Assembly: GCF_001436645.1 (NCBI RefSeq)
Contig: NZ_AYZI01000001.1
Coordinates: 62,001 to 126,000, forward strand
From: Fructilactobacillus florum DSM 22689 = JCM 16035
GTDB lineage: Bacteria; Bacillota; Bacilli; Lactobacillales; Lactobacillaceae
DNA length: 64,000 bases
Reading direction: 5' to 3'
The notes under the pieces are model-generated. The model did no database searches and was not told the DNA's origin. It worked only from the letters and a program-made list of their open reading frames with translations. The position numbers were made by a program, and so were the translations under genes. How positions within the stretch are numbered: the stretch's first letter is position 1; every line of letters starts with the position of its first letter. Below are positions 1 to 64,000 of the stretch, piece after piece.

Positions 1-965
1 TCTAGAAGAACCCCCGCACCCTTGGCGACGTTTTCTAAGGGATCCTCAGAAATCACCACTGGAACGGTTAATTCATCAGAGATCACTTGATCAAGATCCG
101 CTAGCATCGAGCCACCACCGGTTAACATGATACCGCGATCAATGATATCAGCTGCTAACTCGGGTGGAATGGTTTCTAAGACGTTTTTAGCCCCGTTCAC
201 AATTTGCTCAATCGTTCCAGCTAACGCCGTTGCAATCTCTTTGCTAGTAATCGTAACCGAAATTGGCATCCCCGTGACCGCATCACGACCCCGTACATCC
301 ATATGCTGGTCATTTGAACTAGAAGCTTTAGCAGTTCCAATCGTTTTTTTGATTTTTTCCGCCGTATGCTCACCCGCTACAATCTTATGATGTTGTTTCA
401 TGTAGTCAATAATATCTTGATTCATCACATCTCCAGCAATCTTAAGCGATTTGCTAGCGACAATGTCACCTAATGAAACTACAGCAATATCAGAAGTTCC
501 TCCCCCAATATCAATGACCATACTACCAGTTGGTTGGAAAATATCCATTCCGGCCCCGACCGCTGCAACTTTGGGTTCTTCCTCTAAGAAAACTTCGCCA
601 CCAACTGCTTTTTGCGCTGCTTCAATAATTGCTTTACGCTCAATATTCGTAATATTAGTTGGTGCACAGATCATTACCTTGGGTTTTGAAACAAATCCCT
701 TTACATTTAGTTTACTAATAAAATGAGTCAGCATCTCTTCCGTAATGTCAAAATCAGAGATGACCCCATCTTTTAATGGGCGAATTGCTTTGATATTTCC
801 TGGAGTCCGACCAACCATCTCGTAGGCTTCTTTACCTACTGCTAAGACCTTGTTTGTCTTGGTGTCCACGGCAACAACCGACGGTTCGTTCAAAACAACA
901 CCCTTGCCAGTAACAGCCACCAACACATTGGCCGTTCCTAAATCAATCCCAATATCTTCAGCCAT
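1..965 (-). CDS. mreB: Rod-shape protein MreB/Mbl (3' end cut by window)
   Basis: Bacterial actin homologue that forms membrane-associated filaments guiding lateral wall synthesis. Translation from ATG at 965 (GGAGG at about 974-980) gives the actin-fold motifs in order: IGIDLGTANV near the N-terminus (phosphate 1), APTNIT, DIGGGTSDIAVV (phosphate 2) and LTGGGSMLADLDQ (adenosine loop). About 321 residues are visible; the family is usually about 330-345 long, so only a short C-terminal tail lies outside the window. It lies directly downstream of murA. In Bacillus the paralogue near murAA is Mbl, so this copy may be Mbl rather than the MreB of an mreBCD operon; sequence alone does not separate them. 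Confidence 0.93.
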   Translation of the reverse strand, partial: MAEDIGIDLGTANVLVAVTGKGVVLNEPSVVAVDTKTNKVLAVGKEAYEMVGRTPGNIKAIRPLKDGVISDFDITEEMLTHFISKLNVKGFVSKPKVMICAPTNITNIERKAIIEAAQKAVGGEVFLEEEPKVAAVGAGMDIFQPTGSMVIDIGGGTSDIAVVSLGDIVASKSLKIAGDVMNQDIIDYMKQHHKIVAGEHTAEKIKKTIGTAKASSSNDQHMDVRGRDAVTGMPISVTITSKEIATALAGTIEQIVNGAKNVLETIPPELAADIIDRGIMLTGGGSMLADLDQVISDELTVPVVISEDPLENVAKGAGVLL

Positions 966-1029
966 TTAAAATTTACCTCCATTAAAAATTACTCAAGACC
1001 ATTATACCATAGCGAAAAAACAATCCCTC

Positions 1030-2304
1030 CTAGTCCTGAGGATCGTTTATCCGCTTAACATTGGCACCCAAATTACTAAGTTTCTGTTCCAATTGATAGT
1101 AACCGCGGTCTAAATACTGTAGGTTGGTCACAACTGTTTCTCCTGAAGCAACCAAACCAGCCAAAACCAACGCCGAAGCGGCACGCAAATCGGTGGCTGC
1201 AACTTCAGCCCCTTCAAATTTCGTCGGTCCATGCAAAATTACGCTATCACCCTTAATTTCATATTTTGCATTCATCCGGCGAAGCTCATCTAGATGCATA
1301 AACCGATTTTCAAAAACATTTTCAGTTAAGGTACTAACTCCGTTCGCAGCCAACTGCAAAACCGTCATCTGGGGTTGTAAATCCGTGGGAAATCCTGGAT
1401 AGGGAGCCGTTTCAACCTCGACTGGTAAAAGTTCATCTGGCCCAATAATCCGTAGACCAGTTGCTTCTGCCGTCACCGTAACTCCCATTTCTCGTAGTTT
1501 AGCAATCAATGGCTGATTATGATTACTGATGGCATCTTTTACAAGCACATTCCCCTTAGTTAGCGCCGCAGCAACCATAAAAGTTCCTGCTTCAATCCGG
1601 TCTTGGACGATTCGATGGTTAGCTCCATGGAGCGCTGCTACCCCCTCAATTTCGAGCGTATCCGTCCCAGCTCCAGTAATTTTAGCTCCCATTTCGGTCA
1701 GCAATTCTGCTAAATCAATGATTTCGGGCTCACGGGCAACATTTTGGATCACCGTTTTACCAGCAGCTAAAGTCGCAGCCATCATGATATTCTGGGTTGC
1801 ACCCACACTTGGAAAATCAAAATAAATCATAGCTCCATGAAGTCCATCAGGAGCAGTGGCATCAACATATCCCTCATGAAGTTCAATTTGCGCTCCCATC
1901 GCTTCAAAGCCCCGCAAATGAATGTCAATCGGACGTGAACCAATTGCACAACCACCTGGTAATGCAACTCGAGCATGCCCTAAGCGGGCTAAGAGTGGTC
2001 CTAAGACGACAATGGAAGCTCGCATCTTCGAAACATATTCAAATGGTGCTTCAAAATTTAGCTGACCAGTCGCATCCAAAGTAATCTGATGCTGCGCCTC
2101 TTCAAAATCTGCGTGAACCTGTAAACTTCGCAATACGTCATTCATCACATATACATCTGACAAAATAGGACAATTTGTCAGACTTGTTTGACCGCTACTA
2201 GCCAAAATTCCGGCCGCCAAAATCGGTAAAACTGCATTTTTTGCTCCTTCAACGTTCACGGTTCCCGTCAAAGGATGACCACCTTGCACCACGATTTTAT
2301 CCAT
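1030..2304 (-). CDS. murA: UDP-N-acetylglucosamine 1-carboxyvinyltransferase MurA
   Basis: First committed step of peptidoglycan synthesis: transfers enolpyruvate from PEP to UDP-GlcNAc in the cytosol. The 424 residues match full family length. The substrate loop [19 protein letters not shown] carries the catalytic Cys119, the fosfomycin target. The N-terminal [10 protein letters not shown] segment and [15 protein letters not shown] are typical of EPSP-synthase-like folds. It lies between mreB/mbl and the DUF1146 gene on one strand, 21 bases after the latter, so the two are probably co-transcribed. Firmicutes often have two murA paralogues; this is the one linked to the atp operon. Confidence 0.97.
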
Positions 2305-2325
2305 AATTAATTTCTCCTAATCGCC

Positions 2326-2553
2326 TTAAAATAATAACGTTAAATTTCTAAGATTGTCGATAAAGGAGAGGAAAAATGAACTGCAGGTAAATCCAATCAC
2401 GATTGCTAATAAAACAATTAAAATCTTTCCTTGGCGTTCCTGAATGGGTAAAAATCGTTCAAAATGAATTCCCTGAATGGCCCAAAAAGCAATTCCTACG
2501 AAAAACAACTGACAAATAACCCCGATTAACGCCTGCATTCCAAATACATTCAT
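2326..2553 (-). CDS. DUF1146 (YwzB-like) small membrane protein
   Basis: A 75-residue protein with two hydrophobic segments, a central charged stretch (HFERFLPIQERQGKILIV) and a short polar tail. Size, topology and position between the ATP synthase genes and murA match the DUF1146/YwzB family, which has no assigned function. The start is ATG at 2553, because a GGAGG lies 8 bases upstream; an in-frame GTG at 2568 overlaps that ribosome binding site and is unlikely to be used. A terminator separates it from atpC, so it and murA probably have their own promoter in 2570-2650. Confidence 0.8.
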   Translation of the reverse strand: MNVFGMQALIGVICQLFFVGIAFWAIQGIHFERFLPIQERQGKILIVLLAIVIGFTCSSFFLSFIDNLRNLTLLF

Positions 2554-2654
2554 TGCCGATTCCTCCACTTTTTCTAACGTTCATTTTAGCATAGTATCAA
2601 TCACTTGTCCGAGTTTAGCGATAGTGCCCCTCGCTGAAATAACCCCAACTACAG

Positions 2655-2720
2655 CAAAAAAACACTTTTGTTGTAAGAACCTGCTAAACATTGATCAGAT
2701 TCCTAACGAAAGTGTTTTTT
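2655..2720 (-). terminator. Terminator of the atp operon
   Basis: Inverted repeat AAACACTTT / AAAGTGTTT with A/T runs on both outer flanks, lying just after the atpC stop. Read on the minus strand the stem extends imperfectly inward and ends in a U tract. It separates the ATP synthase operon from DUF1146-murA. Confidence 0.75.
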
Positions 2721-2736
2721 AGTCCAATTGCAAACC

Positions 2737-3162
2737 CTATCTGCGATTTGCAACGTTAATTCGGTTTAAAGCCCGTTGCAGTGCTACTTCAGCTCGGTTC
2801 ATCGTATCAGTATCATGTAAATTACGAGCTTTTTCGAGTTCATGTTCGGCCCGTTCCTTAGCATTGGCAGCCCGATTTACATCAATCTTATTCTTGGGTT
2901 CCGCACTATCAGCGACAATCGTCAACTCATTGTTTGAAAACTCAATGAAACCACCATTAACTGCAAGAATATCAGATTGTTGATCCCCAAATTTGAAGAT
3001 AGCCGGTGCAATTTTCAAAGCCGCAATGACCGGAATATGATTAGGCATGATTCCTAAATCCCCAGATTTAGTTTGCACAACTGCTAATTCAACGTTTTGA
3101 TTGGTATATTCTTCACCATCAGGGGTAACGATACTAACTGCTAATACTGCTTTATCAGCCAA
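2737..3162 (-). CDS. atpC: F1Fo ATP synthase subunit epsilon
   Basis: Central-stalk subunit that couples and inhibits the F1 motor. 141 residues: an N-terminal beta-sandwich (VSIVTPDGEEY, GDLGIMPNHIPVIAAL, LAVNGGFIEFSNNELTIVAD) followed by a C-terminal two-helix region rich in R, E and A (about residues 90-141). GIMPNHIP is the family signature. Last gene of the atp operon, 12 bases after atpD, followed by a terminator. Confidence 0.96.
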   Translation of the reverse strand: MADKAVLAVSIVTPDGEEYTNQNVELAVVQTKSGDLGIMPNHIPVIAALKIAPAIFKFGDQQSDILAVNGGFIEFSNNELTIVADSAEPKNKIDVNRAANAKERAEHELEKARNLHDTDTMNRAEVALQRALNRINVANRR

Positions 3163-3174
3163 TTAGATCCCTCC

Positions 3175-4590
<1,416 letters not shown>

Positions 4591-4606
4591 CTAATCCCTC
4601 CTATCT

Positions 4607-5521
4607 TTAGTGATTCAAAGCCTCTTGACCACCTGTAATTTCAGTAATTTCTGTCGTAATGGCTGCTTGCCGAGCCCGGTTATAGGTCAACTGTAACCTA
4701 GAAATTAAATCATCTGCATTTTCTGTAGCTGATTTCATTGCCATCGAGCTCGAAGAATGTTCGGAAGTCTTAGCATCCAAAATTGCTCCATAGACCAGAC
4801 TCTCGGCATACTGTGGCAAGATTGACTGTAAAACTTCCGACTCAGTTGGTTCAACTTCGTACTCAGCCGACAAAACCTGTGCACGAACATTGGATCCAGC
4901 GCCATTAGCTCCTTGCATACTTTCCTCTACAGATTCACGATCCATGGGCAAGAGACGCTCCGTTACAAAATCGGCCCGAACTCGGTTTACAAAGTGCTCG
5001 TAACAAACATAGAGTTCGGTATAAACACCGTCATCATACATCTGAGTTACTGTCTTCACAATTTCCTTTACCTCGGTAAAGGTTGGAATGTCAGAAACGC
5101 CCCGATATTCATAAACAACGTTTTCGTTATTTTTCTTGTAAAAATCAGCACCAGTACTACCAACGGCCATTAATACGTAATTATCTTTGTTAGGTGTATG
5201 GGATTTAATGAAATTATTCGTTCCACGTAATACGTTACTGTTATAACTACCAACCATCCCACGATCAGAGGTAATTACCAAATAGCCGGTCTTAGTCGGT
5301 CCGGTTTGCGGTTGTTTTGGCTTTTGCTTGTCAAGCATATGTGTTTCTGCAAGATGCATCACAACGGCTTTAATCTTCGCCACGTATTCATTGTACGTTT
5401 TGGTCTGTCCCTGAATCTGATTTAGCTTAACCGTCTGAACCATTTGCATTGCGTCAGTAATCTGGCGCGTACTCTTGGTCGATGCTATCCGATGCTTAAT
5501 TTCATTCATTGAAGCGGCCAT
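4607..5521 (-). CDS. atpG: F1Fo ATP synthase subunit gamma
   Basis: Rotor shaft of F1. 304 residues. The N-terminal helix (MNEIKHRIASTKSTRQITDAMQ) and C-terminal helix (NADDLISRLQLTYNRARQAAIT) form the coiled coil that turns inside alpha3beta3; both are characteristic. The middle Rossmann-like part includes LVITSDRGMVGSYN. Fourteen to twenty residues longer than E. coli gamma, as is usual in lactobacilli. Between atpA and atpD with short spacers. Confidence 0.97.
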   Translation of the reverse strand: MAASMNEIKHRIASTKSTRQITDAMQMVQTVKLNQIQGQTKTYNEYVAKIKAVVMHLAETHMLDKQKPKQPQTGPTKTGYLVITSDRGMVGSYNSNVLRGTNNFIKSHTPNKDNYVLMAVGSTGADFYKKNNENVVYEYRGVSDIPTFTEVKEIVKTVTQMYDDGVYTELYVCYEHFVNRVRADFVTERLLPMDRESVEESMQGANGAGSNVRAQVLSAEYEVEPTESEVLQSILPQYAESLVYGAILDAKTSEHSSSSMAMKSATENADDLISRLQLTYNRARQAAITTEITEITGGQEALNH

Positions 5522-5541
5522 GTTTCATAACCTCCCTTCAC

Positions 5542-7068
5542 TTATTGCTTTGCACTAGCAGGTGTCGAAGGTTTAAAAAGCTCCATAAATGATGAAACAG
5601 CTGCTTTCAGTGCATCTTCATCAGGTAACTTCCCAGTTGTTTTGATTTGCTGTAACAAATCAGCATGGGAATCATCAAAATTATGGAAAAGTTCGGTTTG
5701 AAAACGTAAAACGTCATCCACCGGTAATTTATCAAGATATCCATGGGTAAGGCAGTAAAGAATTAATACCTGTTTTTCTACTGGGATTGGATCATGCAAT
5801 TTTTGCTTCAAAACCTCAACGGTGCGGGCTCCTCGATCAAGCTTACTGCGCGTAGCTTCATCAAGATCAGACCCAAATTGTGCAAAAGATTCGAGCTCAT
5901 GATAAGAAGCCAAGTCAATTCGCAGGGTCCCCGCAACTTTTTTCATAGCTGGAATCTGAGCGTCACCACCAACTCGAGATACGGAAGTTCCCGCATCAAT
6001 CGCTGGGCGGTCGCCAGAATAAAACATGTCTGAATTTAAGAAAATCTGACCATCAGTAATGGAAATCACATTGGTTGGAATGTAGGCTGATACATCTCCC
6101 GCCTGAGTTTCGACGATTGGGAGCGCTGTCATCGAACCACCCCCAAGTTTATCATTCAGCTTAGCTGCTCGTTCCAATAACCGCGAGTGGGTGTAAAAAA
6201 TATCTCCTGGATAAGCTTCTCGACCAGGTGGCCGTCGTAAAATCAAGGAGAGTTCCCGATAAGCATTGGCCTGCTTCGTTAAATCATCAAAAACAATCAG
6301 GACATCGCGACCCTTATTCATAAAATACTCACCCATGGCCGCCCCGGCATAAGGAGCAACATAGAGCAGTGGTGCTGGCTCTGATGGTCCTGCCGTGATA
6401 ACAATGGTGTAATCTAAGGCTCCAAAGCGCCGAAGAGTTTCAACCTGTTGCTTAATGGTTGAATCTTTTTGACCAATGGCTACATAGATACAAATCATAT
6501 TTTGATCTTTTTGATTAAGGATCGTATCAACTGCAATCGAAGTTTTACCGGTCTTTCGATCCCCAATGATTAGTTCTCGTTGACCACGACCAATCGGAAC
6601 TAGCGCATCAATCGCTTTAATTCCGGTTTGTAGCGGTTGGTCAACTGATTTACGCTCCATGATTCCAGGTGCTTTGTGTTCAATAGGAGCAGTTTTTTCT
6701 GTCGTGATCTGACCTTTCCCATCGATTGGCTGACCCAGAGAATTAACCACACGACCAACTAAATTTTCTCCGACGGGAACTTCCATGATGCGCCCAGTTC
6801 GCTTGACAGAATCACCCTCGCGAATCCCGGTATCATCACCAAGCACTACAATCCCAACGTTATTGCTTTCCAAGTTTTGAACCATTCCATAAACGCCGTT
6901 CTGGAACTCAAGAAGTTCTCCAGACAACGCATTATCAAGACCATAAGCTCGAACAACACCATCACCAATGTAAGTAACAATCCCTGTTTCTGCAACCGTT
7001 AACTCATCTTGGTAACCGTCTAATTGTTTCTTAATTAGTGCGCTGATTTCTTCAGCTTTAATGCTCAT
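5542..7068 (-). CDS. atpA: F1Fo ATP synthase subunit alpha
   Basis: Non-catalytic nucleotide-binding F1 subunit. 508 residues, with the P-loop [13 protein letters not shown] at 169-176 and the alpha/beta signature region ending [15 protein letters not shown]-terminal helical domain follows ([14 protein letters not shown]). Operon position after atpH and before atpG is canonical. The short tail STPASAKQ is lineage-specific. Confidence 0.98.
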
Positions 7069-7097
7069 AAAAGTTTCACCTCTTTAATATCTGGATC

Positions 7098-7643
7098 TCA
7101 AGACAGCAACAACTGTCGCATTTGTTGAATCTTTGTCCGCACGCTACCATCAAAGACTACTCCCGCCGAATGTACTACTAAGCCACCAATTAGGCTTGGA
7201 TCGACATTGACATCTAGGTTAACGTGCTGCACCTGAAGCCGTTTTGAAAGCGCTTGTGCAATTTTAGCCTGTTGCAGAGCATCCAGTGGCACCGCCGTTG
7301 CTACCGTGGCCCGGACAATGCCGTGTTCGTCATTATAGCGATCATTAAATTGATCTACGACCGCAACCAAATCATCAATACGACCATAATCAAACAACAT
7401 CTGCACCATTTTAGAAACAGATGGGGTATCAGCTGCTGTCAGCAGGGGGTTTAAAAGTGCTACTTTTTGTGAATGAGTTAAGCCAACACTCGTTAATGCT
7501 TGTACCAAGGTTGGATTAGCTGTAAAAACCGACTTTAATGCATTTAAATCGGCTTGCCCCGCTGAAATTTGATTGTTAGCACTCAAGGTTTCATATAATG
7601 CCTTAGAATAGCGTTTGGCAACGTCTAGTTTACTTAGACTCAT
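7098..7643 (-). CDS. atpH: F1Fo ATP synthase subunit delta
   Basis: Peripheral-stalk subunit joining F1 to the b subunits. With ATG at 7643 the protein is 181 residues and begins [18 protein letters not shown], the usual delta start. The C-terminal motif [26 protein letters not shown] is diagnostic. An in-frame ATG at 7673 would add ten residues unlike any delta subunit. The start lies inside the end of atpF (14-base overlap) with only a weak GGG-rich binding site, which suggests translational coupling to atpF. Confidence 0.93.
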
Positions 7644-8145
7644 GACTACCCAACCCTTCAATGTAAGAATCAATCAAAGCTTTTTGATCGGCAGCAGTAA
7701 GATTCTTTTGGATGATTTTGGAAGCAATCTCAATAGATAAGTCTGCGACATTATTTTTGGAATTAACCAGTGCATCTTGTTGCTGTTGTTGAATGTCTTT
7801 TTGAGCATTAGCTTTCAGTGTTTGGGCATCCGCCTGCGCAGTACTAATAATTTCTGCACGTCGGTTATCACCAGACTGTTGCGCCTGAGTGATAATATCA
7901 CTTGCCTCAGCCTGGGACTGCTGTAAGGCAGCCTGCCGCTTTTTTTCAAGAGCCGCCGCATTATTGCGAGCTGTCTCGGCTGAGTCAATGTCAGACGAAA
8001 TCTTATCAGCTCGATTTTGCATCAGTTGCGTGATGGGCTTCCAAGCAACCAGTTTAACTATCCACATCAAGATGATAAAGAGCACTGCATAAAAAAGTGC
8101 ATCACCGATGTTAAAAGTTGCTCCAACAATCAAATGTGTAAACAT
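7630..8145 (-). CDS. atpF: F1Fo ATP synthase subunit b
   Basis: Peripheral-stalk subunit. 171 residues: one N-terminal membrane helix ([20 protein letters not shown]) followed by a long, charged, Ala/Gln-rich coiled coil with a QQQQQ run, ending in the delta-binding region. Lies between atpE and atpH, overlapping the latter by 14 bases. Confidence 0.95.
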
Positions 8146-8184
8146 CTATTGACACCTCCTTTGTAATTAATTAAGGCGCCGCTA

Positions 8185-8412
<228 letters not shown>

Positions 8413-9123
8413 TTATTCCTCAATCGATAATTTTTGAGAAACATAAACACATGATAACGTTACAAAAACATACGCTTGGATACAGCCAATAAAGACCGAG
8501 AATCCTTGCCAAGCCAACTCTAACGGTACTGAGACCGCAAAGGTCAAAATTCCACCAGAAAAGGCTAATTTAGCAATTAGTCCTGCCAACAGTTCACCGG
8601 CAAATATATTACCGTAAACCCGGATTCCCAACGTCAAGAAGTTGGTCAACTCTTCCATTAAGTTAACTGGTAACAAAAAAGAAATTGGCTGCATATATGT
8701 CGCAAAATGACCCTTGTACCCCAATTTTTTCACACTTGAATACTGGGCCAGTAGCAGTGACATTAGTGCAAATGACATCGCTACAATTGGATCTGCAGTT
8801 GGGCTTTTAACATAGACCACTCCACCGATCTCAATATGTAGGAATAATCCTAGCAAATTGGATATCAGGATAAAGTAGAATAAGGTAAAGGCCCACAAAC
8901 CATAACTGCGCGTTGAACCACTTGGCAGGGTTGATTTAACAATTCCATTTGTAAAATCAACCATTGCCTCAAGTAAGTTCTGCTTGCCACTGGGTTTCAT
9001 TTGTAAATGACGCGAACAAATAAACACCAACCCTAAAACAATCGCGGCTACAATCACACCGGAAATCATGTTCCCAACGTTAAAAGTCAGCCCTAAAAAT
9101 TGAAAAGTACGAGTTGCCTCCAC
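8413..9123 (-). CDS. atpB: F1Fo ATP synthase subunit a
   Basis: Membrane stator with the proton half-channels. 236 residues with five to six hydrophobic segments. The essential arginine is in LGIRVYGNIFAGELL, and PVNLMEEL and FVFVTLSCVYVS-like segments are typical. The start is GTG at 9123, with AGAGGTGA seven bases upstream. First gene of the atp operon; the gap up to upp (9124-9306) must hold the operon promoter, but I could not fix a single convincing one. Confidence 0.96.
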   Translation of the reverse strand: MEATRTFQFLGLTFNVGNMISGVIVAAIVLGLVFICSRHLQMKPSGKQNLLEAMVDFTNGIVKSTLPSGSTRSYGLWAFTLFYFILISNLLGLFLHIEIGGVVYVKSPTADPIVAMSFALMSLLLAQYSSVKKLGYKGHFATYMQPISFLLPVNLMEELTNFLTLGIRVYGNIFAGELLAGLIAKLAFSGGILTFAVSVPLELAWQGFSVFIGCIQAYVFVTLSCVYVSQKLSIEE

Positions 9124-9306
9124 TATTTATCACCTCTTTTGCCAATTAGCTAGTAACTGAGCAGCACGCAAATTCACATGCTACTAGTCAGTTATTTTAG
9201 ATTCGACTTGAAAAAGACAAACCTAAAATTCAATGAGAATGATACCACCAAATCGCAGAAAACACAAAGCAATTATTTTGCAAAATCAGTGACTTGAGTG
9301 CATTTA

Positions 9307-9336
9307 TAAAAAGGCAGAATCACAAGATTCTACCTT
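9307..9336 (-). terminator. Terminator downstream of upp
   Basis: Eleven-base stem AAGGTAGAATC / GATTCTGCCTT (minus strand, one G-U pair) with a TTGT loop, followed by TTTTTATAAA. Sits a few bases after the upp stop and closes the tdk-to-upp gene run ahead of the atp operon. Confidence 0.85.
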
Positions 9337-9342
9337 AGAAAA

Positions 9343-9969
9343 TTATTTTGTTCCAAACAGGCGATCACCTGCATCGCCTAATCCCGGAACAATGTATCCA
9401 TTGTCAAGTTTTTGATCAAGTGCTGCTGCGTAAATATCAACATCCGGATGCGCCGCCTCTAGGGCTTGGACTCCTTCTGGAGCTGCTACTAAGCACACAA
9501 ATTTAATGTTTTGGGCACCGCGCTTTTTCAGAGCATCAATTGCCATAATGGCCGAACCTCCTGTGGCTAGCATCGGGTCAACAACCAATACCTCCCGTTC
9601 TTCAATATCTGAAGGGAGCTTTACAAAATATTCATGAGGTTCAAACGTCTTCTCATCACGATACATCCCAATATGACCAACCCGGGCACTTGGAATCAAG
9701 TCTAAAATGCCATCAACCATTCCAATTCCAGCCCGCAAAATTGGAATAACTGCCACCTTTTTCCCAGCTAATTTTTGGGTGCGGGCTTTTCCCATGGGGG
9801 TCTCCACCTCAACATCCTTCAATGGCATATCTCTTGTAACCTCAAAGGCCATTAAGTTAGCAATTTCGTTTACGACCTCGCGAAATTCGTTGGTTCCGGT
9901 ATTTTTATCTCGAATAATGCTTAGCTTATGTTGGATCAACGGATGATCCATTACGTGAAACTTACTCAA
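9343..9969 (-). CDS. upp: Uracil phosphoribosyltransferase
   Basis: Pyrimidine salvage: uracil + PRPP to UMP. About 208 residues, with the family N-terminus [20 protein letters not shown], the PRPP loop [16 protein letters not shown] and the uracil-binding C-terminus [17 protein letters not shown] chose TTG at 9969 because GGGGAG lies eight bases upstream and the protein then begins like its homologues; an in-frame GTG at 9978 overlaps this binding site. Last gene of a minus-strand run starting at tdk. Confidence 0.95.
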
Positions 9970-10028
9970 CCAAACCACTCCCCTTTCTTTCTAAACTGCT
10001 AGTAATTGTATCACAGGTTGCATACCGA

Positions 10029-11270
10029 TTATCTCGTAATTGGATGGGCAGCACATAGCTGGTGTACTGACCGCTTGATTTCAGCTAAACCAGCTTGATC
10101 AGTTGGGTGTTCAACCGCTTGAATAATCAAGCGAGCAACCAAGCGGGTATCAGCTGTGTTAAATCCACGTGATGTAATGGCTGGGGTTCCCAAGCGTACC
10201 CCACTAGTAACAAACGGACTACGTTGCTCATTTGGCAATGCCTCTTTGTTAGTAGTGATATTAATTGAATCTAAGAGCGCCTGTGCCTCTTTTCCATTAA
10301 GAGTTGTCTTCGTTAAATCAATGGTCAGCAGGTGATTATCCGTCCCTCCAGAAACGACTCGAACTTCTTGCGATTTAGCAAATTCATCGGCCATTGCCTG
10401 AGCATTTTCGATCACTTGCTTTGTGTAAGCCGTAAAATCAGGTTGCAGTGCCTCATAAAAAGCTGCTGCTTTCCCCGCAATGACATGTTCCAAAGGACCA
10501 CCTTGCGTGCGAGGAAAGACCGCTGAATTGATTTTTGCTCCGAACTTAGCTGTTGACAAAATCATTCCACCCCGTGGACCACGCAACGTCTTATGGGTTG
10601 TAGTGGTCACCACGTCTGCAATCCCAATGGGGCTTGGATGTTGTCCAGTGGCAACTAAGCCAGCAATGTGGGCCATGTCAACCATTAGATAAGCCCCCAC
10701 GTCATCGGCAAGCTTGCGAAAAGCTGACCAGTCAATTGTCCGACTATAGGCAGATGCCCCTGCTACAATCATTTTGGGATGCACTTTTTTAGCCTGAGCT
10801 GCAATCGCTTCATAATCCAACCGTTCCGTTTGCGGATTCAATCCGTAGGCATAGGACTGATAGATCTGACCTGAAAAACTAACTTTCGCACCATGCGTCA
10901 GATGTCCCCCAGCATTAAGATCCATCCCCAAGATCACATCACCCGGTTTTAAAAATGCCGCATAAGCAGCTTCATTTGCTTGAGAGCCCGAGTGCGGTTG
11001 GACGTTAACGTATTCAGCTCCAAACAACTCCTTGGCACGCTCAATTGCCAAATTTTCCACGACGTCAATATTTTGACAGCCTCCATAGTAACGTTTGCCT
11101 GGATACCCCTCAGCGTATTTATTGGTTAAGACGGAACCTTGAGCGGCACGAACCGCATTAGAAACAATGTTTTCTGACGCAATTAGTTCGATCGTATCTT
11201 CTTGTCGGTGCTTTTCTGCTGTGATGGCATCCCATAATTCGGGATCATCGATTTGATAATCATATGCCAT
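10029..11270 (-). CDS. glyA: Serine hydroxymethyltransferase
   Basis: PLP enzyme converting serine and tetrahydrofolate to glycine and methylene-THF, the main one-carbon source for dTMP and purines. 413 residues; the PLP lysine is Lys227 in [16 protein letters not shown], and the N-terminal [11 protein letters not shown] and [15 protein letters not shown] motifs are present. It lies between tsaC and upp, about 60 bases from the latter; this order is common in lactobacilli. Confidence 0.97.
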
Positions 11271-11316
11271 AGTCCTAACCTCATTTCATAAACCCTAGCA
11301 ATTGTAGTTACAATAA

Positions 11317-12336
11317 TTATAATGAAATAAAATGTTTCTGACCAGCTGCTTTTTCTAATCGATTCATATAAGCATCACCCAGTCCCGTCCGAGGAAAGGC
11401 GGTTACTAAGATGTGTTTAATCTCTGGCTGCAAATCAAATTGGCGCAATCCCGCAAATAAACGCTGACTCGCTGTATTAATATCAGTCCCCAGAGAAATA
11501 ACGTGGGCATTCTTCGGCCATTTTCGCATGTTAATTTGTTGTTCAGTCGCAAGAACCCCCACTGGGTCGGATTGGGTTGCTATCCAAGCAGTGGCTGGAG
11601 TCCACTGTTGATCGTCATCGACGATCTGAACTGCCGCTGCAGGTGAATAGTGCGTATATTTCATTCCTGGTGCTTTCGGAATCTCCGTTTTGCCAACCAG
11701 TGGCTGTTGCTCTAAGACTTCGCCAAGAAGCGGCAGTAAGTCAGCACGTGTAACCGCTCCTGGTCGTAAAATCGTTGGCGTCTTTGCTGACATATCCAAA
11801 ACCGTCGATTCAACTCCAACTTCCGTGGGTCCTGCATCGAGAATTCCAGCAATTTTACCGTGCAAATCATGATAGACATGTGCCGCTGTCGTTGGGCTTG
11901 GTTTTCCCGAAGTGTTAGCTGATGGCCCTACCAGGGGAAAGCCGGCAGCCTTAATCAATGCATTGGTCATGGGCTGTCGGGGATTACGAAAAGCAGCCGT
12001 AGATAGTCCTCCAGTTACAACTCCCGCAAGCGCTTGCGGTTTTAATTTCAAAATAATTGTCAAGGGCCCAGGCCAAAATTGATCCATTAATTTTTTAACC
12101 GTTGGCGTAAGCGTTGCGGCATACTGGGTCACTGTTTTAACGTCAGCTACGTGCACAATCAACGGATTATCGCTCGGACGCCCTTTGGCTTGGTATACTT
12201 TTTTGACGGCAGCCGTATTAGTGGCATCCGCCCCCAAGCCATAGACAGTTTCGGTCGGAAACGCTACCAACTCACCTGCTCGTAGTTGAGCTGCGGCAGC
12301 TGATAATTCTTGTGCGGTATAAATCTTTGTCTCCAT
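11317..12336 (-). CDS. tsaC: L-threonylcarbamoyladenylate synthase (Sua5/YwlC type)
   Basis: Makes threonylcarbamoyl-AMP from Thr, bicarbonate and ATP, the first step of the t6A37 tRNA modification. 339 residues: a YrdC domain (about 1-205, with VAFPTETVYGLGADA, KGRPSDNPLIVH and GPSANTSGKPSPT) followed by the Sua5-specific C-terminal domain, including the linker KAPGMKYTHYSP. This is the long Sua5 form rather than short TsaC. TsaE, a partner in the same pathway, is encoded at 60.4 kb. Confidence 0.93.
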   Translation of the reverse strand: METKIYTAQELSAAAAQLRAGELVAFPTETVYGLGADATNTAAVKKVYQAKGRPSDNPLIVHVADVKTVTQYAATLTPTVKKLMDQFWPGPLTIILKLKPQALAGVVTGGLSTAAFRNPRQPMTNALIKAAGFPLVGPSANTSGKPSPTTAAHVYHDLHGKIAGILDAGPTEVGVESTVLDMSAKTPTILRPGAVTRADLLPLLGEVLEQQPLVGKTEIPKAPGMKYTHYSPAAAVQIVDDDQQWTPATAWIATQSDPVGVLATEQQINMRKWPKNAHVISLGTDINTASQRLFAGLRQFDLQPEIKHILVTAFPRTGLGDAYMNRLEKAAGQKHFISL

Positions 12337-12350
12337 TTTTAGACCTGCTC

Positions 12351-13211
12351 CTATCTCAGCTTCATTTTAATCATCCGATCATGACCTGCCAAATCTTGCT
12401 GCAACCCTATTTGCGCCGTTGGATTAGCCTGCTGCAATAACCTTTGGACAGCGACCCCTTGCCGATAACCAATTTCTAAATAGAGGGTTCCAGGTCTTGT
12501 CAAGTAAGTGGCAATCTCATTAGCAATGCGCTGATAAAAGGCCAATCCGTGATGAGAAGCAAACAACGCCTGGCTGGGCTCGTAGTCTAACACCTGCTGG
12601 TCCATTACCGTGCGCTCACAATTAGCAATGTAGGGCGGATTGCTGATAATAACTTCAAACCGTTGACCTTGCAAGGTTTGAAACAAATCACTTTCTTGCC
12701 AAGTCACATCCAATCCTAGGGCAGTGGCATTTTGACGGGCCACCTGCAAAGCTGCTTTTGAAATATCACTGCCCAGCACCTGCCAATTCGGCCGTTCATG
12801 TTTACAAGCCAAAGCAATTGCTCCACTCCCCGTTCCCAAATCGAGCAGTCGAAGACGACTAGTCCCATAATCATGCAACAACCAATCAACTAACTCTTCT
12901 GTCTCAGGACGAGGAATTAAAACCGCCGGGTTCACTTGCAATTCCAGCCCATAAAAAGGCGCCTGCCCTAAAATGTACTGAACTGGTTGTCCTTGACAAG
13001 CCTGGTGGACGACCTCTTCAAAATGATCCCGCTGAGTTGCCGACAACTGGGTCCGATAATTAGCCACTAAGGTGGTTAAATTCCAGCCCAAAAGTCCCTG
13101 AAGCAATTCTTTAGCAGCGGTTGGTTGCTGTCCACTTTGTTGTAAGGAGGCTGTAGCCCATTTCAACGCCGAAAAAACAGTTACCGGAAAATCAAGCTTC
13201 GGGATTGTCAT
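12351..13211 (-). CDS. prmC: Release factor glutamine methyltransferase PrmC
   Basis: Methylates the glutamine of the GGQ motif in RF1 and RF2 using SAM. 286 residues: a helical N-terminal domain, SAM motif [15 protein letters not shown] and the catalytic ISNPPYIA. Its start overlaps the end of prfA by 20 bases, so the modifying enzyme is coupled to its substrate RF1. Confidence 0.95.
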
Positions 13212-14298
13212 TTAAATGTTCCAATTTATCGGCTTGATCAGAAACAATCAATGCATCGATAATTTCGTCCAAATCGCCATCTAAAATCTTATCGAGTTTA
13301 TTGAGGGTCAAACCAATTCGATGATCAGTGACCCGATTTTGTGGAAAATTATAAGTTCGAATTCGCTCGGAGCGATCTCCCGTTCCAACAGCCGACTTCC
13401 GCTGGGCATTGTACTGGTCTTCCTCTTTTTGTTTGTAATAATCGTAGACTCGTGCTTTTAAGACCTTCATAGCTTTGGCCCGGTTCTGTTGTTGAGAACG
13501 TTCATCCTGCATCGCTACAACAATTCCAGTTGGCAGGTGGGTCATTCGAACAGCTGAAGAGGTCTTATTGATATGTTGTCCACCGGCTCCTGAAGAACGA
13601 TAGACATCCGTACGGATATCTGCTGGATCAAGTTGAATGTCAACATCCTCTTCTTCAGGCATCACACCCACGGTTGCCGTTGAAGTATGAACCCGACCAG
13701 CTGATTCGGTTTCTGGAACCCGTTGCACTCGGTGTGCTCCGTTTTCATACTTCAACTTGGAATACACTTTTGAACCAGTAATCATCAATACGATCTCTTT
13801 AAACCCACCAACTTCAGTATCGGCTTCATCAATAATTTCAACTTGCCAATGCTGCTTTTCGGCATATTTAACGTACATATTATATAAATCAGCAGCAAAC
13901 AAGCTAGCTTCGTCGCCACCAGCAGCCCCATGAATCTCCATGATGATATTTTTCTCATCGTTTGGATCAGTTGGAATTAACAATAATTTCAACTGATTTT
14001 CCAAGTCGGTCTTGGCTGTTTCCAATTCAGCAAGCTCACTTTTTACCATGGTACTCATCTCGTCATCCAGCTTTTCTTGCAAAAGCTCCTGATCTGACGC
14101 TAATTCATTCGTCACTTGCTGATAGCGGTTGTAAGTCTCAACCGTTTCTCGCAAACTTCCTTCTTCTTTGGACAGTTTCATAAAACGTTCCGTATCAGCG
14201 ATCACTTCAGGATCACTAATTAATTCATTTAATTCGTCATAGCGATCAGAGACGGACTGTAATTTGTCGTAAATTTGTTTAGTCTGATCATCAGCCAT
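13192..14298 (-). CDS. prfA: Peptide chain release factor 1
   Basis: Recognises UAA and UAG stops and triggers peptide release. 368 residues; the GGQ motif is at 239-241 within [20 protein letters not shown] and the stop-codon PxT tripeptide is PET at 196-198, as usual in Firmicute RF1. The start ATG at 14298 is almost immediately after the tdk stop (14300), and prmC overlaps its end. Confidence 0.98.
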
Positions 14299-14299
14299 A

Positions 14300-14914
14300 C
14301 TATTCTCCTTTGGGGGTATTTATTGTGAGGGGTGGAGCCTGGTAATGTTTGCGACAAACTGGGTAGTATGCTTCGTTACCTCCAACCTGGACCTGTTCCC
14401 CAACGTAAACCGGACGATTGTCATGGACTCGTAGGTTCATAATTGCCTTATTCTCGCAAAACCAGCAGATGGTCTTCATCTCTTCTAGTTTATCTGCATA
14501 CAACAATAATGCCCGCGAACCAGAAAATAACTGATTTTGAAAATCATTTTTCAGTCCAAAAGCCATGACGGGGATGTCCAGCTGATCAACGATGCGCGCC
14601 AAAGCTTTGACCTGGCTTTCAGTTAAAAATTGGGCTTCATCAACCAAAACACAACTTAAATGTGAACCACGTTGGTGGTGCTGCTCTTGAGCATTAGCAA
14701 TAATCTCATAGGCATCTGCTGTTGGTGCTAAGGAATAGGCTCGACGTTTGGGACCAATTCGTGATTCAATCATCCCTGCGGTCGATCTAGTGTCAAGCGC
14801 ACTGGTCATTAAAAAAACCAGTTTCCCTTGTTCTTCGTAATTGTGTGCCACTTTGATAATTTCAAACGACTTGCCACTATTCATCGCACCATAGCGGAAA
14901 AAAAGTTGTGCCAA
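14300..14914 (-). CDS. tdk: Thymidine kinase
   Basis: Salvage enzyme phosphorylating thymidine to dTMP. About 204 residues with P-loop [10 protein letters not shown], the Walker B-like [15 protein letters not shown] and a zinc ribbon (CWFCENKA ... YYPVCRKH). I chose TTG at 14914, giving [16 protein letters not shown], the usual start, preceded by AGGTG. The in-frame ATG at 14938 would begin only a few bases after the expected transcription start of the TATAAT box at 14948-14953 and has no spaced binding site. First gene of the tdk-prfA-prmC-tsaC-glyA-upp run. Confidence 0.92.
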
Positions 14915-14947
14915 AATATCACCTTTTTCTATGTTCATTCCTGTTTT

Positions 14948-14953
14948 ATTATA
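14948..14953 (-). promoter_or_regulatory. -10 box (TATAAT) for tdk
   Basis: Perfect TATAAT on the minus strand, ending about 34 bases before the TTG start of tdk. The -35 region is poor. Its closeness to the upstream ATG at 14938 supports the downstream TTG start. Confidence 0.55.
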
Positions 14954-15087
14954 GCTAATTTGCCCAGTTCGTGCAGTGATTATTTTTTACTAGTTCTACA
15001 AATGCTTTTTTAGGCGTAAGTCGGGTTTTATGCTAAAATCTTACATAATTGAACTCTACTAATCCTAGCAAAGGAAGTGAAACACCC

Positions 15088-16440
15088 ATGTCGTTTAAAA
15101 GTAACCTAGCAACAATGGCAGGAAAATCTTCATATTGGTTTCTGCATAATTTTATGGGGGGTGGAAGCTCCTTACCCGGTAAAATCACAACCAAAATTGA
15201 CCCAGATGTTTTGCATGAAATGGGCAAAAACTATGACGTCATCATTGTCAGTGGAACAAACGGAAAGACGTTAACGACCGCTTTGATTGTCCAAGTCCTC
15301 CAAGAAAAATATGATAAGGTTCTGACCAATAAAACTGGTTCAAATATGGTACAAGGAATTGTCTCTACTTTTCTAGAAAGCAGCCGGCCTACTGCTGGTA
15401 AAAAGGGAATTGCGGTTCTTGAAGTTGACGAGGCCAATGTCAAGCCAATTGTCGAGCAATTACGCCCGAAAATGTTTGTCCTAACCAACATCTTCAGAGA
15501 TCAACTTGATCGCTACGGCGAGATCTACACTACTTACCAAAAAATCATCGATGGTATCAAACTGGCTCCTGATGCATTGGTTGTTGCTAACGGTGATGAA
15601 GCCATCTTTAACTCCAAAGATTTACCTAATCCACAAGTTTACTATGGAATTAAGCACCAAGCGGCCACAGACGACCGGAAAGCTGCTCCAAATACTGACG
15701 GAGTCCTATGTCCCGTTTGTCAGCACATTATCCATTTTCATTACATCACCTATGCCAACTTGGGAGATTACTTCTGTCCGCACTGTGGTTTCAAACGACC
15801 GGACCTTAAATTTAGCGTGAATGAAATCAGTGCAAAAACTCCAACTAACTCGCGATTTATGATTGATGGCCATGCTTATCAAATTGAAATTGGTGGAACT
15901 TACAATATCTATAATGCCTTAGCTGCTTATGCAGTTGGTCGCGAAGTCGGAATTAATCCCACTCAGATTAAACATGCTTTTGAGACTAACCAACGAATCT
16001 TTGGTCGTCAGGAAGAAATTAATGTTGCTGGCAAAGAAGTCACTATCATTTTGGTTAAAAATCCGGTTGGAACTAATCAGGTCATCGACCTCCTCGCAAC
16101 CGAATCGGAACCCTTTTCATTTATTGGCCTCTTAAATGCCAACTACGCTGACGGTATCGATACCAGTTGGATCTGGGACGGCGAGTTCGAACGACTCCCT
16201 AATATGAACATCAAACAGTTTGAAACTGGTGGCAAACGTTATCGAGACATTACTTTACGGTTGCAAGTTGCTGGAGTGCCAGCTGAACAACATCGCATTC
16301 AACCGGACTTAGAAAAAGTAGTAGCAGATATTCCTAATATGCCTACTAAAAAAGTTTATATCTTAGCTACCTACACCGCCATGATGCAGGTTCGCGCAAT
16401 CCTCACTAAAAAAGGTTATATCAAAGGAGTGAAAAAATAA
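15088..16440 (+). CDS. murT: Lipid II isoglutaminyl synthase subunit MurT
   Basis: With GatD, amidates the alpha-carboxyl of D-Glu in lipid II to D-isoglutamine; MurT is the Mur-ligase-like ATP-using subunit. 450 residues from ATG at 15088 (AAAGGAAG upstream): P-loop SGTNGKT at 55-61, DQLDRYGE in the central domain, and an inserted Cys4 zinc ribbon (Cys208, 211, 230, 233) typical of MurT. The C-terminal DUF1727 domain follows. An upstream in-frame TTG at 15049 lacks a binding site. Its stop overlaps the gatD start by one base (TAATG). Confidence 0.96.
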   Translation: MSFKSNLATMAGKSSYWFLHNFMGGGSSLPGKITTKIDPDVLHEMGKNYDVIIVSGTNGKTLTTALIVQVLQEKYDKVLTNKTGSNMVQGIVSTFLESSRPTAGKKGIAVLEVDEANVKPIVEQLRPKMFVLTNIFRDQLDRYGEIYTTYQKIIDGIKLAPDALVVANGDEAIFNSKDLPNPQVYYGIKHQAATDDRKAAPNTDGVLCPVCQHIIHFHYITYANLGDYFCPHCGFKRPDLKFSVNEISAKTPTNSRFMIDGHAYQIEIGGTYNIYNALAAYAVGREVGINPTQIKHAFETNQRIFGRQEEINVAGKEVTIILVKNPVGTNQVIDLLATESEPFSFIGLLNANYADGIDTSWIWDGEFERLPNMNIKQFETGGKRYRDITLRLQVAGVPAEQHRIQPDLEKVVADIPNMPTKKVYILATYTAMMQVRAILTKKGYIKGVKK

Positions 16441-17144
16441 TGTCATTCTCAATTCGGGTTGCCCATTTATATGGTGATCTAATGAACACTTATGGAGATA
16501 TTGGTAATATCCTAGTTTTGCAATTTTATGCTAAACAAATCGGAGTCACCGTTACTTCAAAAGTAGTTAGCCTCGAGGAAGATTTTCAGGCAGATGCATA
16601 TGACTTTGCGGTTTTTGGTGGTGGACAAGATTTTGAACAAAGTATTGTTGCTAAAGATTTACAAACCAAAAAAAAGGAACTAATTAAATTTATTGAACAA
16701 AACAAACCCCTCGTAGCGGTATGTGGTGGTTACCAAATGCTAGGAAAGTACTACGTTGATGCCGAAGGACGTAAGCTTCCAGGAATCAGTGCTATGAATC
16801 ACTATACCGAACAGCAACATGAACATCGGTTTATCGGTGATATTCTCATTAAAAATGCTGCCACGGGCCAAGAATATCATGGTTTTGAAAATCACCAAGG
16901 AGTTACTTATTTGGGTGAAAATGAGCACCCATTAGGAAAGGTTCTCAAGGGCTATGGAAATAATGGAACCGACGGAACCGAGGGAGCTGTCTACAAAAAC
17001 ACTACTGGAACTTATTTTCACGGTCCCATTATGGCTCGCAATGGTAACTTCGCTGTCCATATGATGTTTCAAGCGTTAGAAACCAAATATCCTGATACAG
17101 ACTTTACGGAAATGAAAAACCAGGTTCAAATTTCTGGATATTAA
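16440..17144 (+). CDS. gatD: Lipid II isoglutaminyl synthase subunit GatD (glutamine amidotransferase)
   Basis: Class I glutaminase that supplies ammonia to MurT. 234 residues; the nucleophile is Cys95 in VAVCGGYQMLGKYY and FFGGGQD-like FGGGQDFEQ lies upstream. The catalytic histidine is probably in TYFHGPIMARN. The TAATG junction with murT implies coupled translation in equal amounts. A terminator follows within a few bases, so murT-gatD is a two-gene operon. Confidence 0.95.
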   Translation: MSFSIRVAHLYGDLMNTYGDIGNILVLQFYAKQIGVTVTSKVVSLEEDFQADAYDFAVFGGGQDFEQSIVAKDLQTKKKELIKFIEQNKPLVAVCGGYQMLGKYYVDAEGRKLPGISAMNHYTEQQHEHRFIGDILIKNAATGQEYHGFENHQGVTYLGENEHPLGKVLKGYGNNGTDGTEGAVYKNTTGTYFHGPIMARNGNFAVHMMFQALETKYPDTDFTEMKNQVQISGY

Positions 17145-17145
17145 T

Positions 17146-17181
17146 AAAAAAACTTCCTGTTAGCTAACAGGAAGTTTTTTT
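17146..17181. terminator. Bidirectional terminator after gatD
   Basis: Perfect inverted repeat with an 11-base arm (CTTCCTGTTAG) flanked by seven A and seven T. It can end gatD on the plus strand and the serine hydrolase gene coming from the other side. Confidence 0.9.
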
Positions 17182-17251
17182 AGAAAATGACAAGTAAATT
17201 ATCGACTTTCTGACCGAAAAAGCACTATTTTCGAACCGAAATTACGGATGT

Positions 17252-18262
17252 TTATTTTTTTGACCAAATCTCTGCCAAATAGGTTTGCAAGAGTCGTTCT
17301 CGTGCCCATAAATAGCGTTCTCCAACAACTGGGTGGACCCGATTAGAAAGCAGAACCAAACCACTTTGCAGTTGCGGGACTAATACCAGCATTGTTCCAG
17401 TATAACCAGTTTGGCTCAGAAATTCTTGGCCATTAAAGTTGTTCAACTGCCATCCAAAGGAGCGACCCCCATCTTGCATCGGTGTTTGATCTTGGCTCAG
17501 ACGATCCAAAGTTGCTGGGGTTAAAACGACTCCTGGTTGTCTAATTTGTAACATCCATTGCATAAAATGAACCAAGTCACACAGCGAGCTAAATAAGCCC
17601 GCTGAACCACAATTTTCCCCTAGTACCCTTGCTTTGGGATCATGCACTCGTCCCGCTAAGTTAGTATGGGTCTGCGGATCGTAGGTAGTCGGAACCGAGG
17701 ACTTGGGATCGGGCTGAAAAGTTGAATCATGCATCCCTAACGGCTGCAATACCATTTGACTAATCAACGACTGAATCGGCAATCCCGTTATTTTAGTTGC
17801 CACCCATCCTAGAAAAATAAAGTTAGCGTCTTGGTAATGCATCTGGTTCCCTAGCAATGGTCCTGCTGACAGACCCAACAGCGCTGTTTTTAATTCTTGC
17901 GCATTCAGGCGATCTCGATTCGGGATGTAGCCACGGATGTCAGCCGTATGCGTTAAGAGGTGGCGGATTGTGACCCGTGGCGCATGCCATTCTGGTAAAT
18001 AAGTAGTCAATGAATCGTCTAAATGTAAACGGTTCTGCTCAATTAGCCGTAAAATAACCGGAACCGTCCCCACCACCTTAGTTAATGAAGCAACGTCGTA
18101 TAATTGCTCCGGGAGAAGTTTGGTTACCACCGGATCCCAACTTTTCTTCCCATGATAGTGCAGCGACGTCTGTTGACCTTGAATGAAAGCATACGAAACC
18201 CCTGGAACCAACTGATCTGCGGTTAAAGCAGCTAAAACCCCCGTGGTTTTTGGTAAATTCAT
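17252..18262 (-). CDS. Serine hydrolase (beta-lactamase / class C PBP-like family)
   Basis: 336 residues with the serine beta-lactamase-like fold: SxxK motif SLTK (Ser59, Lys62) in YDVASLTKVVG, then a HLLTHTADIRGY block and a Tyr-containing HYQDANFIFLGW that stands where the YxN motif is expected. No signal peptide or membrane segment is evident, so it is probably cytosolic or non-classically exported. Such proteins act as esterases or D-alanyl peptidases; substrate unknown. RBS GGGGGATC precedes the ATG. Confidence 0.85.
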   Translation of the reverse strand: MNLPKTTGVLAALTADQLVPGVSYAFIQGQQTSLHYHGKKSWDPVVTKLLPEQLYDVASLTKVVGTVPVILRLIEQNRLHLDDSLTTYLPEWHAPRVTIRHLLTHTADIRGYIPNRDRLNAQELKTALLGLSAGPLLGNQMHYQDANFIFLGWVATKITGLPIQSLISQMVLQPLGMHDSTFQPDPKSSVPTTYDPQTHTNLAGRVHDPKARVLGENCGSAGLFSSLCDLVHFMQWMLQIRQPGVVLTPATLDRLSQDQTPMQDGGRSFGWQLNNFNGQEFLSQTGYTGTMLVLVPQLQSGLVLLSNRVHPVVGERYLWARERLLQTYLAEIWSKK

Positions 18263-18290
18263 GCTGATCCCCCACTTTCATTTACCAACA

Positions 18291-18317
18291 AAAAAAGTCG
18301 CTAGTTAGCGACTTTTT
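18291..18317. terminator. Terminator after tRNA-Glu
   Basis: Inverted repeat AAAGTCGCTA / TAGCGACTTT with flanking A and T runs, directly after the tRNA-Glu 3' end on the minus strand. Confidence 0.8.
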
Positions 18318-18322
18318 AATAG

Positions 18323-18396
18323 TTACCCGTACGAGACTCGAACTCGTAGCTCCGCCTTGAGAGGGCGACGTCTTAAACCAGTTTGACCAACGGGCA
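18323..18396 (-). tRNA. tRNA-Glu (anticodon CUC)
   Basis: Folds as a full cloverleaf: acceptor TGCCCGT / ACGGGTA (one G-U pair) with discriminator A, D arm GTC...GAC containing GG, anticodon stem TCGCC / GGCGG with loop CTCTCAA (anticodon CUC, reads GAG), T arm ACGAG-TTCGAGT-CTCGT. No CCA is encoded. The body resembles Firmicute tRNA-Glu(UUC), so it is a second Glu isoacceptor rather than another amino acid. Confidence 0.9.
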
Positions 18397-18412
18397 ATAA
18401 CACAACAATGTA

Positions 18413-18441
18413 ATTCTACTTGGTTCCGCCTTGTCTGTCAA
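18413..18441 (-). promoter_or_regulatory. Promoter of tRNA-Glu
   Basis: Minus strand TTGACA (18441-18436), 17-base spacer, TAGAAT (18418-18413), ending 16 bases before the tRNA. Faces away from the tRNA-Gln promoter. Confidence 0.75.
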
Positions 18442-18454
18442 CTAAAAATAATGT

Positions 18455-18483
18455 TTGACATTTATTGGCAATCAATGTAATAT
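18455..18483 (+). promoter_or_regulatory. Promoter of tRNA-Gln
   Basis: TTGACA (18455-18460), 17-base spacer, TAATAT (18478-18483), 14 bases before the tRNA 5' end. Back-to-back with the tRNA-Glu promoter. Confidence 0.78.
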
Positions 18484-18497
18484 ATTTATTGTACTTA

Positions 18498-18570
18498 TTG
18501 GGTATTAGCCAAACTGGTAAGGCAGCGGACTCTGAATCCGTAATGTACTGGTTCGAGTCCAGTATACCCA
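18498..18570 (+). tRNA. tRNA-Gln (anticodon CUG)
   Basis: Cloverleaf: acceptor TGGGTAT / ATACCCA, D arm GCC...GGC, anticodon stem GCGGA / TCCGT with loop CTCTGAA (anticodon CUG, reads CAG), T arm ACTGG-TTCGAGT-CCAGT, discriminator A, no encoded CCA. The acceptor and D arm resemble Firmicute tRNA-Gln(UUG). Confidence 0.92.
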
Positions 18571-18586
18571 ATCTATTAGTTTCATT

Positions 18587-18618
18587 GGTCGTCATAACGC
18601 TTGTTATGGCGGCTTTTT
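18587..18618 (+). terminator. Terminator after tRNA-Gln
   Basis: Stem GTCGTCATAAC / GTTATGGCGGC (G-U pairs) with GCTT loop, then six T. Confidence 0.85.
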
Positions 18619-18779
18619 TGTTGTTCTTGCCTAAATAAATTGTCAGCTGTTTTCGTGCAATCTCATTGCTAATTACCTTGCTTTTTCGGAGTGACCCAGT
18701 TGAGCTATTAAACTTCGCAAATGTCACTCTGTCTGAGCTACTGATTAAAACCAGCAATTCAATTGCGCTTAAACGTGCC

Positions 18780-19229
18780 TTAGCGGACGTACACTACGTG
18801 AAAAGTCTCTAGGACTGCTCGTGCAGTTGCTGGGTCAAATTGCAGGCCTTCTGCTTGACATTCTTCCGCAAAAAATCGATCGTGCGCCGTCCGCCAAGCT
18901 TGCAGGGTTCGATCGCCCTCCCCTTCCGCAAAGGCATGGGCGGCATCGACCGCTAAATAATCAACCACCTGGATATCATCATTTTTGATAATCGCAACTG
19001 GTTGTTGTCGTCCATCTAAAATAACATCATAAGCATGCTTAGTTGGCAGTTCATCGCCATCTTTTTCATATAATTCATAGAGACTAGTAGTAGCTGTTTT
19101 TTCCCCAGCTATGATTAATTGGGCAAGTTGATCAGCTTCATCTCCAAACTGGTAACTACTTTGCAAACGAGCAGTTTGGGGAATTGCGCCCGCTGCTTGG
19201 GCTTCTTTAAAAAAGGTCGTGGGTTGCAT
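18780..19229 (-). CDS. ASCH domain-containing protein
   Basis: 149 residues from ATG at 19229, which has GGAGGG seven bases upstream; longer in-frame starts have no binding site. The core GEKTATTSLYELYEKDGDELP and AIIKNDDIQVVDYLAVDAAHA is the ASCH (PUA-like) fold, followed by GDRTLQAWRTAHDRFFAEE, typical of this family in Firmicutes. ASCH proteins bind RNA or nucleosides and some hydrolyse N4-acetylcytidine; no activity is assigned here. Confidence 0.85.
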   Translation of the reverse strand: MQPTTFFKEAQAAGAIPQTARLQSSYQFGDEADQLAQLIIAGEKTATTSLYELYEKDGDELPTKHAYDVILDGRQQPVAIIKNDDIQVVDYLAVDAAHAFAEGEGDRTLQAWRTAHDRFFAEECQAEGLQFDPATARAVLETFHVVYVR

Positions 19230-19345
19230 CGGAGCCCTCCGTATCTTATAAATTATTGGATGTGTCTCATTTTTTCTTTGTCTAACAATCACCATTATCA
19301 ATAAGCCCCATTTGCGTTGCTTTTCCATCTAAAATTAGCAAGCAG

Positions 19346-19807
19346 TTAAGCTTCACCAATATTGGTGGGGGCATACTGCATTTTAAGATGCTTAATTCCG
19401 ACTTCGAGGTACTCTGAGGAAACCGGAACAAAGCCCAGTGATTGGTAAAATTTCTTTAAATACGCCTGTGCTGAAATGGTCAATGGTTGCTGCGGGAATT
19501 TTTGCAATGCTGTTGTAATCGCATCCTTAACAATTTGTCGACCAAGCCCGTGCTTTCGAAATCCTTTCATAGTCAACACCCGTCCAAAAGTAACCCCTTG
19601 TGGTTGCTGATAGACTCGAGCATAGGCAACAATTTGATCTTTCTCGTCAAAACGCATGACATGATAAGCAACTAAGTCATGGGAATCAATCTCATTTTCC
19701 TGAATCCCTTGTTCAACAATAAAGACCTGATTTCGGGCAAATAAAAGGGCTAGTAATGCCGAATTAGTTAGTTCAGCAAAAGGCTTGACGATTAAATTAG
19801 TTTCCAC
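19346..19807 (-). CDS. GNAT acetyltransferase, ElaA family
   Basis: 153 residues. ElaA signatures: LLFARNQVFIVEQGI near the N-terminus, then YARVYQQPQGVTFGRVLT and the acetyl-CoA loop FRKHGLGRQIVKDAI, and AYLKKFYQSLGFVPVS. Substrate unknown. It follows the RimJ-type GNAT gene by seven bases and is probably in the EamA operon. Confidence 0.88.
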   Translation of the reverse strand: METNLIVKPFAELTNSALLALLFARNQVFIVEQGIQENEIDSHDLVAYHVMRFDEKDQIVAYARVYQQPQGVTFGRVLTMKGFRKHGLGRQIVKDAITTALQKFPQQPLTISAQAYLKKFYQSLGFVPVSSEYLEVGIKHLKMQYAPTNIGEA

Positions 19808-19814
19808 GTTATTT

Positions 19815-20369
19815 CTATCCTTTCTCGCTCACACGTTTTGGTTTAAAATCGGTCGCTTGCAGTAACCAACAATTCTCGTCATGAAATCGACCATGCAATT
19901 CAAGCGCTTGTGGTTTAACGGTCTTTAGCTGAAATCCGGCGCCACGGGCAACTGCATTACTAGCAACATTATCAACCGCTACTTTCACCCAAATCTTTTC
20001 TAGTGGATAATTTGCAAATCCATACTCACACAAAGCTTGCAATGACCTATGCATAATTCCTCGGCCAGTAACTTGGTTACCTAACCAATAGCCGACCTCT
20101 GCTTCGCGTTGCTCGTTCATAAATCGATTAAAACTGACCATTCCGACCGGACGCTGATCAGCAGTAATAACCAACAGCAAGCCCCGATCCTGTTTGCTCC
20201 TTCGCAAAAAAGTCGCCTCCTGCTCCGGACTGGTAATTTGATCAGCCCACGGCAACCACTTAGCAATGGTCGTTCTAGAAGCAGCTAATTGAGCAAAAAG
20301 CGCCGGTGCATCGCTAGCAACGTCGGGTAACCGCAAACTCAATTCATGATCTATTTTAATGGGTGACAT
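19815..20369 (-). CDS. GNAT acetyltransferase, RimJ/RimL type
   Basis: 184 residues. RimJ/RimL-like layout: SLRLPDVASDAPALFAQ, then VGYWLGNQVTGRGIMHR (acetyl-CoA loop) and VASNAVARGAGFQLKTV near the C-terminus. Members acetylate protein N-termini or small amines; target unknown. The start overlaps the EamA stop by one base (TAATG) with GGAGAGG upstream, so the genes are translationally coupled. Confidence 0.87.
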   Translation of the reverse strand: MSPIKIDHELSLRLPDVASDAPALFAQLAASRTTIAKWLPWADQITSPEQEATFLRRSKQDRGLLLVITADQRPVGMVSFNRFMNEQREAEVGYWLGNQVTGRGIMHRSLQALCEYGFANYPLEKIWVKVAVDNVASNAVARGAGFQLKTVKPQALELHGRFHDENCWLLQATDFKPKRVSEKG

Positions 20370-21325
20370 TACACCTCTCCTGAACTTTTATTATTCAAAC
20401 GTTCTGGGTGACGTTGAGCTGCCTGTAGGATGTAGATCGCAACAATAATCAAAACAGCCCCAATGATTTCTGGCCAGCTAATGTCTGCCTGAAACCAAAA
20501 AATACTAATCACAAAGGTAATGACCGGTTGAATAGCATCAATCAAACTAATCGTCGCCGAGTCAGTATATCGAGTCGCATAGATGACTGATGGGAAAGTT
20601 AAAATCGTCCCAAAAAAGATAATTCCAGCAATCCCCAAAATCCCTCCTGTACTCAAGTGAGGAACATCAACCCACACTGGTTGATGCAAATTAAAGGCTA
20701 CGCTTGCAATTAGTGTCCCCCATCCCAAAATCACCATTGGTGGGTTGTCACGTCCAATTTCTTTTGGTAAGACTACGTAGCAAGCCGCCGTAATCCCTGA
20801 TACAATCCCCATCACTAAGGAAATAATCGGAATTGAAAGTTCATGAATATTTCCCCGAGTTACGGATAAGAAAACTCCTAACAACGCAATTAGGAACACA
20901 ATCAAATCAATTTTAAGTGGTTTTTTATGTTGAAATAAAAAAGCTCCTAGTAAGATGAACAATGGCGCTAAGTATTGCAAAATCGTTGCTGAACTAGCCC
21001 CGTTTGCTCCACCTTGTTGAATTGCCACATAAAAACTACCCATATTAGCGGCCAAGCCCAGCAACCCGTAAGCTATCAGCCAAGCGATTGAACGCCAACT
21101 TTTAAAAACGTTAAAAATCTTTCCTCGATAAATCACAGCACAAGCTGTCAAGAGAATCAATCCGGTAAAAGTGGTTCGAGCTGATAAAAACCAGCCAGCT
21201 GGAATGGTTTCAGTTTGTGAAACAAACTGCTGCAATGCCCCTGAAAATCCCCATGATGAAGAAGCAAAGATTGCTAATAACATCCCTTTTACAGGTCGAC
21301 TCAATTGTTGCCCTATTTTCTGCAT
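20369..21325 (-). CDS. EamA/DMT-family transporter
   Basis: 318 residues with about ten hydrophobic helices in two EamA repeats; GMLLAIFASSSWGFSGALQQ in helix 1 and ATILQYLAPLFILLGA in the first repeat are characteristic. Probably exports a metabolite or amino acid; substrate unknown. ATG at 21325 is preferred over 21340 because the stretch of five G before it gives a spaced binding site. First gene of an operon with two acetyltransferases. Confidence 0.88.
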   Translation of the reverse strand: MQKIGQQLSRPVKGMLLAIFASSSWGFSGALQQFVSQTETIPAGWFLSARTTFTGLILLTACAVIYRGKIFNVFKSWRSIAWLIAYGLLGLAANMGSFYVAIQQGGANGASSATILQYLAPLFILLGAFLFQHKKPLKIDLIVFLIALLGVFLSVTRGNIHELSIPIISLVMGIVSGITAACYVVLPKEIGRDNPPMVILGWGTLIASVAFNLHQPVWVDVPHLSTGGILGIAGIIFFGTILTFPSVIYATRYTDSATISLIDAIQPVITFVISIFWFQADISWPEIIGAVLIIVAIYILQAAQRHPERLNNKSSGEV

Positions 21326-21353
21326 AAATCCATCCCCCATGTTTTTATTCCCA

Positions 21354-21382
21354 ACTATAGGGCGATTAGTAGCTTCTGTAAA
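21354..21382 (-). promoter_or_regulatory. Promoter of the EamA-GNAT-GNAT operon
   Basis: Minus strand TTTACA (21382-21377), 17-base spacer, TATAGT (21359-21354). A small inverted repeat TGTTAC-AAAAA-GTAACA lies just upstream and could be an operator. Confidence 0.55.
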
Positions 21383-21424
21383 CCTGTTGTGTTACTTTTT
21401 GTAACATATCGTTCAAGGGAACTT

Positions 21425-22774
21425 CTAAGCCGATTTAAACATGCGATTTAAAATAAAACTACTACATAATCCAATTACCAAAAAGGGAATAAAATCTAAT
21501 CCAACTTGATATAAGGGCAATTTTCCAGCTAGTTGATTAATCACTGCAATCGGGGCCCAGCTGGCTAGCTCAGCTGGCAGAGCATGTAATGCATCTAGAA
21601 CCGCTGGAATCAACACTAAGCCGATTGTAATTCGGTACCAACGCGTGCGTTGGCGTAATAATGGTTGAAAAATTCCTAGCAAAATCAAACTAATTGCTAG
21701 GGGGTATAAAAAACTTAGTAACGGAGCCGAATACAAAATAATCTTAGTTAAACCCAAGTTAGCAATTAAAAACGAAATGAACGTCGCTCCCGTTAAAAAT
21801 TTATGGTACCCAATCCGAGGAAAGCGGCGACCCAAATCTTGTGATAATGACGTCAATAAACCAATCGCCGTCGTCAGACAGGCCAGTAGGGTTAAAGCGG
21901 CCAACATGGCAGCTCCCACAACCCCAGTATAATGTCTCATAATTACCGCAAAAGCAGTCCCACCATCAACACTAAGTTTGGTAAATTGTAGGCTACCAGC
22001 CCCCAAAGCAATTAAAAATGTATAGATCAGAGCTTCAAAACCCATGGTCAAACTGCCAACTTTAATTACCGACCACGACCGTTCTTTGGCAGTTTGTCCA
22101 AAAGCCTGTAAAGCAGCAATAATGGTTACTCCAAAACCCAATCCTGCCAGTGCGTCCATGGTGTTATAACCTTCTAAGAAACCATTAATCAACGTAGGCG
22201 CCGCTTTTACTGCTTGGGGAACGATGGGCAGGCGACGCATGTCATCGTATAAAACAAAAGCAATCACAAACAAAATTAACAGTAGAAATAGAAATAACGG
22301 ATTCAAAATTTTCCCAACATTTCTCGTCACGCTTTGTTCATGAAAAGCCAACCACCAAACAGCCAAGAAAAAGAGGAGTGAAAATATTAGCAAAGCCATG
22401 CCATCCCAACCAGCCGGTACAAACGGTGCAATTCCCATGGAAAAAGTTACCGTTGCAGTTCTAGGTGCTGCAATCAACAATCCGAGGGAGGCATGCGTCA
22501 AAACTAGAAAAAGCATCGCGAACCATTTCCCAGCTGGCAATGCCAGATCATACATACTTGCACTTTTAGTAATGCTTAACGCTAGGATCGAACCCAGCGG
22601 AAGTAAAATTGCCGATAACAAAAACCCAATCACCGCTGGCAACCAATTTGGGCCAGCTACTTGACCTAAATGAATCGGGAAAATTAAATTACCCGCCCCA
22701 AAAAACAGACCAAATAGTAATGATGCCAATAACAAATACTGCCTAAAGCTTAACTTACTCGGTAATTTATCCAT
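21425..22774 (-). CDS. brnQ: Branched-chain amino acid permease BrnQ (LIVCS family)
   Basis: Sodium- or proton-coupled import of Ile, Leu and Val. 449 residues with about twelve helices; the N-terminal LFGLFFGAGNLIFPIHLG and the GYNTMDALAGLGFG motif are BrnQ hallmarks. Preceded by a T-box leader with a second T-box-like module next to the start codon, so expression should follow the charging of a branched-chain tRNA. RBS AGGAGGG is six bases before the ATG. Confidence 0.95.
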   Translation of the reverse strand: MDKLPSKLSFRQYLLLASLLFGLFFGAGNLIFPIHLGQVAGPNWLPAVIGFLLSAILLPLGSILALSITKSASMYDLALPAGKWFAMLFLVLTHASLGLLIAAPRTATVTFSMGIAPFVPAGWDGMALLIFSLLFFLAVWWLAFHEQSVTRNVGKILNPLFLFLLLILFVIAFVLYDDMRRLPIVPQAVKAAPTLINGFLEGYNTMDALAGLGFGVTIIAALQAFGQTAKERSWSVIKVGSLTMGFEALIYTFLIALGAGSLQFTKLSVDGGTAFAVIMRHYTGVVGAAMLAALTLLACLTTAIGLLTSLSQDLGRRFPRIGYHKFLTGATFISFLIANLGLTKIILYSAPLLSFLYPLAISLILLGIFQPLLRQRTRWYRITIGLVLIPAVLDALHALPAELASWAPIAVINQLAGKLPLYQVGLDFIPFLVIGLCSSFILNRMFKSA

Positions 22775-23170
22775 GATACCCTCCTGTACAACTAACCAAT
22801 CGCTGCACTGGCCGCCAACAGCGGGGTACCACCAGATTTTCTGATTCTCTCACAAAAATCAGCTCAGTAAGTATCGCTAGCGACGCTTCTATTAAAAAAA
22901 CGTCCAAACTGTCATACACAGTCCAGGACGTTTAAAACGCGTTACCACCTTGAATTTCCAACCAAACGGTCGGCTCAGTAAGTTCGCCGTTGCGTTCGCA
23001 GCGATACTATTGTGCAATAATGGGCACTCCCAACGAACCCTATACTAATCAGCATCGAACCCGTAACTTGCAGCCTACCTTCGTTTTAGCACTTCGGTTT
23101 CCTTGCACCATTACCGGAAACTCTCTAGACGGTTACTAAAACTAATCCTCTGCGCATTGTTTTCTTAATT
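22775..23170 (-). promoter_or_regulatory. T-box leader of brnQ, with a second T-box-like module
   Basis: Read on the minus strand: a Stem I distal region near 23060-23125 (GTTTCC ... GGTGCAAGGAAAC), Stem III (CCGACC / GGTTGG), the T-box AAGGTGGTAACGCG (22951-22938), then a terminator hairpin AAACGTCC / GGACGTTT with a U run (22933-22894). Past the terminator a second set appears: stem CTGATT / AATCAG (22862-22841) and a T-box-like TGGTGGTACCCCGC (about 22834-22821). I could not fix the specifier codon. The second module has no Stem I and no U tract; its GGTACCC could pair with GGGTATC at the brnQ binding site. Confidence 0.85.
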
Positions 23171-23232
23171 TTTAGTTGAAGCCAATTTATAGGATAATTA
23201 AGTTTTTGTCAAGAAAAAATTAAAAATCATTT

Positions 23233-24684
23233 TTAAACTACCTCCAATAACAGCAAGAGACCACCAACAGCGACCGCCACAATCAGTAAAGCAAACCAGC
23301 GTTCGAACTTACCAAAAATGGGCTGATGGGGGTCATCATGGTGGCGAGTCCAGATAAACAATGGAATTCCCAAGGCATAAATAATAAAGGCCAGATTTAT
23401 GTACCAAAGGCCAGCTGTATATCCCATAAACAATGTTCCCAAACTAGCCAGCACGGCTGTTATCAAAGCCGTTTTCCGTGAAACTCCGACCTGTTCGTGC
23501 TGGGGATTAAAAGTCCGCTCATGTGCACTAATTTTAACTAAAAATAACATCGAAATTAAGTACGGCGGAATGGTCATGGTCGCTACAATTGTCAAGGTCG
23601 TGTTGAAAGCTGCGGTGGAAAAATGTGTAAAGATAATAATGATCTGAATGATTGCCCCTGTTGCCAACAACGAAGGTATTGGAACCCGTCGGTGATTGAT
23701 TTTTCCAAACCACCGTGGAAAGGTCCCAGAAACTGCCGCTGCCATCGGGATTTCAGCTAGCACTAAAATCCAACTTAACCAACTCGCCAATACGGCAATA
23801 ATGACACCAAAAGTAATCAATAGACGACCCGTTGTCCCCAACACCATTCCTAACAAAACTGCGGTAGACGGACTGCTCATTCCTGCTACTTGTTCATAAC
23901 TACGCACTCCTAATGGCAAAATTGAAACTGCTGCATATAGACCCAAACAAATCAGAAACCCGTCACGAGTAGCATGACGAACCGCTTGCTGACTTTTTGA
24001 TTTTTTTGACAAAACGACAGCACTCTCTACCCCAGAAAAAACCCACAGAGTAGTTAGTAAAGAATGTTGCACTTGTTGTAAGGGATTACCCAATTTAAAG
24101 TGGCTATGTGGCGCAGTTCCCAATGGATCTTGCCAAAAAATTTTCCAATGAAATGCCACTAGCATGCTACAAATAAAGACCGCTACAATGACTAACATAC
24201 AAACAGTTCCCACTAAGTCAATCCGACTGGTGGTCTGAATCCCGCGAGTAATCAAAAAAATCATCGTCCACAAGATTACGCTACCAACAATGACTGCTTG
24301 CCAGTTATTTCCACCACTAAACATTCCTGGCCAAAACACGTTTAGAGTAGCCGTCAGCAAAACCGCATAGGCTGCGATTGCAAAGGTCTGACAAATCCAA
24401 TAACCCCAGCTCACAAAAAAAGCGGTAAACTTACCAAAGCCCGCCTGGGCATAATGATAAAGTCCGGTCGTGTATTGGGGACGAACTTGTGAGAGAATTA
24501 AAAACGACCGTACAACCAGACCGATAATTAGACCAGTAACTAACCAGGCTCCCACTTGCCCTATCACTCCAGCATGCATCGCCATATTTTGTGGAAGATC
24601 ATAGATCCCCCCACCAACCATCGCCGAAAGCACAAAGGCTGTTAGTCCTAATCTTCCAATTTTTTCATCATGTTTTTGTTTCAA
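23233..24684 (-). CDS. APC-family amino acid permease/antiporter (basic amino acid type)
   Basis: 483 residues, twelve or more helices. LSAMVGGGIYDLPQNMAMHAG is close to the start of ArcD/LysP-like antiporters, which swap arginine, ornithine or lysine; FSGVESAVVLSKKSKSQQAV also fits. Substrate not provable from sequence, and no arginine deiminase genes are nearby. The start is TTG at 24684, with GAGGTGG five bases upstream. It lies upstream of the brnQ leader on the same strand but is transcribed separately. Confidence 0.85.
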   Translation of the reverse strand: MKQKHDEKIGRLGLTAFVLSAMVGGGIYDLPQNMAMHAGVIGQVGAWLVTGLIIGLVVRSFLILSQVRPQYTTGLYHYAQAGFGKFTAFFVSWGYWICQTFAIAAYAVLLTATLNVFWPGMFSGGNNWQAVIVGSVILWTMIFLITRGIQTTSRIDLVGTVCMLVIVAVFICSMLVAFHWKIFWQDPLGTAPHSHFKLGNPLQQVQHSLLTTLWVFSGVESAVVLSKKSKSQQAVRHATRDGFLICLGLYAAVSILPLGVRSYEQVAGMSSPSTAVLLGMVLGTTGRLLITFGVIIAVLASWLSWILVLAEIPMAAAVSGTFPRWFGKINHRRVPIPSLLATGAIIQIIIIFTHFSTAAFNTTLTIVATMTIPPYLISMLFLVKISAHERTFNPQHEQVGVSRKTALITAVLASLGTLFMGYTAGLWYINLAFIIYALGIPLFIWTRHHDDPHQPIFGKFERWFALLIVAVAVGGLLLLLEVV

Positions 24685-24769
24685 AGTGCCACCTCTTGTT
24701 TTTTACATGCATTGGTAAGTATAGATAAAAACCCAGTTAATCGCAAATCAAGTCCCCAAAGGAGCCCCC

Positions 24770-25372
24770 ATGATCAAAATTAATGTCATTTTAGGAACCA
24801 GTCGACCAGCTGCCCGAGGTCGAAATCTATTTAATTATTTCAGGTTGCAGCAAGAGCAATTTGAGCAACAATTTAAAGTCAACCTTAATTTAATTGAGCT
24901 TTCGGAACTGCATCTCCCCTTTTTTTATGAAGATGAGCCTCCACTTGGTAATCAAAATCGAACCCTTCCCCCAAATGAGGCTCAGTGGGTAAATCAAATG
25001 GCAGCTGCGGACGGTTACCTAATCCTAACCCCTGAATACAATCATAGTTTCCCAGCTGTTTTGAAAAATGCCTTGGATTTTCTCGGAGAAGAGCCTCGTG
25101 GTAAAGCAACTAAAGTCATTACCTATGCTGATAATGCCCGTGGTGGTCAGTGGGCTTTTAATGCTTTACTCCCGGTCTTAACTAGAATGAACTTTTTTGT
25201 TCTCCCTCATCTAACATCAATTGCCAAAGTTGCTACTCACTGGCAACCAGACGGAAAGTGGCAGCCAGACGATCCGAAACAAGCAGTGTTTGAACACCGA
25301 ATTAGTACCGCCGTTCAAGAAGCTGCTTTTTATACCAAACTATTGGCTGACCATCCCTTTTCAAGCAATTAA
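24770..25372 (+). CDS. NAD(P)H-dependent FMN reductase family protein
   Basis: 200 residues with a flavodoxin-like fold. The FMN loop ILGTSRPAARGRN is near the N-terminus and the family signature LTPEYNHSFPAVLKNALDF sits mid-protein. Such proteins reduce flavin, quinones or azo compounds. RBS AAAGGAG precedes the ATG. Single gene ended by its own terminator. Confidence 0.9.
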   Translation: MIKINVILGTSRPAARGRNLFNYFRLQQEQFEQQFKVNLNLIELSELHLPFFYEDEPPLGNQNRTLPPNEAQWVNQMAAADGYLILTPEYNHSFPAVLKNALDFLGEEPRGKATKVITYADNARGGQWAFNALLPVLTRMNFFVLPHLTSIAKVATHWQPDGKWQPDDPKQAVFEHRISTAVQEAAFYTKLLADHPFSSN

Positions 25373-25403
25373 AAAACCGCTCATTGTTTGTGAGCGGTTT
25401 TTC
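25371..25403. terminator. Bidirectional terminator
   Basis: Stem AAAAACCGCTCA / TGAGCGGTTTTT around a seven-base loop, between the convergent FMN reductase and nuclease genes. Confidence 0.88.
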
Positions 25404-25408
25404 TTAGC

Positions 25409-26275
25409 CTAAAATTGATGCCTAACTCGATGATGCCGATTGGTAACGCGCCGATGATGGCTTGAAAAGAGGTTGAGCCGGGTGGCTTGCCGATGAACGG
25501 CACTCGGTGGGGTAGGAACGGTCATGGCCGCATCAATTTGCGAACGACCCGTTTGATAATCGAATCTTAGACCTGGTTGTACGTTATACAGATAGCGGTT
25601 AAAATGCATTGCACCGTCTGAACTAATCGCCTGGACCCACACCCCTTTTGCCATCAAATCACTGCCCTGATAAACCGGCGTTACTTGATAGATAACTTGT
25701 TTACCAGCGGCTAATGCATCCCGCACCGCTTGCTCATTGATGGTCATTACCTTTTGATTAGAAAAGGCCGTTTGCGTGAATAGGTTTTTAGGATTATCAA
25801 TTGAGCCGAGTGCTCCTGGCTCGGGCTGACCAGCTTGGTTTAAATTAAATGTACAAGTGTAGGCAATCAGGTGCCCACGATTTACAGGAAAAACTCGTTC
25901 GCCGTTAACTTGTTTTGGTTGATTATGCCAACCAGTCGGTTTAAAAATCTGAGCTGCTCGCCCCTCGGATTTCCCCAAATTATTGCTAGTTAGATACGCC
26001 GTGGCTGTCTGTGCTCGGTTATACTGATCTAAATCATGATAATCAATCCGATTACTCGTAAAGCTCTGGGCCGTAATCGTTTCTGGCTGATCATTATTTA
26101 AGACCTGATAGGCAGCCGTCCCTGGTTGATAATCTTGTTGCTGTAAATTTTGATACGTGGTGGTACTTTCAGGGACTGCCGCCTGCACGGGTTTCGTCCC
26201 TTGCAAACCAGAAAAGCCTAAGAAAAGCGTGACACTGGTTGCCACTGCTGCTAACCAAGGGGTTATCTTTTTCAT
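25409..26275 (-). CDS. Secreted DNA/RNA non-specific endonuclease
   Basis: 288 residues. An N-terminal signal peptide (MKKITPWLAAVATSVTLFLG, cleavage near QAA) indicates export. The nuclease core has the RGH motif at 133-135 in VNRGHLIAYT, where the usual DRGH aspartate is Asn132, and the metal-binding region NPKNLFTQTAFSNQ (161-174). EndA-like enzymes of streptococci share this layout and digest external DNA. The C-terminus is His/Arg-rich. Convergent with the FMN reductase. Confidence 0.9.
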   Translation of the reverse strand: MKKITPWLAAVATSVTLFLGFSGLQGTKPVQAAVPESTTTYQNLQQQDYQPGTAAYQVLNNDQPETITAQSFTSNRIDYHDLDQYNRAQTATAYLTSNNLGKSEGRAAQIFKPTGWHNQPKQVNGERVFPVNRGHLIAYTCTFNLNQAGQPEPGALGSIDNPKNLFTQTAFSNQKVMTINEQAVRDALAAGKQVIYQVTPVYQGSDLMAKGVWVQAISSDGAMHFNRYLYNVQPGLRFDYQTGRSQIDAAMTVPTPPSAVHRQATRLNLFSSHHRRVTNRHHRVRHQF

Positions 26276-26307
26276 GAATTTCTCTCCAAATCTTTCGTAA
26301 TATCACT

Positions 26308-26336
26308 AGTTTAGTAGAGCAATTCGTGGCTGTCAA
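26308..26336 (-). promoter_or_regulatory. Promoter of the secreted nuclease
   Basis: Minus strand TTGACA (26336-26331), 17-base spacer, TAAACT (26313-26308), 33 bases before the ATG. Confidence 0.6.
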
Positions 26337-26371
26337 AATACAATGAAATCCTAAGTGAGTTCCAGAGACTA

Positions 26372-27646
26372 TCAAAGCGTCACCAAATGCCCATTAACAA
26401 ATGTTTGTATCTGGGTGGCGCTCACCACCGTGCCCCAAAACGGACTGTTGGTTCCCTTTGAAAGTTGCGTTGCGGGCTTCAAAGTTTGCGCATTAGTTAA
26501 ATCCCAAAGTGCTCCATTTAATTTTTTCCCAACTGCTAATTCAGGAACCGGAAGTTGAAATAACTCAGCCGGACGAGTACTCATCCAGTTTATGAGCTGG
26601 GATAATGTAACTGTTTTAGTTGTCACTAATTTTGTATAGAGCAAGGGAAAAGCCGTTTCTAACCCCGTGATCCCAAAAGCACTATCTAAAAAAGAGTTAC
26701 CCTTATCTGCACGAGTGTGGGGAGCGTGGTCGGTCGCAATCATGTCGATGGTTCCATCTAACAATCCGCCTAAGAGCGCTTGCTGGTCGGCTGCTGTCCG
26801 CAAGGGCGGGTTCATCTTATACATCGGATTATCGGCAGTGATCATCGTATCGTTTAAAAGGAGATGGTGGGGAGTGACTTCGGCGGTAACATTTATCCCT
26901 TCCGCCCTAGCCCGTCGAATCAGTTCTACACTTCTGGCCGTTGATACATGACAAACATGATAATGGACTCCGGTTGACCGAGCCAGCTCAAGATCACGAG
27001 CTAACTGGCTAGTCTCGACCACGGCATCAATTCCGGGGAGGTTGAGGCGATTAGCAGCTGTCCCCGCATTAATCACTCCCCCATGCATCAAAGATTGCTC
27101 CTCAACATGTGCTGCTAACGGGAGCCCGGTTGCTTGGATTTGCTGCATTGCCGCATACATCGTTCCAGCGCTTTGAATCCCAATTCCATCATTACTAAAA
27201 GCCACCGCACCAGCCTGCTGCATTCCCTTGAAATCTATTAACGTATTACCTCGTTCATTGGTTGTTACTGGCGCAATCTGTTTGACGGGAACCACTCCAG
27301 CGGCTTGGTTTTTCTGGATTAACTGCGCCAGTGCGCGTGGTGTGTTAGGAACCGGAGTTACATTGGGCATTGCACAAACCATGGTATAACCACCATGGGC
27401 TGCCGCCCTGCTGCCTGTTTCGATCGACTCCTTTGCGGTTTGTCCGGGATCTCGAAAATGAACGTGTACATCAAGGAAACCTGGTAATAAATAATTACCA
27501 GCTCCCGTGATAATATTCGTAGCTTTCGCATCATTAATTTTGGGGGCAATCCTAGTAATAATCCCATTTTGCACTAAGATATCTTGTCGACCGAGTCGCT
27601 TTGTCGTCGGCAACCAAACGTTTTTAATTAGATATTTCAAACTCAC
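26372..27646 (-). CDS. pyrC: Dihydroorotase
   Basis: Third step of pyrimidine synthesis: cyclises [18 protein letters not shown] to dihydroorotate. About 424 residues; zinc motif DVHVHFRDPG (59-68) and the catalytic-Asp segment IATDHAPHT identify class I dihydroorotase. Start chosen as GTG at 27646, five bases after GGAGGG and overlapping the pyrB end by 23 bases; an upstream in-frame start at 27688 would overlap pyrB further without a binding site. Co-transcribed with pyrB under the PyrR attenuator. Confidence 0.95.
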   Translation of the reverse strand: MSLKYLIKNVWLPTTKRLGRQDILVQNGIITRIAPKINDAKATNIITGAGNYLLPGFLDVHVHFRDPGQTAKESIETGSRAAAHGGYTMVCAMPNVTPVPNTPRALAQLIQKNQAAGVVPVKQIAPVTTNERGNTLIDFKGMQQAGAVAFSNDGIGIQSAGTMYAAMQQIQATGLPLAAHVEEQSLMHGGVINAGTAANRLNLPGIDAVVETSQLARDLELARSTGVHYHVCHVSTARSVELIRRARAEGINVTAEVTPHHLLLNDTMITADNPMYKMNPPLRTAADQQALLGGLLDGTIDMIATDHAPHTRADKGNSFLDSAFGITGLETAFPLLYTKLVTTKTVTLSQLINWMSTRPAELFQLPVPELAVGKKLNGALWDLTNAQTLKPATQLSKGTNSPFWGTVVSATQIQTFVNGHLVTL

Positions 27647-28586
27647 CAGTACCCTCCAATGTTTTTTGACTAAGTAATCCCTTGGCAACTAGTATATCTG
27701 TCAGAATGGCCATTCGCATGTACATGCCGTTACTCATTTGTTTAAAAATTCGTGACTGCGAACTTTCTACCAGTTCCGAATCAATTTCAATACCGCGATT
27801 AACCGGTGCCGGGTGCATGATGATTGCTTGGGGAGGGAGCCGTTTAAAGCGGGCTTGGGTGAGCCCAAATTGATCATGATAGCGTTTCTGATCAAAATGC
27901 GGCAATGATTGGCCTAAACGTTCTTTTTGCACGCGCAAAAGCATCACGACATCACATTGTGTCACCAACTCATCCAAGCTTAAGCGTTTGCCATACTTAG
28001 CAAATTCGGCTGAATACCACTCATCTGGACTAGCAAAACGAATGGTTGCACCTAATCTCGTCAACAACTCCATGTTGGAACGGGCAACTCGAGAATGTTT
28101 TAAATCACCGACAATTCCAATTTTAAGCCCAGAAAAATGTCCAAATTCTTGGTAAATTGTCATCATATCGAGCAATGACTGGGAGGGGTGCTGACCGCTA
28201 CCATCTCCACCATTTACAATACTAATCTCTAATCGATCATCTAAAAGTTGTTGGTAATAATCATTAGCTGGATGACGAATGACCGCAATATCAACTCCAA
28301 TCGCCTGAAGAGTTTTAACGGTATCCTCTAACGTTTCTCCCTTTGAAATCGAACTCGAATTAACATTAAAGTCTAGAACTTGTAAACCTAGGCGCCGTTC
28401 AGCCATCTCAAAACTAGTGTGCGTTCTGGTACTATTTTCAAAGAATAGGTTCATTGCATAAGATGGTCTTAGCAACCGAACCTGTTTACCCTGACGAAAT
28501 TGCTCAGCCAACCGGATTTTTTGTAATACCGTTGCACTGGTCATCGTTGCAACCGAAACGGTATCATGCTGAATCTCTGCGTCCAT
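27624..28586 (-). CDS. pyrB: Aspartate carbamoyltransferase catalytic subunit
   Basis: Carbamoyl phosphate + aspartate to [18 protein letters not shown]. 320 residues with the carbamoyl-phosphate motif FFENSTRTHTSFEMAE (STRTH at 52-56) and the [13 protein letters not shown] HPAPVNRGIEI. No regulatory pyrI is present, as in other Gram-positives. First gene of the pyrBC unit; RBS AGGAGG. Confidence 0.97.
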   Translation of the reverse strand: MDAEIQHDTVSVATMTSATVLQKIRLAEQFRQGKQVRLLRPSYAMNLFFENSTRTHTSFEMAERRLGLQVLDFNVNSSSISKGETLEDTVKTLQAIGVDIAVIRHPANDYYQQLLDDRLEISIVNGGDGSGQHPSQSLLDMMTIYQEFGHFSGLKIGIVGDLKHSRVARSNMELLTRLGATIRFASPDEWYSAEFAKYGKRLSLDELVTQCDVVMLLRVQKERLGQSLPHFDQKRYHDQFGLTQARFKRLPPQAIIMHPAPVNRGIEIDSELVESSQSRIFKQMSNGMYMRMAILTDILVAKGLLSQKTLEGTGEFEISN

Positions 28587-28700
28587 CTGATCCTCCTATC
28601 TTTACCAAAAATTTGCATAATAAAAGGCATGCCGCCATTAACGCAGCATGCCAGATTCATCCAACATCACTAGTTAACTTGTCAATCTCTCTGGATTGAA
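28587..28700 (-). promoter_or_regulatory. PyrR-binding attenuator of pyrBC
   Basis: On the minus strand the hairpin AATC-CAGAGA-GATT (28697-28684) matches the PyrR-binding loop (hexaloop CNGNGA in a short stem). About 30 bases later comes a terminator GGCATGCTGC / GCGGCATGCC (28652-28626) followed by TTTTATT. With UMP, PyrR binding should favour termination (family knowledge). pyrR itself is not in the window. Confidence 0.85.
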
Positions 28701-28800
28701 TTAAAGCAGCTTCTTGTTATTGTTGTTCACCATACCGAACTAGCTCAGGCTTGTCAACCAAAGCTCCATTGACATCTAAGAATGGATTCAGTATGCTAAG

Positions 28801-28906
28801 AGCAATCTTAAAGCGGTTCCGAGAAGCCGCTAGGTTGCTTAATTAATCTAATATCTAATTACGGCTTAATCTGAAAATTCTCGGCTTTTCAGATTGAGCC
28901 TTTTTT
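28801..28906 (+). promoter_or_regulatory. PyrR-binding attenuator of pyrD
   Basis: Plus-strand hairpin GCGGTT-CCGAGA-AGCCGC (28813-28830) has the same CNGNGA hexaloop, and its stem is extended by AGCAA / TTGCT. It is followed by a 15-base terminator stem (28863-28877 with 28886-28900) and six T at 28901-28906. The T run is directly followed by the pyrD binding site AAGGAG. Confidence 0.82.
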
Positions 28907-28918
28907 AAGGAGTTTTTT

Positions 28919-29854
28919 ATGAAAATTGATCTCAGTACAACCATTGGTCCCAACCAGTTTTCAAATCCACTCATTAATGCCGCTGGTGTGTGGGACGAAA
29001 CGGCGCTCGAATTAGACGAACTAGTTGCATCAACTGCCGGTGGGGTTACTACCAAAAGCGCTACTTTGGAACCACGGTCTGGTAATCAACGTCCCCGTTA
29101 TGCAGATGTTGCGCTTGGTAGTATCAATTCCATGGGGCTACCCAACCAAGGACTGAAGTACTACTTGGATTACGTTACAACGCACGACGCATCTAAACCC
29201 ATCGACCTCTCGATTGCCAATCCCAACCCGATGGATAATCTGACAGCCCTACAGATGATTCAAGACAGTAGTTTTCAGGGGCTCACTGAGTTGAACTTAT
29301 CATGTCCCAATGTCATCGGCAAACCACAAATTGGTTATGACCTAGCAGCGTTGAAACAGATTCTGCAACAGGCATTCAAGCTTTTCACTAAGCCATTGGG
29401 GATTAAACTTCCACCGTACTTCGACTTACAACAATTTGACGCTGTTGCGGACATCTTAAATCAATTTCCACTAACCTTTATCAATACGATTAATAGTGTT
29501 GGCAACGGGTTGCTGGTTGACCCTGCTTCCGAGCGAACGTTAATCGAACCAAAGGGAGGCTTTGGTGGAATTGGTGGTGCTTACGTTAAACCAGTTGCCC
29601 TCGCGAACGTTCATGCCTTTCGTAGCCGTTTGAAGCCCACAATTAAAATCATTGGCACCGGTGGAGTCCGCAACGGAACTGATGTCTTCGAGTTGATCCT
29701 GTGTGGTGCCGATGCTGTTTCAGTTGGAACTACATTGATGCAAGCCGGTCCCCAATTATTTACTAAACTGCAAGATGAACTTATTCAACTAATGGTTCAA
29801 AAGCACTATCCATCACTAGCAACATTTCGCAACCAACTTAAAGCTGCTCATTAA
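28919..29854 (+). CDS. pyrD: Dihydroorotate dehydrogenase, class 1A (fumarate type)
   Basis: Oxidises dihydroorotate to orotate with FMN, using fumarate in class 1A. 311 residues; catalytic Cys129 lies in LNLSCPNVIGKPQIGYD, the class 1 loop. KSATLEPRSGNQRPR and GLPNQGLKYYLDY are typical of the soluble 1A enzyme. No pyrK partner is adjacent, which supports 1A rather than 1B. Divergent from pyrBC, with its own attenuator. Confidence 0.94.
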   Translation: MKIDLSTTIGPNQFSNPLINAAGVWDETALELDELVASTAGGVTTKSATLEPRSGNQRPRYADVALGSINSMGLPNQGLKYYLDYVTTHDASKPIDLSIANPNPMDNLTALQMIQDSSFQGLTELNLSCPNVIGKPQIGYDLAALKQILQQAFKLFTKPLGIKLPPYFDLQQFDAVADILNQFPLTFINTINSVGNGLLVDPASERTLIEPKGGFGGIGGAYVKPVALANVHAFRSRLKPTIKIIGTGGVRNGTDVFELILCGADAVSVGTTLMQAGPQLFTKLQDELIQLMVQKHYPSLATFRNQLKAAH

Positions 29855-29917
29855 AATCGAAAAATGTTGTTTAAAAGCAAGAAATCCCCTCAATTTCTAA
29901 TCGCATTGTCCGCAATT

Positions 29918-29966
29918 AAAAGAACCTCCAAATTTGGCTAAGCCAAGATCAGAGGTTCTTTTTTAT
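29918..29966. terminator. Bidirectional terminator
   Basis: Stem AAAAGAACCTC / GAGGTTCTTTT with an inner TTGGCT / AGCCAA hairpin, between pyrD and the convergent wall-protein gene. Confidence 0.85.
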
Positions 29967-29972
29967 AATGAT

Positions 29973-31532
29973 TTAGTTATTTTTTTTGCGAAAACCGAGT
30001 ACAGCACTCAATCCCACTAAGATACTACCTAAAGCACTAACCAACAAGTTAGTTTGTTGACCAGTCTGAGGCAATTTATTGGTCTGTCCATCGGTGGTTT
30101 GTTCGTTTTTGGCACCGGCAACTGTCTTTAGCGAAGCTGCTCCTGCTGGTTGTTGAGAGCGACCTGCTGGTTGTTCACCAGCGCCGTTATCAGTGACCTG
30201 CTCTCCTTGCGCTTGCTGCTGGGTATTTTCACCATTTGCTGGTGCCTGTCCAAGCGCCATCTGTTTGGTTGCTTGACCGTCCGTTGCTGCCGGTTGATCC
30301 GTACTGGTTTCAGTATCTGATCCTTGGGGTGAATTAGTTTGAATTGCAGCAAGTTGCTGAGTTGCACCACGATCTGATTTTTGAGCTGACTTTTCAACAA
30401 TCGCTTTTCTTGGTTGTGAACTAGTGCTTGCTAATGATACAAATGGCAAACCACTACTGATTGAATTCGTTGCTGCAAAGCCACCCCCAACTCGTCCAAA
30501 GAGTGCCTGACCACTAAAGTAACTAATCGAGTCATTGTAAACAACGCCACGATTTTGAGCATCCAGCATTAGTCCATTACCAAGGTAGATCCCCACGTGA
30601 TAAATGCCTCCCATACTAAAGAAGACCAAATCACCAGCTTGTGCTTGTGCCTGACTAATCTTTTGCACGGCTCCATACTGTGCTTCTGCGGTTCTTGGTA
30701 AGGAGATTCCATTCTTACCAAAGACGTATTGTGTAAAACCTGAGCAGTCAAAGCCTGCGGGTGTTGAACCACCCCAAACGTAAGGAGTTCCCACATACTG
30801 TTTCCCCGTACTAATGACATTGTTGGTACTTGCTAACGCCACCGTTGGAGCTGCTGCCGGTTGAACTGTAGCAAGCATCGTCTGCGCAGCCACAGCTGCT
30901 GGTCTAGCAGGTTGGACCGGCTCGTCTGCAGCGGGAGTAGTGGTAGTCTTAGCAGCCACTGACTGTTGATTTGCTTCAGGTTCAGAATTAACTGGAGCTG
31001 GTTGCGTTTGTTCATTAGTCTCACTCGCTGGTTGAGCTTGACTTTGCGTATTAACTGCACCATCCGCTAATGAGCTAACGGGGGCATCAGTACTAACTGC
31101 TGCACTGGCAACTTGAGTTTGGTTAGCAGTACTTGCCGTACTAGCGGGGATCGCCGTGCTAGCATCCGTCAATGAAGTACTGGTCTCACTTGCCGGTTGC
31201 TGATTGTTCTCGGTTTGTTCCGTAGTGGTGGCCACTGCTGTATTTTCCGTTGGCGTTGCTGAAGTAGCCGCCTCACTAGTGATCGTTGCACTAGCAGGCA
31301 TTTCACTGGTTGCTTGTGCTGTTGAGTCACTCGTAGTTGCTGCTGCTGACGTACTATCAGCATGTGACTGTTCAGTTGTCGCTTGGGTTGAAGTAGTAGC
31401 AACTGCTGTATCAGCGGCAACTGGTCGTGCTCCAGATAATACACCACCACTTACCAATAGAGTAGCAATTCCCGCAAACATCCACCGTTTTCCTGCCTTA
31501 TACATTTTATAGTGTAGTTTTTCGTTGTTCAT
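29973..31532 (-). CDS. LPxTG-anchored NlpC/P60 cell-wall hydrolase with KxYKxGKxW signal
   Basis: 519 residues. N-terminus YKMYKAGKRWMFAGIATLLV is a KxYKxGKxW-type signal peptide, cleaved near VAADT. Residues about 42-235 are a low-complexity Ser/Thr/Ala/Gln/Pro stretch. The NlpC/P60 domain (about 240-350) has Cys263 in AGFDCSGFTQYV and His312 in YHVGIYLGNG, the catalytic pair that cuts peptidoglycan peptides. A second low-complexity region leads to LPQTG (487-491), a hydrophobic helix and FRKKNN. The sortase at 46.8 kb could anchor it. The KxYKxGKxW signal is often found on large serine-rich adhesins using accessory Sec (family knowledge). Confidence 0.93.
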   Translation of the reverse strand: MNNEKLHYKMYKAGKRWMFAGIATLLVSGGVLSGARPVAADTAVATTSTQATTEQSHADSTSAAATTSDSTAQATSEMPASATITSEAATSATPTENTAVATTTEQTENNQQPASETSTSLTDASTAIPASTASTANQTQVASAAVSTDAPVSSLADGAVNTQSQAQPASETNEQTQPAPVNSEPEANQQSVAAKTTTTPAADEPVQPARPAAVAAQTMLATVQPAAAPTVALASTNNVISTGKQYVGTPYVWGGSTPAGFDCSGFTQYVFGKNGISLPRTAEAQYGAVQKISQAQAQAGDLVFFSMGGIYHVGIYLGNGLMLDAQNRGVVYNDSISYFSGQALFGRVGGGFAATNSISSGLPFVSLASTSSQPRKAIVEKSAQKSDRGATQQLAAIQTNSPQGSDTETSTDQPAATDGQATKQMALGQAPANGENTQQQAQGEQVTDNGAGEQPAGRSQQPAGAASLKTVAGAKNEQTTDGQTNKLPQTGQQTNLLVSALGSILVGLSAVLGFRKKNN

Positions 31533-31815
31533 GAAAAAATCGCTCCCTTTTTGTTTGAATATTCACATTATTTATTTACTGACTTACAAGTATTACTATA
31601 CCACTTCAAACCTATCAAAGCGGTCTTTATAACTTGTTTTAACCAAATTGTCATCTAAATGAAATAATTTAAAAAAGCATTAAGCTTCTTGTTTGTATTA
31701 ATAATCACAAGGAAACCAAGGTCAGCTAACCAACATTTTACGATAACTGTGGTTCGACGCGCATCATACAGTCGGTGAAAGTTCCCAGTTGTCAGCAAAT
31801 AACCTCCCTTCGCCA
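31533..31815. other. Intergenic region upstream of the wall-protein gene
   Basis: About 280 bases with no supportable gene. The half nearest the gene is AT-rich and should hold its promoter; the other half (about 31720-31815) is less AT-rich. I see no recognisable RNA or repeat. Confidence 0.4.
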
Positions 31816-31850
31816 AACTAAAAAGAACTAGGAAAATTCCCAGTTCTTTA
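31816..31850 (-). terminator. Terminator after pgi
   Basis: Stem AAAGAACT / AGTTCTTT with an inner GGAA / TTCC pairing, followed by a T run on the minus strand. Confidence 0.82.
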
Positions 31851-31865
31851 CCTTTAGCACTTAAA

Positions 31866-33218
31866 TTATTGATTTAATTCGCGATTTAGACGTTGTCCGA
31901 GCTCTTCATAACCTGGTTTGCCGAGTAACGCAAACATGTTTTTCTTATATGCCTCAACTCCTGGTTGATTAAAAGGGTTAATCCCATTTAGGTATCCAGA
32001 AATTGCCACTGCAACTTCAAAAAAGTAGATTAAATAACCGAGACTATATTCAGACTCGTCAGGGATTTCAACCGTCAAAACAGGAACTCCACCATCATTA
32101 TGCGCCAACACGACTCCTTCATAAGCACGCTCATTGACTTCATTTAGTGACATCCCCTGCAAGTAATTCAAACCATCTAAATTCTTTTCGTCCATGGGAA
32201 CATCTAAATTGTAAGGTGGTTCTTTGACCTTAATCACCGTCTCAAATAGGTCACGCAATCCTTCTTGAATGTACTGCCCTAAAGAATGTAGATCAGTAGT
32301 AAAGTTCGCAGAAGAAGGATAAATCCCCTTTTGATCCTTCCCCTCTGACTCACCCATCAACTGTTTCCACCATTCAGCAAACATGCGTAAGTTGGGCTCA
32401 TAATTTTCGACCAACTCCGTAGAATAACCCTTGCGGTACAAGATGTTTCGCAGGGCAGCATACCGGTAAGCTGGATTTTCCTTTAAATCGGTTACCGCAT
32501 ATGCTTTGGCTGCATCGCTGGCTCCCTTCATCAACTGATTCAAATCCGCACCCGTTGCTGCAATTGGCAACAAGCCAACTGGAGTTAGGACCGAATACCG
32601 ACCGCCAACTCCATCTGGAATTACAAACGTTTCATACTGGCTGGCCGTAGCTTCTTGGCGTAAAGCCCCATGTTTAGCATCCGTTGTGGCATAAATGCGC
32701 TGGTTAGCCTCATTTTCTCCATATTTTTTAATTAATTTTGCCTTTAATAATCGAAAGGCGATGGAGGGTTCCGTCGTGGTTCCAGATTTTGAAATGATGT
32801 TGATAGAAAAATCACGATCACCAATAAAATCAGTTAGTTCCTGTAAATACGAAGCACTGAGTGAGTTGCCGGCAAAAACAACCTGCACACCCCGACGTTT
32901 TGAACTAGGCTGCGTGTTATAGAAAGTCCCATTTAAGAAATCAACTGCCATCTTCGCACCCAGATAAGAACCACCGATTCCGATTACTACTAGGACTTCG
33001 GAGTCTTTTCTGATTTTTTCAGCGGCTCGTTGGATTCTGGAAAATTCATCTTGATCATATGTGGACGGTAAATCAAGCCAGTCACGAAAATCGCTTCCAG
33101 CTCCCGTTCCCTGTCGTAATTCCTGATCAGCTGCCGTTACTAAAGCTTGCATCTCAGGAAGTTCATTCTCATGAACAAATTTTTTGACCTTAGAATCGTC
33201 AAATTTAATGTAAGACAT
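31866..33218 (-). CDS. pgi: Glucose-6-phosphate isomerase
   Basis: Interconverts glucose-6-P and fructose-6-P. 450 residues, the usual Gram-positive length; [34 protein letters not shown] and the C-terminal signature [13 protein letters not shown] are present. It follows the fructokinase gene by about 22 bases; together they route fructose into fructose-6-P and glucose-6-P for the pentose phosphate pathway. Confidence 0.97.
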
Positions 33219-33240
33219 CTAGATTACCTCGCTATTAATT

Positions 33241-34122
33241 TTATTTTTGTTCGTCAATTGCTTTTTGTGCCAAAACAAAGTCACCAAAAGTGGCAGACCC
33301 ATTATGAGGAATTTCTGGACGCGTAATGTATTGTTCTAACGAACCAACGTTGAGATAATTATTAAACAACAGCGTAAAGTATGCCCGCACTTTGCCTAAT
33401 ACTTCTGGGGTACAAACTCCACCACCCAAAACAATTTTGTTAGGTCGGAAAGTTACTGTCAATGAAACAACGGCCTGAGCAATATAGTAAGAAACAATTT
33501 CCCATGTTGGATCTGCGATAGGGGTATCTTCCCCTCTAACTCCGTTTCGGGCCTCAAACGTTGGACCAGAGGCCAATCCCTCTAAACAGTCTCCGTGCCA
33601 AGGACAAGTTCCTGGGAAATCAAGATCATCACGGTGCCGTTTTAACCGAATATGACCAAATTCAGGAGTACCGGTCACTCCAAGAAAATCGCCATTGATT
33701 ACTGCTCCCATCCCGATTCCAGTTCCAATCGTAACGTAGGCCACCGACTTAATCTTTTCATCATTTTCGCGTGCCTTAATGTATTCACCATATGCTGACC
33801 CGTTCACATCTGTGGTCCAATACATTGGAACATCGAAGTTTTCTTTCATTTTGCCTAAGAAATCAATGTTGCTCCAACCTTGTTTAGGAGTTTTAATAAT
33901 CCATCCATAGGTTTCTGAATCCCGATTAACATCAATCGGACCAAATGATGCAATCCCAAACGCATCAATATGATCAAATTTCTTAAAATATTTAATGGTT
34001 CGCGCTAGCGTTTCGTCCGGCGTAGTCGTTGGAAACTGGGTTTGGTCAACGACGTTGAAATTTTCATCCCCAACCGCGCAAACGAACTTGGTGCCACCGG
34101 CTTCAATACTTCCATATAACAT
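33241..34122 (-). CDS. scrK: ROK-family fructokinase
   Basis: Phosphorylates fructose with ATP. 293 residues: ATP loop GSIEAGGTKFVCAVG, catalytic Asp105 in TTDVNGSAYGEY, ROK repeat YVTIGTGIGMGAVING, and a zinc site His157, Cys173, His176, Cys179 in GHIRLKRH...GTCPWHGDCLEG. The layout matches ScrK/GmuE fructokinases rather than glucokinase. First gene of a two-gene unit with pgi under a cre-controlled promoter. Confidence 0.9.
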   Translation of the reverse strand: MLYGSIEAGGTKFVCAVGDENFNVVDQTQFPTTTPDETLARTIKYFKKFDHIDAFGIASFGPIDVNRDSETYGWIIKTPKQGWSNIDFLGKMKENFDVPMYWTTDVNGSAYGEYIKARENDEKIKSVAYVTIGTGIGMGAVINGDFLGVTGTPEFGHIRLKRHRDDLDFPGTCPWHGDCLEGLASGPTFEARNGVRGEDTPIADPTWEIVSYYIAQAVVSLTVTFRPNKIVLGGGVCTPEVLGKVRAYFTLLFNNYLNVGSLEQYITRPEIPHNGSATFGDFVLAQKAIDEQK

Positions 34123-34162
34123 AACTTCATCCTCCTTGGATGTGAACTAAGTGATTATTCTA

Positions 34163-34191
34163 ATTATAAAACGGGGCAAACACGAATGCAA
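34163..34191 (-). promoter_or_regulatory. Promoter of fructokinase-pgi
   Basis: Minus strand TTGCAT (34191-34186), 17-base spacer, TATAAT (34168-34163). Confidence 0.6.
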
Positions 34192-34198
34192 TAACCTT

Positions 34199-34212
34199 TG
34201 TAACCGTTTACA
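34199..34212 (-). promoter_or_regulatory. CcpA cre site upstream of fructokinase-pgi
   Basis: TGTAAACGGTTACA on the minus strand matches the cre consensus TGWAANCGNTNWCA. It lies just upstream of the -35 box, a position that can serve activation as well as repression. Confidence 0.7.
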
Positions 34213-34224
34213 CACTTTGAATAA

Positions 34225-35400
34225 TTAATCAACTATTTTTACCCACAGCCCCTTAAAGGCACTTTCTCGTTCTAGCTCATGATCAACTGGGAAATCAGCT
34301 GGACTAGAAAAATGATCCCGCTCGGTGATGGAACGTCCTTGTTGCTTAAAAGCTAACTGTGTTTGGCGACGGAGCTCTTTTAAACTAAGTTGGTTGGTCG
34401 GCGTCGTAATGAAAATATCTGCTTGAGCAGCCGCTAAATCTGCCAGTTGCGCCAGCAAAGCCTCCGCATCTTTTCGAATATTGAAATTACCTTTTTTGCT
34501 ACGAAAATATGCTGGTAAGTTAATTGTAATCACTTCGAACCGAAGCTGATGTTTCTGCGCATAATTTAGGTAACCACGTAAATCCATAATTCGATTCTTC
34601 TGTCGACTTCCATCAAGCTGATTTACTTCCATTTCTGCTAGCAAATCTGTCTGAGCGCGCTGCTTCATCTCAATGTTTTCTGTTTGAATCGCCCCACCCA
34701 GTTCAGCAGCTGCTACCATGCCAGTTTGATAGAATAACAAATTCAAGACTGCTTTTCCCTGCGTGTTCTTCTTTAGCTGCTCGCGCACTGGTCGATATTC
34801 CAAGTATAGTCCTGGTCGGGCAGCCCCCAGCAATTGAATGGAATAATTGGTTCCTGCTTCACTAATCTTGACCGTCGTTTGCGGCTGCGGAGCTGCGCCC
34901 GGCACCGCTGTGATTACCGCCTGTGCGTCGAAATGGCGCAGTTCGTACAAATTTCGATACTCAGGCAATGCCTCCTCAAGCGCCGCTAACAAAAGGTGAC
35001 TTTGTTGCTGGATTCCCGGATTTTCCCAGGTTACCAAAACTTCACCGGCAAAGTTATCAACCGTCATCCCACCGACTCCATCAGCGCTACCGTTAAATAA
35101 GCGAACTGCAGTAGATTCCTCAGCAGTAACCGGTTGGCGTTTTCGAAAAGCCCGTTTGAAACACCTTGTAAAGAACTGCTGGTCGAGCGTTTGTTGACTG
35201 TTTTTACTGAGCACCCAGCCAAGCTTGTGTTCAGTTGTTGCTAAATAAGCACTCGCTACCGGATGACCGTGGTTAGTTAGGATAACAAAGTCCCCAACTT
35301 GTGGTTTTGTAATCGGCGCTACCAAATCCTTGGCTTGGATCAGCGGATAGCCACCTTCAAATTTACTAGCGGCGGCACCTGTAATTTCAATTTCCTGCAT
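34225..35400 (-). CDS. RlmI-like rRNA methyltransferase homologue with degenerate motifs
   Basis: 391 residues: N-terminal PUA-like domain (about 1-75), an RlmI-type middle (RLFNGSADGVGGMTVDNF) and a Rossmann region (GLYLEYRPVREQL, VLNLLFYQTGMVAAAELGGA). In active homologues the SAM motif reads like NLFSYTGGF and the catalytic motif like DPPSFARSKK; here they are NLLFYQTGM and NLPAYFRSKK, so key SAM and base-binding residues are changed. It may be inactive or have a new role. The reading frame is intact. Confidence 0.8.
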   Translation of the reverse strand: MQEIEITGAAASKFEGGYPLIQAKDLVAPITKPQVGDFVILTNHGHPVASAYLATTEHKLGWVLSKNSQQTLDQQFFTRCFKRAFRKRQPVTAEESTAVRLFNGSADGVGGMTVDNFAGEVLVTWENPGIQQQSHLLLAALEEALPEYRNLYELRHFDAQAVITAVPGAAPQPQTTVKISEAGTNYSIQLLGAARPGLYLEYRPVREQLKKNTQGKAVLNLLFYQTGMVAAAELGGAIQTENIEMKQRAQTDLLAEMEVNQLDGSRQKNRIMDLRGYLNYAQKHQLRFEVITINLPAYFRSKKGNFNIRKDAEALLAQLADLAAAQADIFITTPTNQLSLKELRRQTQLAFKQQGRSITERDHFSSPADFPVDHELERESAFKGLWVKIVD

Positions 35401-35518
35401 AATTTCTCCTCATAAATTAGTTGTCACTTATATTATATCGTTGCCAGTGGCAAAATAGGAGAATTGGGGCAAAAAATGCTATAATTAAATAATTATTGCT
35501 AGTAAGGTTGGTTTAATT

Positions 35519-36292
35519 ATGTATAACTATTTGGTTTTTTTCGATCTTGATGCAACTTTGTTTGATAATAATTCTGAAATCACCCCCGAAATTGCGACCG
35601 CCATGGATCAAATCCGAACAAACGGTGGTTTACCAATTATTGCTTCCGGACGTACTTTGTATGAGATTCCTGTAACCTTACAAAAAACTAAGATTGACAC
35701 GGTAATCGCCTCTAATGGTGACTATGGGATGTACCAAAACCAAACCGCCTTTTCCCGTCGGATTAATCCGGATACCATTGATAAACTTGCAGCCTTTGCT
35801 GCTGAGTTTGGTAATTCGGTTACCGTTCTGGATCAGAGAGGCAAGGGATCAACAGCGCATGATGAATTACTTATCAAAGCTTGTAAACATGTTCATGCCC
35901 CCCTGCCAAAGTTAGTAACTACCAATTATTGGCATCAGCGCCCAATTGATATGATGTTTGTCACTAATACTAACCTTGATCAAGCCTATCAAGAAGCATT
36001 TGGTGCGGTCTTATCCTTTTACAGAAATTCACCCTTTAGCATTGATGTTGTTGACCACGGAGCCTCAAAAGCAACTGGGATTGAACAACTCATTCGCACG
36101 GAACAGCTAACTGGAATTCCAACCTATGCTTTTGGTGATGGAAATAATGACATTCCCATGCTAGACTACGTTGATCATCCGGTGGTAATGGGCAATGGCT
36201 TGCCCAACGTTAAGGAACATGCTGAATTTATCACGACAGCCAATACTAACCACGGCATTGTCAAGGGGTTACAACATTTTGATTTAATTTAA
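35519..36292 (+). CDS. HAD-superfamily phosphatase, Cof type
   Basis: 257 residues. Motif I FFDLDATLFD (Asp9, Asp11, Thr13; Ala replaces the usual Gly), motif II IIASGRT and the late motif FGDGNNDIPML (206-211) place it in the Cof/YidA group with a C2 cap. Such enzymes dephosphorylate sugar phosphates or other metabolites; substrate unknown. The binding site is weak. Confidence 0.88.
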   Translation: MYNYLVFFDLDATLFDNNSEITPEIATAMDQIRTNGGLPIIASGRTLYEIPVTLQKTKIDTVIASNGDYGMYQNQTAFSRRINPDTIDKLAAFAAEFGNSVTVLDQRGKGSTAHDELLIKACKHVHAPLPKLVTTNYWHQRPIDMMFVTNTNLDQAYQEAFGAVLSFYRNSPFSIDVVDHGASKATGIEQLIRTEQLTGIPTYAFGDGNNDIPMLDYVDHPVVMGNGLPNVKEHAEFITTANTNHGIVKGLQHFDLI

Positions 36293-36305
36293 CTTCCGCA
36301 TATGC

Positions 36306-36311
36306 TATAAT
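36306..36311 (+). promoter_or_regulatory. -10 box (TATAAT) of ssrA
   Basis: TATAAT 17 bases before the mature tmRNA 5' end; no strong -35. Confidence 0.55.
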
Positions 36312-36327
36312 TATTATTGTCTCGTCT

Positions 36328-36695
36328 GGGGTCGTTATGGATTCGACGGAGATGGTTCGAGTTTGAACTGCACTTCGGTTGGCGGTACGATACACCGTCC
36401 AGTTTAAATTATAACTGCTAAAAATAATAACAATTCTTACGCCTTAGCTGCCTAAACAGCAGTCGACGTAGATCCAGCTAATCTTTCCCACGGGTTATCC
36501 CTGGGTCCTACCTATTAGTGGGATACGCTAATGACCCTCCACCTGAGGTTCATTAGAAGAGTTTAATCAGGCTAGCTTTTCAGGTTAGCCGTGGTTGGTG
36601 GCGCACTGAAAAGTGAACTTCAAGTTATTAACCTATGAGTGTAGACGTTCAAGGGGCGACATTTTCGGACGCGGGTTCAAATCCCGCCGACTCCA
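36328..36695 (+). ncRNA. ssrA: tmRNA (ssrA)
   Basis: Rescues stalled ribosomes together with SmpB (gene at 62.6 kb). The 5' end GGGGTCG pairs with the 3' CGACTCC, forming the acceptor stem, and GGTTCAAATCC is the T arm. The tag frame runs from 36417 (GCT) to the stop at 36455 and encodes AKNNNNSYALAA, the form known from lactobacilli. CCA is not encoded. The 3' end of ssrA is a common integrase target, and the relic island starts immediately after it. Confidence 0.97.
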
Positions 36696-36708
36696 TTTTT
36701 TACATCTT

Positions 36709-36755
36709 ACCTATCATTATTAGCACGTTAAATGCTGGTATGATAGGTTTTTTTA
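36709..36755 (+). terminator. Terminator of ssrA
   Basis: Stem ACCTATCAT / ATGATAGGT followed by seven T. Confidence 0.85.
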
Positions 36756-36890
36756 TTTAATACTTATATAACCATACGAAATGACAACTTTTAGTACTTA
36801 ATAACAATAAATACATAGCAACGGTCAAGAATTTGTAACACCATTCTTAATTGAGTAGTGTTTTTTATTTTACGTATATGTTTACTTATT

Positions 36891-37028
36891 TTATTTATTT
36901 TGAATTTCAAACTTAAAAAAATAAGTAACGAGTAGCACAACGCTTAAAACTACTGGTATGACAAGCTTAATTAATGTTACTGGAATTTTTCAACCCATAA
37001 CAAAGGCGGTAACATTTTCTAAATTATT
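36891..37028 (-). pseudogene. Fragment of an unknown membrane protein
   Basis: The minus-strand frame ending at 36891 reads NNLENVTAFVMG, a stop (TGA where TGG would give Trp), then KIPVTLIKLVIPVVLSVVLL and a short charged tail FFKFEIQNK before TAA. The hydrophobic segment followed by a charged tail looks like a real C-terminus. No start codon or binding site. Family unknown. Confidence 0.4.
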
Positions 37029-37290
37029 TTGTTTTATTTACTATTTAATCCGTAATAGCTAGCTTATTTTTAACTTTGGCTATTGCTAATATCTACATTT
37101 AGGATTAAATAGTGTTCAAAATAGTAATCAAGAGATAACGAAATTTTAGCAGAGTATTAATCACTTAGCTAATTATGGGTATACAGTAATACATACTTTT
37201 TAATACCTGTTCTATCTGCCCTTATCGCTTATTAAAGCCTAATAATTATTTACCCATTAAATGTATGAATTTACATTCATGTATTTAAAT

Positions 37291-37443
37291 TTAATCGCGC
37301 TTTTTATAGTGTGCAATTATATCGTTTGATGTGCTTAAATAATCACAACATTTTGCAACATCAAAACTAATAAAACATCTGTAATTGTTAAGCACTTTGT
37401 TGCCAAAAAAGTCAGGTTTTGCAAGGACATAAAGCCATGTTAT
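37291..37443 (-). pseudogene. C-terminal fragment of an unknown protein
   Basis: An open stretch of about 50 codons ends at TAA 37291 with no start codon in frame. It reads TWLYVLAKPDFFGNKVLNNY ... FDVAKCCDYLSTSND, protein-like in composition, and meets stops directly upstream. I do not recognise the family. Confidence 0.4.
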
Positions 37444-37506
37444 TATTTATTTGTTTAACAGAATTACAAAGACCTATAATCGCTATTTTAATAGAACACA
37501 AGCACT

Positions 37507-37532
37507 AAAAAAAGAATGCATTCCAGCATTCT
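37507..37532 (-). terminator. Terminator after the membrane-anchored unknown gene
   Basis: Stem AGAATGC / GCATTCT with a six-base loop, followed by T7 on the minus strand. Confidence 0.78.
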
Positions 37533-37537
37533 CAAAA

Positions 37538-38155
37538 TTATTTACTATCTAATTCATTATCAAAGATATTTTTTATCATATTTGATACTTTTTTAGTATT
37601 ATCAGTCAAATTATTATGGATCATTTCAATTTCTTTCATTTGACTATCAACGAATGATCTCATACTAGTGTCTACATACTTATATCTAAAAAATATTCTT
37701 AGTTTTCCCATTTCATCTATCATATTATCTGTTTCTACAATAATATTGTCATCATAAAATGGCATGTACTTTCTTTGAACTTTCGTAAACTCATTAAATG
37801 CTTCACAAAAATCAACGTCTCTTCGATTAATTTCCTTATTTTTCTCTTTTTCGTCTTTTGGTAAATTATTTTCAACAGTGGGAACAATCAACGTAGACAT
37901 ATCAACAGCAATTATTAATTTTTCGTTTAATTCTGAATAAATTTTCACTTTAAAGTCAAACATGTATTGAGTATTATGACCTATATTTGCTAAATCTTGT
38001 TTTATACTGCTTTGTTGGCTTACAAATTGTTCTTTAATATCTTCAAGTTCTTTTTTATCTTTGGCGTCTTGTTTGAGCCTAATCAATGAAAAAATTCCAT
38101 TAATTATAGCTGTTGATAATCCACTTCCAATAATAATTTGCCAAAATTCATTCAT
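37538..38155 (-). CDS. Unknown membrane-anchored protein with coiled-coil segment
   Basis: 205 residues, family not recognised. The N-terminus has one hydrophobic helix (FWQIIIGSGLSTAIINGIFS), then a charged stretch RLKQDAKDKKELEDIKEQF that looks like coiled coil (about 28-55), and a helical Lys/Asp/Glu-rich remainder. It has a good binding site (AGAGGTGA), a TATAAT box at 38174-38179 and a terminator, so it is probably expressed. Very AT-rich, like the rest of the island. It sits among gene fragments on the same strand. Confidence 0.75.
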   Translation of the reverse strand: MNEFWQIIIGSGLSTAIINGIFSLIRLKQDAKDKKELEDIKEQFVSQQSSIKQDLANIGHNTQYMFDFKVKIYSELNEKLIIAVDMSTLIVPTVENNLPKDEKEKNKEINRRDVDFCEAFNEFTKVQRKYMPFYDDNIIVETDNMIDEMGKLRIFFRYKYVDTSMRSFVDSQMKEIEMIHNNLTDNTKKVSNMIKNIFDNELDSK

Positions 38156-38289
38156 ATAATCACCTCTAAAACGATTATATCAAATTATTTTTTAGTATTT
38201 TTTTCTTTATATAACTTGCGTATGAATGGGTACTATTGATAATTATTATATTTACATGAAAATCAACTATCATAAATTTCTTTAGAAAT

Positions 38290-38582
38290 TCACATAGCTG
38301 TCCACGTTTTAGTACAAGTATAATAAAAAGCTAACTTTGTAATTGCTTCAACCATTTCATCTTTAGATACACCGCTATCTTTAACCTTTTGTATACGGAA
38401 TTTAAGTGATCCAAAATTTCTTGGCTTATTAAACTTGTAACAGTAACTAAAATACAATTTTTGGGAGATAACTTATCTTCTCTTGACCATAATTTGACCA
38501 AATATAACATCATCATTCGTTTCAGCAAATTTAGGTGCAAACTCATCAAAATTATCATGTACCGCTATTTATTTTTAACCAT
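38290..38582 (-). pseudogene. Carboxymuconolactone decarboxylase-family gene, frameshifted
   Basis: Three consecutive blocks in changing frames match the CMD family in order: DEFAPKFAETNDDVIFGQ, then WSREDKLSPKNCILVTVTSL with ISQEILD, then FGSLKFRIQKVKDSGVSKDE and MVEAITKLAFYYTCTKTW ending at TGA 38290. A GGGGAA site precedes ATG 38582, but the frame stops after five codons. The active-type Cys/His residues are not preserved. Intact relatives are about 110 residues, so nearly the whole gene is present but broken. Confidence 0.75.
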
Positions 38583-38584
38583 TT

Positions 38585-38800
38585 CTATTCCCCTAATTTA
38601 TTATATTATTCATCAGAAACCGGTTCTAATAATTTTGATTTTCCTTCGGTAATCGAAATATGTGAAAACCAGATATCTTTAGTAGCTCCATTCAATGTTT
38701 CGAGTGCCAGGTTCAAACGTCACATTTACGACACTTACATCTATATAATAATCATTAACTAACATGTCAAAAAAACTTTTTCAGGTGTGCAATAATTGAC
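38585..38800 (-). pseudogene. Cupin-domain gene, frameshifted and internally deleted
   Basis: The minus strand reads VNYCTPEKVF, then VNVTFEPGTRN, and after a jump LNGATKDIWFSHISITEGKS and LLEPVSDE. In intact cupins of this type NVTFEPG-RN is followed by the WHIH metal-binding part and GVKHWHGA; that central part is missing. Stops and frameshifts separate the blocks. It lies directly upstream of the CMD fragment, and such cupin-CMD neighbours are common in lactobacilli. Confidence 0.72.
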
Positions 38801-38805
38801 GAAAA

Positions 38806-39104
38806 AACATGGCAAAGCTTTGCAGTGTTTTATTGTAATATTTACCTGATGCTTAAGTTTATTTCAAATAAAAAAGACTACTGATAAAGTAGACTAATTA
38901 TTTTATCCGATATAAACAAGTAGCTAAAATGCTTGAATATTTTTATTTTTTACTAAAAGTTGAAATTTTTAAAATATGATCAGCTTTTTCAATATTTTCC
39001 TGTAAGCTTAATTTTTTTTAGTTTCTTTTGGATGTCTAATTATATTATTCAGGAGTTTAAATTAATCTAATTATTTTAAAACAATATTAATTGTTTAGTT
39101 TGGA
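38806..39104. other. AT-rich spacer
   Basis: No gene seen. An imperfect hairpin AGACTACT / AGTAGACT with an adjacent A/T run at about 38871-38895 may terminate the toxin-candidate transcript. Confidence 0.35.
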
Positions 39105-39539
39105 TTATTTACCATGACTATAAGCTTTTAATTGTGTATCAATACATAATATATAAAATACATTATCAATTATTTTACCTATACATCTACAATCACTCCC
39201 TTTAAATCTAAAAATCCAATAACCCTTTTCACAATTTCTCAGACGATTCTTTTTAAATTCATTACTCATACTAAAATTAACCAATTTATCATCTAAATTT
39301 TCCAACCCTTTAAACTTATCTAATCCTAAAATCTTAATTTTTGACATTGAAGATAATTCAAATATTGAATCTAAAAGAGCTGATTTTTGAATTTTATTGC
39401 AATGCTTCAAGTTAAAATTTTTATCATTTGATATATATGACAAGTTAAATGTTAACAAATCATGGTAACGTTCTTTTTGTTCTATTTTTATCTTTTCTCG
39501 GTCGTTTGATCTATTTAAATTAATTTTTCTTTTTCCCAA
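39105..39539 (-). CDS. Unknown protein paired with Panacea antitoxin (candidate toxin)
   Basis: 144 residues. The family is not recognised with certainty. The N-terminus is Lys/Arg-rich; the C-terminal 45 residues (CEKGYWIFRFKGSDCRCIGK, then IIDNVFYILCIDTQLKAYSH) form an alternating beta pattern like small RNase-type toxins. It starts with TTG at 39539, six bases after the stop of the Panacea gene, with AGGG overlapping that stop, so translation is coupled. In known PanAT pairs the Panacea protein neutralises an adjacent toxin of variable family; that role here is inference. Confidence 0.62.
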   Translation of the reverse strand: MGKRKINLNRSNDREKIKIEQKERYHDLLTFNLSYISNDKNFNLKHCNKIQKSALLDSIFELSSMSKIKILGLDKFKGLENLDDKLVNFSMSNEFKKNRLRNCEKGYWIFRFKGSDCRCIGKIIDNVFYILCIDTQLKAYSHGK

Positions 39540-39545
39540 TTACAA

Positions 39546-40034
39546 TTACCCTAAAATGTGTTCTTTAAAGTATTTTACTATCAAATCATCACTAATCACG
39601 TCACTATTAGTTTTTTTCTCAGTTTTCCAAGTTTCTATCCAAGGCGTTTCGCTATGTGTTTGTTTCATTAGTTCGATTGCTGACATATCGCCATAAGCAT
39701 CATCAACCGAATTTATAACACTAGATAATTTATCATCATTATCTACTAAGTCATAATCGTTTAGGTCGTCATAACTAATAGTCCCAAGTATAGATTTTCT
39801 ACCACGATATTTATCATGGACTTCTTTAACAACGGGACCATATTTCCAAGCCAGAATTTCATTGTCAAACGCTCTCTCGCCATTAATAGCTAAATATACA
39901 CCTTGTACATAATATAATAATTTCATTACTTTCATTTGTGTTAATTCGTCTACATTTTCGGGGTTTTCTCGTATGTCTGCATTGTTTTTAACTCTAAACC
40001 AGTTAACAATTTTCAAAACATCAATTTTATTCAT
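39546..40034 (-). CDS. Panacea-domain (DUF4065/SocA-like) antitoxin-like protein
   Basis: 162 residues. Panacea signature blocks are clear: TQMKVMKLLYYVQGVYLAIN near the N-terminus, then FDNEILAWKYGPVVKEVHDK, and a C-terminal helix with SAIELMKQTHSETPW. Panacea proteins act as antitoxins for many unrelated toxins or as proteolytic adaptors (SocA). ATG at 40034 has AGGAAGTG eight bases upstream. The partner gene follows by six bases. It is intact although neighbouring genes are broken. Confidence 0.88.
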   Translation of the reverse strand: MNKIDVLKIVNWFRVKNNADIRENPENVDELTQMKVMKLLYYVQGVYLAINGERAFDNEILAWKYGPVVKEVHDKYRGRKSILGTISYDDLNDYDLVDNDDKLSSVINSVDDAYGDMSAIELMKQTHSETPWIETWKTEKKTNSDVISDDLIVKYFKEHILG

Positions 40035-40067
40035 AACATTTCACTTCCTTATTGATTTTTAAAATAC

Positions 40068-40073
40068 ATTATA
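40068..40073 (-). promoter_or_regulatory. -10 box (TATAAT) of the Panacea gene pair
   Basis: TATAAT on the minus strand 33 bases before the ATG. Farther upstream the direct repeat TGACACCCAATGACA (40123-40137) might be an operator. Confidence 0.45.
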
Positions 40074-40182
40074 TAACAATACAGCAATTTTTAGTAACAA
40101 AAACGAAATTTTTGCCACTAGATGACACCCAATGACAGTATCCAAGCATTTTAAATCAAAAAATAATGAACTTGCTTGAACT

Positions 40183-40361
40183 TTACCAAAATGATAATGC
40201 GTATATTATTTTTAGTAGCTCATCGGCTACATTTGAATTATAAAATCTGTTTAATACTTCAATAAATGGTTAGTCTTTTCATAATACTTAATGATTTATC
40301 CAATTATTGAAATCAATTTCAGTTGTTAAAATACTCTCTAAAACATTCTTAATCGTATACA
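40183..40361 (-). pseudogene. Fragment of an unknown gene
   Basis: Two protein-like blocks in different minus-strand frames: TIKNVLESILTTEIDFNNWI (ending in a stop) and PFIEVLNRFYNSNVADELLK followed by IIYALSFW and TAA at 40183. No start codon. Not recognised. It lies upstream of the Panacea gene on the same strand. Confidence 0.35.
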
Positions 40362-40700
40362 GCCAAATAAATAACAATTATAAATTTGTCCTCAATTACT
40401 AATAGTTCTTTATTTTTCAATTTATAATAAGTGAAATTTCTTATATTAGCTTTGAATAATCTTAATACCACTACAACTAAGTACATAATAATGCATTTTA
40501 ATCATTGTAAATGTGCTAGCCAATTTATATTGGAATAAAAATATTGCTATTTTCATATACCTTTTACTAAAATTTTCAGACGTCACATATATTTCTAATA
40601 CATATCTACAAATGCCACTAAGCTACAAAATTAATATAATTGCAACATTCAAAGGTTATGTAGATAAAATGCTAATAAATTTTGGCACTATCACATTTAT
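40362..40700. other. AT-rich region without recognisable gene
   Basis: Only a short open frame without a good binding site (40513-40704, plus strand). I see nothing I can support as a gene. Confidence 0.3.
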
Positions 40701-40705
40701 TTAGG

Positions 40706-41658
40706 ACTAGATTTGACAGCTGGGAAAATAATTATAAGAAAGATAAAGTCTTCAAACATAAGCAGGCATCTAATAGATCTTTTATGCAATCTAAGCTAAA
40801 TTTTATTAATGGTAATCCCCCATAACGGAACTTTTGAAAATAATTATAATACTTGGTAAGAAAGTTACAAAGATACATTACGAGAAAGTACAATAACAAG
40901 AATCCCGTGTATATTTAACAATCATATTTTAAAAGCATTGGCGATATTTATATTAATATGATTACGATGGATGATATCAAACAATCCTTAATAAATGGTA
41001 TAAGCACACTGAAATTAACTATAAAAAATGATACAACTATACTAATTTATTTTTAAATCTGCTATTAAAATTGAATTAATAGCAGATAACCCTTGTAACA
41101 AGATCAATTTACCTAGAAAAGACCAAAATGTGAGAAAACCCGAGAATTATTGAAATTCTAAGCAAATTAAATAATTTATGATTTTCCTTAATGCAAGTAT
41201 GTTAAACCTGAAAAATATACATTGTTTAAATGTTCTTGCTTATTCTGATATGAAACAGGACAAACTACTAACTTTAATGGGAAAACATATAGATGTTAAG
41301 CGTTTTACAATTAATATTAATAAATACAGTATCACAAGGTTACCATGGTAACCTTGTGATACTTAATGAATGGCCTAATACCTTTGATAATTCACAATTA
41401 TTTTTTTGCAAATAGTAATAACAAACTCAAATCGATTAATACACAATTGAAATAGTTTAACAAAATCATTAAAGATAAAGGACTTAAGAAAACAAAAATT
41501 CGTGGTTTTAAACACAAGACGGAGTTATTGATAAAAAATCACAAGACCGATTAGAGCCCGATAATATAAAGATTAACTTGCAGGTATATACTCATGTTAC
41601 GGTAAAAAGACAAAATTAAAACTAGTGAGATATTTAGTGATGCTATGAGAATTTAATT
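40706..41658 (+). pseudogene. Tyrosine recombinase (phage/ICE integrase), heavily decayed
   Basis: Fragments in several plus-strand frames follow the order of a lactobacillus-type integrase. Arm-binding part: KVFKHKQASNRSFMQSKLNF. Core-binding part: ESYKDTLRESTITRIPCIFN, INMITMDDIKQS, NKWYKHTEINYKK, and NPCNKINLPRK. Catalytic part: LAYSDMKQDKLLTL where active enzymes have the Arg in GMRKGE. The C-terminus is IRGFKHK, SQDRLEPDNIKINLQVYTHV and KTSEIFSDAMRI ending at TAA 41658. Several stops, frameshifts and lost catalytic residues show it is dead. Confidence 0.82.
41328..41363. repeat. Perfect 36-bp palindrome
   Basis: AGTATCACAAGGTTACCA followed at once by its exact reverse complement, with no spacer. 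It lies inside the decayed integrase and has no U tract, so it is not a typical terminator. Confidence 0.9.
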
Positions 41659-41719
41659 ATATTTTTATATTCAACACACACCAGTGTAATAATTTTAAAA
41701 AATCCTGTGAGGAATTAAA

Positions 41720-42550
41720 ATGTTGATCACTTTTACAACCCGTGCTTTTGATTTGTTAATTATGTTAACCGTCTCCTTGATTGGATTACCTCTCTTAGAC
41801 GGAATTATTAGCCGTTATCTTGGAAATAATTTAAAGATTTATCTAGTGCAAAAATTTGGAAATAAATCCCAGTACTGGTTTGGCGGATTGGGAGTAATTA
41901 TCCACGAACTGGGACATGCTTTCTTTGCCGTCATCTTTGGTCATAAAATCGGCGCTATTAAACTACTTAATTTTCAAAACCAAGACGGTACGCTTGGTAG
42001 CGTATCTAGTAGCTATAATCCCTCTAGTCGCTACCAAACCATTGGCAACTTTTTCATTGGGTTGGCGCCTATTTTCAGCGGTCTCTTCACATTTTGGTTA
42101 TTAGTTAAACTGCTCTGTCACCCCACCTATACCAAATTACCAACCATACCGCTAACAAACTTAACCATGAAAAAATTTGCCATCATTGTGTTGCAAAGTA
42201 CTTTTAATTGGCTCAAAAATATTTATCAGGCTTTTTTAAACACTGGAAGTGGCCAACAACTTCTGCTAATTATCCTAGTTGGCATGATTAGTTCCACCGT
42301 TTTTAGTCTTTCAGATGCTGATTTAAAAGCTACCTATACGGGATTACCCAGTTACATGTTTATCGTTTTTATTTTGAGTATTGTCAGTGCTGTGGCAACC
42401 ATAATCAATCCTGTTTTCTTGCTCCAATTGGTTCATCTTATCATCATGATTGCAGCTCTATGGATTATTTTACTTATCCTGATTCTGAGCTGTCTCTTAG
42501 TCAGTTTAGGAGAACTCTGGGTGGGAAGTTTGTTTTTCAAACTAAGATAA
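41720..42550 (+). CDS. Membrane protein with HExxH motif (M50-like metallopeptidase)
   Basis: 276 residues, six or seven hydrophobic segments. HELGHAFFAVIFGH places a zinc-type HExxH (His62-His66) inside a membrane segment, as in M50-like site-2 proteases and related families. A second metal ligand is not certain (a candidate is in IINPVFLLQLVH). Substrate unknown. Binding site GAGGAAT precedes the ATG. It starts directly after the relic element and looks like a normal host gene. Confidence 0.78.
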   Translation: MLITFTTRAFDLLIMLTVSLIGLPLLDGIISRYLGNNLKIYLVQKFGNKSQYWFGGLGVIIHELGHAFFAVIFGHKIGAIKLLNFQNQDGTLGSVSSSYNPSSRYQTIGNFFIGLAPIFSGLFTFWLLVKLLCHPTYTKLPTIPLTNLTMKKFAIIVLQSTFNWLKNIYQAFLNTGSGQQLLLIILVGMISSTVFSLSDADLKATYTGLPSYMFIVFILSIVSAVATIINPVFLLQLVHLIIMIAALWIILLILILSCLLVSLGELWVGSLFFKLR

Positions 42551-42610
42551 TACTATCGCTTTAAAGATTGCCACAAAAAAGTTTTTCCACACTAACTCAA
42601 ATCAAATCGG

Positions 42611-43327
42611 TTACCTGCGAGCCCGTGCAAAAAAATCTGCAAACAACTGATCTTCGCCAGCATCAAACTGCCATAAATCTTCAGGATGCCACTGCACCCC
42701 CAACAGTAGTCCATTACGATCTTCAATCGCTTCAGGGACCCCATCATTGGCTCGAGCAACCACGTGTAGATTAGGCGCAATTTTACGTAGACCCTGATGG
42801 TGGCGAGAATTAACGTTCGTCCGCTCACCTAAGGACGCATACAGTTCACTGTGATGATCGACCTCGATTTGATGTACCTCACGCGCAACCTTTGTTCCTC
42901 GTTGTTCGTGGTTAGTTGGATGCCCTGGAAACTCTTCTGGCAAATCCTGATATAGACTCCCTCCAAAAGCCACATTTAAAAGCTGATAACCTCGACAAAT
43001 CCCTAAAACTGGCTTGTGCTGTCGTAAAGCATTTTTGGCAACGGCAAATTCAAACTGGTCATGTTGCGAGTTATTTTGTTGCCCAAACGGATGCTGTTTT
43101 TGATGAAAAAAACTGGGCGAAATATCCTGACCACCTGGAATTATCACCGCATCGACCATTTCAACTAATTGTTCTGTCATATCCGCCTGCACTACTGGTA
43201 AGATTACGGGAAGCTGCTGATGTTTGGTAATTACATCAATAAACGTCTTTGGTAAGCAATTAGCAAGTGGCTGGCAGTAGCGGTTTGGTGCTCCTAAATT
43301 TAAATTTGCGGTAATTCCAATTCTCAT
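42611..43327 (-). CDS. Gamma-glutamyl-gamma-aminobutyrate hydrolase-like protein (peptidase C26)
   Basis: 238 residues, class I glutamine amidotransferase fold. Nucleophile Cys111 in LGICRGYQLLNVAFGG; His214 and Glu216 in GVQWHPEDLW complete the triad. DAVIIPGGQDISP is the oxyanion region. PuuD-type enzymes cleave gamma-glutamyl compounds; the actual substrate is unknown. No terminator seen at the plus-strand gene it meets. Confidence 0.9.
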   Translation of the reverse strand: MRIGITANLNLGAPNRYCQPLANCLPKTFIDVITKHQQLPVILPVVQADMTEQLVEMVDAVIIPGGQDISPSFFHQKQHPFGQQNNSQHDQFEFAVAKNALRQHKPVLGICRGYQLLNVAFGGSLYQDLPEEFPGHPTNHEQRGTKVAREVHQIEVDHHSELYASLGERTNVNSRHHQGLRKIAPNLHVVARANDGVPEAIEDRNGLLLGVQWHPEDLWQFDAGEDQLFADFFARARR

Positions 43328-43734
43328 GTACTTAACTTCCCTTCAAACTGCTTTTGTAAAATTTGAGCGCCGTTAAGCAACGACGACCTAGTCAGTTTAC
43401 CCCTCAAAGTGGCTCAACATTATTTCAGAAACACTCCTATTTCATCAGTGCTCCTGTTTCTAAGAGTTCAGCTTAGCCTGTGCAGCGACCAGATTACAAA
43501 AGTTACTTCACCTGAGCTTTTGCTGTTAATTTTATTGATGAAGCGGGGTTTTGTAACCAAACCGTTACCAACCAATCACCGTTCGTTTTTACAAACGGAT
43601 TACTTGCAGCTCACCTTTTTATGGACTATGAGCTCCTAAAAAAAGATTAAATCTCATTCAATCTGATTGTCTTTTTAATTCATAATCGGTATGCTTAGGG
43701 TAGTATCATAACACTTATGAGGGGGTAAATAATA
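43328..43734. other. Intergenic region without supportable gene
   Basis: About 400 bases. The plus-strand open frame at 43409-43639 has no good binding site and an odd composition. A short minus-strand stretch reads NPFVKTNGDWLVTVWLQNPA and may be a gene remnant, but it is too short to name. The promoter of the next gene should lie near 43690-43725. Confidence 0.35.
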
Positions 43735-44004
43735 ATGATAATTTTACATGCTTTAGTTGGAATCATCGCCTTTGCCGGTGCTGGGGTAATGTCAATTAGC
43801 TTCGCCGGTCATTTAAACCAGCTGTCCAAAGTTCAGAAATGGTCCATCATTATTACTGCTACTACAATCGGCATCACCGCTGTTTTAGGTTTATACTCAT
43901 CTATGGGGATCATCGGAGCAGTTGTTTCGCTAATTTTACTAGCTGGCTTTGAGTACTTCTGCTTTTTCAAAGAACCAAAACAAGATCACGAATACTCACA
44001 CTAA
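43735..44004 (+). CDS. Small membrane protein of unknown function
   Basis: 89 residues with three hydrophobic segments (LHALVGIIAFAGAGVMSISF, IIITATTIGITAVLGLY, GAVVSLILLAGFEYFCFF) and a charged tail KEPKQDHEYSH. Binding site GAGGGGG and a following terminator support expression. Family not recognised. Confidence 0.72.
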   Translation: MIILHALVGIIAFAGAGVMSISFAGHLNQLSKVQKWSIIITATTIGITAVLGLYSSMGIIGAVVSLILLAGFEYFCFFKEPKQDHEYSH

Positions 44005-44016
44005 TCTGGTCGCTTT

Positions 44017-44053
44017 AAAACCAATCAAGGTTCTTTTCCTTGGTTGGTTTTTC
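44017..44053 (+). terminator. Terminator of the small membrane protein gene
   Basis: Stem AAACCAATCAAGG / CCTTGGTTGGTTT (one G-U) followed by TTTTC. Confidence 0.83.
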
Positions 44054-44084
44054 ATTTGAGAATCACCTTTCAACCAAGAAAATC

Positions 44085-44117
44085 AAAAAGACACTCAATT
44101 AATTGAGTGTCTTTTTT
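44085..44117 (-). terminator. Terminator of the NADH oxidase gene
   Basis: Perfect palindrome AAAAAGACACTCAATT and its complement, flanked by A/T runs, after the nox stop. Confidence 0.85.
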
Positions 44118-44137
44118 GCTAAGCGCTTAAATTATGG

Positions 44138-45541
44138 TTACTTAGCTTCTTTTGCCTGAGCTGCTTGGGCTAAGATGTTCAAATAGTTCAATGGTCGGTC
44201 AAACTGTGGCTGGAACAACATGTCAACCATTGCTAAGTCATCGATAGTATTGTGATTTTGAATGCAGACCGATAGTACATTACCAGATTGCGAAACATCG
44301 TATTTACTAGTCAGAGCGCCCCCCAAAATGCGACGGGTATCTGGATCGTAAACCAAGGACATCAAAACTGGTTCCGTGGTCAACATGAACTCGGGACGAT
44401 AGTTGTCCTCAACGATTACCTGGTGTGCCTTGATTCCTTGTGCTTTTGCAGCAGCCATGTTCAAACCAGTTGAAACGTATGTCCGTCCGTACAACATCAA
44501 GCCTGATGAAGATTGCGTACCGAGGTATTTTACCTTATCTTCTGTCAAGTTTTCTCCGATTAGCATTCCCTGTCGTACAGCATTCGTAGCTAACGGAATG
44601 TAAGCATTCTTTCCAGTTGGATTGTAGTGTACGGCAGCGCTATCCCCAGCGGCAAAGATATCATGGTTGGAAGAATGCATGTAGTCATCGGTGATAATGG
44701 CTCCGTTAGGCATCATTTCCACTTTACCCTTGAGTAACTCGGTGTTGGGTTTAAAACCAATACACAAGATGGCAATATCCGACTTAACGGGTAACCCAGG
44801 GATCCCATTATCCGGATTTACAAAAGATCCATGAGGTGATTTGGAACGCTGGTCTTCGGTTTTAACAATGATCCCATCATCAACTTCTTCAAAAGCAGAA
44901 ACTTTAGTTCCAAGTACTAATTTAACGCCGTTTTGCTGATAATCATCAGCCAAAATGTCAGTAAATTTCTCGTCAAAGTATTTGTAAAGCACCCGATTAG
45001 CTCCGTCAATCAAATTAACTTCGTAATCTTGCTTTGAATAAGCCTCTGCTAATTCAGCACCAATGTAACCAGAACCGATCACAGTAATTGATTTTGCTTT
45101 AGGTGCTTCTTGGAATAATTTTTGTGCATCGTGCCAGTTTTTACACAAGTAAACCCGTTTGCTCTCGATTCCGGGAATCGGTGGAACAATTGGTAAAGAA
45201 CCAGAAGTCATAATCAATTTATCATACGTATCTTCTGTTTCAGTTCCCGTTTCTAAATTCTTAACCGTCACCTTTTTCTGGTCCGGATCAATCTTTGTAA
45301 CTAAGTGCTCCATTTGCACATTTGCACCCAAGGATTTTAGTTCTTCGGGGCTAGAATAAAAAAGACCCTTAGGATCGTTATTTTTAATTTCTTTTCCGAG
45401 ATATAAAGCAATCCCACAAGATAAAAATGAAATATTATCATTTTTTTCATAAATCGTTACTTCGGCATCTGGATGGTTAGCTAACGTTTGTTTCACGGCA
45501 AAGGTTCCGGCGTGCGTACAACCCACAGCAATAACTTTCAT
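44138..45541 (-). CDS. nox: NADH oxidase (Nox, CoA-disulfide-reductase-like flavoprotein)
   Basis: FAD enzyme oxidising NADH with oxygen, most likely to water. 467 residues from ATG at 45541 (GAGAGGGG upstream; the in-frame start at 45559 lacks a site). FAD-binding N-terminus VIAVGCTHAGTFAV, redox Cys42 in FLSCGIALYLG, NAD motif VIGSGYIGAELAEAY and FAD motif DIFAAGDSAAV. The single Cys42 is characteristic of Nox and Npx enzymes. In heterofermenters it restores NAD+ under oxygen. A cre site overlaps the transcription start. Confidence 0.92.
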   Translation of the reverse strand: MKVIAVGCTHAGTFAVKQTLANHPDAEVTIYEKNDNISFLSCGIALYLGKEIKNNDPKGLFYSSPEELKSLGANVQMEHLVTKIDPDQKKVTVKNLETGTETEDTYDKLIMTSGSLPIVPPIPGIESKRVYLCKNWHDAQKLFQEAPKAKSITVIGSGYIGAELAEAYSKQDYEVNLIDGANRVLYKYFDEKFTDILADDYQQNGVKLVLGTKVSAFEEVDDGIIVKTEDQRSKSPHGSFVNPDNGIPGLPVKSDIAILCIGFKPNTELLKGKVEMMPNGAIITDDYMHSSNHDIFAAGDSAAVHYNPTGKNAYIPLATNAVRQGMLIGENLTEDKVKYLGTQSSSGLMLYGRTYVSTGLNMAAAKAQGIKAHQVIVEDNYRPEFMLTTEPVLMSLVYDPDTRRILGGALTSKYDVSQSGNVLSVCIQNHNTIDDLAMVDMLFQPQFDRPLNYLNILAQAAQAKEAK

Positions 45542-45565
45542 GATTTCTACCCCTCTCAAATTGAG

Positions 45566-45579
45566 TGTAATCGTTTACA
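45566..45579 (-). promoter_or_regulatory. CcpA cre site over the nox start region
   Basis: TGTAAACGATTACA (minus strand) matches TGWAANCGNTNWCA and lies just downstream of the -10 box, so carbon catabolite repression is expected. Confidence 0.72.
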
Positions 45580-45584
45580 TTTAT

Positions 45585-45613
45585 ATCATAGCACGTTGTG
45601 AAAAAGCGTACAA
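45585..45613 (-). promoter_or_regulatory. Promoter of nox
   Basis: Minus strand TTGTAC (45613-45608), 17-base spacer, TATGAT (45590-45585). Confidence 0.65.
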
Positions 45614-45666
45614 TAGAATTGCTAGAAATTTAATTATTTTTTTAATCAATATGACCTTATTATTAC

Positions 45667-46764
45667 TTAGCCAAATGTTTGTAGCTGTTTGGCTGTATGC
45701 GTAAATGGTTCACAGCCGGCGCTCGTCACCCGCACACAATCTTCGATACGCACTCCTGCCACGCCTGGAATATAAATCCCCGGTTCCAGCGAAAAACACA
45801 TGTTTTCTTGTAATACTAAATCATTGCCTTCCATGATAGATGGAAATTCATGTTCACTCATCCCAACACCATGCCCTAATCGGTGAATGAAGTATTCACC
45901 ATAGCCAGCTTTGATAATTACATCACGAGCAATTTGATCTAATTGAGCTGCCGTAATTCCTGGTCGCACTGCTGCCTGAGCTGCCAATTGGGCTTCTAAA
46001 CAAACTTCATGAATCGCTTGCTGTTGTTTCGTTGGTTTTCCCACAGCAACAGTTCGACTAGCATCACTAATATATCCTTCATGTACTGTCCCTAAATCAA
46101 AAAGCACTAGTTCGTTTTCCTGAATCTTGCGAGCACTCGTATCACCATGTGGCTGGGAAGCATGGGCTCCTGCCTGGATTAACGTTGGAAAACTCATTTC
46201 CATCACGCCCCGTTTTTTCAAACGATATTCAATTTCAGCAGCAACGTCTGCTTCAGAAATCCCTGGCCGCACGGTTTCAAAACCGACTTGAAATGCAAAG
46301 TCGGCTTCCTGTCCCGCAGCTCGCAACTTTTCAAGTTCATCAGAGGTTTTAACCAAGCGGAGTTGCTCTACTAACGGGGTCAAATCAAATTCAAAAGTTG
46401 CTGCCGGAAATTCTGCTTGCAGCGCTTGCAACCGCCCCACTGTTAGATTAGCCTTTTCAATTGCAAAGTGGTGCAATGCTCGGTGCCGACTACGCAAGTG
46501 ATCAGCAATCTTTTGAAATGGGTGCTCATGATCGAGATAACCTTCCACGGCATAAGGCCACCCTGACTTCTGAATGTCCTCGACCTCAAGCGCTGGCGCA
46601 AAAAGGAAGGGATCATCATCGGGAAACACAAATAATGCTAGAACCCGTTCAATCGGATCGCTACCAAATCCAGTAAAATACTGAATGTCCTCAAAGTTAC
46701 TGATATAAGCTGCATCAACTTCGTGTTGCTGTAGTGATTGCTGTAACTCTTGTAACTTATTCAT
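45667..46764 (-). CDS. pepQ: Xaa-Pro dipeptidase PepQ (M24B)
   Basis: Cytosolic metallopeptidase cleaving Xaa-Pro dipeptides. 365 residues: creatinase-like N-terminal domain, then the pita-bread metal ligands in LFDLGTVHEGYISDASRTV (two Asp), HRLGHGVGMSEHEFP (His), SLEPGIYIPG and VRIEDCVRV (two Glu). It lies 61 bases downstream of the sortase gene on the same strand. Confidence 0.94.
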   Translation of the reverse strand: MNKLQELQQSLQQHEVDAAYISNFEDIQYFTGFGSDPIERVLALFVFPDDDPFLFAPALEVEDIQKSGWPYAVEGYLDHEHPFQKIADHLRSRHRALHHFAIEKANLTVGRLQALQAEFPAATFEFDLTPLVEQLRLVKTSDELEKLRAAGQEADFAFQVGFETVRPGISEADVAAEIEYRLKKRGVMEMSFPTLIQAGAHASQPHGDTSARKIQENELVLFDLGTVHEGYISDASRTVAVGKPTKQQQAIHEVCLEAQLAAQAAVRPGITAAQLDQIARDVIIKAGYGEYFIHRLGHGVGMSEHEFPSIMEGNDLVLQENMCFSLEPGIYIPGVAGVRIEDCVRVTSAGCEPFTHTAKQLQTFG

Positions 46765-46825
46765 CTAATCATCCTCCTTTTAAATCTGGTCAAAAGCATA
46801 GCACACTACCAAAATTGCTGCTAGG

Positions 46826-47482
46826 TTACTCAATCAACTTTGCAGTTACAATTAACCGCCGAGTTTCTCCCGGATTACCTGATGCACATGTCACTAAAGT
46901 TAAGAGTTTTTGATTTGGATGGTCATCTAAGACCGAAACATCAGTTTCAGGAACAACTTTAATTTGACTAATTTGATAACGGTAATCATGCTTAAGATTC
47001 GTAATTGTGACCATCTGCCCTTTTTTAGCTCGAGAAAGCGGTGAAAACAACACGTTTGGATCCTTCATGTGATGGCCTGCCAAGGTATAGTTTCCCTGGC
47101 CCATTTTCTGTGACGCTTTCATGGTGCCCGCTCCGATAGTGAGGTTTTGCGTATTTAAGCCTTTAAAGATGGGCAGTTCGATGTTAAGCTCCGGGATTGA
47201 AATTTTGCCAATCGCCGCAGTTTGTTTTGCTTTTTGACTTTCTAAAAATGAATCATCAGAGACGGCCTTAACATTCTCATATTTATATTCAGCGCGTTGT
47301 TGCTGCCCCCGTTTCACCTCTGCATGAGAGATTTTTTCGACCTTCTGTTGTGATTGATGACTAATCCACCAGCTTTGTAGCTGGGAATTAAACACTAAGC
47401 CCAGACCAATCAGCAATAATATCGTGATCAAGAGATCTTTTAATATTCTTCGTACCCAATGATGTTGCTGTTTTCGTTTCAT
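46826..47482 (-). CDS. srtA: Class A sortase
   Basis: Membrane transpeptidase that links LPxTG proteins to the wall. 218 residues from ATG at 47482 (GGAGGG upstream). One N-terminal membrane helix (LLITILLLIGLGLVF), then the sortase barrel with His137 in TLAGHHMKDPNVLF, Cys199 in LLTLVTCASGNPGETRRL and an Arg at 208 or 209. A likely substrate is the LPQTG protein at 30 kb. Confidence 0.95.
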   Translation of the reverse strand: MKRKQQHHWVRRILKDLLITILLLIGLGLVFNSQLQSWWISHQSQQKVEKISHAEVKRGQQQRAEYKYENVKAVSDDSFLESQKAKQTAAIGKISIPELNIELPIFKGLNTQNLTIGAGTMKASQKMGQGNYTLAGHHMKDPNVLFSPLSRAKKGQMVTITNLKHDYRYQISQIKVVPETDVSVLDDHPNQKLLTLVTCASGNPGETRRLIVTAKLIE

Positions 47483-47496
47483 AAGCGCCCTCCAAG

Positions 47497-47526
47497 CAAA
47501 AAAGCCATTGATATTCAATGACTTTG
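47497..47526 (-). terminator. Terminator of the MFS gene
   Basis: Stem AAGTCATTG / CAATGGCTT (one G-U) followed by TTTTTT, between the MFS gene and the sortase binding site. Confidence 0.8.
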
Positions 47527-47558
47527 CATTTACTCGTTATCTTAGCATATAACTAGGT

Positions 47559-48962
47559 TTATTTACTATGATCTTGCGTATTACGAAGTAATCCGGCAAT
47601 CAGTAATCCAACCAGCGCAACTCCAAAGAACGTCCAGTACACCGCATGGAAACCAGCCTGATTAGCAGCTGCCAGTGATTTGCCAGCCGCCGTTCCCATT
47701 TTTGTAAAGTTAACTAGGATCAGGGTCGCAACCGCAACTCCAGTGGAACCAAGTACTTGTCGCACGGTAGTGATGACCGCCGTTCCGTGTGAAATTAATT
47801 GAGTTGGGAGCGAATTAGCACCTAACGTAACCGCTGGCATCATGACAAAGGCATTCCCACCCTCAATTAACATAGCAAGCGCAATCATGATCCAAATCTG
47901 GTGAATCGTTAATAGGGCTAGTAAGCCCCAACCAATTACAATCATCAACATTCCAATCAACATCGTTGGTTTGAAACCGATTTTATCGGCTAGTGTCCCA
48001 GTAATTGGATTTAAAATGCTCAATAGCGCCGCACCAGGCACTAACGCCATACCAGAAATGAAGGGAGTAACGCCCAGCACATCTTGATAGTAAAGTGGGA
48101 AAATGATGGTCACTACAATCAGCGAAATATATGAAAATCCAGTTAGTAAGACTGCTAAATCATAATTAAAAACCTTCATCACCCGCAAATCTAGTAATGG
48201 ATTACTAATCGATAACTGGCGACGCACAAAGAGCGTTAGCAAAATTAGCGAACCAAGCATAATTATTAGTAGTACCGCCCCGTTAGCTTCTAATTTGCCA
48301 ATCTCCGTAATGCAATACAGTACTCCAATCAAACCAAGCGAGTAGCAAATCGATAACCAATCTAACTTAGTGGCAATTCGAGGCATCACGTCGCGCATGA
48401 CCAAGAATGAAACACCTAAAATCAAGGTGATCACCACCATAAAAAAGACAAATAATCCCCGCCACGTCGTGTAATTCAACACAATCCCAGAAATAATTGG
48501 GCCACATGCTAGGGCCGATCCCATCACTAAACCAGCAATCCCCATGATGGTCCCACGCTTTTCTTCTGGCGTAATCTCTAATAAAACGGTCTGATAGGAA
48601 GGAAATAAGACACCAACGGCCATTGCTTCCATCACTCTTCCCACCAGCATTACCCAAAAAGTGGGAGCTGCCAAAATAATCAAAGTTCCGACATCAAAGA
48701 GTACTAAAACACTAATAAACAAGGTTTTAAAGCTCAAGTTGTTCAAGAGCCAGGGACTAATCGGCATCGTAATACACATTACAATCATAAAACCAGTGGT
48801 TAACCACTGAACCGTATCTGCAGAAATCCCAAAATAATTAATAAGCGTCGGATAAGCCGTTGATAATGACGACTGACTAATCGACATCGTAAACGTTCCA
48901 ATCAGCATTGTAACGATAAACCAAAATCGCCAACCGGAACTCATTGCCTGTTTCGTTTCCAT
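47559..48962 (-). CDS. MFS transporter, DHA2 (EmrB/QacA) family
   Basis: 467 residues, about fourteen helices. SLSTAYPTLINYFGISADTVQWLTTGFMI in helix 1-2 and GRVMEAMAVGVLFPSYQTVLLE are typical of drug:H+ antiporters. Likely exports toxic compounds; substrates unknown. No regulator gene is adjacent. The N-terminal WFIVTMLIGTFTMSISQSSL lacks the usual acidic residue of helix 1. Confidence 0.9.
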   Translation of the reverse strand: METKQAMSSGWRFWFIVTMLIGTFTMSISQSSLSTAYPTLINYFGISADTVQWLTTGFMIVMCITMPISPWLLNNLSFKTLFISVLVLFDVGTLIILAAPTFWVMLVGRVMEAMAVGVLFPSYQTVLLEITPEEKRGTIMGIAGLVMGSALACGPIISGIVLNYTTWRGLFVFFMVVITLILGVSFLVMRDVMPRIATKLDWLSICYSLGLIGVLYCITEIGKLEANGAVLLIIMLGSLILLTLFVRRQLSISNPLLDLRVMKVFNYDLAVLLTGFSYISLIVVTIIFPLYYQDVLGVTPFISGMALVPGAALLSILNPITGTLADKIGFKPTMLIGMLMIVIGWGLLALLTIHQIWIMIALAMLIEGGNAFVMMPAVTLGANSLPTQLISHGTAVITTVRQVLGSTGVAVATLILVNFTKMGTAAGKSLAAANQAGFHAVYWTFFGVALVGLLIAGLLRNTQDHSK

Positions 48963-49110
48963 TTACAAGTTCCTTCCTTTTTTGAATTTTTCCAAAGTTA
49001 ATTATACTCCATGTTGATCTTTAAAAAAAGGAGACTTTATCAATCGCACAATCATTTAGCTTGCAACTAATCATTAAATAATCGTAATCCTGGTAGCCAA
49101 TTAACCATCA

Positions 49111-49143
49111 AAAAAGCCCCCTAAAAATGATTTTGGGGGGCTT
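49111..49143 (-). terminator. Terminator of asnS
   Basis: GC-rich stem AAGCCCCC / GGGGGCTT followed by TTTTT on the minus strand, after the asnS stop. Confidence 0.88.
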
Positions 49144-49163
49144 GTGGTCATCAGTTAACACCT

Positions 49164-50558
49164 TTAAAATTGAATATTTCCCTGGATTCGTGGAAAGGGA
49201 ATCACGTCACGAATATTATCCATTCCCGTTACGTACATCAATAACCGCTCAAAGCCAATCCCAAAACCACCATGTTTGGCTGCTCCATAGCGACGAAGGT
49301 CAAGATACCACTCATATTCAGATTGAGGTAACCCAAACTCTTTCATTTTGGCTGCTAAAACATCCGTCCGTTCTTCGCGTTCACTACCACCGATCAACTC
49401 TCCAATCCGCGGAACTAACAAATCGGCGGCGGCCACCGTCCGTTGATCATCGTTATCGCGCATATAAAATGCCTTGATTCCACGTGGATAATCAGTCACA
49501 AAGACGGGACGCTTAAAGATTTCTTCAGCTAAATATTGTTCATGTTCTGCTTTTAAATCAATTCCCCATGCCACTGGGAACTTAAAGTCAACGGGAGCCG
49601 CTTGTAACCGTTCAATTGCTTCTGTATAAGTAATCCTAGCAAATGAGTTTTGAAGGGTTGCTTGTAGTCGGGCTAACAATTGGTCATCCACATTATCATT
49701 CAAAAATTGGAGATCTGCACTGGCATGTTGTAATAAATATTCAATGACGTATTTCAATAAGGATTCCGATACATCGAGAATATCAACTAGATTAACAAAA
49801 GACATCTCTGGTTCAATCATCCAAAACTCAGCAGCATGTCGCTTAGTATGAGAATCTTCAGCCCGAAAAGTTGGACCAAAGGTATACACATTACGAAAGG
49901 CCATCGCAAATGCTTCTACCGGTAACTGTCCACTAACCGTTAAATTAGTTTCCTGACCGAAGAAATCCTGGTTAAAATCAAGTTTTTTATCGGCCGTCTT
50001 GGGGGGATCATTCGGATCAAGGGTCGTTACCCGAAACATCTCCCCGGCTCCCTCTGTATCACTACTAGTAATGATCGGGGTATTGACATACACAAAATCA
50101 TGATGTTGTAAATATTCATGAATTGCAAACGCCGCCTGCGAGCGAATCTTAAAAACCGCATAGAAAGTATTCGTGCGAGGGCGCAGATGCGCAATTGTGC
50201 GTAAATATTCCCATGAATGTTGTTTTTTTTGTAGCGGATAATCATTGGCAGCAACCCCGGCAGTCGTGATCGTTTGAGCCTGTAGCTCAAACGGTTGCGG
50301 AGCTTCTGGGGTTGGCACCAGCTCCCCTGAAATCGTCACTGCCGAAGCAATCGAAAGTTTCGTAATTTCTGTAAAATTTTCAAGCTGACTGGCTTTGGCA
50401 ATCACTTGTATATTGCGAATGTAAGAACCATCGTTAACTTCTAAAAAAGCAATTTTTTTAGAGGAACGAATAGTTCGAATCCAACCAGAAATTTGAATTT
50501 GATGCTGTTTTTGCCCCTCGTTCGTTGTATATAAATCTTTAACTAAAACATTAGCCAT
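49164..50558 (-). CDS. asnS: Asparaginyl-tRNA synthetase
   Basis: Class IIb aminoacyl-tRNA synthetase charging tRNA-Asn. 464 residues: N-terminal OB fold ([20 protein letters not shown]), motif 2 [20 protein letters not shown] and motif 3 [29 protein letters not shown] distinguishes AsnS from AspS. Controlled by the upstream T-box. Confidence 0.96.
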
Positions 50559-50581
50559 TTGCTACTCTCCTTTTTGGATAC

Positions 50582-50825
50582 AAAAAGACCTCATCACTAG
50601 GGACGAGGTCTTCGCGGTACCACCCAAAATTGCCTATCAACTGATAAGCCAGCTCAGTTTTTGATAACGGTCAAAAGCCGGCGGTCTAGTTAACCACAAC
50701 TTCAGGGTGTTTTTCACTCGAAAACTCAGTTCCGCTCGCACTATCCGAAACTCGCTATCATTTGTTAATCGAACTACTATTCCTGATTAGTCATTTTCAA
50801 AAGCAAGTGTACTTGATTTATTTAT
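50582..50825 (-). promoter_or_regulatory. T-box leader of asnS
   Basis: Minus strand: Stem I distal region (GTTTCGGATAGTGCGAGCGGAAC split over about 50725-50755), canonical T-box GGGTGGTACCGCG (50626-50613), then terminator AAGACCTC / GAGGTCTT with a U run (50612-50582). Several AAC triplets occur in the Stem I part, as needed for Asn, but I could not fix which is the specifier. Confidence 0.92.
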
Positions 50826-50835
50826 AAAAAGCAAC

Positions 50836-51882
50836 TTAATTTTTCCGTAAAGCGACACAAGTACCCTCTGGGACCTTGAAATTATCCTGTAACATTGTTA
50901 ACTTACCTGTGTCGCGATTTCTGGCAAATAACGATAAATTATCACTCTCTTGATTGGCCACTACCACGTAACGCTGATCGCAATTAAAGTTAAAATCACG
51001 CGGAAATTCACCACCAGTCGAAATTAGTTGCACCTGCTTAACACTACCATCAGGCTGAATCGCAAACACTGCCAACGTATCATTTCCTCGATTGCTAACG
51101 TAAACAAAGCGATGGTCTGCAGAGATGTGAATGGCTGCAGCACCATTATGCGTCGTCCAGTCGGTAGGAATCGTCGAAACAACTTGTTGAACCGTTAGCT
51201 GCGCCGTTTCCTCATCATAATCCAACACGGCTAATTCGCTACTCAATTCCCCAACTAGGTAAACTTTTCCGAGTTCTTCCACGTAATCGGCATGACGAGG
51301 ACCAAAACCGGGACTAGTCTGCATTTGGTTAACCAAGTGTAACTTGCCAGTATTATCTAGATCATAGCAATATAAGCGATCGAGTCCTAAATCACAGACT
51401 AGCACCCGTTGGTCAAACAATCTATCCGCATAGTGAGGGTGCGGACCATCTGCCTGTTCTGGTTGTGGTCCGACCATTCCCTGATCCTGAACTCGATCAG
51501 TCTCTGTCAGGGTCTGATCTGAATTAATTCGATACACCGTAACCACTCCAGAATGATAGTTTGCACTCAGTACTAACTGACGCGTCTCATCTACCGTTAC
51601 GTATGCCGGACTGCTACCAGGTTCCATCACCTGTTGCAAGCTAGATGCTGGTAGCGTATTACCATCTAACCCCACCAGACCACCATACGGTTCCGCTTGT
51701 GAATCATCCCGATTGATAGCATAAATGACATGCTGGTTAGATTCTGCCAGATAAGTCGGTGAACCCGCTTTTCCGACCAGGGTCAGATTTTGCAGTCGTT
51801 CTGTTTGCGTATCTAATTCTACTTGATAAATTCCTTCGCTACTTTTTCTCGTATAAGTCCCAATTAAAAATTTTTCCGTCAT
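50836..51882 (-). CDS. pgl: 6-phosphogluconolactonase (lactonase beta-propeller family)
   Basis: Hydrolyses 6-phosphogluconolactone in the oxidative pentose phosphate path that feeds the phosphoketolase pathway. 348 residues of beta-propeller repeats: LIGTYTRKSSEGIYQVELD, QADGPHPHYADRLF, FGPRHADYVEELGKVYLVGE and RFVYVSNRGNDTLAVF are the YkgB/Pgl-type blocks. The gene follows the two small unknown genes. Confidence 0.88.
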   Translation of the reverse strand: MTEKFLIGTYTRKSSEGIYQVELDTQTERLQNLTLVGKAGSPTYLAESNQHVIYAINRDDSQAEPYGGLVGLDGNTLPASSLQQVMEPGSSPAYVTVDETRQLVLSANYHSGVVTVYRINSDQTLTETDRVQDQGMVGPQPEQADGPHPHYADRLFDQRVLVCDLGLDRLYCYDLDNTGKLHLVNQMQTSPGFGPRHADYVEELGKVYLVGELSSELAVLDYDEETAQLTVQQVVSTIPTDWTTHNGAAAIHISADHRFVYVSNRGNDTLAVFAIQPDGSVKQVQLISTGGEFPRDFNFNCDQRYVVVANQESDNLSLFARNRDTGKLTMLQDNFKVPEGTCVALRKN

Positions 51883-51950
51883 CAGTTGCCTCCCGCGATC
51901 TTTTTTTGATTATTACATAAAGTCAGCGTGTGGTAAAGTTAGCAATTTTA

Positions 51951-52265
51951 CTAACCAATGTGGTTTTCTTTTAAAATCTGGGCAACCTCAGTCTCCATCT
52001 CAGGAGTCCGTTTCCATTCCTCAAACTGGGGAGTTTGCTCCGTTGGCATTGTAAAGTTAGCGTTCAGATAGTGCTCATATTTTTGGACGTGAATTGAATG
52101 CGGGATGTTTAACTGTAGAATTCGAACCTGTTGCAACTGTTTGCGCTCCACCGCTAACTCAGCTCGCCCATTTTGAACCATATTACTGATTTCTAAATAC
52201 TTAGACCCATCCAACCGGGTGATTTCTTCAATCAAGGTCAAGGTTTCATGACTTTTTAGTGACAT
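51951..52265 (-). CDS. Conserved-looking small protein of unknown function
   Basis: 104 residues, no membrane segment, mixed charge; not recognised. It begins MSLKSHETLTLIEEITRLDG and contains EQTPQFEEWKRTPEMETEV. Its start ATG lies 20 bases inside the preceding 53-codon gene in another frame, so the two are probably translationally coupled. Confidence 0.65.
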   Translation of the reverse strand: MSLKSHETLTLIEEITRLDGSKYLEISNMVQNGRAELAVERKQLQQVRILQLNIPHSIHVQKYEHYLNANFTMPTEQTPQFEEWKRTPEMETEVAQILKENHIG

Positions 52266-52407
52266 ACTGATTTCTCCCGTTGCTGTTTTTTTCTACAGAT
52301 GCTCCCCGACGTTTAGCACTCAGGCGATTCTGCTGATCTTTGAATTTTTCCCACGTGCTCTCCTTGCGATCATGCTTCATAAACTTCGTTTTTTTTGTGT
52401 ATTTCAT
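52246..52407 (-). CDS. Small basic protein of unknown function (53 residues)
   Basis: ATG at 52407 with AGGAAGT eight bases upstream opens a 53-codon frame to TGA at 52246. The protein is strongly basic: MKYTKKTKFMKHDRKESTWE at the start and LSAKRRGASVEKN later. It overlaps the next gene by 20 bases. Coding is inferred from the binding site, the overlap and the placement between the glmS terminator and the next gene. Confidence 0.55.
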   Translation of the reverse strand: MKYTKKTKFMKHDRKESTWEKFKDQQNRLSAKRRGASVEKNSNGRNQYVTKKS

Positions 52408-52426
52408 AGTTACTACTTCCTAAACG

Positions 52427-52453
52427 AAAAAAGAATTGCACTAACAATTCTTT
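52427..52453 (-). terminator. Terminator of glmS
   Basis: Stem AAGAATTG / CAATTCTT with six-base loop and T run, directly after the glmS stop. Confidence 0.8.
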
Positions 52454-52459
52454 TCATAA

Positions 52460-54277
52460 TTATTCTACCGTCACACTTTTTGCAAGATTTCTTGGCAAAT
52501 CAACATTAAGTCCCTTATTAAGACTGGTATAGTATGCCAATAATTGAGCGGGCAAAACACTTAAAAGTGGTGTTAATAATTCGTCAACATCAGGGATCAC
52601 AAACGTATCCCCTGCTTCTGAGAGACCTGCTCGCGCAATTACAAACGTCTTCGCTCCCCGCGCCTCCGTCTCAGCCAGATTACTTCGAGTTAAGCTGGCA
52701 GTCCGACTAGCAGTAATAATCCCAATCACTGGCGTGCCGGCTTCAATCAAAGCAATCGTTCCGTGCTTCAGTTCTCCGGATGCAAAACCTTCTGCATGTA
52801 CATACGAAATTTCCTTTAATTTGAGCGCCGCTTCGATAGAGACCGTATAATCAATGCCTCGTCCGATATAGAAGGCCTGCTGAGCGTTAACAAAAGCATC
52901 TTGGGCTACTTTTTCAATCTGATCCTTTTCATCAACAATCATTTGCATCCCCTGCGCTACCAATGCAAGTTGTTGTTTCAGATTAAATTGACGTGCAACT
53001 GCACGATTAAGGTGTTCTCCGACTGCTTTAGCTAAAATGGCTTCTAAGGCAATTTGGGCAGTATAAGCCTTGGTTGAGGCAACCGAAATTTCAGGTCCAG
53101 CATCTAATAGTAGCGTGAAAGTTGCCTCCCTGGAAAGCGTTGAATTGGCAACGTTTGTAATCGTTAAGCTTGGATAGTGCTGTTGGTTAACATTTACCAA
53201 TACTTGGCGACTATCTGCAGTTTCTCCACTTTGGGATAGGAAGATAAAGAAGGGATGCTCAGAAAGTAAGGGTTCATCATACGCAAACTCAGAAGCCACC
53301 CGAACCTCCGTTGGAATCCCGGTCAACCGTTCTAACTGCATTTTCCCGACTAAACCTGCATGGTAGCTTGTCCCTGCTCCTACTAAGTAGATTCGATCGG
53401 CATTTGCCATTGCTTTCAGTAACTTCGGGTCAAGGACTGTTTGTCCATCTTGACTAAGGTATTTAGCGGAAAGACGTCGCATCACGTTGGGCTGCTCATC
53501 GATCTCTTTCAACATGTAATAAGGATATGTCCCTTTATCAGAAGCACTTGGATCAACATTGACCGTAAATTCCCGGCGAGTAACCAGTTGCCGCTTTGAA
53601 TCATAGATTTGCAGCTGGTCAGCTTTAACCACACAAACATCTCCGTCCTCAATTTCCACAAATTGATGCGTTACATCCAGCATCGCAATCGAATCAGAAC
53701 AAATCACATTACAATTGGTTCCCCGTCCAATTAACAGTGGGCTCTTGTTTTTCGCCACGTAAAGAGCCGTTGGGTCTTTTCGATCCATCATTACCATTGC
53801 ATACGATGAATCTTTCAACAAACTAATTACCTTAAAAAAAGCATCTTTAGTTGATAGGTGATCGATCGTCACAAACTTGTCAACCAACTGTACAACCACT
53901 TCGGTATCAGTCTGACTTTTAAAACTCACTCCTTGTAGGTACTGATCTTTGAGCTCCTGAAAATTTTCGATCACTCCATTATGTACCAGATAAAATCGTT
54001 CATCGTCAGAATACTGCGGATGCGCATTTTCAACCGTAACGCCACCATGCGTTGCCCAGCGCGTATGACCAATCCCAGTAGAACCTTGATCAGCAGCAGT
54101 GAGTTTTTTTTGTAAATCATTAATACTACCAGTAGTTTTAACTAGATGAGTCTGTTGATCAGCCGTTTCAACAAAGATTCCCGCAGAATCATAGCCCCGG
54201 TACTGTAATTTTTCCAGTCCCTGCACTAAAATATCAGTCGCCTTTTGATTGCCGACAACGCCTACTACTCCACACAT
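52460..54277 (-). CDS. glmS: Glutamine-fructose-6-phosphate aminotransferase (isomerising)
   Basis: Makes glucosamine-6-P from fructose-6-P and glutamine, feeding UDP-GlcNAc for the wall. 605 residues: N-terminal Ntn glutaminase with Cys after Met removal (MCGVVGVVGNQ) and GHTRWATHGGVT; two SIS domains (GAGTSYHAGLVGK, ISVASTKAYTAQI) and the C-terminal LPRNLAKSVTVE. I see no glmS ribozyme in the short leader (54278-54400). It follows glmM. Confidence 0.97.
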   Translation of the reverse strand: MCGVVGVVGNQKATDILVQGLEKLQYRGYDSAGIFVETADQQTHLVKTTGSINDLQKKLTAADQGSTGIGHTRWATHGGVTVENAHPQYSDDERFYLVHNGVIENFQELKDQYLQGVSFKSQTDTEVVVQLVDKFVTIDHLSTKDAFFKVISLLKDSSYAMVMMDRKDPTALYVAKNKSPLLIGRGTNCNVICSDSIAMLDVTHQFVEIEDGDVCVVKADQLQIYDSKRQLVTRREFTVNVDPSASDKGTYPYYMLKEIDEQPNVMRRLSAKYLSQDGQTVLDPKLLKAMANADRIYLVGAGTSYHAGLVGKMQLERLTGIPTEVRVASEFAYDEPLLSEHPFFIFLSQSGETADSRQVLVNVNQQHYPSLTITNVANSTLSREATFTLLLDAGPEISVASTKAYTAQIALEAILAKAVGEHLNRAVARQFNLKQQLALVAQGMQMIVDEKDQIEKVAQDAFVNAQQAFYIGRGIDYTVSIEAALKLKEISYVHAEGFASGELKHGTIALIEAGTPVIGIITASRTASLTRSNLAETEARGAKTFVIARAGLSEAGDTFVIPDVDELLTPLLSVLPAQLLAYYTSLNKGLNVDLPRNLAKSVTVE

Positions 54278-54400
54278 AATTGTATCCTCATTTCAAATTG
54301 GTATAGATGTATATTTTAATTTTTAAGTTTAACAACCACTACAATGGTAGTATTTTGTGAGATTGTTGTCAAACATTTTGCCAAATTGGTCTACTGGTTA

Positions 54401-54426
54401 AAAAAGAACAGTTAAAAAACTGTTCT
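54401..54426 (-). terminator. Terminator of glmM
   Basis: Stem AGAACAGTT / AACTGTTCT followed by TTTTTT on the minus strand. Confidence 0.83.
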
Positions 54427-54434
54427 CCAAAAAG

Positions 54435-55778
54435 CTAATTTAATTGTTTAACCACCTGTGCGATTTTTTCAGCGTACCGTTGACTTTCCTCTTGAGTTGG
54501 CGCCTCAACCATAACCCGCAGTAATGGTTCCGTCCCACTCGGGCGAACCAAAACCCGACCATTACCATTCATTTCAGTTTCAACCTGATCAATTGCTTGT
54601 TGGACTTCTGGATGGTGCAGGGCTTGTTCTTTATCAGTAACCGTCACGTTTACTAAACTTTGAGGATATTTTTGTACTTCGGCTGCCAGTTCAGATAGGG
54701 ATTTACCCGTCTCTTTCATGATGGACATTAATTGCAAGCTGGTCAGCATTCCATCGCCTGTAGTATTAAAATCGAGGAAAACAATGTGTCCTGACTGCTC
54801 CCCACCTAAGTTATATCCATCAGCTTTCATCGCCTCGACTACGTACCGATCACCAACTTTAGTTTTGACACTTTGCAAACCATGGGCTTCCATGGCTTTA
54901 TACATCCCGAGATTGCTCATTACCGTAGTCACAATCGTATCTTGTTTTAGTCGACCATGATCATCAAAATATTTCCCACAAATGTACATAATCTGGTCGC
55001 CATCAACAAGGTTTCCCTGCTCATCAACGGCAATGCATCGATCACCATCACCATCAAAAGCAATGCCCAGCTGTGCTCCTTCGGCAACTACCTGCTTTTG
55101 TAATTGTTCTGGATGCGTGGATCCAACCTGCTGGTTAATGTTGATCCCATCAGGAGTCGTGGCATTGGTCGTAAAATCAAGATCAACATCAGCGTACAAA
55201 CGAGGAACAAGCGCACTAGCAGCCCCGTTAGCTGCATCAACACACACTTTGAGACCCTTAAGATTATCTGGGATTGTCTGGGCTAGAAAATGTAAATATT
55301 TTTGTCCAGCTTCCGTATAATTATCGGCAACTCCCAATCCGGTTGCAGCCGGACGCGGTAAATCATCCGTGGGACTCTCTAACATCGCTTCAATGTCTGC
55401 TTCAATCTCATCTGATAACTTATAACCATCTCCACCAAAAAACTTAATACCGTTGTATTTTGCCGGGTTATGTGAGGCGGTAATCATTACTCCCGCATCA
55501 GCATTTTGATCCCGAACGAGATAAGCAACTCCTGGAGTCGTGATGATTCCTAACCGAATAACCTCGATTCCAACCGATAGTAATCCAGCGACTAAAGCAT
55601 CTTCAAGCATCTGTCCGGAAATTCGGGTATCTCGAGAGACCAACACTCGGGGCTGGTGGTCAGTGGCACTCCGCTTAGTCAGTGCATATCCTCCCGTTCG
55701 TCCGGCTCGAAAAGCCAGTTCGGGCGTTAAATCCTGATTGGCAATTCCACGAATTCCATCTGTTCCAAAATACTTCAT
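54435..55778 (-). CDS. glmM: Phosphoglucosamine mutase
   Basis: Converts glucosamine-6-P to glucosamine-1-P. 447 residues; the phosphoserine is Ser102 in [13 protein letters not shown], metal loop [13 protein letters not shown], sugar loop [12 protein letters not shown] and phosphate loop [15 protein letters not shown]. It follows cdaA-cdaR; this conserved cluster lets GlmM inhibit CdaA in related bacteria (established in Bacillus and Lactococcus). Confidence 0.97.
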
Positions 55779-55796
55779 AGTCGCTCTCCATTCGAA

Positions 55797-56543
55797 TTAT
55801 TGTTCATTTTTTTCAGCTTGTTTGGGGACTTCTGTGGTTTGATCATCCTTAGCGATTTCAAGTTTCACCTTGGTCGTCGAGGGCGAGATCACAACGTTCA
55901 CCGTTTTTCCATGAAGATCCTGGGCATCAATTACCGCCGTCGTCAGCGTTGTTTTATTAATTGGTTTTTGAAGGTTAACCTGTGCTACCACTTGCTTAAT
56001 CCGTTCGATTTCATCGATCGGTCCCGTGATATGAACTTGCTGGACCTGCTGGCTGGTTTTTACAACGTGATGTCCCGTGGCAATTTGATTTTTATCATAG
56101 GCAGGTTTAACCGCATAGGTTTTGGTTGCTCGTTTTTGCAAGTTAATTTTAATTTTATCTGGATTAATTTTAGCATTAATCTCTGAATTAAGCCCAGCTG
56201 GTTGCAGTTTAACAACATGCTTTCCTGGTGTCAAACCAACTAAATTGGCATTAACTTTAAAGTTTTGGGTGTTGGCAGTCGTTGTCACCAAAGCTGCTGG
56301 CCCTTGAAGAGTTACCTTGACTTTGTCTGGATAGCCAATCACAAAGTAGTGGTCGGAATTTACGTTTAATTGCAATGGTACCTCCACCGTTTTCCGAGTC
56401 ACTGCAGAAATCTTTCTGCTAGTTTGGCTCGGGGTATGATAGGTATTTCCTAACTTATCATCATGTACCATAAAAAACAGACCCATTACAATTAAGAAAG
56501 ATACAATCAATGCAAAGGTCTTGCTATCATAAAAATGCTTCAT
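55797..56543 (-). CDS. cdaR: CdaR (YbbR-domain regulator of diadenylate cyclase)
   Basis: 248 residues: one N-terminal membrane helix (ALIVSFLIVMGLFFMVH), then two to three YbbR repeats (VKVTLQGPAALVTTT, INLQKRATKTYAVKPAY) outside the cell and a charged tail. Regulates CdaA activity. Its ATG overlaps the cdaA stop by four bases. Confidence 0.9.
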   Translation of the reverse strand: MKHFYDSKTFALIVSFLIVMGLFFMVHDDKLGNTYHTPSQTSRKISAVTRKTVEVPLQLNVNSDHYFVIGYPDKVKVTLQGPAALVTTTANTQNFKVNANLVGLTPGKHVVKLQPAGLNSEINAKINPDKIKINLQKRATKTYAVKPAYDKNQIATGHHVVKTSQQVQQVHITGPIDEIERIKQVVAQVNLQKPINKTTLTTAVIDAQDLHGKTVNVVISPSTTKVKLEIAKDDQTTEVPKQAEKNEQ

Positions 56544-57388
56544 TGCTTATCACCCCGAAAATGAGTGCGGACAAAATCAACGGCCTCTGCCAGCAGCGAA
56601 CGATGGGGTTTTTGCGCTTTTCGAATCAGTTGACTACGCAAATATTTTAGATAATCAGCTTGCGTCATGCCACGCAATAATTCGTTGTTTCGCGTAATTG
56701 AAACCTCTCCCGTCTCTTCTGAAATTACAATGGTAATCGCATCCGTCACCTCAGAAATACCAACTGCTGCTCGATGTCGCGTTCCAAGTTCCTTTGGAAT
56801 TAAATTACTTTGAGAAAGTGGCAAATAGGCTGCGGCCGCCGCCACCCGACCGTCTTGAATAATCACTGCGCCATCGTGTAGTGGGGTATTCGGGATAAAA
56901 ACGTTGATCAAAAGCTGACTTGAAATATCAGCATCCAATGGAATCCCGGTTTCGATATACTCTTCTAACCCGGTTTTCATCTGGATCGCTATCAAGGCCC
57001 CAATCCGTCGTTTTGACATATATTGAATCGCACTATCCAAAGCTTGAATCATTTTTTCCGTCTGAACCTGTTCTTGTTGCAGCTGATTAAACACGGAGCG
57101 TTGTCCTAATTTCTCTAAGCCCCGTCTGATTTCAGGCTGAAAAATCACGATACAGCCAATAACTCCCCAATTAATCACTTGATCCAAAATCCATGAGGTC
57201 ATGGTGAGTCCTAGATACCAGCTTGCTACCCGCGCCAGAATTAAAATAATAATTCCGCGCAACAGCTGAATTGAACGGGTTCCGCGCAGCAACATAATTA
57301 GTTCATAAATTAAAATCCAGACTACTAAAATATCAATCAAATTGCTTAAGTTATGTAGTGTCAGGAGTCGATCCCATGCAATTCCCAT
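56540..57388 (-). CDS. cdaA: Diadenylate cyclase CdaA
   Basis: Makes c-di-AMP from two ATP at the membrane; the signal controls potassium, osmolyte uptake and wall stability. 282 residues from ATG at 57388 (AAAGGAAA upstream): three membrane helices, then the DAC domain with DGA (172-174) in PLHDGAVIIQDGRV and RHR (204-206) in GTRHRAAVGISE. An in-frame TTG at 57406 overlaps the binding site and is unlikely. Confidence 0.95.
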   Translation of the reverse strand: MGIAWDRLLTLHNLSNLIDILVVWILIYELIMLLRGTRSIQLLRGIIILILARVASWYLGLTMTSWILDQVINWGVIGCIVIFQPEIRRGLEKLGQRSVFNQLQQEQVQTEKMIQALDSAIQYMSKRRIGALIAIQMKTGLEEYIETGIPLDADISSQLLINVFIPNTPLHDGAVIIQDGRVAAAAAYLPLSQSNLIPKELGTRHRAAVGISEVTDAITIVISEETGEVSITRNNELLRGMTQADYLKYLRSQLIRKAQKPHRSLLAEAVDFVRTHFRGDKQ

Positions 57389-57550
57389 TCCAAAGTTTCC
57401 TTTCAACTAGTTTCTCAGTTTATTATAGCACGCCCGACCCATTGATTTATAGGTAAGCGAGCGAGCTCAATCAGAATAAATTAGATAAAATGATAGTTTT
57501 TTATTAACTTTTGCGGTTTAATTTAAGTAAAACATCATGAGGTGCTGAAA

Positions 57551-58207
57551 ATGACAATTAGCAAAAAGTGGCAGATCCGAATTTTCTTTCTTATCTGGCT
57601 CATTTTTATCAAACTGTTTATTAGAGAGTCATTGTTTGGATTTCTGTTGCTAAATACGTTTCTAGGTTACATTCCAATCGAACTGAGTTTTCACATTAAA
57701 ACCAATTCTAAACAACAATCAGCGCTGGTCTTTTGGCCCCTAACCATTGTTTGGCTGTTATTCTATCCTAATGCTCCATACATCCTAACTGATCTCCTAC
57801 ACCTATCCTGGTTGAATCCAAATGATTTAAACGGGATGTTAAAACTTGATGGTCACATCTGGTTCTTATATACTTGCTTGCTAATTAGTGCTCTCACCTG
57901 TGCCTTTATCGGGTTCTGGGGATTACTCCATGTTGCTCGCTCACTGGACAATCGCTTGCACTTAAGCTCAGAGCTATTTGGCTTTCTTACCACCTGTGGT
58001 TTGATCTTTCTAACTTCAATTGGACTTTATATTGGTCGTTTTCTGAGAGTTCATACGGTCTATTTAATTATCAAGCCAAAATTTTACGTCGACCTCTTTC
58101 TTAACATGTGGAACCGGCAAATGATTATTTTCGTCATCATGATGACCATTATTCAACTAGTAATTTACTGGATCTATACTCTCATTACCGCTGCCCAACA
58201 AGATTAA
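57551..58207 (+). CDS. DUF1361 membrane protein
   Basis: 218 residues from ATG at 57551 (GAGGTG upstream), about six hydrophobic segments. YPNAPYILTDLLHL and GLYIGRFLRVHTVYL are DUF1361 signatures. Function unknown. Divergent from cdaA and ended by its own terminator. Confidence 0.85.
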   Translation: MTISKKWQIRIFFLIWLIFIKLFIRESLFGFLLLNTFLGYIPIELSFHIKTNSKQQSALVFWPLTIVWLLFYPNAPYILTDLLHLSWLNPNDLNGMLKLDGHIWFLYTCLLISALTCAFIGFWGLLHVARSLDNRLHLSSELFGFLTTCGLIFLTSIGLYIGRFLRVHTVYLIIKPKFYVDLFLNMWNRQMIIFVIMMTIIQLVIYWIYTLITAAQQD

Positions 58208-58218
58208 TTTGCTTAAAG

Positions 58219-58262
58219 AAGAGCCGTCTCACTGGAGATTAATCCCAGTGAGACGGCTCTGT
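58219..58262. terminator. Terminator between DUF1361 and murB
   Basis: Sixteen-base perfect stem AGAGCCGTCTCACTGG / CCAGTGAGACGGCTCT with a nine-base loop, then GTTAGTTTTTT. Serves the convergent genes. Confidence 0.8.
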
Positions 58263-58301
58263 TAGTTTTTTAAATTTAACTATCGGATCAAATCACGAGT
58301 A

Positions 58302-59210
58302 CTACTCTGGTTCTACACCAATCACGCGGACTTCTGTTTCTAACTTCACCCCAGTCTGGTTATAGACGGTCTGTTGGACATGCGCAATCACGTTCAGATA
58401 ATCTGTGGCAGTTGCTTGGTTAACATTCACAATAAAACCTGCGTGCTTTCGTGATACCGCTGCTCCTCCCGACTGATATCCTTGTAATCCAGCTTCGTGA
58501 ATAAGTTTTCCCGCAAAATACCCCTTCGGGCGCTTAAAAACACTGCCACATGAAGGATACTCGAGTGGTTGTTTTGATTTTCGCAAATAATTTAGGTGAT
58601 CCATTTCTTGCTGAATCAAGTTCCGAATTCCTGACCACAAGCGAAAGGTTGCTTGCAAAACCACCATTTGCGAGGCTTGCACTGCACTGTGGCGATATGA
58701 AAAATCTAATTCGGCATTGTCTAACCGCTTAAGTTCGCCCTGTTCAGTTAACACCAGAGCACTTTCTAACACTTGTGCGGTTTCACCACCATAAGCTCCC
58801 GCATTCATGTAGACCCCTCCACCAACACTTCCGGGAATCCCTGCAGCAAATTCTAATCCAGTCAATCCTGCTCGTTGCGCCGCCTTAGTAGCTGCAATGT
58901 AAGCAGCCCCTGCATCAGCTATCACCCGTTCATCAGTAGTTTTAATCTGATCCATCTTGGTTAAGATCATGGTTAACCCCCGAATGCCACCATCTCTAAC
59001 AATCAAATTGCTGGAGTTTCCCAGGACGGTCACTGGCAGTTCCAAGTTTCGTGCAGTTTCTATGAGTTGCTGAGTTTCCGCAACCGAACGCGGAAACGCT
59101 AAAAAATCAGCTGGACCACCAGTTTTGGTCCACGAGTAATGTGATAACGGCTCATCTTTTAAAATCTTAATTGTGGGTAGTAAGGTCGCGATATCTGTTG
59201 TCATTGTCAT
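58302..59210 (-). CDS. murB: UDP-N-acetylenolpyruvoylglucosamine reductase
   Basis: Second step of peptidoglycan precursor synthesis, reducing the MurA product with NADPH and FAD. 302 residues: FAD-binding [44 protein letters not shown] and the type IIb C-terminus [26 protein letters not shown] carries the expected Tyr/Arg. An alternative start is the ATG two codons later. Confidence 0.96.
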
Positions 59211-59340
59211 TAGTTCCTTTCACGCATTACCCCTATTTTAGCACGCGAACCCCATGAAAACCACGAAATCATGATATACTAAAAGCAACTTGACCAACTT
59301 AATTGTCTATCAAACTATCTGCCTAAGGGGGCCTTTAATC

Positions 59341-59874
59341 GTGAACTTCGTTGCTATTGACTTTGAAACAGCAGCTGGGCAACGGGCTAGTGCTTGTTCG
59401 ATCGCCCTAACCGTTGTCCGTCAAGATCAGATTGTCGATGAATTTTATTCATTGATTAATCCAGAGCAAGAGTTTTTCTGGCGCAACGTTCAGATTCATG
59501 GCATTCACGCAACTGACGTAGCTACAGCACCAACATTTCCCGCCGTCTGGGAGATTATTCGCCCGCTTTTTCGACCGGATCGGCTAATCGTTGCCCATAA
59601 CAATCGCTTTGATAACAGTGTCTTGACTAGCAGTCTAAAACGCTATCACTTGCCAGCCGTTCACTATCAAACCATTGACACCGTGCAGACCTCTCAGAAA
59701 TTTTATCCTGAACTTCCAAATCATAAACTAGACACCGTCAGCAAGCACTTAGGAATCGAGTTACACCACCATCATAACGCCCTTGATGATAGTCGAGCTT
59801 GTGCCAAAATCTTATTAGAAGAAGAACACCAGTTTAGCAGCCCGACGCTGGCCACTTTCATCACCAATATCTAA
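59341..59874 (+). CDS. DnaQ-like 3'-5' exonuclease (DEDDh)
   Basis: 177 residues. ExoI IDFETA, ExoII VAHNNRFDNSVL and ExoIII HHNALDDSRACAKIL carry all four acidic residues and the catalytic His. It lacks polymerase or helicase parts, so it is a stand-alone proofreading-type exonuclease. The start is GTG at 59341, seven bases after AAGGGGG; the upstream in-frame ATG at 59290 would precede this site. Confidence 0.9.
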   Translation: MNFVAIDFETAAGQRASACSIALTVVRQDQIVDEFYSLINPEQEFFWRNVQIHGIHATDVATAPTFPAVWEIIRPLFRPDRLIVAHNNRFDNSVLTSSLKRYHLPAVHYQTIDTVQTSQKFYPELPNHKLDTVSKHLGIELHHHHNALDDSRACAKILLEEEHQFSSPTLATFITNI

Positions 59875-59908
59875 ATCACGATCCTGGTTTCCAATTGCAA
59901 AGTCCTAA

Positions 59909-60403
59909 TTAGCGAACTTTCTTTGCTTGGTTCCCACTGGATCGTTTTTTTATTTGCATCACGACCGTGGTAGGCGTGCTTTGCGTAATTTGAAATCCAA
60001 ATTTTTCGTAAAGATGCCGAGCAGTCTGATTACTTCGATAAACCTCTAGCCAAACAGAAGTAAGCATGCTTTGGGAAAAAAACCAATCGAGCGCGGTCGC
60101 CATCAACGCCGTTCCAATGCCAAGTTGCTGATCAACCGCCCGGACTGCAATGCCCAGCTCACCGCTGGTAGGAGTAGTCGCCACAATTGAAACTAGCCCA
60201 ACAAACTGATCTGAGCACTTGGCCACGATCAATACCGCCCTGCTAGAATATTTAATGGTTTGTAAATCAGCCGCTAGTTGCGCTACTGACTGGTTCAGAT
60301 TAGCCACTCGAAATTGGGAAGTTTCTGCTGTAAGTTGTTTAAGTAAACTCAATACTGCTACTGCATCGTTGGCATCGGCGGCGCGCAACGTAACTTCACT
60401 CAT
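59909..60403 (-). CDS. GNAT acetyltransferase
   Basis: 164 residues; acetyl-CoA loop VDQQLGIGTALMATALDWFF and YRSNQTARHLYEKFGFQI are standard GNAT parts. It overlaps the tsaE end by eight bases. Next to tsaE one might expect RimI, but RimI usually sits with tsaB-tsaD; target unknown. Confidence 0.87.
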   Translation of the reverse strand: MSEVTLRAADANDAVAVLSLLKQLTAETSQFRVANLNQSVAQLAADLQTIKYSSRAVLIVAKCSDQFVGLVSIVATTPTSGELGIAVRAVDQQLGIGTALMATALDWFFSQSMLTSVWLEVYRSNQTARHLYEKFGFQITQSTPTTVVMQIKKRSSGNQAKKVR

Positions 60404-60878
60404 CAGCTGGTCGTTTTAAAGTCGCAACTAGCTGGACAAACAAGGTTCCATGCGCAGTCAAGGTTAGAGTACGGGTCGCTTCGTCTTCCTGATCAGCTCG
60501 TTTTAAACTTACCCGCAAGTAATCAGCTGGTAACAAGTCAGCAATCCATTGCGACCACTCGATGACTAATACTCCGTCGCTGTCAAAGTATTCTTCAAGA
60601 CCCAAATCAGCCCCGCCTCCGTTTTCCAACCGATAAGCATCCATATGATAAAGTGGCAGGCGTCCATCATGGTATTCTCGCATGATTGTAAAGGTTGGGC
60701 TCCGAACCAGTTGCTTAATTTCTAAGCCCGTTGCTAATCCTTTCGTAAACGTGGTCTTTCCGGCACCTAAATCCCCATCAAGTAAAATAACGGTTCCCTT
60801 GGGGAGTCGCTGAGCTAACTGTTCCCCCACTTGTTGAGTTTCCGCAGCACTATGCGTGATAATTTCTTTACTTTTCAT
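60396..60878 (-). CDS. tsaE: tRNA threonylcarbamoyladenosine synthesis ATPase TsaE
   Basis: ATPase required by the TsaBDE complex that transfers threonylcarbamoyl to A37 of tRNA. 160 residues with P-loop LLDGDLGAGKTTFTKGLA (G35-T43), then PTFTIMREYHDG and HMDAYRL, and VIEWSQWIADLLP. It follows pta by four bases. Confidence 0.95.
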   Translation of the reverse strand: MKSKEIITHSAAETQQVGEQLAQRLPKGTVILLDGDLGAGKTTFTKGLATGLEIKQLVRSPTFTIMREYHDGRLPLYHMDAYRLENGGGADLGLEEYFDSDGVLVIEWSQWIADLLPADYLRVSLKRADQEDEATRTLTLTAHGTLFVQLVATLKRPADE

Positions 60879-60882
60879 CGGA

Positions 60883-61857
60883 TCAGAGTGCCTGAGCGGC
60901 CGTAATCAAAGCCACTTTATAGACATCTTCACTATTACAGCCCCGTGACAAGTCAGAAACTGGTTTATTTAGACCCTGCAAAATTGGACCAATTGCTTCA
61001 AATCCGCCTAAACGTTGCGCAATTTTATACCCAATGTTCCCTGATTGTAGTTCCGGAAACACAAACACATTAGCCTGCCCCGCAACGGGTGAATCAGGTG
61101 CTTTTTGTGCTGCAACCGTTGGTACAAAGGCTGCATCAAATTGTAATTCACCATCAACTGGAAAATCTGGGTGTGCTGCTTGAGCTGCCCGTGTTGCTTG
61201 TTGCACTTTTTCAACGGCTGCTCCTGCTGCCGAACCAGCGGTAGAAAAACTCAAAAGGGCTACCTTGGGATCAATGCCAAAGAGTCGAGCTGTTTCTCCA
61301 CTTTGTAAAGCAATTTCTGCTAACTGTTCTGCAGTTGGATCAATATTAATTGCTGCATCTGCAAATAAGTAGCGTTGGTTATTGCGTTGCATGACAAATG
61401 AACCACTAATCAGTTGCACCCCTGGCTTCGTTTTAATAATCTGAAGCGCTGGTCGCACCGTCTCACCAGTTGCATGGACTGCCCCAGAAACCATCCCATC
61501 GACATCGCCTCGATAAACCATCGTCGTTCCATAATAATTAGCATCTTTTAACCACTCTAAGGCTTGCATGGCATCCGTCTTTCCGGAACGCCGATCAACA
61601 ATTGACTGTACCATTGCTTGTAATTGCTCTGCGTCAGTAGTTTCTGGATCGATTAACTTGATTCCGGTTAAGTCAAAGTTGCCATTTGCAGCAGCTTGCT
61701 GAATCTCAGCTGTTTTTCCCAATAATACTGGTAGCGCTAGCTGTTCCTGCTGTAGGCGACTGGCTGCTTCAATGATGCGAGGATCGTTCCCCTCTGGAAA
61801 CACCAACTTAATTTCACGACCATGTAATTTGTTTTGTAGTCCTGCAAATAAATCCAT
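60883..61857 (-). CDS. pta: Phosphate acetyltransferase
   Basis: Interconverts acetyl-CoA and acetyl phosphate. 324 residues, the short form without the N-terminal DRTGG part; VFPEGNDPRIIEAASRL, GMVSGAVHATGETVRPALQ and VFVFPELQSGNIGYKIAQR are diagnostic. In heterofermenters it links acetyl-P from phosphoketolase to ethanol. Between ung and tsaE, a common lactobacillus order. Confidence 0.95.
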   Translation of the reverse strand: MDLFAGLQNKLHGREIKLVFPEGNDPRIIEAASRLQQEQLALPVLLGKTAEIQQAAANGNFDLTGIKLIDPETTDAEQLQAMVQSIVDRRSGKTDAMQALEWLKDANYYGTTMVYRGDVDGMVSGAVHATGETVRPALQIIKTKPGVQLISGSFVMQRNNQRYLFADAAINIDPTAEQLAEIALQSGETARLFGIDPKVALLSFSTAGSAAGAAVEKVQQATRAAQAAHPDFPVDGELQFDAAFVPTVAAQKAPDSPVAGQANVFVFPELQSGNIGYKIAQRLGGFEAIGPILQGLNKPVSDLSRGCNSEDVYKVALITAAQAL

Positions 61858-61867
61858 ACTATTTCTC

Positions 61868-62560
61868 CTATGCTTGCTTAGTAATCGTTGCTGGCAGTTG
61901 CCAATTAATCGGAGTTTCCCCCATTGCAGTCAGCGCGGCGTTTGTTTTTGAAAAGGGGCGGGAGCCAAAGAAACCACGATTAGCTGATAGCGGACTAGGG
62001 TGCGCCGATTGAATGACGACATTGGTTTTTGTATCAATTAGTTTGATCTTAGCACGTGCCGCTCGTCCCCATAAAATGAAGACTACCGGTTCAGCTCGTT
62101 GTGACAATTTGGCAATCGCATAGTCAGTCAGTGCTTCCCAGCCATGATTGCGATGAGAATAGGCTTGTCCCTGACGAACGGTGAGTACCGAATTTAAGAG
62201 GAGCACTCCTTGTTCCGCCCAACTTTTTAGATAACCATGCTGAACGGGCTTAATCCCCAAATCATGTTCAAGTTCGAGATAAATATTGCGCAACGATGGC
62301 GGGATCGAAACTCCCGGTGCCACAGCAAAGCTAAGCCCAATTGCTTGTTGTGGTTCATGATAGGGATCCTGCCCCAGGATAACTACCTTTGTTTTACTAA
62401 AGGGTGTCCACTCAAACGCTTGAAAGATATGTTGCATAGCTGGATAAACTTGGTGCTGATTATACTCAGTAACCAAAAAACGCCGGAGTTCTTGATAATA
62501 TGGCTTTTCAAATTCCGGCTCGAGCACCGGCCACCAGTCGTTAGCAATAAATTGTTTCAT
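61868..62560 (-). CDS. ung: Uracil-DNA glycosylase
   Basis: Removes uracil from DNA. 230 residues; water-activating Asp65 in [20 protein letters not shown] and leucine loop [18 protein letters not shown]. Start ATG at 62560 with GAGGTGAAATC; a longer in-frame start at 62587 has none. Confidence 0.96.
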
Positions 62561-62623
62561 GATTTCACCTCGTGCATATTTTATCATATCAAAAGAAAAA
62601 GCAGTGCGAGTTTCCGCATCTGC

Positions 62624-63097
62624 TCAATAATGTTTCATAACACGCTCAATTTGTCTTTCTTGATCACGCTTTTTAAGCGTTTCTCGTTTGTCATAGACAT
62701 GTTTTCCTTTGGCAACTCCAATTAAAACCTTTGCAAAATTGTGCTTGAGGTATACTTTTAACGGAACCACTGTTACACCCTTGGTTTGAACCGCTGTTGC
62801 CAACCGCTTCAACTCCTGCTTGTGTAAGAGTAGCTTTCTTCGCCGGAGCGGGTCATGGTTAAACTGATTTCCTTCGGTGTACTCATTAATGTGAACATTC
62901 ATTAAATAAGCTTCCCCAGCCCGCACTGCGACAAACCCATCTTTAAGATTTAAACGTCGATTACGAACTGATTTGATCTCAGTTCCAGTCAGCGCAATTC
63001 CGGCTTCATAGGTCTGTTCGATAAAATAATCATGCCGCGCTTTGCGATTGGTTGCCATCACATTGGTGTCTGCCTGATTGTGACGTTTTTTCGCCAT
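62624..63097 (-). CDS. smpB: SsrA-binding protein SmpB
   Basis: Binds tmRNA and delivers it to stalled ribosomes. 157 residues; [18 protein letters not shown] and [10 protein letters not shown] are signatures, and the C-terminal [14 protein letters not shown] tail enters the mRNA channel. It follows rnr closely. Its partner RNA ssrA is at 36.3 kb. Confidence 0.97.
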
Positions 63098-63111
63098 TCC
63101 AATTCACCCTT

Positions 63112-64000
63112 TTATTTTCTTTTTTGAACAGTAAAACGGTGTCTAGTTCCAAGTTGTTTGCCATGTTTCTGCTTAACTGGCGATTGATGGCGCCGTTCGC
63201 CTTGACTTCCATGATGAGAAGCATGCGAGCGCGTTGGTAATAAATCTGTTTTCGGGGTGTTTTCGGGGTGTAAGATTTCAAAATCAACTGTACTTTGATC
63301 AACATCCACCGCCACACACTTCACTTGGATATCCTGACCAATTTTATAAGTTCGTTTGGTATTACTACCAACCAATGCCATATATTTATCAACATACTGA
63401 TAGTAATCATCTTTCATTCGGCTGATATGCACCAGACCTTCAACCGTGTTTGGCAATTCAATAAAAGCTCCAAACTTCATCACAGAACTGACTACTCCGT
63501 CGAATTCTTCTCCAATCCGATCGCTCATGTACTGGGCTTTCATCATGGCATCAACGTCGCGCTCTGTGGTAACCGCACGCCGTTCATTATCAGAACAGTT
63601 GGCGGCAATCTCATTTACCACCTCTGCATAGGTCTGCTTCGTAGTATCGTTGATTCCATGATCCAAATAATAGTGAATCAGACGATGAATAAACATATCC
63701 GGATACCGCCGAATTGGTGAGGTAAAGTGCGTATAGTACTGAGCCCCTAGCCCAAAATGACCTACACATTTGTCGGCATATTTAGCCTGTTGCATGCTCC
63801 GTAATAACATCACGGATACCATGCTTTCTTCCGGTGTCCCGGCAACCTTAGTCAACACATTTTGTAACGTCTTCGGTTGCAGATGATCAGGATCAGCCTT
63901 AACGTTAATCCCAAATGCAGTTAAAAATTCAAAAAATGACTTGACGCGAGTTGCATCTGGATTTTCATGTATTCGATAAATAAACGGAACCTTTGCCTTA
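63112..64000 (-). CDS. rnr: Ribonuclease R (3' part; 5' end beyond the window)
   Basis: 3'-5' exoribonuclease that degrades structured and stalled mRNAs, also with trans-translation. About 295 residues are visible: the end of the RNB domain with HFTSPIRRYPDMFIHRLIHY, an S1 domain (GEEFDGVVSSVMKFGAFIEL) and a basic tail rich in His, Arg and Lys. The frame is open to the window edge. Confidence 0.95.
   Translation of the reverse strand, partial: KAKVPFIYRIHENPDATRVKSFFEFLTAFGINVKADPDHLQPKTLQNVLTKVAGTPEESMVSVMLLRSMQQAKYADKCVGHFGLGAQYYTHFTSPIRRYPDMFIHRLIHYYLDHGINDTTKQTYAEVVNEIAANCSDNERRAVTTERDVDAMMKAQYMSDRIGEEFDGVVSSVMKFGAFIELPNTVEGLVHISRMKDDYYQYVDKYMALVGSNTKRTYKIGQDIQVKCVAVDVDQSTVDFEILHPENTPKTDLLPTRSHASHHGSQGERRHQSPVKQKHGKQLGTRHRFTVQKRK

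Follow-up and report, generated by a model that had tools for sequence, protein, structure and literature searches.

A Fructilactobacillus florum brnQ leader with one T-box Stem I, two antiterminators and a predicted translational second output

T-boxes that combine one Stem I with two antiterminators are known and are common in the family to which Fructilactobacillus florum belongs. In 2008 Vitreschak et al. reportedly described partially tandem T-boxes, in which the terminator-antiterminator element is duplicated. A passage of PMC9413887 cites Vitreschak et al. 2008 for double T-boxes. In the relevant passages of PMC7583486, 'partially tandem' T-boxes are mentioned with their modes of action given as unknown, and translational T-boxes form a separate class, a few of them with a long Stem I. 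According to excerpts of PMC7778990, the translational T-boxes of Actinobacteria were searched for with a class II model, which was also tried on class I matches with a truncated Stem I. Passages of PMC9481103 state that SAM-II/SAM-V tandems act on transcription and then on translation ('bi-mechanism'), and, according to passages of PMC12452182, either transcription or translation may be regulated by the second riboswitch of a tandem.

We analysed a 64,000-nucleotide stretch of the F. florum genome (the window, in whose coordinates positions are given). The leader of brnQ1, on its minus strand, has two antiterminators behind a single decoding domain and so belongs with the partially tandem T-boxes, although the lack of a second terminator makes it a variant rather than a plain member of that group. 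It shares with partially tandem T-boxes the single Stem I, the two antiterminators and, presumably, an origin by partial duplication; the leaders of the paralog brnQ2 and of a permease gene in the same genome are of that kind. By contrast, the second unit of brnQ1 (module 2) has no terminator and opposes a predicted SD-sequestrator. An antisequestrator with a UGGN bulge set against an SD-masking fold is also the arrangement of the translational T-boxes (ileS, Actinobacteria, class II) in the passages of PMC7583486 and PMC7778990. Unlike those, module 2 belongs to a lactic acid bacterium, where it would give a long-Stem I transcriptional T-box a second output; it has no Stem I of its own, so that, although it may work like a translational T-box, we do not class it with them. 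The predicted order of action on one gene, transcription at the first unit and translation at the second, resembles that of the SAM-II/SAM-V tandems as portrayed in the PMC9481103 excerpts; however, these consist of two complete metabolite aptamers, whereas brnQ1 has one decoding domain and its ligand is a tRNA. Complete sensor-plus-platform units likewise make up the contiguous riboswitches in the PMC12452182 passages, in contrast to brnQ1, where two platforms, predicted to be unlike, share a single Stem I. We found no description of two unlike outputs served by a single Stem I in the relevant passages of PMC7583486, PMC9481103, PMC12452182, PMC7778990, PMC2494555 and PMC9413887, and a literature search over titles and abstract openings, mostly open-access, returned no T-box in which one Stem I has both. 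The apparent use of a single tRNA-decoding domain for control first of transcription and then of translation looks new.

The Rfam T-box model RF00230 matched the leader at full length (model positions 1–219; 87.7 bits, E = 1e-19), below its gathering score of 93, which only 4 of the 22 T-box matches in the source genome reached. This match covers Stem I and module 1 only; module 2 went unreported in the same search of the brnQ leader. One Stem I is followed by two discriminators, each composed of Stem III and an antiterminator, and ACTTACTGAGC occurs in two copies. The specifier position reads GUA in six brnQ1 leaders and AUC in five brnQ2 leaders. Among the 17 of 30 fetched tRNA loci that were scanned, we found a tRNA-Val of the source genome with anticodon UAC and discriminator A, which matches the GUA specifier and UGGU. 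The promoter-like site is of a kind that the consensus scan expects 0.8 times in shuffles, and its TTGACA and TAAATT hexamers align in all five orthologous leaders. In four genomes (G001, G004, G005 and G007), brnQ2 (AUC, Ile) and brnQ1 (GUA, Val) are tandem genes, and a separate double T-box precedes each; in the source genome the two genes are on different contigs. Table 1 lists the features.

Table 1. Features of the brnQ1 locus in window coordinates, with the basis of each assignment
Feature	Positions	Strand	Basis
brnQ1, branched-chain amino acid carrier, 449 aa	21425..22774	-	TIGR00796, 293.6 bits (cut-off 243.4)
SD and start-codon strand of the predicted sequestrator; pairs with 22832-22824 and 22821-22818	22773..22787	-	MFE folds
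Module 2 antiterminator/predicted antisequestrator, CUGG-UGGUACC-CCGC-UGUUG-GCGG-CCAG; bulge 22831-22825	22808..22835	-	R1, covariation
Module 2 Stem III, 9 bp, GUGA loop	22841..22862	-	7/9 pairs changed on both sides, six orthologs
Module 2 copy of the linker 3' arm, complementary to 23008-22992	22870..22886	-	Duplex energies, whole-leader MFE
Terminator 1, intrinsic, predicted; hairpin 22926-22904 and U-tract	22896..22932	-	Consensus scan
Complete T-box: Stem I, Stem II, IIA/B, Stem III, first antiterminator	22921..23166	-	Rfam RF00230
Module 1 discriminator: Stem III and antiterminator; bulge UGGUAAC 22947-22941	22924..22982	-	Model R1
Linker hairpin 5' arm; alternative predicted partners in module 1 or, more stably, module 2	22992..23008	-	Duplex energies, whole-leader MFE
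Specifier codon GUA (Val)	23076..23078	-	By eye from the Rfam alignment
Putative sigma-70-type promoter, TTGACA-17-TAAATT	23184..23212	-	Consensus scan

We scored both modules with R1, a covariance model that spans Stem III and the antiterminator and was built from 24 other brnQ leaders; 25 had been prepared and L064 was left out, none is double, and one (L036) probably belongs to the same genus. The two best matches in the 64 kb window were module 2 (22871–22808; 50.2 bits, E = 2.4e-10) and module 1 (41.8 bits, E = 3e-8). Module 2 was also the best of 21 R1 matches genome-wide among the 150 of 608 first-look candidates that were scored, and its E value rules out a chance similarity to a T-box discriminator. 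Across the six brnQ1 leaders, module 2 always outscored module 1 (50.2/41.8, 54.2/33.8, 49.3/33.8, 51.3/35.3, 45.1/37.1 and 48.6/37.1 bits). A first-pass annotation of this DNA had recognized, between 22775 and 22951, a repeated T-box motif, a Stem III-like hairpin and a second T-box-like sequence without Stem I or a U-tract terminator, and had suggested a covariance search of both segments. All of these elements are present on the minus strand, among them GGTGGTACC at 22833–22825, and the search recovered both segments. No second Stem I was found before module 2 in the leader, the one upstream of module 1 being common to both. The interval needs narrowing: module 2 proper occupies about 22886–22773, and the upstream part belongs to module 1 and its terminator. 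The same annotation had called the module possibly degenerate, which its scores and the covariation described below contradict. Terminator 1 is of a kind expected 0.6 times in shuffles by the consensus scan; as isolated pieces, it folds at −18.1 kcal/mol versus −3.0 kcal/mol for the competing antiterminator.

The consensus scan found no terminator-like site between module 2 and brnQ1. The longest T-run after module 2 is 2–3 in all six brnQ1 leaders; in the leaders of brnQ2 and G008 the runs are 6–7. With no second terminator found, a plain double transcriptional T-box is not favoured for brnQ1. Module 2 could act at transcription in another way, if its competing hairpin were a weak, Rho-assisted or pause-type terminator and the leader a double transcriptional T-box like its paralogs. 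Both brnQ2 and other double T-boxes that we found have two terminators, a hairpin noticed by eye in the source leader (22823–22801, with AUUGGUUAGUUG behind it) would be a competitor of antiterminator 2, and the spacing is compatible with a terminator, as other T-boxes among the matches listed fit one before the SD at a similar distance. We nevertheless regard transcriptional action of module 2 as unlikely, given the empty scan of the source leader, the short T-runs in every ortholog and MFE folds that put the competing strands on the SD and AUG instead.

These folds are consistent with translational control by module 2. In all six brnQ1 leaders, the RNAfold MFE structure holds the SD (wholly or partly) and the AUG in one long hairpin with antiterminator strands, the distance from the start of the module 2 UGG bulge to the start of the SD being 47–51 bases. 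The first-pass annotation had noted that GGTACCC can pair with GGGTATC over the SD site; folding of the source leader reproduced this helix and extended it to GUGGUACCC (22832–22824) with GGGUAUCAU (22781–22773) and CUGU (22821–22818) with ACAG (22787–22784). Forcing antiterminator 2 cost 10.2–13.7 kcal/mol relative to the MFE, and in silico the predicted antiterminator 2 and SD-sequestrator exclude each other in all six leaders. The pairing probability between SD and antiterminator was 0.64–0.73 in these leaders (0.73 in the source leader) and below 0.001 in all eight genus comparators; it reached at least 0.3 in only one of 54 further brnQ leaders (L076, 0.52). The 54 are 65 of 80 loci (L032–L096) minus 11 without an in-frame SD or antiterminator, and L036 among them is apparently the L118 locus. 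In the predicted structures the SD is masked by the T-box bulge and the following bases in the source leader and by the 3' antiterminator strand and loop in its relatives; the logic is the same and the pairs differ.

We compared these folds with shuffled sequences. Pairing of the SD with any base was as high in 44, 18, 22, 10, 15 and 103 of 200 shuffles, with similar results for the comparators, and the SD–antiterminator measure was adopted, and two further shuffles added, after this general measure had come out weak. When the surroundings (linker, spacer and coding bases) were shuffled and the antiterminator and SD core kept, joint pairing of SD and AUG was as strong in 0, 8, 4, 7, 26 and 3 of 200 shuffles, and SD–antiterminator pairing alone was as high in 5, 70, 75, 73, 48 and 7; the observed MFE was equalled or bettered in 0, 77, 14, 63, 99 and 117, and in four of the six leaders it was no better than shuffles. 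Shuffling of the antiterminator itself left joint pairing as strong in 3, 2, 1, 1, 2 and 2 of 200. The antiterminator 3' strands (UCCUU) are inherently anti-SD, so that the lack of a terminator by itself accounts for part of the SD masking and for part of the contrast with the comparators. The sequestrator helix showed no covariation in L113–L117 (0 of 12 pairs with double changes). This, together with the tRNA-binding features kept in module 2, would suit a different role, in which module 2 binds the tRNA end and serves mainly mRNA processing or stability, or acts as a second landing site that boosts antitermination, rather than governing access to the SD. Such a role would leave unexplained the SD–antiterminator pairing that distinguishes the six brnQ1 leaders from the eight genus comparators, and we think it improbable.

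To return to translational control, module 2 is conserved and covaries. We sampled ten genomes of the genus, the source genome included, nine of which had a BrnQ match at E ≤ 1e-60 (16 matches in total). Module 2 was present in all six brnQ1 genes found, so that the non-conservation among relatives that the first-pass annotation had named as refuting did not occur; its UGGUACC bulge and GUGA loop were invariant. Pairing in the module 2 helices was kept in 96.9% of 96 cells over the six orthologs, and 11 of 16 pairs had changed on both sides (7 of 9 in Stem III, 2 of 4 in A1 and 2 of 3 in A2, with 100% of the A1 and A2 cells paired). On none of the five measures did any of 500 shuffles come as high; in slid controls, pairing was 37.5–56.7%. 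The six leaders represent about three lineages (L112; L113–L115; L116–L117), so that events are fewer than cells. An inert remnant of duplication, to which the single discriminator of most other brnQ leaders scanned and the absence from brnQ1 of the terminator that brnQ2 has might point, is very unlikely in view of this strong covariation over long divergence, the invariant motifs and the higher R1 score of module 2 in all six leaders. Conservation, covariation and SD pairing thus support in silico the translational module suggested in the first-pass annotation.

Partial duplication, also suggested there, gains in silico support from the distribution of double leaders. We built a protein tree of 24 sequences, comprising 14 of the 16 genus BrnQ matches (without L120 and L127, 36% identity) and 10 others, with a midpoint root for drawing. 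The six brnQ1 genes formed one clade beside a clade of five brnQ2 genes and G008. All 12 leaders of these two clades were double by R1, each with one Stem I in brnQ1 and brnQ2, and L118 and L126 had one match each. In 80 further brnQ loci, examined up to 650 bases upstream, we found no convincing second antiterminator, and some had none by the scan, in which a score of 7 was needed to see brnQ1 module 2. Second matches scoring at least 7 in L043 and L068 were attributed to chance: the bulge of L043 is not of T-box form, and the match of L068 lies 389 bases further upstream. The simplest reading is a single partial duplication before the brnQ1/brnQ2 split, followed by loss of terminator 2 in brnQ1. 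The brnQ2 leader has a second terminator, and the tree alone fits loss in brnQ1 and gain in brnQ2 alike; loss is our reading. The linker arm and GUGA loop had prompted us to ask whether module 2 might be ancestral. This was rejected: when four brnQ1 leaders were compared pairwise with six single leaders, module 1 had the higher identity in 23 of 24 cases.

Stem III is separated from the IIA/B region by a linker hairpin, the 3' arm of which is present in a second copy in module 2. In the source leader (L112), the predicted duplex of the 5' arm was more stable with module 2 than with module 1 (−18.7 versus −11.0 kcal/mol). The preference was also found in L113 and L114 (−13.5 versus −8.5 kcal/mol) and L115 (−9.7 versus −8.5 kcal/mol), and in none of these four leaders was it equalled in 500 base shuffles. 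It was absent in L116 (117 of 500 shuffles) and L117 (265 of 500), and arm exchange was not significant in five brnQ2 leaders (82–243 of 500). For the arm of L119 (2 of 500 shuffles), module 1 was the stronger partner. The whole-leader MFE of the source sequence contained the long-range linker helix, terminator 1 and the sequestrator together. These folds suggest, as a conjecture, that Stem I may be handed from module 1 to module 2 via the linker arm.

We consider it probable that the brnQ1 leader exerts two-step control by tRNA-Val charging, over transcription at module 1 and over translation at module 2. Stem I would read tRNA-Val through the specifier GUA. During transcription, uncharged tRNA-Val would stabilize antiterminator 1 and let RNA polymerase past terminator 1, where it would otherwise stop. 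On the full-length mRNA, uncharged tRNA-Val would stabilize antiterminator 2 as an antisequestrator, leaving the SD and AUG free; when no uncharged tRNA-Val is at hand, the antiterminator 2 strands would pair with the SD and AUG and turn translation off. Module 2 would in this way provide a second, reversible check after the transcription decision, and one Stem I would reach both modules, perhaps through a switch of the linker 5' arm from its partner in module 1 to that in module 2. That tRNA binds at module 2, that control there is translational and that Stem I reaches both modules is what we infer from predicted structures. A more specific account, in which one decoding domain takes an irreversible transcription decision and is then passed by linker-arm strand exchange to a reversible translational switch that arose by U-tract loss, is offered tentatively, as a possibility that we would not favour as a whole.

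To place this leader among the T-boxes of the family, we scanned 397 genomes drawn from a larger group. A pattern of two successive T-boxes matched in 183 of them and in 24 of 40 genera, some chance matches included. Thirty such loci were fetched: 21 were double with U-tracts before an amino-acid ABC permease-like gene (by eye), 5 were brnQ1 and 4 were unconfirmed as double. Many genomes of the family thus have a double T-box with two U-tracts before a gene that by eye is ABC-type permease-like (L131–L136 and L138–L152). A search for hybrids, defined by a spacing of 95–125 and GGAGG only, found doubles with GGAGG 20–50 bases after module 2 in 31 of the 397 genomes. We fetched 30 of the 32 listed, leaving out the permease leader of the source genome, which has a terminator, and one in G231. 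Only the six brnQ1 leaders had two antiterminators without a T-run of at least 5. Among the other 24, 21 had such a run (3 of these with one confirmed antiterminator), and L195, L205 and L206 look like coding or chance matches rather than T-boxes.

Several further T-boxes came to light. The permease leader of the source genome (L021 450–1250; G000:C49) is a second partially tandem T-box, with two terminators, before a gene for a 445-aa amino-acid permease. Elsewhere in the window, a T-box discriminator (50599–50657, minus strand) with a very short terminator, reaching downstream to 50558, precedes a 464-aa gene that by eye resembles asnS. A single T-box with an R1 score of 51.3 bits and no U-tract (L158; G042:C1:632105–632175, minus strand) stands before a gene for an OppA-like lipoprotein (by eye). 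Its SD lies inside a hairpin whose fold is not below shuffles (z −0.11); L158 is possibly a stand-alone translational T-box in the family. In L184 (G111:C3:435042–435107), a T-box near the SD of an alaS-like gene (by eye) has no T-run of at least 5, and a U-rich stretch is present.

The brnQ1 leader offers a concrete mode of action for a partially tandem T-box, in which the modules would be read out at different steps, and it suggests that, in a lactic acid bacterium, a long Stem I can be coupled to a translational T-box output. With brnQ2 it forms a pair of natural versions of one leader, without and with the second terminator. If the proposed reading is true, loss of the U-tract would make a translational switch of the anti-SD antiterminator strand, a simple route from transcriptional T-boxes.
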